Shown here: piece after piece, positions 1 to 36,751 of the stretch
Layout of the letters: every line of letters begins with the position of its first letter
Numbering within the stretch: the stretch's first letter is position 1
DNA from: Verrucomicrobiia bacterium
GTDB lineage: Bacteria > Verrucomicrobiota > Verrucomicrobiia > Palsa-1439
Assembly (NCBI GenBank): GCA_025056465.1
Contig: JANWVU010000008.1
Location: 1 to 36,751, forward strand
DNA length: 36,751 bases
Direction of reading: 5' to 3'
Program-made: the position numbers and the translations under genes
The notes under the pieces: model-generated
The model's input: the letters and a program-made list of their open reading frames with translations, nothing else
Told to the model about the DNA's origin: nothing
Database searches by the model: none

Positions 1-298
1 CGGACCGGGCCGCTGCCACAATTTCTGGCAGGGGTACCGGCGCGCGTTTCCTCAGGTAAAGCAAGCCCGGTCGCCCTTCGCTTTGATCGATGCTGATATT
101 AGCCTCATGCGCAACGAGCAGAATCCCGGGACCCTGATACACGTGGCTATAATCATGAACGTCAATGAGTAGATGACCCGGCAATGCCTGCCGTTGAATC
201 CAACCGTGGAATACCGGGATGAAATCCTTCAACGGTTTGGCCTCGGGGTTGGTGATAAAGAATTTTACCCCAAACTTGTGCGTTGCGAGTTGAATCAT
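1..298 (-). CDS. Conserved hypothetical partner of sulfite/nitrite reductase (C-terminus outside window)
   Basis: Reverse complement from ATG at 298 reads MIQLATHKFGVKFFITNPEAKPLKDFIPVFHGWIQRQALPGHLLIDVHDYSHVYQGPGILLVAHEANISIDQSEGRPGLLYLRKRAPVPLPEIVAAARS... with no stop to the window edge. Its ATG overlaps the stop of the reductase (ATGA). Missing from the supplied ORF track because it runs off the edge. Confidence 0.8.
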   Translation of the reverse strand, partial: MIQLATHKFGVKFFITNPEAKPLKDFIPVFHGWIQRQALPGHLLIDVHDYSHVYQGPGILLVAHEANISIDQSEGRPGLLYLRKRAPVPLPEIVAAARS

Positions 299-2523
299 TT
301 CTTCCAGATGGCCGCTCGCGCTGCGGCTTTCTCCTGCTGCAGTTTTTCTGCGCAACTGTGCGCACCTTCGATGAACAACTGCGCTTCCTCAATCAGCCGG
401 TGGGTTGCTTCAGCGGTCAACGGCGGACGTTGATCATGTCGCCGATACAAATACGCCGCCAACGACGGCGCAAATATACCGGCCAACCGCGACTTGAACT
501 CCGCCACAATTACGGCGGGCTCGTTTGGGCAATCCGGCCATCTCTCCCGCACCAAACCCAGCGCCGCTTCCAACATGGATTGATACGCCAGCTCATCGGC
601 CTTCGCAAAGTTACCGGCTTCGTGCGCCAGTTGTGCCTCGAAATTCAGCCGTTCCGCAGCGCTGAGCGCAAATTGAAGGGCGGACACCACCTCGCCGGCG
701 CACTCGCCGACGCCGATGTCGCCCATGCTGAACTCACGCGGGTCGCCCCAGTCCGAGTAGAAACTCGGGTCCTGCTCGTAGGGGGGCACCTGCATGAGGT
801 CCTCGATCATGCGTCGAGCCTCGGCTTTGCCAATGCGACCAATAAAATCACCAAAACTTTCGTTGCCCTGCCGCTCTCGCGCAAACCGTTCGATGATGCG
901 CTCGACCACCAGCGGGACGTTTCGCGCCGGTACGCTGCCAATCGCCAAACCATACCGGCCCGCGTTGTTGCGCCACTGCCCGCCGAGCAACACTTGAAAA
1001 TGCGGCACCTTGTGGTTCCCAATCGTGCGGCTGTTACCGTAAAATCCAATGTCGGCCAAATGATGTTGCCCGCACGAATTGAAGCAACCGCTCATTTTGA
1101 TTTTCAGTCCCTTCACCGCGGTATCGAGCGTGTAAAACTTATCGGCCAGTCGCGCCCGTAGCTCGCGCGCCAACCCTCGCGACGATGCAATCCCCAGTTT
1201 GCAGGTATCCGTACCGGGGCACGCCGTCATGTCGTAAATCGTACCGGCCCCCGCTTCACCCAATCCGATGTCCACCAACTCGCGATACAACGCCGGTAGG
1301 TCCGCTTCGGCTACCCAGCGGATGACGAGATTTTGTTCTACCGTCGTGCGTACATTATCGCCGCTATAGCGTCGAACGATATCCGCCAACTGCCGTGCTT
1401 GCGTCGCGGTGATGTCGCCCAGCGGACAGCTCACCGTAACCGTCACATAGCCCGGCTGACGCTGTCGGTACACATTCGTCTCCAACCACGCCTCAAACCC
1501 AGGGGGCCGCTCGCCGTTGAGCGGCTGCGGCGGTTTCAAAGGTCGTTCCGCGAACTGCTCGGCCTGCGGCAGATACGCCGTCCACCGCGGATCCGGTGCG
1601 AGCGTTTTGCGCTCTTCCGCCACCAACCGCCGAAACTCCTCAATCCCGAGTTTCTCCACCAAAAACTTAATTCGCGCGCGCGCACGGTTCTGTTTCTCGC
1701 CCAAACGTGCATACACACGCGCAATCGCCTGCGCCGTCGGCAACAGCTCTTCCACGGGCACAAACTCCGACAGCACTTTCGCTTGATACGGCACGGCACC
1801 CAGCCCGCCACCGACCAACACCTTGAACCCGCGTCGTCCATCCCGCACACGCGCGATCATTCCCAGATCATGCATGTGCGCCAACCCACACGCTTCCTCC
1901 TCGCAACCCGAAAATGCCGGTTTGAATTTGCGTCCGAAATCCTGTGTGTCGGGATGTCCGAGGAGGAAATATGCCAGCGCGCGCGCGTAGGGTGTCACAT
2001 CGAACGCCTCGGTGCGGCACACACCCGCCAGCGGGCACGCGGTCACGTTGCGCACTGCATTGCCGCACGCCTCCCGGGTGGTGATGCCCACCGCCGCCAA
2101 CCGGCGCATGATCGTGGGAGTGTCTTCGATGTGCACAAAATGCAGTTGGAAATCCTGCCGGGTTGTGATGTGCAAAATCCCATCGGAATACTCCTCAGCC
2201 ACCTCAGCCAAAACCTCGAGCTGCTTGGGATTTAATCCGCCATACGGAATCTTGATCCGTTGCATCCCGGGCGCATCCCACTCTGTGTCGGGGCCTTTCT
2301 TTAAGCCCGCTTGCGGATACGCCAATTGTTGCGTCTTGAAGCCGTCCCAGCGCTGTCCGTTGTCGTAGCGCTGACCATACACACCTCGCCGCAGCCGCGC
2401 CTCAGCAAAAACTTTTTCGTCAAGCTTGCCAAGCCGACGCAATTCCAACTGCGTCTCATAAGCGTCAATCTCGCGCCCCAGGTCCACCGGGATTTGATCC
2501 GCCAGTTTTTCCTTCCACGTCAT
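295..2523 (-). CDS. Ferredoxin-type sulfite/nitrite reductase (siroheme, 4Fe-4S)
   Basis: 742 aa ORF with duplicated sulfite reductase repeats; siroheme/4Fe4S cysteines in TACPGTDTCKLGIASSRG...KMSGCFNSCGQHHLADIGFYG. Confidence 0.93.
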   Translation of the reverse strand: MTWKEKLADQIPVDLGREIDAYETQLELRRLGKLDEKVFAEARLRRGVYGQRYDNGQRWDGFKTQQLAYPQAGLKKGPDTEWDAPGMQRIKIPYGGLNPKQLEVLAEVAEEYSDGILHITTRQDFQLHFVHIEDTPTIMRRLAAVGITTREACGNAVRNVTACPLAGVCRTEAFDVTPYARALAYFLLGHPDTQDFGRKFKPAFSGCEEEACGLAHMHDLGMIARVRDGRRGFKVLVGGGLGAVPYQAKVLSEFVPVEELLPTAQAIARVYARLGEKQNRARARIKFLVEKLGIEEFRRLVAEERKTLAPDPRWTAYLPQAEQFAERPLKPPQPLNGERPPGFEAWLETNVYRQRQPGYVTVTVSCPLGDITATQARQLADIVRRYSGDNVRTTVEQNLVIRWVAEADLPALYRELVDIGLGEAGAGTIYDMTACPGTDTCKLGIASSRGLARELRARLADKFYTLDTAVKGLKIKMSGCFNSCGQHHLADIGFYGNSRTIGNHKVPHFQVLLGGQWRNNAGRYGLAIGSVPARNVPLVVERIIERFARERQGNESFGDFIGRIGKAEARRMIEDLMQVPPYEQDPSFYSDWGDPREFSMGDIGVGECAGEVVSALQFALSAAERLNFEAQLAHEAGNFAKADELAYQSMLEAALGLVRERWPDCPNEPAVIVAEFKSRLAGIFAPSLAAYLYRRHDQRPPLTAEATHRLIEEAQLFIEGAHSCAEKLQQEKAAARAAIWKK

Positions 2524-2678
2524 CGTAGAGCCACAATGTCCGAAACAGCCACCGGCTCAACCAGAAAATTGCCGGTCAAGCCGCGAAAAAGTGAGTCCGC
2601 CGCTTGAGATTGCCGCGGCGTTGAGCCCGCGCCGATTTCTCTTCTCGATGCGGCCCCCCTTTGCTAGGCGATGTGCCC

Positions 2679-3501
2679 ATGAGCAAACTTCCCATCGGCG
2701 TAATCGTCGGCTTGACAGACAAGCCAGAGAACGAACTGGGCAAAGTGGTGGACCTCGGATTGCGAAGCTGTCAGGTAGCGTCATGGAACATGGAGTTGTG
2801 GACGCCATCAATCGGCAAGGCGCTCATCGAGGCGGCTCGCAAGCTCGAGATCACCATCACCACGTTTTGGGCGGGTTACCCCGGCCCCGTCGTCTGGGAT
2901 TTGATTGACGGCCCGTCCACCGGTGGGCTAGTGCCGCCGCAATATCGCGCCGAGCGTGTCGCCGCATTGAAAAAAGCGGCAGACTTCGCGGCCTCACTTG
3001 GTCTACCCTCCATTACGACCCACGTGGGTTTTTTGCCTGTGGACCCAAAAGACCGCGTGTACCTCGACACGGTAGATGCAATTCGCGAGATCGCCGAGCA
3101 CTGTCGGCGGCTCGGATTGGAATTTTGGTTCGAGACCGGACAGGAAACGCCCGTGACTTTGCTGCGCACCATCGAGTTGGTCAATACCGGCAACCTCGGC
3201 ATCAATCTCGATCCCGCCAACCTCATTCTGTACGGCATGGGCAATCCTGTGGACGCCCTCGATGTCTTTGGTCGCTACGTGCGGGGTGTCCATGCCAAGG
3301 ACGGCCGATACCCTACTAATGGGCGCGAACTTGGACGAGAAACTCCGTTGGGCGAAGGGCAGGTCAATTTCGCGGTGTTGATTTTCCGAACTGAAAGCGC
3401 GCGGTTATAGCGGTGCGGTGACCATCGAACGCGAAATCAGCGGCCCACAGCAGATTGAGGACATTCGTCGCGCGATTCGGTTGCTAGAGCCACTGTGTTG
3501 A
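2679..3501 (+). pseudogene. Sugar phosphate isomerase/epimerase (xylose-isomerase-like TIM barrel) with an apparent frameshift near 3380
   Basis: ORF MSKLPIGVIVGLTDKPENELGKVVDLGLRSCQVASWNME... with FETGQET, GINLDPANLILYG and VHAKDG motifs. The frame ends at 3410, but the +1 frame continues as FSELKARGYSGAVTIEREISGPQQIEDIRRAIRLLEPLC* to 3501, the expected family C-terminus. Confidence 0.75.
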
Positions 3502-3523
3502 ATACCGCCTTCGGTGCGTCAAA

Positions 3524-3799
3524 TCATAATTCTTTTTTGATGAACTCTAGCAATCTCGCCTCGAGCTCGGGTGGCATCGGCTCCTGTGGGTGACACGCTT
3601 CCTTACACGTCTGCAACGTAAGCCGGTACGTTTCCACGTACTCCAAACACAACGGACAATCTCGCAAGTGCGCTGTCAGTTTCGCGTGCTTCTCAGGAGG
3701 TAACGTGCCGGACACATAGTCGAACAATAAACGATGCACCTGGCGGCAGCCCGGCAACCGCAGCAAACATTTCACGTAATTGACGACACCTTCAATCAT
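3524..3799 (-). CDS. Anti-sigma factor-like zinc-finger protein
   Basis: 91 aa; C..H..C..C zinc-finger pattern (CRQVHRLLFDYVSGTLPPEKHAKLTAHLRDCPLCLEYVE); start overlaps the stop of the upstream ECF sigma gene. Confidence 0.8.
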   Translation of the reverse strand: MIEGVVNYVKCLLRLPGCRQVHRLLFDYVSGTLPPEKHAKLTAHLRDCPLCLEYVETYRLTLQTCKEACHPQEPMPPELEARLLEFIKKEL

Positions 3800-4392
3800 A
3801 CGCGCCCTCTCAGATATGGCAGCAACGCCTTCCGCAACGCCAACCGCGCCCGATGCAACCGGCTCTTCACGGCCGGTACCGTCACGCCCATCGCCTCTGC
3901 AATCTCTTCCATCGACATCTCTTCCACATCCGCCAGTAACACCGTCGTGCGATACGGCTCCGCCAACGCGTCAATCGCCGCCCGCATCCGCTCCCCCAAC
4001 TCCGCCTGCGTCAACGTCCGCGTCGGAACCGACTTCGTGTCCGGCAGCTCAATCACCGGCAACTCGTCTTCCTCGCGTGTGGCGTCCAACGAAACATTCT
4101 GCTCAAATTTTTTGTTCCGTCGCAATTTCATCAAGGCCGCATTCGCGGTCACACGGTACAGCCAGGACGTCAATGCCGAGCGCCCTTCAAAAAACTCAAT
4201 CTTGTTCCAAATGTTGACCAACGCGTCCTGAACCACCTCCTCCGCCTCATGTTGATCGCGCGTAATTTGCAGCGCCACCCCATAAATCTTCGACCCATGC
4301 CGACGCACCAACTCCTCCAGCGCCTCTTTATCGCGCGCCTTTAGCCGCTCCACCAGTGCGACGTCATCTAGTTGGCTCAGCGCCGTGGTCAT
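3796..4392 (-). CDS. RNA polymerase sigma factor, ECF/sigma-70 family
   Basis: 198 aa with sigma-70 region 2 ([34 protein letters not shown]) and region 4 HTH ([29 protein letters not shown]). Confidence 0.95.
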
Positions 4393-4469
4393 ATTGGGTA
4401 GCCTCGTTCATTCGATGCCAACTCCAAGCAAAAAGTTTTATCGTTTTCCCGTTGTGCTATGGTCCTGCC

Positions 4470-6434
4470 ATGCCCAATCGCCTCATCCACGAAAAAAGTC
4501 CCTATCTGCGCCAACACGCCCACAACCCCGTCGATTGGTATCCGTGGGGCGACGAAGCAATCGCCAAAGCCCGCTCCGAAAACAAACCCATCTTCCTCTC
4601 CATCGGCTACTCCACCTGTCACTGGTGCCATGTAATGGAGCGCGAGTCGTTTGAGGATCCCGCCGTTGCCGAGATCCTCAACCGCCACTTCGTCCCCATT
4701 AAGGTGGACCGCGAAGAACGACCCGACCTGGATCACGTTTACATGACCGCGGTGCAGGCTACGACTGGTCAAGGCGGTTGGCCAATGAGCGTCTGGCTCA
4801 CACCCCAACTCGAGCCTTTTTACTGCGGCACCTATTTTCCGCCCGAACCTCGTTACGGACGACCAAGTTTCAAACAACTGCTGACCCGCATCCACGAAGT
4901 TTGGCAACAACAACGCGATGCCGTCCTGCACCAAGCCCACGAAATCACCGCTTTGATCCGGCAGGATACCGACCGTGCCACCACGCGCGAGCCGATTCTT
5001 CTGTCACCGGAACCGCTCCGACTCGGGCGCCAACAATTCGAACGCAGCTTTGACCCCATCCACGGCGGATACGGCGGCACACCCAAATTCCCGCGGCCGG
5101 TAGTTTTCGAATTTCTTTTGCGCGTCGGGAGCGCCGAGTCGGTCCTTTTTACGCTTCGGCAAATGGGCCGCGGCGGCATCTTTGACCAGCTCGGTGGTGG
5201 ATTCCACCGCTACAGTGTGGACGAACGATGGCTCGTCCCACACTTTGAAAAAATGCTCTACGACCAGGCGCAACTTCTCCGCTGCTACTGCGATGCGTGG
5301 TTGCTGACCCGCGATGACTTTTTCGCCGACATCGCGCGACGCACTTGTGAATACGTTCTGCGTGATCTCACTGACCCGGCCGGCGGCTTTTACGCCGCCG
5401 AAGATGCCGACAGCGAGGGCATGGAAGGGCGATTCTACATCTGGAGAAAATCGGAGATACCAAATGAGGCTGTCTGTGACTATTACGGCGTCACCGAAGC
5501 CGGTAACTGGGAGGACGGTTGGAACATCTTGCACGTCACCCGCGACACGCCTCCACCGGACCTCGAATTATGGCGCCAACGACTCTTCGAGATTCGTTCG
5601 CAGCGCCCACGACCCCACCGCGACGAAAAAATCATCGCTGCATGGAACGGCCTGATGATCTCCGCCCTCTGCCACTACGCGCGTACCGTTGCCGTCGCCA
5701 CCAACCCGACCCTACCGACTGAACCACGCATCTTGACCGCTGCCCAACGCGCCGCTACACGCTATCTCACCGGCTCGCTCCACCGCACCGAAAACATGCC
5801 GGCAATCCTCGACGACTACGCCGCCGTCGCCACAGCCATGCTCGACCTCTATGAAACCGACTTCGACGCGCGATGGCTCCACCGCGCCGTTGAATTGGCC
5901 GACACCATGATCGCGCGATTCGCCGACGAGCAAGCCGGTGGCTTCTACATGACTGATGGCCAGGACCCCCACCTCATTGTCCGACCACGCGAACTGTACG
6001 ACGGGGCGGAGCCGAGCGGCCAATCCATCGCCACGCTGTTACTATTACGTTTGGCCGACATCACCGGCACTGAACGCTACCGGCGTCTCGCCGAACAAAC
6101 GTTGCGCACCCATGCTGCGTGGATGACCCGTGCTCCACATGCCGTCCCGTATCTTCTCTGTGCACTGGACTGGTATCTGCACGGCGCCACACAGGTTTTC
6201 ATCGCCGGTAACCCGCAGCCTTTCTTGCCGGTCCTTCGCGAGGCCTACCGGCCTCGGTTAGTTGTCGCGCTCGCTGAACACCAACCGCACCCACGCCCGA
6301 TGCTGGACAACCAGCCCACCGCGTACCTCTGTCACCAGTTCACCTGTCGTGCTCCGACGACCGACCCGGTGGTGCTCCGAGACCAATTAAGTGAAGCGTC
6401 TCGAACCCATGCCTCCGGCGTGACGAGTTTTTGA
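4470..6434 (+). CDS. Thioredoxin domain-containing protein, YyaL/SSP411 family
   Basis: [71 protein letters not shown] is the signature N-terminus of this family; start moved to 4470. Confidence 0.95.
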
Positions 6435-6471
6435 GCCGTTACTACCCCAGTTTGTTGGATTTTAGGCACAC

Positions 6472-6505
6472 AAAAAAATCAGCCGCCCGATGGACGATGG
6501 GCGGG
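6472..6505 (-). terminator. Putative intrinsic terminator overlapping the 3' end of the exosortase gene
   Basis: Minus strand CCGCCC-ATCGTCCATC-GGGCGG hairpin followed by CTGATTTTTTT; the TGA stop of the exosortase lies between stem and T-run. Confidence 0.6.
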
Positions 6506-7507
6506 TTTTGGAGTGCGGGCCGGCACCACTTCTTCCCGGGTCCAGCGGTAGATCAGTTCGCGGTAGTCGGTGTTCATCAACGTGCTAATGGCGAGCATGC
6601 AGAGGATGGCGAGGCTAAAAACGATGTAGCCTGAGTAATCGTGATAAAGCGGTAGTACGACATCCTGTCCGAACCCTTGCGCCACAAATGCAATCGTCAC
6701 GATGCGCGCCAGGTTGCCGATCACCGCCAGCGGAATTGCGCAGAGGAACAACAGCCATTTCTTCCACGCCCGGTCCAACGTGACGTAACCATAAATGGCC
6801 GTCAGCGCCATCAAAGCAATGAGCGACCGGATTCCGCTACATGGATCGGCCACATCCAGCGGTTCAAACGTGCCCTTGACCGAATGAATCGCCGTGCCCT
6901 GTTGCACTACCTCCAGCCCGAAAAGATTAAGGATTTTGACCGCAAACGTCGTGGTGAACATCCGCAATGGGAACGCGATGATCGGATCGAGGAAGTTCAC
7001 CGGGATCATGAAAAACAGGAACGCGCAAGCAAACCAAAGCTCCCGCGCCCAGCGCCAACCGGCCAGATACCACGTCAGACCGAAAAGCAAAATCGGCAGC
7101 GACCCGGCTAAAATGCGTGGGTTGGCGGAGCGCACCCCGACCCAATAGATAAACATCGCGCCGACGACCAACCACAGGCCTGCATTACCTGGTTGCATTG
7201 GCACCCGATGCAGCACCGTTCGCCATTTCCAAATCAAGACCCCCAGCGAAACCAACGGCACCAGATAACCATGCGCGTAGTCTTGCCCGGCACCCCAGTA
7301 GCTCGCCAGCCACCGAAACACCGACATGGCGCGCTCGTTGGCGACACAGGTTTTATCGATCCCAAACGCATACAACACCAACCCCAGCATCACGACCGCG
7401 AGAATGAGCCGTTGCCGTGACTCCGGCCGAGTGGGCCACCGCATCGTCCAATCTTCGTTTTGGCGTTCGGGAGGCAGCAGCGGTCGGAGAAACTCCGGAA
7501 GTCTCAT
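6479..7507 (-). CDS. Exosortase/archaeosortase family protein
   Basis: 342 aa multi-TM protein with the catalytic Cys (DPCSGIRSL), conserved Arg (IGNLARIV) and His (YHDYSGY). Confidence 0.9.
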   Translation of the reverse strand: MRLPEFLRPLLPPERQNEDWTMRWPTRPESRQRLILAVVMLGLVLYAFGIDKTCVANERAMSVFRWLASYWGAGQDYAHGYLVPLVSLGVLIWKWRTVLHRVPMQPGNAGLWLVVGAMFIYWVGVRSANPRILAGSLPILLFGLTWYLAGWRWARELWFACAFLFFMIPVNFLDPIIAFPLRMFTTTFAVKILNLFGLEVVQQGTAIHSVKGTFEPLDVADPCSGIRSLIALMALTAIYGYVTLDRAWKKWLLFLCAIPLAVIGNLARIVTIAFVAQGFGQDVVLPLYHDYSGYIVFSLAILCMLAISTLMNTDYRELIYRWTREEVVPARTPKPAHRPSGG

Positions 7508-7548
7508 GCGTCACCTCGCAAGCACTAGAGCATAAATTCGGCTCGATT

Positions 7549-9342
7549 TCAACGACTCACGCCCGGGACGACACGGTTGCTCAGCAGCACCTGCTGCCCA
7601 TCCGGTGTGACGGCTTCAATTTGACGCAACGGGAAATTAGGAGGCGGCGGCGGCTGAAACAGTCGCATTAAGAACGGATTTTTGCCGCGCATCAGATCGA
7701 TCGCCGACATCTCGAGGTAAGTGGCCTGCGTCAGGTACACTGCCGCGATGAAGCGAACCCCATCGTTGATGAGCAGGTAATCTTTCTCGTTGGTCGGAAT
7801 CCACACGCAACTCCGGTCACCGTACCACGCGACGGCCCACGGGATGTCACTGGACAGCAATGCATCCTCACGGAACAATCGGGCCACCGCCGCGCAGACG
7901 CCTCCATCAAACGGTGGGTACGGCAGTGTGGTCGCTGGCGGCAACACGGTGTACACCACAGGCAACGCGTTTAGCGAGACGAACGTGCCGACGACCGCCG
8001 CTCGCATCAGCCGGGTGCGCAGTTGAAGTCGCTCAAACAACACGTAGAAAAAGGCCGCGGCATACACCACCATCACCGGCATCAGCACGATCAAAAAGTT
8101 GCGCGGCCCACCGGTTCCGCCTCCCACGCATAAGGCGGCCACCAAAAACAACAGCGACCAAAACACATACCGACGCAGCCGATACACTTCGTCGCGACGC
8201 CACCGATGAAGCAGCGACACGAGAAAAAACGCGATCACGTAGTTGGCGCCCACATCTTTGACTGTCTCGCGGTACACCGTGTGCAGGTTCAGAAGCCCCT
8301 GACGCACCAAAATAATCGGCGCACGGCGGGGAATCTCAGGGCTTAGCGTGCGCTGCAATTGTCCCGGCGCAATCTCCGACGGTGTGTTGCGTCCCGTGCC
8401 CTCAAACAAAACGTATCGGTTCAACCCAAACCAGGTACGAGACACTTTCCAATTCCGCGCCAGCCACGGTGCCCACATGAGCGCAAACACCAGCACCACC
8501 AACCCCATCCTCAGCCAACGATCGCGTGGAAAAGAGACGCCCACATACACCACCAGCGGCAACACCAACACCGCCATGGGGTATCGGGTCAGGCTTCCGA
8601 CTGCCACCGCCAACGCGCTGATCGCCAACGCCACGTACGACCACGCTGGATGCCGCTCGTCGCTCACCCATTTCTCCGCTTTGATCACGCCAAAAGCGGA
8701 CAGCAAAAAAAGTACGCCCAACCAGTTTAGTTCCAAGCCAGACACCGCCGCATCCAGCAGCCCGTCGCAGAACAAAAACAAAAAACAACTCAGCACGGCC
8801 ACTCGGTGGTCGAACATCTCGCGCGCCAGCAGGTACACCAGCACCAATCCCACCATAAAACTTCCCCACCCGATGATCATCAGCAGACGGTCGGCGCGAA
8901 CCGTGCGGATGCCAGGAGCAATGTCGAAGTTAGGCCGCACCACCTTGAAAATGGCCGCCAACAGATACGGATAACCGGGCGGCGTAAACAAATCAGGTTG
9001 GGTCGCGGTTTGTGGGTGTAGCGGGGTCGCTCCCAGTGCTTTGTAATGCCCAATCGCGGCGGGCCGCACCACGCGCGTCACATAGCCCTCGCCGCGCGCG
9101 ATGTTACGCGCCAACTGGCCGTAATTCATCACTTCCGCATCGCGCAGACCATAAAATTGCGTGCCCGTGTAAACGACAATCACAAGCAACACCAACACAA
9201 AGAACATCCCCACCCGAAACAACCCGCCACCCCGCCCGCCCTCCATCTCGTAAACCCAGTCTTGCCACCGCTCGTACAGCGGTTTGCGCGCGGCGCGCAC
9301 CACATGCACGGTGGTTTTTTTGGTGGCCGGGTTGCTGCTCAT
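7549..9342 (-). CDS. Multi-TM glycosyltransferase-like protein (GT39/ArnT-type, dolichyl-phosphate-mannose mannosyltransferase fold)
   Basis: 597 aa, about 10 or more hydrophobic segments, N-terminal loop YGLRDAEVMNYGQLARNIARGEGYVTRV...PPGYPYLLAAIFKV typical of the GT-C/PMT-2 family. Confidence 0.75.
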   Translation of the reverse strand: MSSNPATKKTTVHVVRAARKPLYERWQDWVYEMEGGRGGGLFRVGMFFVLVLLVIVVYTGTQFYGLRDAEVMNYGQLARNIARGEGYVTRVVRPAAIGHYKALGATPLHPQTATQPDLFTPPGYPYLLAAIFKVVRPNFDIAPGIRTVRADRLLMIIGWGSFMVGLVLVYLLAREMFDHRVAVLSCFLFLFCDGLLDAAVSGLELNWLGVLFLLSAFGVIKAEKWVSDERHPAWSYVALAISALAVAVGSLTRYPMAVLVLPLVVYVGVSFPRDRWLRMGLVVLVFALMWAPWLARNWKVSRTWFGLNRYVLFEGTGRNTPSEIAPGQLQRTLSPEIPRRAPIILVRQGLLNLHTVYRETVKDVGANYVIAFFLVSLLHRWRRDEVYRLRRYVFWSLLFLVAALCVGGGTGGPRNFLIVLMPVMVVYAAAFFYVLFERLQLRTRLMRAAVVGTFVSLNALPVVYTVLPPATTLPYPPFDGGVCAAVARLFREDALLSSDIPWAVAWYGDRSCVWIPTNEKDYLLINDGVRFIAAVYLTQATYLEMSAIDLMRGKNPFLMRLFQPPPPPNFPLRQIEAVTPDGQQVLLSNRVVPGVSR

Positions 9343-9466
9343 CGAATGTGATGCACCTTACCGCACGCGCCATGCCGGTCGCAACGGTGTTTCCCGTCGC
9401 GCAGTCCAACCTAAATTGGCTTGGCTTTGGTGCTTCCGATGTTACGCTTCTGCTTTGGAGAATCCC

Positions 9467-9937
9467 ATGGGGGGAAGTGGAAGCGAAGTTGCTCAGGCTC
9501 GACAGTCGCCGTTGGTGCGACAGTTCTCCGTGTTTCTGGAGAACAAAATTGGCGCGTTACTCGAGCTGACGCGTTTGCTTGGCCAACACAACATCCACAT
9601 CTGTGGCATCTCCGTCGTGGACACTGCCGACTCTGCCGTGGTGCGACTCGTGGTGGATGACCCCGCGCGCTGCCACGAAGTCCTCACCGAAGCCGGCATC
9701 GCCGCCGCCGAATCCCAAGTGGTTGTGGTGGAATTATCCCAAGGGGTCGAAAAACTCGGCGAGATTTTGCGGCTGCTCGTGACCGCCGAGGTCAACCTCC
9801 AATACGTCTATTCCCTCATGATTCGGCCGCGCGACCACGCCCTGCTTGCCATTCACTGCGAGGACCCCGAATACGCCCGCGATGTTCTTGTGCGAGGTCG
9901 CGTCACAGTGCTGAGCCAGCAAGACATCTCTCGCTGA
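9467..9937 (+). CDS. Tandem ACT-domain protein
   Basis: MGGSGSEVAQARQSPLVRQFSVFLENKIGALLELTRLLGQHNIHICGISVVDTADSAVVRLVVDDP...VNLQYVYSLMIRPRDHALLAIHCEDPEYARDVL; start at 9467 is in frame with the longer ORF. Confidence 0.8.
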   Translation: MGGSGSEVAQARQSPLVRQFSVFLENKIGALLELTRLLGQHNIHICGISVVDTADSAVVRLVVDDPARCHEVLTEAGIAAAESQVVVVELSQGVEKLGEILRLLVTAEVNLQYVYSLMIRPRDHALLAIHCEDPEYARDVLVRGRVTVLSQQDISR

Positions 9938-9939
9938 TC

Positions 9940-10350
9940 ATGGAGCAACCCACTCCCATCGGCTTGGCGATCGTGATTTGCGACCAAATCATCGAGGACA
10001 AACTCACCCACAAAAAATCCCTTATCGGCATCTTCAACCAGATTGCCACGCCCACCTTTCCCTGCCGGCACCCGCGCATGGCCGTGTTTGTCTCACTCAC
10101 GGAAGGCCGCGGCCCTTACGAGGTGCGTTTGCGTATCGTGCATGAGGAAACGAACACCAGCATCGGTGAGGTCAAAGGGCAAATTCAATTCGCCGACGTC
10201 AACGCCGTCGCGGAGCTAAACTTCGAACTTCTCAACGTCGCGTTCCCCCATCCCGGCTTGTACTCCATTGAGTTTTATTGCAACGACACGCTCGTGCTCG
10301 AACGGCGCTTTCACGTCGTCAAAATTCAACCGTCTCCGTCGGGCAACTAA
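9940..10350 (+). CDS. Conserved hypothetical protein (DUF6941-like)
   Basis: 136 aa; MEQPTPIGLAIVICDQIIEDKLTHKKSLIGIFNQIATPTFPCRHPRMAVFVSLTEGRGPYEVRLRIV; begins 2 nt after the ACT gene, likely an operon. Confidence 0.65.
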   Translation: MEQPTPIGLAIVICDQIIEDKLTHKKSLIGIFNQIATPTFPCRHPRMAVFVSLTEGRGPYEVRLRIVHEETNTSIGEVKGQIQFADVNAVAELNFELLNVAFPHPGLYSIEFYCNDTLVLERRFHVVKIQPSPSGN

Positions 10351-10365
10351 CCCTTCGCGGGGCCT

Positions 10366-11232
10366 TCAGTCCGTCGCCGATTGAAATTGCGGCCGGTGCT
10401 CCTCCAGAAACTCGCGCATCGTTCGCGCCGGCCGCCCCAACAACTGCGACACCGTGGGCGTCACCACCTTAGCCAAACCCGCCCGCACCAACGCATACAA
10501 CTCATTCAACGCCTCTGCCATCCACGCATCCATCCCCGCCGCCACAGCCCGCCGCACAAACTCGTCGCCCGACTCATCCTCAAACACCACGGGCCGACCC
10601 AACACCTCCGTAAGCAACTGCGCCACCTCACCGTGTGACAAGGCTTGTGGGCCGGTAAGCAAATACGCACGTCCCTCATGACCGGGTTGCGTAAGCGCAA
10701 CGGCCGCCACCGCCGCAATGTCCGCGGTGTCAATCCAACCCATGGCACCATTGCCGGTCGGCAATGCAAACCGACCCACCGACGCAATCTGCGGCGCATG
10801 CATTAACAGATTCTGCATGAAAAAACTCGGACGCAGATGCGTCCACGCCAGACCCACGCTCTCCAACTGTTTTTCCGCCACTCCATGAACCCGCGGAATG
10901 CGCGCGCGCGCCGATGGCGAGGCGCCCAACGACGACATCCGCACCACGTGCTTCACCCCCGCCATTTTAGCCGCTTCCAAAAACGCGCGTTGCTCCGTGA
11001 CCATCCCGGCATGCGGGACCTGCAACAGAAAAACTTTCTCCACGTCTGCCAACACCGTCGCAAAACCTGCCGGATGCCGATAATCCCCGGCCACGATTTC
11101 CACTGCGGACGGCAACATGGTGCGCGCCCGTGCCGGGTCGCGCACCATCGCGCGCACGCGCGCACCCTGTGCGACCAGCAGGGTGGTTAGTTGCCGTCCA
11201 ATTCGTCCCGTCGCTCCTGTGACCAAAATCAT
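10366..11232 (-). CDS. NAD(P)-binding NmrA/SDR-atypical family protein
   Basis: MILVTGATGRIGRQLTTLLVAQGARVRAMVRDPARA with Rossmann motif GATGRIG; 288 aa. Confidence 0.88.
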   Translation of the reverse strand: MILVTGATGRIGRQLTTLLVAQGARVRAMVRDPARARTMLPSAVEIVAGDYRHPAGFATVLADVEKVFLLQVPHAGMVTEQRAFLEAAKMAGVKHVVRMSSLGASPSARARIPRVHGVAEKQLESVGLAWTHLRPSFFMQNLLMHAPQIASVGRFALPTGNGAMGWIDTADIAAVAAVALTQPGHEGRAYLLTGPQALSHGEVAQLLTEVLGRPVVFEDESGDEFVRRAVAAGMDAWMAEALNELYALVRAGLAKVVTPTVSQLLGRPARTMREFLEEHRPQFQSATD

Positions 11233-11315
11233 GGGTTCACCTCGCTGCTAAGATGATTGCGGCACGCAAAAGTTTCCGCCTGCACTCGCTCACCGTATCT
11301 CCTACACTAGCGTTG

Positions 11316-12194
11316 ATGACCCGCTTCTGTTGGCCAACCGATCGCGTCCTAGTCATGGGCATTGTCAACGTCACGCCGGACTCGTTCTCCGACGGCGGCC
11401 GGTATTTTTCGCCCGACCGTGCGTGCCAACACGCGGAAACGCTCTGGCGTGCTGGGGCCGACATCCTCGATGTTGGTGGCGAAAGCACCCGACCGGGCGC
11501 CGACCCGGTACCTGCCGAGGAGGAATGGCGACGCATCGAGCCGGTCATCACGTGGTGGGCTGCTACGTCGCACCTACCGGACTGCCCCCGTCCCAAACCA
11601 TGGCTCTCGGTGGACACGACCAAGGCCGTTGTGGCGGAACGCGCGCTCGACGCCGGTGCTCACATCATCAACGACATCTCAGCCCTTCGCTTCGACCCCG
11701 ACATGGTTGGCGTTGTGCGAGGAGCGGGAGCCGGTGTGGTGCTGATGCACATGCAGGGAACTCCCCAAACCATGCAGGTAGCCCCTCACTACGAGGACGT
11801 CGTCCGCGAAGTGCGCGCTTTCTTGGCCGACCGAGTCGCTTGGGCTATCGCGCACGGCATTGCGCGCGAGCAAATCGCCATCGATCCCGGTATCGGATTT
11901 GGCAAAACCCTCGACCACAACCTAGAATTGCTCGCTCACATGGAGACGTTCACCTCACTAGGTTGCCCCCTGCTCCTTGGCGCCTCGCGCAAATCGTTCA
12001 TCGGCAAACTCACCGGTCGCGAGCCCGCCGATCGCACGGCCGGTTCGCTCGCAGTGGTCGCATGGGCGATCCTGCATCGCGCACGCGTGCTGCGCGTCCA
12101 CGACGTCGCCGAGACCCGCGACGTCATCACCCTGATCACGACCCTGCAACGGTACAAATCCTGTCCTGTTTCGCCACCAACCCCGGTAGGTTAA
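11316..12194 (+). CDS. folP: Dihydropteroate synthase
   Basis: VMGIVNVTPDSFSDGGRYF, DVGGESTRPGA, INDISALRFDP, VLMHMQGTPQTMQ, IDPGIGFGKT, LLGASRKSFIG motifs. Confidence 0.95.
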   Translation: MTRFCWPTDRVLVMGIVNVTPDSFSDGGRYFSPDRACQHAETLWRAGADILDVGGESTRPGADPVPAEEEWRRIEPVITWWAATSHLPDCPRPKPWLSVDTTKAVVAERALDAGAHIINDISALRFDPDMVGVVRGAGAGVVLMHMQGTPQTMQVAPHYEDVVREVRAFLADRVAWAIAHGIAREQIAIDPGIGFGKTLDHNLELLAHMETFTSLGCPLLLGASRKSFIGKLTGREPADRTAGSLAVVAWAILHRARVLRVHDVAETRDVITLITTLQRYKSCPVSPPTPVG

Positions 12195-12207
12195 TTACGA
12201 AATTGCG

Positions 12208-13071
12208 ATGACCCGCTTCCTCGAACTGCTCAGCGCCTACTACCGGCCCGTTATTGAGATTGGGCTGTTGGCAGCGGTCTTCTACTACTTGTTGTTGCTA
12301 CTGCGAGGCACGCGCGGTGCGGCTGTTTTCAGTGGTCTGGTCATCGCACTGGCGGTGCTCGGCGGCCTCACACAGATTTTCCAACTGGAAGTCATCAATT
12401 GGATTTTGAGCCGCGTGCTCACGTGGTTGGCCATCGCCGTCGTGGTGATCTTCCAACCCGAAATCCGACGCGCGCTCGCCCAACTCGGCAGCCAACAACT
12501 GTTCGGCTCTACCCGGCAGCGCGGCGAGTTGATTGACGTGCTGGTGGACGCCGCTGCTTCACTGGCTCGCCAACGCCACGGCGCGCTCATCGCCGTCGAA
12601 CGCGAAGTCGGCTTTCGCGGCGTGGCCGAATCCGGTGTGCCCCTCGAAGCCCATGCGTCGGCCGAGTTGCTGGAAACCATTTTTCATCCGACCACACCCT
12701 TACATGATGGCGGGGTGGTGCTGCGTGGCGACCGGATCATCGCTGCCGGTTGCGTGTTTCCCCTCACCCAACGCGCCAACCTCAGCCCCACGCTCGGTAT
12801 GCGCCATCGCGCCGCGTTGGGCTTGTCGGAGGAAACCGACGCCGTGGTCATCGTCGTCAGCGAAGAACGGGGCGAGATTTCCGTGGCCCACCGGGGTCAA
12901 CTGACCACCGGTTTGGACCCGGCCGCGTTGCGCGCCTGGCTGGTGGGCACTCTGATGCCGCCCCCGCAGAAAACGCACTGGGCGCGCGAATGGCTGCGGC
13001 GCGCCGTGGATACGTTGATGGTGCCGCGTCCTGCCGAAGAATCCGGTAAGAGTGACGACCTGCGCAAATGA
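12208..13071 (+). CDS. cdaA: Diadenylate cyclase, CdaA-type
   Basis: Three N-terminal TM segments, then DisA_N domain with PLHDGGVVLRGDRIIAAGC and GMRHRAALGLSEETDAVVIVVSEERGEIS; followed by cdaR and glmM. Confidence 0.93.
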   Translation: MTRFLELLSAYYRPVIEIGLLAAVFYYLLLLLRGTRGAAVFSGLVIALAVLGGLTQIFQLEVINWILSRVLTWLAIAVVVIFQPEIRRALAQLGSQQLFGSTRQRGELIDVLVDAAASLARQRHGALIAVEREVGFRGVAESGVPLEAHASAELLETIFHPTTPLHDGGVVLRGDRIIAAGCVFPLTQRANLSPTLGMRHRAALGLSEETDAVVIVVSEERGEISVAHRGQLTTGLDPAALRAWLVGTLMPPPQKTHWAREWLRRAVDTLMVPRPAEESGKSDDLRK

Positions 13072-13733
13072 ACTGGCTAACGCATAACTGGCGGTTGAAA
13101 CTGGCGGCGCTCGTGCTTGGCGCCACCACGTGGTGGTTCGTCAGCAACATCACCAATGACCGCCGCCTGCTTCAGGCAGTGCCGGTGGAGGTGCGCACGC
13201 GTGACAACGTCATTGTGCTCGAGCAAAGCACCAGCCTCGCCGATGTCGAAGTGCGCGGCACCCGAAACGATGTCCGCCAGATCCAACGTGATGATTTGTT
13301 GGTGGTCGCCGACCTCACCCGCGAATCCCGCCGGGGCGAGGTCTCCTGCCGGCTGGGTCCGTCCAACGTGCGTCACCCGCGTTGGATCCAGCCGGTCGCC
13401 GTCAACCCCGGTCGGCTTGTCGTTGTGCTCGACGACCTCGTGACTCGCGACCTACCGGTACACGTTCCCCTCGAAGGGCAACCGGCGGCTGGCTATCGCG
13501 TCGAGCGCATCGCGGTTTTCCCCGAAAAAATTCCCGTTCGCGGCCCCAAAACTCGCCTCGATGAACACCCCCGGCTCACCACGGCCGCCGTCTCGTTGCA
13601 CAACCGCCGCGCTTCCTTTCGCGAGCGCGTCGAGCTAAGCTTGGACCCTATGACTGACCTGCCGCTGCCCAGACGGTGGGTGGAAGTGGATGTCCAAATC
13701 CGAGCCATAACTGCGGAGGAATCAGCACCATGA
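13068..13733 (+). CDS. cdaR: YbbR-domain protein (CdaR, c-di-AMP cyclase regulator)
   Basis: N-terminal TM (NWRLKLAALVLGATTWWFVSN) and YbbR-like repeats; ATGA overlap with cdaA and with glmM. Confidence 0.85.
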   Translation: MNWLTHNWRLKLAALVLGATTWWFVSNITNDRRLLQAVPVEVRTRDNVIVLEQSTSLADVEVRGTRNDVRQIQRDDLLVVADLTRESRRGEVSCRLGPSNVRHPRWIQPVAVNPGRLVVVLDDLVTRDLPVHVPLEGQPAAGYRVERIAVFPEKIPVRGPKTRLDEHPRLTTAAVSLHNRRASFRERVELSLDPMTDLPLPRRWVEVDVQIRAITAEESAP

Positions 13734-15109
13734 CAACCGATCGCAAAATCTTCGGGACCGACGGCGTGCGCGGCACAGCCAACGTGGAGCCGGTCACCGC
13801 CGAAACCGCGCTCAAACTCGGTCGTGCGGCGGCGCACGTGTTCAAAACGCGACTTCCGCAGGCGCGCGGTGGCGGCCGCCATAAAATCGTCATCGGCAAA
13901 GACACACGCCTCTCGGGTTATATGCTGGAAAACGCCATCGCCGCCGGGGTGCTCTCCATGGGTGCCGATGTGCTGCTGATTGGCCCGCTGCCCACGCCCG
14001 GCGTCGCCTACATCACCCGCTCATTGCGCGCCGATGCCGGTATCGTGTTGACCGCCTCGCACAATCCCTACGAGGACAACGGAATCAAATTCTTCCGGCA
14101 TGACGGGTACAAACTCGACGACTCCATCGAGGCGGAAATCGAGCAATTGGTGTTCAGCGGCCAAATCGAAAACATTCGCCCCACGGCCGAGCAAATCGGC
14201 AAAGCGTTTCGGATTGACGATGCATTAGGCCGGTACGTTGAGTTTGCCAAAAACTCGTTTCCCAAAGGATTGACGCTAGATGGCCTACACATCGTCGTGG
14301 ACGTGGGCAACGGCGCCGCCTACAAAAGTACACCGTGCGTCCTGCGGGAGTTGGGTGCCAAAATCACCGTGTTCAACAACACACCCGACGGCACGAATAT
14401 CAACCGCCGGTGCGGCTCGATGTATCCCGACGTGATGTGCCAAGCCGTGCGCGCCGTTGGCGCCGATGTCGGCATTTCTCACGACGGAGATGCCGACCGC
14501 GTGTTGTTGTGCGATGAACACGGTCAACTCGTGGACGGGGATGAAGTGCTTGCGATCACCGGACTGGACTGGCTGGGCCGCGGGGCGTTGTTGCAGAACA
14601 CACTCGTTGCGACCGTGATGAGCAATCTCGGTCTCGACCTCACCATCCGCAATGCTGGTGGCCGTGTCGTGCGCACGCAAGTCGGTGACCGCTACGTCAT
14701 CGAGGAAATGTTGGCCAACAACTACAATGTCGGTGGCGAGCAATCGGGCCACATCATCTTCCGCGATTTCACCACGACCGGCGACGGAATCATCAGCGCG
14801 TTGCAGGTGCTGCGCATCATGCTGGAAAAAGACCGCCCTCTCAGCGAACTGCGTAAGGTCTGCGTCAAGTTCCCGCAGGTGGTGCTCAACGTCAAAGTGC
14901 GCGCCAAACCGGATTGGTCCGAGTTACCGGAAGTCACGACGCGAATCCGGCAGGTGGAAGAAAAACTCGGCGCCAATGGCCGTGTGTTCGTTCGCTACAG
15001 CGGTACCGAGCCGAAAGCGCGCATCCTCATCGAAGGCCCCGACCAAAAACAAATTACTGAGTGGGCCGAGGACATCGCCGCGGTGATCAAAGCGCGGATT
15101 GGCGCGTGA
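13730..15109 (+). CDS. glmM: Phosphoglucosamine mutase
   Basis: KIFGTDGVRGTAN, TASHNPYEDNGIKFF (active-site Ser), DGDADR, RYSGTEPKARILIEG; start at 13730. Confidence 0.96.
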   Translation: MTTDRKIFGTDGVRGTANVEPVTAETALKLGRAAAHVFKTRLPQARGGGRHKIVIGKDTRLSGYMLENAIAAGVLSMGADVLLIGPLPTPGVAYITRSLRADAGIVLTASHNPYEDNGIKFFRHDGYKLDDSIEAEIEQLVFSGQIENIRPTAEQIGKAFRIDDALGRYVEFAKNSFPKGLTLDGLHIVVDVGNGAAYKSTPCVLRELGAKITVFNNTPDGTNINRRCGSMYPDVMCQAVRAVGADVGISHDGDADRVLLCDEHGQLVDGDEVLAITGLDWLGRGALLQNTLVATVMSNLGLDLTIRNAGGRVVRTQVGDRYVIEEMLANNYNVGGEQSGHIIFRDFTTTGDGIISALQVLRIMLEKDRPLSELRKVCVKFPQVVLNVKVRAKPDWSELPEVTTRIRQVEEKLGANGRVFVRYSGTEPKARILIEGPDQKQITEWAEDIAAVIKARIGA

Positions 15110-15163
15110 GCAAACGCCCCCGGCCGCCTGCACCGATTCGCTTTGCGACCTGCCGCCCGGCAG

Positions 15164-15916
15164 TTACTCAAACAAACTCCGGTCACCGTTCGGATTGAGG
15201 CGTGCGACGTTGGCGGAGGGCCACCGGGAGTCAAGCGTACCGGCCGCCATGGTCATTGGTTCGACGTGGCCGTCCATCATCAGTACCATCGCGCGTCCAC
15301 CGTGCCGGAAGTGGGTGGTGGGAATTTCCGTGTGGAACGGGTGCACATAGTAAAACTCTTCCAACATCGGATTGCTCATCGAAGCCGGTGGTTGAATAGT
15401 GTTGATGTTGGCCGCGTCCGCAAAACAAACAACGGCCGACGGTGAATTGCTCAGTTGCGAGGGTGACTTCAAAAATTGCAACCGATTGAACCCGTACCCG
15501 CTGGTGATCTTGTCAAACTTCTGCCGCCACTTCGGCGACGTGTAGTCGTAACTGGGGCACACTTCGATGCCGTGTTGTTTGCGGTGGTAGGGGAATAGCA
15601 GGGCTCTGGTCAAATCCAGCGGTCGAGAAGCCGGTGGGCAAGCGCCGCCGCTGCAATACGGTGATTCCAACCCGAAATACCACAGCATGTCCGCCCCACC
15701 GTTCAAGGAAACTTGGTATGGGAAAAATTTCCCAAAATCGTCCACATACATGTGCGTCGCCAGTCCGAGTTGCCGCAGGTTACTGGTGCAGATTCCGCGT
15801 TGGGCGGCATACCGAGCCTGTCGCAACGCCGGCAAAAGCAAGGCCCCCAACAACGCCACAATCCCAATGGTGACGAGCAACTCAATCAGCGTAAAGGCGC
15901 GGTTGCGGGCGTTCAT
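15164..15916 (-). CDS. Prepilin-type N-terminal cleavage/methylation domain protein (H-X9-DG family)
   Basis: [61 protein letters not shown]... and [12 protein letters not shown] near the C-terminus. Confidence 0.88.
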
Positions 15917-15925
15917 GGAGAAACA

Positions 15926-15954
15926 TGGGGCGGGCCGGTTGCCGGCCCGCCCCA
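15926..15954. terminator. Strong hairpin between the PEP-CTERM gene and the prepilin-like gene
   Basis: TGGGGCGGGCCGG-TTG-CCGGCCCGCCCCA: 13-bp perfect stem, 3-nt loop. No clear T-run, so terminator versus structural element is uncertain. Confidence 0.5.
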
Positions 15955-15968
15955 CGCCGTGATTCCAC

Positions 15969-16922
15969 TCAACTCCGACGCCACCGGGTCGAAATCGCGG
16001 CCAGCGTCACGCCCAAGCCTACCAGCAAGCCGGTAGTCGGCTCTGGGATGAACTCGATCCGCTCAAACGTCACCGTCGCCACCAACGACGGATTATTGGG
16101 ATCAGTGTACCCATCTTGGTAGGCCATGATTGCAACGGTATCCACCACAAACGGATAGTTCGTGTCGTACGAGAATTGGGTATCTAGGTCGAGCGGCGGC
16201 ACACCGGTAAGCAACAGCGTCAGCGAGCCATCGCTTTGCACCTGATACATCGTCAACGACAATTCGCGAGTAAAACCATCGTAATCTAACACTGCCTCGA
16301 GAACGACGTCCTCCGGCAACTCCGTAATCAGAGGCGGCGGATTGGCTCCGAGGTCCGACGCAGGACCAAAGATCGCCGCGAAGTTGCTGAACGCATCGCC
16401 GCCCCCTTTTTGGGCACCCGCTACAACGGGCGTCAACGTCGGCCCCGGGGTGGCGGGATTCCACGTAGACAACTGCGGGAAGTAGTTAAACTCGACCGTG
16501 TGGAAGAAGTCCGAGCTGAAAAAGTTGGAGAACGACCCGGTGCGGTCGCCGCCAGTCAGCGCGCTATTGACTAGGCCAAATGCAATCTGTGCGGCGGTGT
16601 CTGTGGGTGCGCTGATCACGTTGAAACTAAACCGCACCTTCAACGTGAAGTTGTCCGATTGCGTGAACGTCGCACCGATCGGGCGATCCAGCCGCGCTGT
16701 AGGCAGTGCGGAGTTGAGGTTTACCGTCAACGACCCAGGCGCGTCGCCGCTGTATTTGGGCGCGTCGTTGTTCCACGCAAACTGACTGTTTGAGTTGTCG
16801 CCCACGCCAAACGACCACGTGGGAAACGGACTGGTTGAAAAATCTTCCACCCAGGCATGGGAGGAAGGAATAAACACCGCCGACAACGCGGCGGCCAACG
16901 CAACGGCTGTCTGACGAATCAT
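15969..16922 (-). CDS. PEP-CTERM sorting-domain secreted protein
   Basis: Signal peptide [24 protein letters not shown] and C-terminal [34 protein letters not shown] Shine-Dalgarno just before ATG at 16922. Confidence 0.88.
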
Positions 16923-16957
16923 GGTGTCTCCTTTCGAGCGAAGGTTGTTTCTGATGT

Positions 16958-17100
16958 TTGCGTCGGCCGTTATTCTGACTTCCGGCTTCAATCCTACCGG
17001 CCCGCCTTCCCCGAACACCGGGTGGCTGTTGGGCTTTCGTATCCGGTCACAGCAGCGCCACTGTCGCCGATTTTCACGGCGTTCCCTGCACCGACGCAGG
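16958..17100 (-). promoter_or_regulatory. Cobalamin (B12) riboswitch aptamer
   Basis: Minus strand: GCGTCGG...GGGAAcGCCGTGAAAATCGGCgACagtggcGCTGCTGTGA...GCCACCCGGtgttCGGGGAAGGC...gaaGCCGGAAGTCAGAATAACGGCCGACGC. Outer stem GCGTCGG/CCGACGC (17097-17091 / 16966-16960) is perfectly complementary; core blocks match the classical cobalamin riboswitch order. Confidence 0.88.
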
Positions 17101-17244
17101 TTCGTCAAAGAACTGCGGCGCTTTTACCCCTCACCACATAAAAAGCAAGAATAAATCAAGCCACGGCTGCTCGCTTAAGCAGGCGTAAGCCCCGATGGCT
17201 TCCCTGTCCGCGGTCTCGCTGATTGCGACGCAACCCGCCACGGT

Positions 17245-17790
17245 CTACCGCGATTGCCCGTTGCGTTTCGCGCGCGCCGCAGCGGCCTCGTCGGCCGCCA
17301 ACACGCTGGTTTGTCGCTCGCGCCGAAGTTGCACAACGCTTTTGATAGGTAGCCGCGCCGCGCCGCGCCCCGCGCGCGTTTTCACGCGCAGGCCGGTGGC
17401 CAGCCGTTTTTTGGCCGCGGCAATTGCGCCACTGGCACGGTATTGGGGCAACCATTCGGCCTGCGCGACGAGCATCTCGTCGGTCATCTGCCACACTTCC
17501 GGTGGGTTGCAAACAGCGGCCACCAGCGGGTCGTGAAGCATCGCCAGTTTCAGCAAGCCGACATCCCCGCGCACGGCGGCTTCTTTTCCATGCGCTGGAC
17601 ATTGATGCCGGCCAGCAACCGATTTTCGCGGATGTCTTGTTCATAAAGCCGCGACACCATCTCCAGGTTGCGCGCATTGATATCATTAATCGCGAAATGT
17701 GTATCCCGTAACTCCCGAACGGCCAGCATGGCACGTGTCAGCATGCGCGTGAACCCCACACGGCCGGTACCAATAGAGGCGACTTTCATG
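17245..17790 (-). pseudogene. Degenerate GH4 (alpha-glucosidase/galacturonidase-like, NAD-dependent) glycosidase remnant
   Basis: N-terminus MKVASIGTGRVGFTRMLTRAMLAVRELRDTHFAINDINARNLEMVSRLYEQDI then, in another frame, EAAVRGDVGLLKLAMLHDPLVAAVCNPPEVWQMTDEMLVAQAEWLPQY. Catalytic middle portion absent. Confidence 0.72.
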
Positions 17791-17864
17791 CTTTGGGGGT
17801 GTCTCCGCTGAAGTTTCAAATGATAAATTTATGCTCCCTGCATTCCGTGTCCGTGATCCGTCTC

Positions 17865-17895
17865 AATCACGCAGGATGTTAATACCCTGCGGATT
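17865..17895. promoter_or_regulatory. Inverted repeat in the divergent GH4/AraC intergenic region (putative operator)
   Basis: AATCaCGCAGG-ATGTTAATAC-CCTGCGGATT: about 10-bp dyad with one bulge. Confidence 0.4.
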
Positions 17896-17912
17896 CATGG
17901 TAGATTTTTGCC

Positions 17913-18715
17913 GTGCCGGTATCCAAGGACTTTCGCCTCTCCGACGCCAAGACGTTCGCGGCGCACCGCTGCGAAATGGTGTACATCGGCTACGGGTACG
18001 AAACCGACCCCCGCGCGCTACCGGTTCGATAATTGGTCTCGTGAGAAGTTCTCCCTGCTCCAGTGGACCGTCAGCGGCGAGGGATGTTTTCGCGCTGCGC
18101 AGGAGTACTGGCTGCGGGCGGGGCAGGCGTTTTTAGTGAACTCGCCATCGGCCACGGCTTACTGGTTGCCGCCGGGGAGATGGTGGGAGTTTTACTGGGT
18201 TTTGTTCGTGGGCGACATGGCACACTGGCACGTCGAGCAACTCATCAACCGGCAGGGGCACATTTTCGAAGGACCGCTGCCGGAAGCGTTGCGACAAACC
18301 TACGACGAAGTCGTTGCCGGCAAAACACCCGACCGCTACACACTCTGCGCGCGCATGTATCAAATCCTTATGCACCTATATCGCGGTGCCGAGACCGCGG
18401 ACGATCCCGTGGAACGAGCGGTGCGCGTCATCTACCGGCAGTACGCGGACGCCGCTTTGGCGGTGCCCGACCTCGCCGCGGCCCCGTTTGTCCGTGTATC
18501 ACTTTGCGCGGACCTTTCGGGCGCGGACGGGGAAAAGTCCGTGGGAATTCGTCCAACGCGTACGCATGGAACGCGCGCGTGATTTGCTGGTGTCCACGCA
18601 CCGACCGATCAAAGAGATTGGGCACGCGGTCGGCTTCCGCGATTACAGCTATTTCTGTCGGATGTTCTGGCAACACACCGGCTACACGCCCGACCGGCTC
18701 CGCCAACAAGCCTGA
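17913..18715 (+). pseudogene. AraC family transcriptional regulator disrupted by two frameshifts
   Basis: Three consecutive frames: VPVSKDFRLSDAKTFAAHRCEMVYIGYGYETDPR / RYRFDNWSREKFSLLQWTVSGEGCFRAAQEYWLRAG... / RLSVYHFARTFRARTGKSPWEFVQRVRMERARDLLVSTHRPIKEIGHAVGFRDYSYFCRMFWQHTGYTPDRLRQQA. Confidence 0.8.
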
Positions 18716-18991
18716 CGCAGCCCGCGTCTGACCACGAGGAGTTGACCGCCGGTTTAGCCAAGCGGATGCCACGGGATTGTTGCTTGATTGACGCAGCGCT
18801 TGCACAAGTCATGGTTTCATTGTTAGCGAGGAGGATGAACCCTGTGGAGAAAACAAATTCCCTTCGGGATGGATGGTGTCCGCCCGGCGACCTGCGGAAG
18901 TGGGCGCGGTTGGCCTCGCGCGCGGTGCAACAGCGAGTGCCCTTGCCACCCACACGCCTGTCGCCTCGGCGGCGCACAACCGCCCGCACCG

Positions 18992-19576
18992 TCAGCGTGT
19001 CTTGGACTCGTGGGCGGTGAGTTGCCGCACGCCGTCGTAGATGTACCACATGCCGGACGCGAAAGTGAAAATGCCAGCCGCCAGCATCGGCCAATGAAAC
19101 GGCGGCTGCTGAATCTGGAGTAAAACCCAGCCGAGCGTGAGCATCTGAAAAAACGTCGCGCATTTGCCCACCCATCGGGGGCGCACCGTGACATGCCCCG
19201 TGAAGAAGTGCAGGAGCATGGTCCCGCTCAGCAGGATCACATCGCGGCTGATAACCAGTATCGGGAACCACAACGGCAACTGCTCAAACGCGCCCCCATG
19301 ATCAATGCTCAAAATGACCAACGCCGAAATCAGCAGCGCCTTGTCGGCCAACGGATCCAGCCAGGTGCCCAGCTCGGTACGCTGGTTGTAACGGCGCGCA
19401 ATGTAACCGTCCAATCCGTCCGACAACGCCGCCACCGCGAAAATGACAAACGCCAACACCGGCTGCCATTCGCGCACATGACCGGCCTGAAACCGCACCG
19501 CATAGTCCAGCGTCACCCAGACAAATACCGGAATGAGCAAAATTCGCAGGATGGTGATTTTGTTGGCGAGCGTCAT
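18992..19576 (-). CDS. pgsA: CDP-diacylglycerol--glycerol-3-phosphate 3-phosphatidyltransferase
   Basis: MTLANKITILRILLIPVFVWVTL and CDP-alcohol phosphotransferase motif LSDGLDGYIARRYNQRTELGTWLDPLADK; ATGA overlap with gltX stop fixes the start at 19576. Confidence 0.93.
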   Translation of the reverse strand: MTLANKITILRILLIPVFVWVTLDYAVRFQAGHVREWQPVLAFVIFAVAALSDGLDGYIARRYNQRTELGTWLDPLADKALLISALVILSIDHGGAFEQLPLWFPILVISRDVILLSGTMLLHFFTGHVTVRPRWVGKCATFFQMLTLGWVLLQIQQPPFHWPMLAAGIFTFASGMWYIYDGVRQLTAHESKTR

Positions 19577-20892
19577 TGCCCCAGCACTTTCGCGGCGCGC
19601 GCCAACCGCGTCAGCACCCGCTCGCGCCCCAGCGCTTCCAACATGGGGTATAGCGACGGACCAATCGCCCGTCCCGACACCGCCAGCCGGCAGGGGTGGA
19701 TGAACTCGGCCGGCTTCACTCCTCGCTGGGTCGCCAACCGTTTCAGCGCGTCCTCCAGTGCCACCGCCGACCATTCCGTCGTGGTGGCGAATTGTGAGGC
19801 CAGCGCCTCAAGTTTTGCGGCCAGTGCCGGACCGCGACCGACCTTCTCCACCGCCACGGGATCGAACTCGATCTCTTCTGTGACGGCCCACCCAACCCAC
19901 TCCGGTAGGTCCTTGAGTAACTTGATCTTCTCTTTCACCAACGCCAACACCGACAGCGGAACCGGCTTCGGCAGGAACGGCTGAGCTAACTCGGCGAATC
20001 GCTCCAGCGACATCGCCCGCAAATACTCGCCGTTCATCCACGTGAGCTTGGTCACATCAAACCGTGCGTTGGCGCGCAGAATTTGGGGCAGATCAAATCG
20101 CTCGATGACCTCCTCAATGGTCATGATTTGGCGATCGTCTTTGGGCGACCAGCCCAGCAGGCACAGGTAATTCCGCACGGCTTCCGGCACAAACCCATCG
20201 GCGATGTAGGTGGCCAGCGACGCCAACCGCGCCTTGGATGGATCCGGGTCGCTCTTGCTCATTTTGCTGCCGTCGGCGTTCAAAATCATCGGGATATGTG
20301 CATAAGCCGGTGGGGTCACTCCAAGCGCGCGAAACAACGCCAGGTGTTTTGGGGTGTTGGACAAATGATCCTCGCCGCGGATCACGTGCGTGATCCGCAT
20401 CTCGATGTCGTCCACCACGTTGACCAGGTGAAAGACCGGCTGACCATCGCGCCGCACAATCACAAAATCGGGGTCCGCCGCCTCCCGGTCCGTTGGTTGC
20501 CGCGTAACCGGTCCGGCAACTAGGTCGGGCACAGTGATTGGCTCGCGTGGCATCCGAAACCACAACGCCCCTTCCCGTTCATACGCATGGCCGCTGCGCT
20601 GGAGTTGCTCCACGTACCGCCGATAAATCGCCGCCCGCTGCGACTGAAAATACGGTCCATGTGGCCCGCCTTTTTCCGGACCTTCATCCCATTCCAACCC
20701 AAGCCAGCGCAACCCGTCGAGAATCGTCCGCAACGATTCCGGGGTGTTTCGCGCCACATCCGTGTCTTCGATCCGCAAAATGAACGTGCCGCCGGTATGG
20801 CGGGCATACAACCAATTGAACAACGCCGTCCGCACACTGCCGATGTGCAAAAAGCCGGTGGGACTCGGCGCAAATCGAACACGAACCGTCAT
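19573..20892 (-). CDS. gltX: Glutamate--tRNA ligase
   Basis: MTVRVRFAPSPTGFLHIGSVRTALFNWLYAR (HIGS), HVIRGEDHLSNTPKH, SKMSKSDPD. Confidence 0.96.
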   Translation of the reverse strand: MTVRVRFAPSPTGFLHIGSVRTALFNWLYARHTGGTFILRIEDTDVARNTPESLRTILDGLRWLGLEWDEGPEKGGPHGPYFQSQRAAIYRRYVEQLQRSGHAYEREGALWFRMPREPITVPDLVAGPVTRQPTDREAADPDFVIVRRDGQPVFHLVNVVDDIEMRITHVIRGEDHLSNTPKHLALFRALGVTPPAYAHIPMILNADGSKMSKSDPDPSKARLASLATYIADGFVPEAVRNYLCLLGWSPKDDRQIMTIEEVIERFDLPQILRANARFDVTKLTWMNGEYLRAMSLERFAELAQPFLPKPVPLSVLALVKEKIKLLKDLPEWVGWAVTEEIEFDPVAVEKVGRGPALAAKLEALASQFATTTEWSAVALEDALKRLATQRGVKPAEFIHPCRLAVSGRAIGPSLYPMLEALGRERVLTRLARAAKVLGQ

Positions 20893-21045
20893 GGCGCGCA
20901 CCGTAACAGAGCGCGCGCCCTACCGGCAAGCGCGCCTGGGGTCGCCGCATGAAACACCGCGCGCCTTACCTGCCGGCCGCGCTTCGACACAGCGGCTCCG
21001 CAGCTCGCTCGCTGGTTGTCACCTCGTCGGTCTTTCGGCAGACCG

Positions 21046-22092
21046 TCAGACCGCCAGAGCGCGAAAACGCCACCGCAACTCGCGCCATCGGTGATCGAAC
21101 CGCCATAAACCGGCCGAGCGCGCGTGCGCGATCGCTTCGTGAAATTCGTCGCTCGAAATACGCCGACCCAACTCCGCAAACTTTGGATCGGTGCGCGCCC
21201 GCCATGCCGGGTAATATTGATCCATCACATTCACGTAGGTGTCTCGCGACAGCTCCGTCGCCAACCATCGCATGATCTCTCGGGTGTCATCGAGCAGCCC
21301 CGGCATCACGAGATGCCGCACCAGCACACCGCGTAACGCCAACCCGTCCTCATCCACAACCAGCTCACCGACCTGCCGGTGCATCTCGCGAATCGTGTCA
21401 CGGGCCACCGCAGCGTAGTCTTTTGCCGCCAGATAACGCAGACACCGGTCGGGTTCCCATAGCTTGAAATCTGGCATGTAAATGTCCACCACCCCGTTCA
21501 TGAGCTGCAAGCTGTGGAGACTATCGTATGCGCTGGTGTTGTACACCAACGGCAAACGCAGCCCCCGCTCGATCGCCAACGGCAACGCTTCCAGAATCTG
21601 CGGCACGACGTGTTCCGGCGTTACGAAGTTGATGTTGTGGCACCCGATTTCCTGCAGCCGCAACATGATTCCCGCAAGCTGTTCAGGGGTCACTTCCGCG
21701 CCTTCACCGTCCTGGCTTGTCTCGTAGTTCTGGCAGAACACACAGCGAAGATTGCACCAGGCGAAGAATATCGTGCCCGACCCATTCCACCCGCGCAGGC
21801 AATCTTCCTCTCCATGATGAGGGAACGCGGCCGAGACACGTGCATACCGGCCACTGTGACAGCAGGCTTTTTTGTTCTGCAAACGGTCCACCCGGCAGTT
21901 GCGCGGACACACCGTGCACACACGCAACATCTCCAACGCTTCGTCCCGCTTCTCTACCAATCGCCCGCTCTCGAACGCCTCAAGGTACGCCGGTACGAAA
22001 TCTCTCCGCGCCCGTACAAACCGTCCATCCCCACTCAGTTCAACCGGTATGTTCACGTCGAAAATATGCTGCCGACACACCCCCCTGTCCAA
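21046..22092 (-). CDS. Radical SAM protein, PflX-like (COG1313 type)
   Basis: CPRNCRVDRLQNKKACCHSG then radical SAM CNLRCVFCQNYETSQ; NINFVTPEHVVPQI; VDIYMPDFK. Confidence 0.88.
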   Translation of the reverse strand: MDRGVCRQHIFDVNIPVELSGDGRFVRARRDFVPAYLEAFESGRLVEKRDEALEMLRVCTVCPRNCRVDRLQNKKACCHSGRYARVSAAFPHHGEEDCLRGWNGSGTIFFAWCNLRCVFCQNYETSQDGEGAEVTPEQLAGIMLRLQEIGCHNINFVTPEHVVPQILEALPLAIERGLRLPLVYNTSAYDSLHSLQLMNGVVDIYMPDFKLWEPDRCLRYLAAKDYAAVARDTIREMHRQVGELVVDEDGLALRGVLVRHLVMPGLLDDTREIMRWLATELSRDTYVNVMDQYYPAWRARTDPKFAELGRRISSDEFHEAIAHARSAGLWRFDHRWRELRWRFRALAV

Positions 22093-22104
22093 GAGGCGAT
22101 GGAC

Positions 22105-22533
22105 TCATTTTCGATGCCGCGCGAAAAGGTCCCGAATCGGTTCGGGAACCTCATCCCACGACTTGTAGGTGCGCCGCACGCCATCAGGACCCTCGACAAC
22201 AATTTCGGTGGTCGTCGGCGGCTGCGAACCGCGGAGCGCTTCCTCAAACTTCGCGCGCAACTCCGGCGGCAGCTCGGCCAGCGACCGATAATGTTGCGTG
22301 GTGCCGGCATTGTCGTCCACCACGGTGATGGACTCTTGCCGCTTGTAAACCACCGGCACATCCAACGCAAAATCGGCCCGCACCATGGGCTGCTTTTCCG
22401 CGCTCACCAGACGCTTGAGTTTGTCGCGCACTCGCTGGAACCAACCCGGTGGCTGAACCAATGCACCACACTTCGGACACCGCCCCGCGCCCACGGGCAA
22501 CCCATAGCCACACCGCCCACACCGCGCACTCAT
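22105..22533 (-). CDS. Small zinc-ribbon protein of unknown function
   Basis: MSARCGRCGYGLPVGAGRCPKCGALVQPPGW; two CxxC pairs followed by a charged domain. Confidence 0.65.
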   Translation of the reverse strand: MSARCGRCGYGLPVGAGRCPKCGALVQPPGWFQRVRDKLKRLVSAEKQPMVRADFALDVPVVYKRQESITVVDDNAGTTQHYRSLAELPPELRAKFEEALRGSQPPTTTEIVVEGPDGVRRTYKSWDEVPEPIRDLFARHRK

Positions 22534-22758
22534 GCCAGCCCATTCCCATACCAAAGCAGCAAACCAACCACGAGCCAATTCCTCCCCCCTTCAAGTCGAA
22601 CCCAACCGCGCAAGGCAGCCAATTCACTGAGCCTTGGTATTAGCTCTGCGCGCCGCGCCCACGGCGGCGCTATCACTTTGCCAAACGTTAAATTTCCTCG
22701 CACTGGCACTGGTCCTCGTGCACACCCTATCAAACGCTAAAGGCCTTTTGCTCGCGGG

Positions 22759-24252
22759 TCAGAGATAGTTTTTCATCCACAATTCCAGCCGCTGCGCCAA
22801 CGCGGCGGGGTCGTGGCCGTTGGCCAGCGTGCCGTCGGCGGCGGTTCGGTAATTCGGGCGATCCCAATCGTCGTTGGTCAACGTCGGCCACATCGTTTTC
22901 ACGCGGGTGGTTCTCACCAACCAATCCAACAACCGTCGCCGGCACTCTGCGACGACGGCCGGTTCTTCGCCGAACAAGTTGCGCGTCTCGTCGGGATCGC
23001 TCGCCAAATCGTACAACTCACCAGTTTCCGTCCCGAAGATCTCCGGGTGATAATGCACATAACGCCACCGGTCCCAGCGGATGGATTTGCTCCATGGATT
23101 TTCCGTCACGGCAACTTCGCGCACCGGCACGTCGTCACGCAACAACCCGCTCAAGTCGCGTCCGTCCACCGTCTCCATGGCCGGTAGCCCGCACAATACC
23201 GGCAACGTCGCCGCCAAATCCACATTCTCCACCAGCCGGTGGCTCACGCGCGGCGGGATACCGGGCACGCGCCAAATCATCGGAATCCGGCACACCGCCT
23301 CCGAACAAATACCGGGCGCTTTCTCCGGTAGGCCGTGAATCCCGTGATACCCGCCGTGGTCGCTGTGATAGACGACGATCGTGTTGGCCGCCTTGCCGGT
23401 GCGCTCCAGATAATCCAGCAGCAAACCGACCGCGTAATCCACCTGCGTCACGCACGCCAGATAACCACGCCACACGCGCCGCACCCAATGCGCAAAATCT
23501 TTCGGTTCAATCAAACCCTCGTTTTGATGATACCACTCATACATCGCGCGGAAATGCGGCGGTCGATGCACCGGCTCCAGATTCAACGTCGCCGGCAGCT
23601 CAAGATCTGCCGGGTACATCTCCCAAAAACGCCGGTCCGGCGTGAACGCCTGATGCGGTCGCGGTAACGACACCTGCATCGCAAACGGCCGATCCCCGCA
23701 CTCGTCCATGAACCGGATCGCTTCGCGCACGCACCAGCCCTCGACGCAATGCTCAAACGGCAACCACGACGGTCGCGCATCGTGATGGTGGCTACCGGGA
23801 AACTCCGGCAACCAGATGCTGTCCTCTTTCTCGCGCAGCCCGCGCTCTTCCAGATACGCGTAAAACGCTGATTTCTCCGAACTCGGCCCGTACTCATAAC
23901 ATTCTCGGTACAGATCGCAGTGCTCGAGCAGCCAATCGCGCGGCACGTTCGGCAAATGCAACTTCCCGATCCCTGCAGTCCGGTAGCCATGCGCGCGGAA
24001 GTGCTGCAAAAAACTCGGCAGCCGGTCGGGTCGCGGCCCGCTCAAACCGTAGTACCCATGATTGTGGCAATACTGTCCGCTCAGCACGCTCACCCGGCTC
24101 GGCGTGCAAATTGGATTCTGCGTGTACGCCGCCGTGAACCGCACCCCCTCGCGCGCGAGCCGGTCCAGATTCGGAGTAATCGCCTGCCGGTGTCCCGCCA
24201 CACCGATACACCCCGCATGGTGCTGATCCGAAATGATTTCGAGGACGTTCAT
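22759..24252 (-). CDS. Sulfatase (arylsulfatase family)
   Basis: MNVLEIISDQHHAGC..., formylglycine motif CTPSRVSVLSG, HSDHGGYHG; start at 24252 forms ATGA overlap with GH1 stop. Confidence 0.93.
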   Translation of the reverse strand: MNVLEIISDQHHAGCIGVAGHRQAITPNLDRLAREGVRFTAAYTQNPICTPSRVSVLSGQYCHNHGYYGLSGPRPDRLPSFLQHFRAHGYRTAGIGKLHLPNVPRDWLLEHCDLYRECYEYGPSSEKSAFYAYLEERGLREKEDSIWLPEFPGSHHHDARPSWLPFEHCVEGWCVREAIRFMDECGDRPFAMQVSLPRPHQAFTPDRRFWEMYPADLELPATLNLEPVHRPPHFRAMYEWYHQNEGLIEPKDFAHWVRRVWRGYLACVTQVDYAVGLLLDYLERTGKAANTIVVYHSDHGGYHGIHGLPEKAPGICSEAVCRIPMIWRVPGIPPRVSHRLVENVDLAATLPVLCGLPAMETVDGRDLSGLLRDDVPVREVAVTENPWSKSIRWDRWRYVHYHPEIFGTETGELYDLASDPDETRNLFGEEPAVVAECRRRLLDWLVRTTRVKTMWPTLTNDDWDRPNYRTAADGTLANGHDPAALAQRLELWMKNYL

Positions 24253-25559
24253 GCCCGGAGAAACTCCCGATACCATTTTGCGCTGGTTTTAGGAACGCGG
24301 GCTTGCGTGGTGAAATCGGTGTAGTAGAGCCCAAGCCGCGGGGTGAACCCGGCAGTCCACTCCCAGTTGTCCATCAGCGTCCAAACGATGTAGCCGCGCA
24401 CGTCGTAACCGGCGCGCAACGCGTCGGCGACGGCGGCAATGTGGGCTTGGAGAAATTCAACGCGCGCGGGGTCGTCGAGGCCGGTCGGCGGCGCATATAA
24501 GCCGTTCTCGGTGATGATGACCGGGAACTTGCCGTACCGGCGTTTCAGCGTGGCGATGATCTCCGGTATGCCTTGCGGATAAGATTCGGTCCGACAGACG
24601 GACACGCCGCCTTTGGCTGCGAGGACAAAATTCTCGCCGCCGGCGCTGGCGAAGTTGCGGGCATAATAGTTCAGGCCGAAAAAATCCGTCGGCGTGGCGA
24701 TGACGGCGAGGTCACCGGGTTCGACACGCGGAACGAGCGGGCCGAGTTGTTCCCACATCGTTTCGGGATACCGGCCGAGGTACAACGGGTCGAGCAACCA
24801 CCAGTTGTTTTGCATCTCGGCGGCTTGCGCCGCCGCCACGTCGCGCGGGTCGTCGGTGGCCGGTGCCCAGACATCCACGCTCATCGCCAGCCCGATCTTA
24901 CCGGGCCGACGCACGTCGCGGAAACGACGCACCGCTTCACCGTGCGCGGTGAGTTGATGGTGAATCGCCTGATACGCCGCCGCCCAATCGCCTTTGCGGC
25001 CGGGCGCGGTCGTGCCGGTGCCGTACCCTTGATAGTTGAAACAGTTCGGCTCGTTGATCGTCAGCCAGTAGGGGACGCGGTCGCCGTAAGCGTCGAACAC
25101 GATGCTCGCATAATCGGCAAACCGGTAAATCATGTCGCGATTAAGCCAGCCGCCGTTCTCTTCGAGCGGCTGCGGATGCTCGGCGTGGCTGACGGTGACC
25201 AACGGCGTGATGCCGCGCGCCAGCAATTCATCAATTAGGCGCGCGTAGAAATCCAAGCCGCGCTGGTTTGGTTTGCCGCGTCCGGTCGGCTGCACGCGCG
25301 ACCACATCAGTCCGAACCGGTAGGCGTTCACGCCGAGTTCCGCGAGCAACCGGAAATCCTCCTGCCACAGCCGGTAAGAATCCGTCGCCACCGCGGGCGT
25401 CGAGCCATCCACCACACGACCGGGCACGCTGGCGTAAGCGTCCCACTGGCTTTTGCCCCGATCGGTCATCCCCTCGATTTGCACCGCTGCCGTGGCGACG
25501 CCCCAGAGAAAGCCTGCCGGAAAATCCGCGCGACGCGGGAGGGGTTGGTTGGTTGTCAT
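24249..25559 (-). CDS. Beta-glucosidase-like glycoside hydrolase family 1
   Basis: FPAGFLWGVATAAVQIEG, acid/base LTINEPN, nucleophile ITENGLY, YIVWTLMDNWEWTAGF. Confidence 0.92.
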   Translation of the reverse strand: MTTNQPLPRRADFPAGFLWGVATAAVQIEGMTDRGKSQWDAYASVPGRVVDGSTPAVATDSYRLWQEDFRLLAELGVNAYRFGLMWSRVQPTGRGKPNQRGLDFYARLIDELLARGITPLVTVSHAEHPQPLEENGGWLNRDMIYRFADYASIVFDAYGDRVPYWLTINEPNCFNYQGYGTGTTAPGRKGDWAAAYQAIHHQLTAHGEAVRRFRDVRRPGKIGLAMSVDVWAPATDDPRDVAAAQAAEMQNNWWLLDPLYLGRYPETMWEQLGPLVPRVEPGDLAVIATPTDFFGLNYYARNFASAGGENFVLAAKGGVSVCRTESYPQGIPEIIATLKRRYGKFPVIITENGLYAPPTGLDDPARVEFLQAHIAAVADALRAGYDVRGYIVWTLMDNWEWTAGFTPRLGLYYTDFTTQARVPKTSAKWYREFLRA

Positions 25560-25618
25560 GAAAAGTACAAGTCCTTCGGGTTGTTTTGTAGGGGGCGGAT
25601 TGCTAGGTTCCGCGCGAA

Positions 25619-26839
25619 ATGCCGACACCACTTCCGCGCATCGCGCGCTTTGAAAGCATGGCCTATGGGCTGTTCATCCACTACGGCTTGTATTCGTTGC
25701 TCGAACGCGACGCTTGGTTGCAGTTCATGGAGCGGACGCCGGTCGCTGAATACGAGAAACTCGCGGCGCGGTTCACGGCGGAACAATTCGACGCGCGCGA
25801 CATCGTGCGCCTGACGAAGGCAGCCGGGATGCGTTACATCACGTTCACCGCCCGGCATCACGAGGGATTTTCGTTGTACGACACGCGCGGGTTGTCGCGG
25901 TTCGACACGATGCAGACGGCGGCGAAACGCGATCTCGTGGCGGAACTCGTCGCGGCCTGCCGGGCGGAGGGCATCGCGCCGTTCCTGTATCACACCACGC
26001 TCGACTGGCGGTGGGACTCGGCGAATTGCGACGCGGCGCAATTTCGTGACTACCTCGATTACCTCCACGCCTCCGTCGAATTGCTCTGCACCCGGTACGG
26101 CCCGATTGGCGGCTTGTGGTTTGACGGCAACTGGTCGCGTCCCCAAGCCGACTGGCAGGAAGACCGGCTCTACGCGATGATTCGCCGGCATCAACCCGAC
26201 GCGATCATCATCAACAACACCGGCATGTTCGCGCCGGGCGTCATCGGCCATCCCGAACTTGATGCGGTAACGTTTGAAAATTGCCCCGCCGCGCCGATCC
26301 GCCCCACCGGCAAGCATGTCGCCGCCGAAACGTGTCAGCCCCTGAATAATCACTGGGGCTTCGCCCGGCACGACTTCAATTACATCGGCCCGGCGCAAAT
26401 CATCCAGCAACTGGCCCACAGCCGCAAAGTCGGCGCGAATTACCTGCTCAATATCGGCCTGACCGGCGCGGGCGCGATCCCGGCCTACGAACGCGCCGCG
26501 CTCGAACGCGTCGGCGAATGGGTCGCGTTGGTCGCCCCGGCGCTCTACGACGGCCGCCCGACCGGCTACGAATGCGAAGGCCGGGATTTCATCCTCAACG
26601 CCAACGGCACGCTTTACTATTTCGCGCACGACCTCGCGATTGCCGGCGCGGAGAACACGACCATCGCCGTCGGTCGTACCGGCCCGCGCGTGATCAAAGG
26701 CTTGCCTAGGGAACTGCGCGCCGCGCGCTGGCTCGACAACGGCGAGTCGCTCACCGTGACCGGCGGCAACACCGTCCACCTGACCGGCCATCCCTACGGC
26801 ACGAACTACGTCGTGCGCGTGGCGGAACTCGTTATGTAA
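25619..26839 (+). CDS. Alpha-L-fucosidase-like glycoside hydrolase family 29
   Basis: GLFIHYGLYSLL, AGMRYITFTARHHEGFSLYDT, IGGLWFDGNW (nucleophile region), NYLLNIGLTGAGAIP. Confidence 0.9.
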   Translation: MPTPLPRIARFESMAYGLFIHYGLYSLLERDAWLQFMERTPVAEYEKLAARFTAEQFDARDIVRLTKAAGMRYITFTARHHEGFSLYDTRGLSRFDTMQTAAKRDLVAELVAACRAEGIAPFLYHTTLDWRWDSANCDAAQFRDYLDYLHASVELLCTRYGPIGGLWFDGNWSRPQADWQEDRLYAMIRRHQPDAIIINNTGMFAPGVIGHPELDAVTFENCPAAPIRPTGKHVAAETCQPLNNHWGFARHDFNYIGPAQIIQQLAHSRKVGANYLLNIGLTGAGAIPAYERAALERVGEWVALVAPALYDGRPTGYECEGRDFILNANGTLYYFAHDLAIAGAENTTIAVGRTGPRVIKGLPRELRAARWLDNGESLTVTGGNTVHLTGHPYGTNYVVRVAELVM

Positions 26840-28634
26840 GCAAGAGATCATCGCGCACTGTCCCTTCTTGATCGCGGAGCGGCAACTCACCGGCGTTGTG
26901 CAACAACGTCGGCATGATGTCGTGCATCATCACATCGCGCACTCGGCCCGCCGCCCGAATCCCGTAACCAGCGGCGTAGAAGATACCGGCTTCGCTCCCG
27001 CGCCCGAAATGCGTCGTCGGCCGGCAACTGCCGTGGTCGCCGAGATACGGCCCGTGAATCGGCGTCAACACCGCGTCGCCCGTCGCATCGGTCGATCGGA
27101 ACAACGTGTAACCGGGCGTGGTGAAGTACCGGATATCAGCTTCGAACGGTCCGCCCAAACCGTAGCGCGCGCCGTCGGCGTGTGGGTCGAACACCTCGGT
27201 CATCACGTGCGCGCCGGTCTCCGGATCTTTCCAATCGCGGAGTTTGCCGATGATCTCCGCCTTAAGTCGGTCGGCTTCTGCACCGGGCGAAACGATGCCG
27301 GTCGGTTCGCGTCCGCGCAGGTTCAGCTTCAATAACAGAAAGGCCGCCACGTATGCGCGCGTCCGACTCCAATCCACTCGCCCATCGGGTGTGAACTGAA
27401 TGTAACCGTTCCGCGCAAGCCACCGGTTCACCCAGACGGCTTTGCGGCTTGCCATCAATCCATGATCGCTCATCACCACCAACGTTGTGTCCGCGCGCAA
27501 ACCATCGAGCACGATGCCCACCATTTCATCGGCCACGCCAAGCAGTCGGTCGTGCATCCGCTCATAACGGTCGCGCTGCGCCGGATCAAAGCCGAGCGCG
27601 ACCGGATCAATTTTCTGCATGAAGAAATGGTAGAACTTGTCGAACGCATGCCACTTCGTCAGCACCGCCTTGTAACCGTGCTCGTTGACAAGTTTCACCG
27701 CCGCGCGCGCCTGCCACACCGCTTGCAGCCGGAACTCCTCGATCCAACCATCTTCGTCCACCCACTCCATCAACAACCGTGAGATCGGCAGATTGTCCGT
27801 GTACGGACCCAGCTCCGCATACAACCGCGCCGCCAGCGCATCATCGCTCGCAAAATGGTCACACGGATACACCGGCGTCACGTAGATCAATCCCGGCCGC
27901 GTCACGCGTAGCCGAAATTCCCCAATTGCTTTCCCGCCGCGTACCGGCGCGAGTTGCCATTTCTGAAACGCCGCGTCGTCCCGCTCAAACTCCAACCGAA
28001 TCCACGGCGTCCACTCACGCAACCCAACGGTATAAGACTTACCGGCCACGGTGAAGGTGTTGCCGCTGACCTTTACCGGATGCGCGCCGCGATAGCCGGG
28101 CGTGGTCGCTTGAATCACGAACTCGTCCCCGGTCAACCGCTCATGCTCATGCCATCCGTACGGCCCGACCGGATTCAAGTCGCCGGTCACCAACGCCCGC
28201 GACGGCGCGATCGTGTACGGCTTCGAGTATTCCTCTGGGTAACCGTTGTCGCCGATGGCCAAATGCCCCGGCACCGTTTGCGGTAACCCGCCCACAAATG
28301 ACAACGTCGCCGTCTTATGCCCCCGTGCCGCCAACGCATCCCACACAAACTCCGCGCGGTTGTTCACCTCCTTGCTGAACACATCAAACGCCCGGTCGAG
28401 CGGCGTGCCCGGCTCATGCATCATGAAATCCGAAATGCCGAACGTGCGCGGCAGACTACCGGTGGCCAGCGCGGTCCAGTTCACTGGCGTCACCGCCGAC
28501 GGCACCGGCACGCTCTCCGCCCAAACACCGCGCTCCGCCAACCGCTGAAAATTCGGCAGCACCCCGCTGCGCCGCTTCTCCTCAATGAGACCGGGACAAG
28601 CGCCATCCAATCCAAGAATGATAAACTTGCTCAT
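26832..28634 (-). CDS. Alkaline phosphatase superfamily protein (type I phosphodiesterase/nucleotide pyrophosphatase-like)
   Basis: MSKFIILGLDGACPGLIEEKRRSGVLPNFQRLAERG...VTPVNWTALATGSLP, TLVVMSDHGL. Confidence 0.85.
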   Translation of the reverse strand: MSKFIILGLDGACPGLIEEKRRSGVLPNFQRLAERGVWAESVPVPSAVTPVNWTALATGSLPRTFGISDFMMHEPGTPLDRAFDVFSKEVNNRAEFVWDALAARGHKTATLSFVGGLPQTVPGHLAIGDNGYPEEYSKPYTIAPSRALVTGDLNPVGPYGWHEHERLTGDEFVIQATTPGYRGAHPVKVSGNTFTVAGKSYTVGLREWTPWIRLEFERDDAAFQKWQLAPVRGGKAIGEFRLRVTRPGLIYVTPVYPCDHFASDDALAARLYAELGPYTDNLPISRLLMEWVDEDGWIEEFRLQAVWQARAAVKLVNEHGYKAVLTKWHAFDKFYHFFMQKIDPVALGFDPAQRDRYERMHDRLLGVADEMVGIVLDGLRADTTLVVMSDHGLMASRKAVWVNRWLARNGYIQFTPDGRVDWSRTRAYVAAFLLLKLNLRGREPTGIVSPGAEADRLKAEIIGKLRDWKDPETGAHVMTEVFDPHADGARYGLGGPFEADIRYFTTPGYTLFRSTDATGDAVLTPIHGPYLGDHGSCRPTTHFGRGSEAGIFYAAGYGIRAAGRVRDVMMHDIMPTLLHNAGELPLRDQEGTVRDDLLLT

Positions 28635-28790
28635 CGCATGAGTTCCTGCTGCACCGCTAGTGCGCCACGGAGACAATCTGCCGGCAAATTAGTTCGACGC
28701 ATGATGTTCCTTATGAGCGGTTGGATTTGAATTTTGGCGACTGATTGCGGCGTTGACACTCGTAAGTCGAAGCAGAGAAACTGCGCTGCG

Positions 28791-29027
28791 GTGAGCACTC
28801 GGTTGCAAAATGAAAGGAAGTTTGATCGCTGGCGCGAACCGCCCAATGGCGGGCGGCGGTATGAACGTTACGTGACCGGCCGCAATGGCTGGCGCGCGCG
28901 TTACTTCAAGGAAGTGGACAACCACGAAGTAACGGTCCGGTTCTGGCAGGAGATTTACGACGACCGCGGCACGTTGGTCGAGATTCACGAGAAATACCCA
29001 GTGGATACCGGACATCGGAAGGTGTAG
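28791..29027 (+). CDS. Small conserved-type hypothetical protein (first gene of a two-gene module)
   Basis: VSTRLQNERKFDRWREPPNGGRRYERYVTGRNGWRARYFKEVDNHEVTVRFWQEIYDDRGTLVEIHEKYPVDTGHRKV; GTG start proposed, ORF open from 28734. Confidence 0.6.
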   Translation: MSTRLQNERKFDRWREPPNGGRRYERYVTGRNGWRARYFKEVDNHEVTVRFWQEIYDDRGTLVEIHEKYPVDTGHRKV

Positions 29028-29036
29028 GATGCATTT

Positions 29037-29297
29037 ATGACGATCACCAAGACCACGGTAGCTGAGCAAATTTCCCGTTATCTGCGCCATGAACTCACGC
29101 TGGCGCAACTCGTGGATTGGGCCGAGAACGCGATGGCGGACGGCGAGTTCGACGAGCGCGAGGCCGCCACGATCTCCGCTGTGGTGGCGCGGCTGGGTGT
29201 CGCGGATGTCCGCGCTTTTGGGCTGACTTGGGAAGACTGCGAATCGTTGCTGCATCAGCTTGGATTCGTCGCGCGCGTCGAAGTCGTGTCCGCGTAA
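29037..29297 (+). CDS. Small hypothetical protein (second gene of a two-gene module)
   Basis: MTITKTTVAEQISRYLRHELTLAQLVDWAENAMADGEFDEREAATISAVVARLGVADVRAFGLTWEDCESLLHQLGFVARVEVVSA; begins 9 nt after the previous stop. Confidence 0.65.
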   Translation: MTITKTTVAEQISRYLRHELTLAQLVDWAENAMADGEFDEREAATISAVVARLGVADVRAFGLTWEDCESLLHQLGFVARVEVVSA

Positions 29298-29332
29298 TGG
29301 CCGCTGCCGGCTGATGATTCCAGCGTCTGAGT

Positions 29333-30739
29333 TCATCCACGCCTCGCGGAGGAAAGGGTTTCGGGCGAGGGGCGGCCCACGACGAGTTTGCCGTTGGCGA
29401 CGAAGCCCTCTTCGCGGCCAGTCAACTCCTGGATGAGTCGTGCGCGCCCATGGGCGACACGCGTCGGTTTTGTCTTAGCTAGATCGCGCATTTCTTGCGG
29501 GTCGCGCTGGAGATCGAAAAGCTGTTCGCGGCCGGTCTGCGAGTACCAGATGTATTTCTCCCGGCCATCGGTGAGATGGTGATGCGAGATTTCGGCGGCG
29601 ACGTGTTCGCCGTGCAAATATTCCCGGGGCGCGCCGAGGACGCTGCGGCCCTCGACGGAGGCCGGTACGCTCACGCCGGCAATTTCGCAAAGTGTCGGCA
29701 ACACGTCGCGGAGTTCGACGACCGAGTCGCGCTCGCCGGTCGGCGCGGGGTGCGGGAGTTTCAGCAGAAACGGGATGTGCGTCGAGCCTTCGTAGGGCAA
29801 GCTCTTCGCGACAAACTCGTGGTCGAACAACATCTCGCCGTGGTCGGAGAGAAAGAGAATGGCCGTCTGCTCATAGATGTTCTCCTCGACCAGCGCGGTG
29901 ATGAGGCGGTTGATTTGGTTATCCACGTGCGAGAGGCACGCGTAGTAGCCGCGCCGCGCCCGGTCAACCAACGCCGCCGTCCGCGGCCGGGGACTTTCGG
30001 GGCCCGGCAGGTAATGCGGGATGTCTTTCTGCCATGCGCCGCGCGGGATGGGCGGCAGCTTCTTGTTCTCGTAGAGCCGCAGAAAATAATCCGGTGGGTC
30101 GAATGGCGGATGCGGGCGCACGAACGACGCCGTCAGGAAAAACGGGTGTTGCCGGTCACGGCGGTTTCGCAGGAAATCCACGCAGCGCGTCGCCACCCAA
30201 TTCGTCGGGTGCGACATTTCATCATACGGCCACGGGCGCACGGAGTAGCCGTTGCAGCCGAGGCCGGTATCCGTGAAATCGGCGAGCGGCCCGTGGCGTT
30301 GCCGGAGCCATTTCAGGTAATCGTCATCCTGCTCCTCGGTGCGTCCGTTGCGGACGTGGTGCAGAAAACCGTCGTGCAACTCGACGTTCTCGAACCCGAT
30401 CTTGTTCCGCACCGGATGGACGTGCATTTTGCCGACGCAATGCGTCTGGTAGCCGGCATCCGTGAGCAGTTGCGGCAAGGTGACCCGGTAATTCCACGGC
30501 ACGCCATCCTCGTAACCCACCCGGCCATGCGAGCGTTGCGAAAGTCCCGTCCACAATCCCGCCCGCGCCGCGATGCACGACGGCGTTGCGCAATACGCCC
30601 GCGTGAATCGCAGACTCGATTCCGCCAGCCAATCGAGCGTTGGTGTCTCCACCACCGGATGCCCGGCGTGGGAAAAACAATCCGCCCGCCACTGGTCGGC
30701 GATGATCAGGAGGATGTTGGGTCGCGCGACCGTCACCAC
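29333..30739 (-). CDS. Sulfatase with CxAAR-type formylglycine motif
   Basis: RPNILLIIADQWRADCFSHAGHPVVETPTLDWLAESSLRFTRAYCATPSCIAARAGLWTGLSQRSHG; FLSDHGEM. GTG start overlaps the SDR stop. Confidence 0.92.
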   Translation of the reverse strand: MVTVARPNILLIIADQWRADCFSHAGHPVVETPTLDWLAESSLRFTRAYCATPSCIAARAGLWTGLSQRSHGRVGYEDGVPWNYRVTLPQLLTDAGYQTHCVGKMHVHPVRNKIGFENVELHDGFLHHVRNGRTEEQDDDYLKWLRQRHGPLADFTDTGLGCNGYSVRPWPYDEMSHPTNWVATRCVDFLRNRRDRQHPFFLTASFVRPHPPFDPPDYFLRLYENKKLPPIPRGAWQKDIPHYLPGPESPRPRTAALVDRARRGYYACLSHVDNQINRLITALVEENIYEQTAILFLSDHGEMLFDHEFVAKSLPYEGSTHIPFLLKLPHPAPTGERDSVVELRDVLPTLCEIAGVSVPASVEGRSVLGAPREYLHGEHVAAEISHHHLTDGREKYIWYSQTGREQLFDLQRDPQEMRDLAKTKPTRVAHGRARLIQELTGREEGFVANGKLVVGRPSPETLSSARRG

Positions 30740-31785
30740 TGCGCCATCCGACCACCATCCGCAATCACCGTGATGCCGTTGAGGAAACTGGCATCGTCAC
30801 TGGCGAGGAAGGCGGCGATGCGGCCGATGTCGGCGGGTGTGCCTACGCGGCGCAACGGGGTGGCGGCGGCTTCCGCGGCAAATTGACCGGTCGCGTGGCT
30901 GTCCACGACGCCGGGCGCGATAGCGTTGACGCGGACGCCTTGGGGACCAAACTCGACCGCCAACGAGGCCGTAAGCTGATGGAGCGCAGCCTTACTCGCG
31001 TCGTAGGCGGAGCCGCCCGGAGTGGCGCCCCCGTGGATGCCGGAGCACGAGCCGATGTTCACAATCGCGCCGTGGCCGGTACGTTTGAGGTGAGGCAAAG
31101 CATGTTTACACATCAACCACGGTCCGACCACGTTCACATCGAGCACACGGCGAAATTCTTCGAGGGAAAACTGGTCGACCGGCTTGAATGGATAGATGCC
31201 GGCGTTGTTAATAAGGATGTCGAGGCTGCCGAGTTCGGCGACACAGCGGTCAATCACAGCGCGGACGGAGTCCTCGTTCGTAATGTCGGCCTCGATGACA
31301 AGGTCGCCTTTGGCGTGGGCAGTCTTGATGTCGGTGACGGCGACTTTTGCGCCGGCTTCCGCAAGCGCCGCCGCGATACCGGCTCCGATACCGCGCGCGC
31401 CGCCGGTCACGAGGGCGACGCGGCCGGTCAGCTTGCGTCCGCCGATGGGCACGACCGGTCGGACGAAGCTACCGGCGAGAAAATCCATGCTTTCGAACTT
31501 GATCGTTTTCCACGAGTCCGGCTCGGCGATTTCAGCGAAGGCATCCCAGAGTCTTTTCAGCTCGGCGTCTTCGCGTTGGGCGCGGGCGACGAACGATTCA
31601 TGGCTGGGATAATCCTGATAAACCTGAACCTCGGCGCACGTGCCATCGGCGGCCGGGCCGAGGGTGAGGTTGAGCAGGACTTCGGGAGCGCGCTCGCGTT
31701 CGACGGCGAGCGTGCGTTTCATCAGCGCGTCGTGCTCGGCGAGTTTATCGGATTTTACCCTCCACAGAAAAATGATGCCAAACAT
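30733..31785 (-). CDS. Two-domain protein: N-terminal dimeric alpha/beta-barrel (ABM/mutarotase-like) plus C-terminal short-chain dehydrogenase/reductase
   Basis: About 100-aa N-terminal domain MFGIIFLWRVKSDKLAEHDALMKRTLAVERERAP...; then classical SDR: TGRVALVTGGARGIGAGIA, NNAG, SAYDASKAALHQLT, NAIAPGVV. Confidence 0.85.
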   Translation of the reverse strand: MFGIIFLWRVKSDKLAEHDALMKRTLAVERERAPEVLLNLTLGPAADGTCAEVQVYQDYPSHESFVARAQREDAELKRLWDAFAEIAEPDSWKTIKFESMDFLAGSFVRPVVPIGGRKLTGRVALVTGGARGIGAGIAAALAEAGAKVAVTDIKTAHAKGDLVIEADITNEDSVRAVIDRCVAELGSLDILINNAGIYPFKPVDQFSLEEFRRVLDVNVVGPWLMCKHALPHLKRTGHGAIVNIGSCSGIHGGATPGGSAYDASKAALHQLTASLAVEFGPQGVRVNAIAPGVVDSHATGQFAAEAAATPLRRVGTPADIGRIAAFLASDDASFLNGITVIADGGRMAQW

Positions 31786-31807
31786 GGGTGGCCGGTCGGT
31801 TTGGGGT

Positions 31808-32668
31808 TCAGTAGAAGGTCTTGTCTAGGCCGGCACCGGATGCGAACCCGGCATCCACCCAGCCGATGGTCCAATCTACGCCGGAGTTGTAGGCCGTGTT
31901 GTTGATGGCGGAGTGATTGTACCGATGGAACCACTCGACACGGCCATCGCCGTAAAGGCGGTTGGCGCCGTCCAAGGGCCCGGCACCGGGAAAGCCAACG
32001 CCTTGGGAGAAAGCGACAGGCCGGGGTCCCTTGGTGTGGCCGAACAGGAAGCGCGGTTCGACCCAACCACCGTGCCAGAAAAAGATGGTGTCCGCCATCA
32101 GGAGGGTTTGGGCGGAAAGGTTGCGCCCGCTAAGCTCGAGCGGTTTGGAGCACGAACCGTCATAATCCGCGCCGCTGGGCCAACTATCCCGGCTGCCGCG
32201 GCGGTAATAGTAGGAGTACGACCAATGAAAATAACCGTAGTTTTCCCACGCGTAACTGACGGAATTGCCCATCGTAAGCGCCCAACTAGGGCAAACCCAG
32301 ACACCGTTGATGCGTCGGTTTGTCATGTCCACGCCCGCCATGTAGCGCGACATGATCCCCACGGTGAAGCGACCATTGTCGTCAGCGGGATAAGCGGTGT
32401 AAAACCAAGTGGCGACGACGCTGGGATGTAGCCCGTACCCGACGGGGGCGCCGAGATATACCACGTTGAGTAGTGCGCCATTGTAGTCGCCACCGTAACT
32501 CATCCACGCCAGGCCCCACTGCCGCAGATTTGAGGCGCAAACGGCGCGCCGGCCACGCTCTCGAGCCCTTTGCAGCGAAGGCAACAAAATCGCAGCGAGT
32601 AACACGATGATGGCGATGACCACCAACAGCTCGATCAACGTGAATCCAGCCTTGTGCCGCCGCTTCAT
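31808..32668 (-). CDS. Prepilin-type N-terminal cleavage/methylation domain protein
   Basis: [65 protein letters not shown]-terminal [12 protein letters not shown]. Confidence 0.87.
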
Positions 32669-33220
32669 GGGCAATCCCAACTACTTTCTAACACTTAGGC
32701 GAGGATTGGTCATGTTCAATTCAGCAGCCTTGTAGATTCGCACCGAAAAGTTGCAAATTTGGTGATAGGAGTACCGGCGGCGACCAACGATCGTGCGGCA
32801 ATAAGCCGAACATGTGGGGTTTCTAAAAGGCGTTGTACACGCGAAAAACCTTGCACCCCGGTAAAAGTATCCAGCGGCGATAAAACCGGCGTCGGCATAG
32901 GGCTGGGGTGATTCTTGTTGTTCGTACACTGCACGTAGTCGCCTGGGTGGCTTTTTTCATCCAGAAGCCCATCGCCACAGGCTAAGTTTTGGAAGTCAAT
33001 TTCTGTGCCGGCCAACGTGGCAGTCGTTCGTGGTCTCAGTGGCGAAACTGGTTGTAGCCGCGGCTACTGTGTAAGGTAGAAGGCGGACGTGGTGTGATGA
33101 CTCCTCCCGCCTCCTATGCCGAGTGCCGGTACAAGAGCGCCGCAAGTAATGCTTTGAGGCAACCACCACCGACCGCTCGATCAACGCAAATCCAGCGATA
33201 CACCGCCGGGGATGCGCCGG

Positions 33221-33967
33221 TTAACCGACGAATAGCCGGCGTTTCCACCACAACGCGCCACCGCCAACGAGAAGCAAGAACACCGTGCTCGGTTCAGGCA
33301 CGGCTTGCAGAATGTAGCCGGTAAAAATCGCCCCGTCGCTTGTAATGTCGGCGAACGACGCGTGAATGAACTCGATGTTATCGCCCACAATTACGCTCAT
33401 GTTGGTCAGGTAGGACCAGCCAGCGCCCGCACTGCCGCCCGTGACGATATTCGCGCCGGTGTCCAAGTTGCCCAATGGAGTGAGGCCGGCAACACGCGCA
33501 TACAACGCGCCGTTCTTGAAAATCGCCAGCACGAAACCATCGCCGGAATCACCGAGCGAGCCGTCGCCGATATAGGTCTTTCGCACCGTGCCGGTAATCA
33601 GAATTTCGCCGCTGACTTCCGATACCCAACGTCGCGCGGAGAATTCGAATGAGCCTGAGAGTGAAGTAGCATCATTGTCGGGATGTGAATGTTGCGCTCT
33701 CAAGTTTAGGTAGGGAGGACCAAATGAACCGCTGCGCTGCCAGCGCTGGTTGCCGGAGTCATACGTGCTCAGATGAGTGAAAGCGCCCCAACCTCCGCCC
33801 GAGAGCAAACCATCGTCATCCAAGCGATAACCGTAGTACCAGTTATCTTGGCCCTGTGTGCTGGAAAACTCGGCGACCGAGTCAGCGATAGTCAGGTAGG
33901 CTGCCTGTGACGTCATAGCGAGCAAACAAGCAAATGAAATTGCGACCATTAAGGAATATTTCCTCAT
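33221..33967 (-). CDS. PEP-CTERM sorting-domain secreted protein
   Basis: Signal peptide MRKYSLMVAISFACLLAMTSQAA and C-terminal VPEPSTVFLLLVGGGALWWKRRLFVG. Confidence 0.85.
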   Translation of the reverse strand: MRKYSLMVAISFACLLAMTSQAAYLTIADSVAEFSSTQGQDNWYYGYRLDDDGLLSGGGWGAFTHLSTYDSGNQRWQRSGSFGPPYLNLRAQHSHPDNDATSLSGSFEFSARRWVSEVSGEILITGTVRKTYIGDGSLGDSGDGFVLAIFKNGALYARVAGLTPLGNLDTGANIVTGGSAGAGWSYLTNMSVIVGDNIEFIHASFADITSDGAIFTGYILQAVPEPSTVFLLLVGGGALWWKRRLFVG

Positions 33968-34083
33968 ATCCACTCTCCTTCCGCCATACGACGGTTAATT
34001 CTCCCTACCTTCACCTAACAAGAAATTTATCTTACCATGGCTCGAAGTACAATTTTGGTGATTTGTATATTTGCCGCTAAAAC

Positions 34084-35013
34084 TTGCAAAATTGGACTTG
34101 CCACTTTTCGGCGTATCAAGGTTCACTTATACAGGAAGTAGCTGTGCGCCCACCGCCCCAAGTACCACGGCTTCAATTCGCGCTGAGTGGCGCAAAACCG
34201 CTCTTAGGTTGGCACTTACATCTTCAGCCTGATGAGCACCGCGTTGCCGAGTGGGACATGCATTACGACCTTGAGCTGCTTCTCGTGTTGGACGGACAGG
34301 TTCAAATTCACGACCGCGACGGCTCGTTCACTCTCAAAGCCGGTCAGGTGTGGTTTGGCGGGGTCTGGGAACCGCACGGATGGACGCGCACCCATCGGGC
34401 GGAAGTGGTTTTGTTCATTCTGTGGCCACCGGCTCTGGCAATGACGCGGTTTGAAGAAGCACCTCACATGGACTGGTTGGCCGCGTTCACCGCGCCGTTG
34501 CGGCAGCGGCCGCAGACTCCGCCGGCACAACGGCCCGCCGTGATTGCGCTGGGCCGGCAGATGGCCGAATTGCTGGACCGCGGCGAGCCCCTTCCGCTCC
34601 TGCGTTTGCGGTTGTTGATCATGGAGTTGCTCGCGCGGATTTACGAAACGTGGACACCCCCACGCGCCTTACCAGCTCCCGCTGCCGATGACATCGAACG
34701 AATCAATCGAGCAGTTCAACTCGTGTTTCGTTCCCCACGTTTCGTCACGGTCGAAGAGGCCGCACGCACCAGCGGCCTGAGCTGTCAAACTTTTCGCACA
34801 AAATTTCAGCAAGTCTTTGGCATCAGTTTCCCAAAATATGCGTTGCGTTATCGGCTTTGCGGTGTGGCGGCGGACCTAGTGCGGACGGATTTGCCCCTCA
34901 AAGTCATCGCCCGGCAGTGGGGGTTCACCGATGAGAGCCATCTCGATCATCGCTTCCGTGAAGTGTACGGGGTGACCCCGTCGCAATATCGGCAACGAGC
35001 CGGTGGGACCTGA
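34084..35013 (+). CDS. AraC family transcriptional regulator with N-terminal cupin-like sensing domain
   Basis: C-terminal HTH: FVTVEEAARTSGLSCQTFRTKFQQVFGISFPKYALRYRLCGVAADLVRTDLPLKVIARQWGFTDESHLDHRFREVYGVTPSQYR. Confidence 0.93.
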   Translation: MQNWTCHFSAYQGSLIQEVAVRPPPQVPRLQFALSGAKPLLGWHLHLQPDEHRVAEWDMHYDLELLLVLDGQVQIHDRDGSFTLKAGQVWFGGVWEPHGWTRTHRAEVVLFILWPPALAMTRFEEAPHMDWLAAFTAPLRQRPQTPPAQRPAVIALGRQMAELLDRGEPLPLLRLRLLIMELLARIYETWTPPRALPAPAADDIERINRAVQLVFRSPRFVTVEEAARTSGLSCQTFRTKFQQVFGISFPKYALRYRLCGVAADLVRTDLPLKVIARQWGFTDESHLDHRFREVYGVTPSQYRQRAGGT

Positions 35014-35225
35014 CTTCAACCCACCCGACATCACCCGCGCGTCACGTGCGCCAAGTTGTCGGGCGAACAACCCATTCTGTTAGACAAAACGGCCCACCGT
35101 GGGCTTGGCCGTTGGGTGATGCGGCGAGAGTGCTGCGCCCGATGCGCCCTACCGGGCATGACGATAGCGTGCAATTCCTCGAGCCGCTAAGTCACGGAAG
35201 GATTGCCGCTCCATGCGACTGGCTT

Positions 35226-36751
35226 CTATGCGTTCTGGGTAGAGTTGGCGGGGGGCGGTGCGTTCAAGTCCACCAGAATTTCCCGAGGCTCTGCGCCGCG
35301 GGCCGGTCCCACAATGCCGCGTTCCTCTAGGATGTCCATGATGCGGGCCGCGCGGTTATAACCGATGCCCAAACGCCGTTGTAGCATTGAGACACTGGCG
35401 CGGTTGGTTTGGCGGATGACTTCGATGCATTTTTCAATCAGTTCCTCATCCTCCTCCACCTCGTCCGTCTCGTCATCCGATGGAAGCGGCTTTTGCAGCT
35501 TTTGATGAATCTCGGTTTCCCAGCGTGGTTTGGCGTGTTTGCCGATGAACTCCACAATCCGATGGATCTCCTCATCGGTCACCAGCACACCCTGGGCGCG
35601 GGTGAGTTTGCCCGAACCGGCAAGGTACAGCATATCGCCTTTGCCGAGGAGTTTCTCGGCGCCGTTGGCATCGAGAATCACCCGTGAGTCCTGCATCGAA
35701 GACACCTGAAATGCAACCCGCGAGGGGATGTTGGATTTAATTACGCCGGTCACCACGTCCGTGCTCGGACGTTGGGTGGCGATGATCAGGTGAATGCCTG
35801 CCGCGCGTGCGAGAGCCGTCAGCCGCGCAATCGCCATTTCCACATCGGCTGGCACCGTGTGCATCAAGTCCGCCAACTCATCAATCACCACCACGATGTA
35901 CGGCAGTTTGTCTGGGATGACCAAATCCGCGTCGCGCGGCACCTCGATTTTCAACTCCTCCTGCATTGCATCGGCGTCCACTTCCTCGGTGCCCGCCCGA
36001 CCGACCGGCTTGCGATCGCGCTGGTTGAAGCCGGTGATGTTCCGCACGCCTACCTTCGCGAAAATTTGATATCGCTTCTCCATTTCCCGAATGACCCAGC
36101 CCAAAGCCAACGGCACTTTCTTCGATTCGGTCACCACGGGCACCACCAGATGCGGCAGGCTGTTGTAATGCTGCATCTCCACCATCTTCGGGTCCACCAA
36201 CACCAACCGCAAATCCTCCGGCGTGAACCGATAAAGCAACGTCGCCAAAATCGCGTTCACGCACACCGTTTTGCCCGACCCGGTGGCTCCCGCAATCAGC
36301 AGATGCGGCATGTCCGCCAAATCCGCAATCACCGGCTGTCCTTTGATGTCGCGACCCAACGCCAACGGAATCTTCGCTTTCGTCTGCCGCCACTCGGGCG
36401 ATTCCAGAATATCGCGCAGATAGACCGTCGTCGTGGACATATTCGGCACCTCAATCCCCACCGTCCCCTTGCCGGGCACGGGCGTGAGGATGCGCACCTT
36501 GTCCACCTTCATCTTCAACGCGATGTTGTTCGACAACGCCGCGATCTTCTCCACCTTCACTCCCGGCGCCGGATAAAACTCATACAACGTCACCGTGGGG
36601 CCCTTCGTGACGTCGCCGACCTCCACCTCAATGTCGAAATCCGCCAACGTTGCGCGCAGAATCAGCGCGTTCTGCTTCAAATCTTCCAACCGGGTCCGCT
36701 CACTCACCGGTGGCGGCAACGCCAACAGGTCCAACGGCGGCAACACATACT
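35226..36751 (-). CDS. ftsK: DNA translocase FtsK/SpoIIIE (N-terminus outside window)
   Basis: Walker A GATGSGKTV, Walker B VVIDELADLM, IATQRPSTDVVTGVIKSNIPSRVAF, C-terminal gamma winged helix SMLQRRLGIGYNRAARIMDILEERGIVGP; frame open to the window edge. Confidence 0.95.
   Translation of the reverse strand, partial: YVLPPLDLLALPPPVSERTRLEDLKQNALILRATLADFDIEVEVGDVTKGPTVTLYEFYPAPGVKVEKIAALSNNIALKMKVDKVRILTPVPGKGTVGIEVPNMSTTTVYLRDILESPEWRQTKAKIPLALGRDIKGQPVIADLADMPHLLIAGATGSGKTVCVNAILATLLYRFTPEDLRLVLVDPKMVEMQHYNSLPHLVVPVVTESKKVPLALGWVIREMEKRYQIFAKVGVRNITGFNQRDRKPVGRAGTEEVDADAMQEELKIEVPRDADLVIPDKLPYIVVVIDELADLMHTVPADVEMAIARLTALARAAGIHLIIATQRPSTDVVTGVIKSNIPSRVAFQVSSMQDSRVILDANGAEKLLGKGDMLYLAGSGKLTRAQGVLVTDEEIHRIVEFIGKHAKPRWETEIHQKLQKPLPSDDETDEVEEDEELIEKCIEVIRQTNRASVSMLQRRLGIGYNRAARIMDILEERGIVGPARGAEPREILVDLNAPPPANSTQNA

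Follow-up and report, generated by a model that had tools for sequence, protein, structure and literature searches.

A two-gene operon of a Verrucomicrobiia bacterium, coding for an exported PEP-CTERM protein and a DUF1559-type prepilin behind a cobalamin riboswitch, is probably a cobamide-capture cassette which serves as an alternative to the receptor BtuB. This reading is based on the riboswitch, on the conservation of the cassette and its strict alternation with btuB, which in the family of the window genome occurs at the same slot, on BtuH-type domains which are fused or adjacent to the cassette proteins in relatives, and on a linkage to btuF and btuCD in one operon. The riboswitch itself is ordinary; the content it regulates is a new variant of a B12-acquisition locus. 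The window referred to below is the whole stretch of 36,751 nucleotides that was analysed, and it belongs to a MAG of 2.38 Mb (G000, 81% complete).

The riboswitch and the operon in the window

An earlier note, made from the sequence alone, had placed a cobalamin riboswitch on the minus strand, and the check with cmsearch gave a strong match (Table 1; the gathering score of RF00174 is 31.5 bits). It is the sole Rfam match identified by cmscan in the window and the only RF00174 match in the genome. The outer stem, described in the note as a perfect stem of 7 bp, was found to be present, but with a length of 8 bp, TGCGTCGG at 17098-17091 pairing with CCGACGCA at 16966-16959. The start codon of the PEP-CTERM gene (16922-16920) follows 25 nt after the aptamer match and 36 nt after the outer stem, and is preceded by the Shine-Dalgarno sequence AAAGGAGA at 16934-16927. 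Since this sequence could be drawn into a hairpin (Table 1), a switch-off by cobamide at the level of translation is most likely. The motif CCUUCG..C.AAAGGAG was identified in all five cassette leaders of the family, and in almost identical form in four btuB leaders. An L5-L13 kissing loop was sought by eye in the leaders, and no convincing pairing was found.

Table 1. Features of the riboswitch-controlled operon and the exosortase gene in the window
Feature	Position	Strand	Details
Cobalamin riboswitch aptamer (RF00174)	16948..17110	-	cmscan 69.1 bits, E 3.4e-15, model 1-189
Putative expression platform	16927..16944	-	CCUU 16944-16941 could pair with AAGG 16933-16930 in AAAGGAGA
317-aa secreted PEP-CTERM protein with A1 domain, L-type-lectin-like beta-sandwich	15969..16922	-	PEP-CTERM tail at residues 292-316
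DUF1559-type prepilin	15164..15955	-	likely start 15916; PF07963, PF07596, TIGR04294, TIGR02532
Exosortase, EpsH/XrtA-like, outside the operon	6479..7507	-	PF09721 E 8e-58; TIGR02602 above cut-off

The PEP-CTERM protein, also reported in the note, has a signal peptide-like N-terminus and a tail which scores 18.5 bits with TIGR02595, above the cut-off of 16; the Pfam PEP-CTERM score is 0.1 bit under its cut-off. With this C-terminal tail, made up of a PEP motif, a hydrophobic stretch, and a basic end, and an exosortase encoded in the same genome, the protein has the features of an exosortase substrate, and the exosortase listed in Table 1 is the candidate processing enzyme. To this extent the exosortase processing proposed in the note was upheld. 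As an essential feature, exosortase sorting was rejected, because the close homologues in two genomes of the family (G008 and G010) have a different C-terminal domain and lack the PEP-CTERM tail.

The note had considered the secreted protein itself to be the regulated gene. The regulated unit includes this protein, but it also contains the prepilin, which had not been mentioned. The prepilin gene lies close downstream of the PEP-CTERM gene, and in relatives no other part of the cassette is as constant; its product contains an N-terminal methylation motif and H-X9-DG, with TIGR04294 and TIGR02532 above cut-off. On the far side of the prepilin gene, glmM is located in convergent orientation. As stated in the note, no genes for B12 synthesis or for TonB-dependent transport were identified in the window, and the cassette contains no Plug or beta-barrel domains of a BtuB-type receptor.

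A second PEP-CTERM gene (33221-33973) and a second DUF1559 prepilin gene (31808-32680) are present in the window, both on the minus strand and without a riboswitch. This pair (31808-33973) adjoins sulfatases, a GH1 enzyme, and an AraC-type regulator, and its presence suggests that pairs of PEP-CTERM proteins and pilins follow a general scheme with different substrates.

Distribution of the cassette and of btuB

Homologues of the window protein have an identity, calculated for the aligned part, of 54-56% in G003, G006, and G008, 51% in G010, and 49% in G011, a genome from a different family. In the family of the window genome (f1), the cassette was identified behind the riboswitch in five genomes (G000, G003, G006, G008, G010) and btuB in four (G001, G004, G007, G009), both at the same slot beside glmM/cdaA; G006, with the cassette, and G009, with btuB, belong to one genus and differ in content. 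For the one btuB product of the family that was scanned, the best NCBIfam model was TIGR01779, with 287 bits, under the equivalog cut-off. Riboswitch leader and stem are conserved in G003, G006, G008, and G010 with nearly constant spacing, so that the complementarity which the note expected in homologous leaders is retained, and in G006, G008, and G010 the RF00174 match ends about 26 nt upstream of the A1 gene. Cassette leaders and btuB leaders have the block CCUUCGAACCAAAGGA in common, either exactly or in a closely similar form, which implies that the same regulatory leader serves two gene contents.

For a wider survey, 286 genomes of the class were searched with RF00174, of which 173 were positive. 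Among the matches listed, about one to two regions per genus were taken, with the stronger RF00174 matches chosen, resulting in 105 sites from 94 Verrucomicrobiia genomes, and the downstream ORFs were scanned with profiles made mainly from the family of the window. A pilin cassette was identified at 58 sites and btuB at 28; 19 sites had neither and none had both. Likewise, in none of the 94 genomes were both kinds of site present (Fisher p 2.9e-13 for the exclusivity of cassette and btuB, phylogeny being ignored). Most of the pilin-cassette sites (53/58) contain A1 and/or a second domain designated FAD, a label which is derived from the motif FADSVV and is unrelated to the flavin cofactor. A1 occurs at 40 sites, always together with the pilin (40/40), and FAD likewise at 40, comprising 35 with the pilin and four with btuB. 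Cassettes are distributed over 25 families and btuB over 14, four families having both kinds in different genomes. As a control, the opposite and upstream strands of the same regions, at twice the length, gave seven pilin matches, one btuB match, and no A1 or FAD match.

In the reverse direction, 44 full-length A1 homologues were collected from the 286 genomes without reference to riboswitches, and 39 of them are located 26-1811 nt downstream of an RF00174 match, a favourable outcome of the check on homologues suggested in the note; for the other five, no B12 riboswitch was detectable. An A1 homologue in G087 (L178:3061-4194, minus strand) has no RF00174 match, and a SAM riboswitch is located nearby (1182-1298, minus strand). 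A degenerate riboswitch may precede this gene, since the start of the ORF, SGNPARIGEGCATVTGY, resembles a translated cobalamin aptamer core. Weak matches to the A4 profile at positions of about 250-331 were set aside, because they are limited to a C-terminal domain which is common in these genomes. On a Planctomycetota contig from outside the class (L028, labelled Planctomycetaceae), riboswitch, pilin, A1, and FAD follow one another.

In some cassettes, the surface proteins are large (L120:5240-7507, minus strand; L110:1548-3647 and L090:1111-3300, plus strand) and contain an extra N-terminal domain with the pattern SLDDIQ.W.G.G.NRA.L.IEW...WGYRWNG; no NCBIfam match was obtained for the L120 protein, the one scanned.

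Domains of the cassette proteins and the supply of B12

The FAD profile matched BtuG1 (8BLW, E 2.3e-7) and BtuH2 (7BIZ, E 0.006) in HMMER, at the C-terminal domain shared by both, and this shared region has been described as the B12-binding domain in the BtuH paper (PMC8941943). When the FAD model (pLDDT 86.5, pTM 0.83) was compared with the whole PDB by Foldseek, BtuG1 and BtuH2 (three chains, ranks 1-3) were the only matches at E<0.001. Since sequence and structure searches agree, FAD is regarded as a BtuH/BtuG1-type domain. Fusions of FAD with A1 were identified in seven surveyed genomes (G003, G045, G053, G059, G119, G210, G223). In G003, the first gene behind the riboswitch is a single ORF (L017:9178-11055, plus strand) coding for the N-terminal BtuH-like FAD domain, a PEP-CTERM segment in the middle of the protein, and A1. 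The operon of G011 has the order riboswitch-A1-pilin-btuF-btuCD. Both the BtuH-type domains fused or adjacent in relatives and this homologous operon with btuF and btuCD back the cobamide capture that the note had offered as a possibility. A FAD-type, BtuH-like protein also adjoins btuB in four Verrucomicrobiia operons (L135:3571-4452, L140:3490-4407, L157:2993-3895, L163:3367-4275).

The genome of the window contains no FAD/BtuH domain. An identity of the window protein with BtuH was rejected, because the protein gave no match to the FAD profile and has a lectin-like fold; it represents the A1 partner. An identity with DUF4465/BtuJ was rejected as well, since the window protein gave no match at E<=0.001 and the relatives scanned gave none at E<=1.

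In 16 genomes examined for B12 metabolism, B12-binding domains were present throughout, and zero to three TP-methylase matches were found in each. This number is too low for corrin synthesis, so that these bacteria are probably B12 scavengers. The window genome has no TP-methylase (corrin-ring) genes and codes for B12-binding enzymes, including a MetH-sized ORF of 1174 aa; judged from its gene content, the bacterium presumably cannot make B12 and would depend on an external supply. BtuC (FecCD) was not found in the window genome. Strong FecCD matches were obtained in G002, G006, G009, and G011 only, and most cassette genomes have no BtuC or only a doubtful one. Several B12-dependent genomes, among them G223, G001, and G007, contain btuB or btuF and no convincing BtuC (FecCD).

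The cassette might have an accessory role, in which it only concentrates B12 at the surface and an unlinked, riboswitch-free, BtuB-like TonB receptor carries out the transport. Rather unlikely as it is, this is a variant of the preferred explanation, and its probability overlaps with that of the latter. It would agree with the TonB receptors, at least one each, which many cassette genomes retain, and with the FAD domains next to btuB in four genomes. Of 20 TonB-receptor ORFs that were fetched, 16 match the btuB profile, with low scores of 59-177 bits which nevertheless overlap with those of the weakest riboswitch-linked BtuBs. However, no Plug domain was identified in 13 cassette genomes from nine families (91-97% complete), and the single Plug protein encoded in the window genome gave no match to the btuB profile, although BtuB could be missing from this assembly, since the genome is 81% complete.

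The AF2 model of the window protein (pLDDT 77.5, pTM 0.79) shows a ConA-like beta-sandwich which Foldseek places with the L-type lectin fold: the top PDB matches are legume lectins, with E values of about 1e-8 and TM-scores by target of up to 0.57, and the A1 profile has a marginal sequence similarity to them (E 0.025). A1 thus resembles lectins and none of the B12 binders known. With this fold and a prepilin as partner, the operon might serve a B12-responsive adhesion, A1 being a genuine lectin, with the pilin as a fibre for adhesion or scaffolding and no binding of B12, so that low B12 would signal the cell to attach itself to polysaccharide, to algae, or to neighbours which produce B12; the other pair of PEP-CTERM protein and pilin in the window, beside sulfatases, would suit such a role. 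This is improbable in view of the association of A1 with BtuH-type B12-binding domains, btuF, and btuCD and of the strict alternation with btuB; in addition, the Glu of the lectin metal motif is invariant and is kept in the best lectin alignments, but the later Asp and His are not evidently aligned. That the riboswitch is a relic or a chance neighbour of proteins unrelated to B12, for which the lack of a B12 gene in the window might speak, is hardly credible and already contradicted by the survey, with a conserved leader at nearly constant spacing, 39 of 44 A1 homologues behind RF00174, and the cassette kept in 25 families and found also on a contig of Planctomycetota.

Proposed role and comparison with known systems

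The cassette is thus likely to serve the acquisition of cobamides. At plentiful B12, the riboswitch would repress the A1-pilin operon, most likely at the level of translation by binding of cobamide. Under B12 limitation, the exported, presumably exosortase-anchored beta-sandwich protein and its dedicated pseudopilin would be made, and the pair would capture cobamides at the cell surface, where it is predicted to be displayed, or in the periplasm, taking the place that BtuB, a TonB-dependent receptor, has in relatives; the pilin may help the cobamide across the outer membrane. That A1 itself binds the cobamide is possible, at somewhat below even chance. A functional replacement of BtuB, without TonB, is put forward more tentatively, and the same applies to a TonB-independent route through the outer membrane, by which the exosortase-anchored receptor would pass cobamides to the pseudopilin to be carried inward. 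If true, this route would occur widely among Verrucomicrobiia and also in Planctomycetota, and it would have replaced BtuB, or have been replaced by it, behind the same riboswitch.

Most of the surveyed riboswitch loci lack BtuB though the Verrucomicrobiia examined presumably depend on external B12, and the cassette provides a concrete candidate for the capture step. PEP-CTERM proteins and DUF1559 pilins without a known purpose are numerous in the PVC group, and for one of them the cassette provides a substrate that can be tested. In the literature searched, which covered few subscription journals, no paper was found that describes the cassette, links BtuH to Verrucomicrobia, or relevantly connects a cobalamin riboswitch with PEP-CTERM. 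A mode of B12 capture that had not been described before is indicated by the cassette.

Among micronutrient systems, ZepA has been described as a PEP-CTERM exoprotein for zinc acquisition (PMC10957091). In ZepA, a PEP-CTERM protein for micronutrient acquisition is combined with control by a regulator of the matching micronutrient, as would be the case for the window protein; ligand and regulator (Zur) differ, and the likeness rests on the role. We know of no pilin acting with ZepA. Legume L-type lectins have the predicted fold in common with the window protein, but the best structural matches have an identity of about 10-16% to it, the metal site is not evidently complete, and their ligands are glycans, whereas the context of A1 is B12.

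BtuJ1 and BtuJ2 are B12-binding DUF4465 proteins (PMC13398666); they resemble the window protein as beta-jellyroll surface proteins in B12 loci, but DUF4465 was not matched in the window protein or the relatives scanned. The cobamide-transport loci of Bacteroides consist of BtuB-BtuG-BtuH, with surface proteins for B12 capture (PMC8941943, PMC10404256). The cassette would resemble them in capture, and related cassettes contain, in FAD, a homologue of the domain which binds B12 in BtuH2 and BtuG1. BtuH-type domains, described originally from gut Bacteroidota (and few Firmicutes), thus have a wider distribution. In contrast to these loci, the cassette has neither BtuB nor a lipoprotein anchor, but an exosortase anchor and a pseudopilin, and the window protein itself lacks the BtuH domain. 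With BtuB-BtuF-BtuCD of E. coli, the cassette shares an outer-membrane step under the control of a B12 riboswitch, and in G011 also the following btuF and btuCD; in place of the TonB-dependent beta-barrel, it has a surface protein and a pilin.
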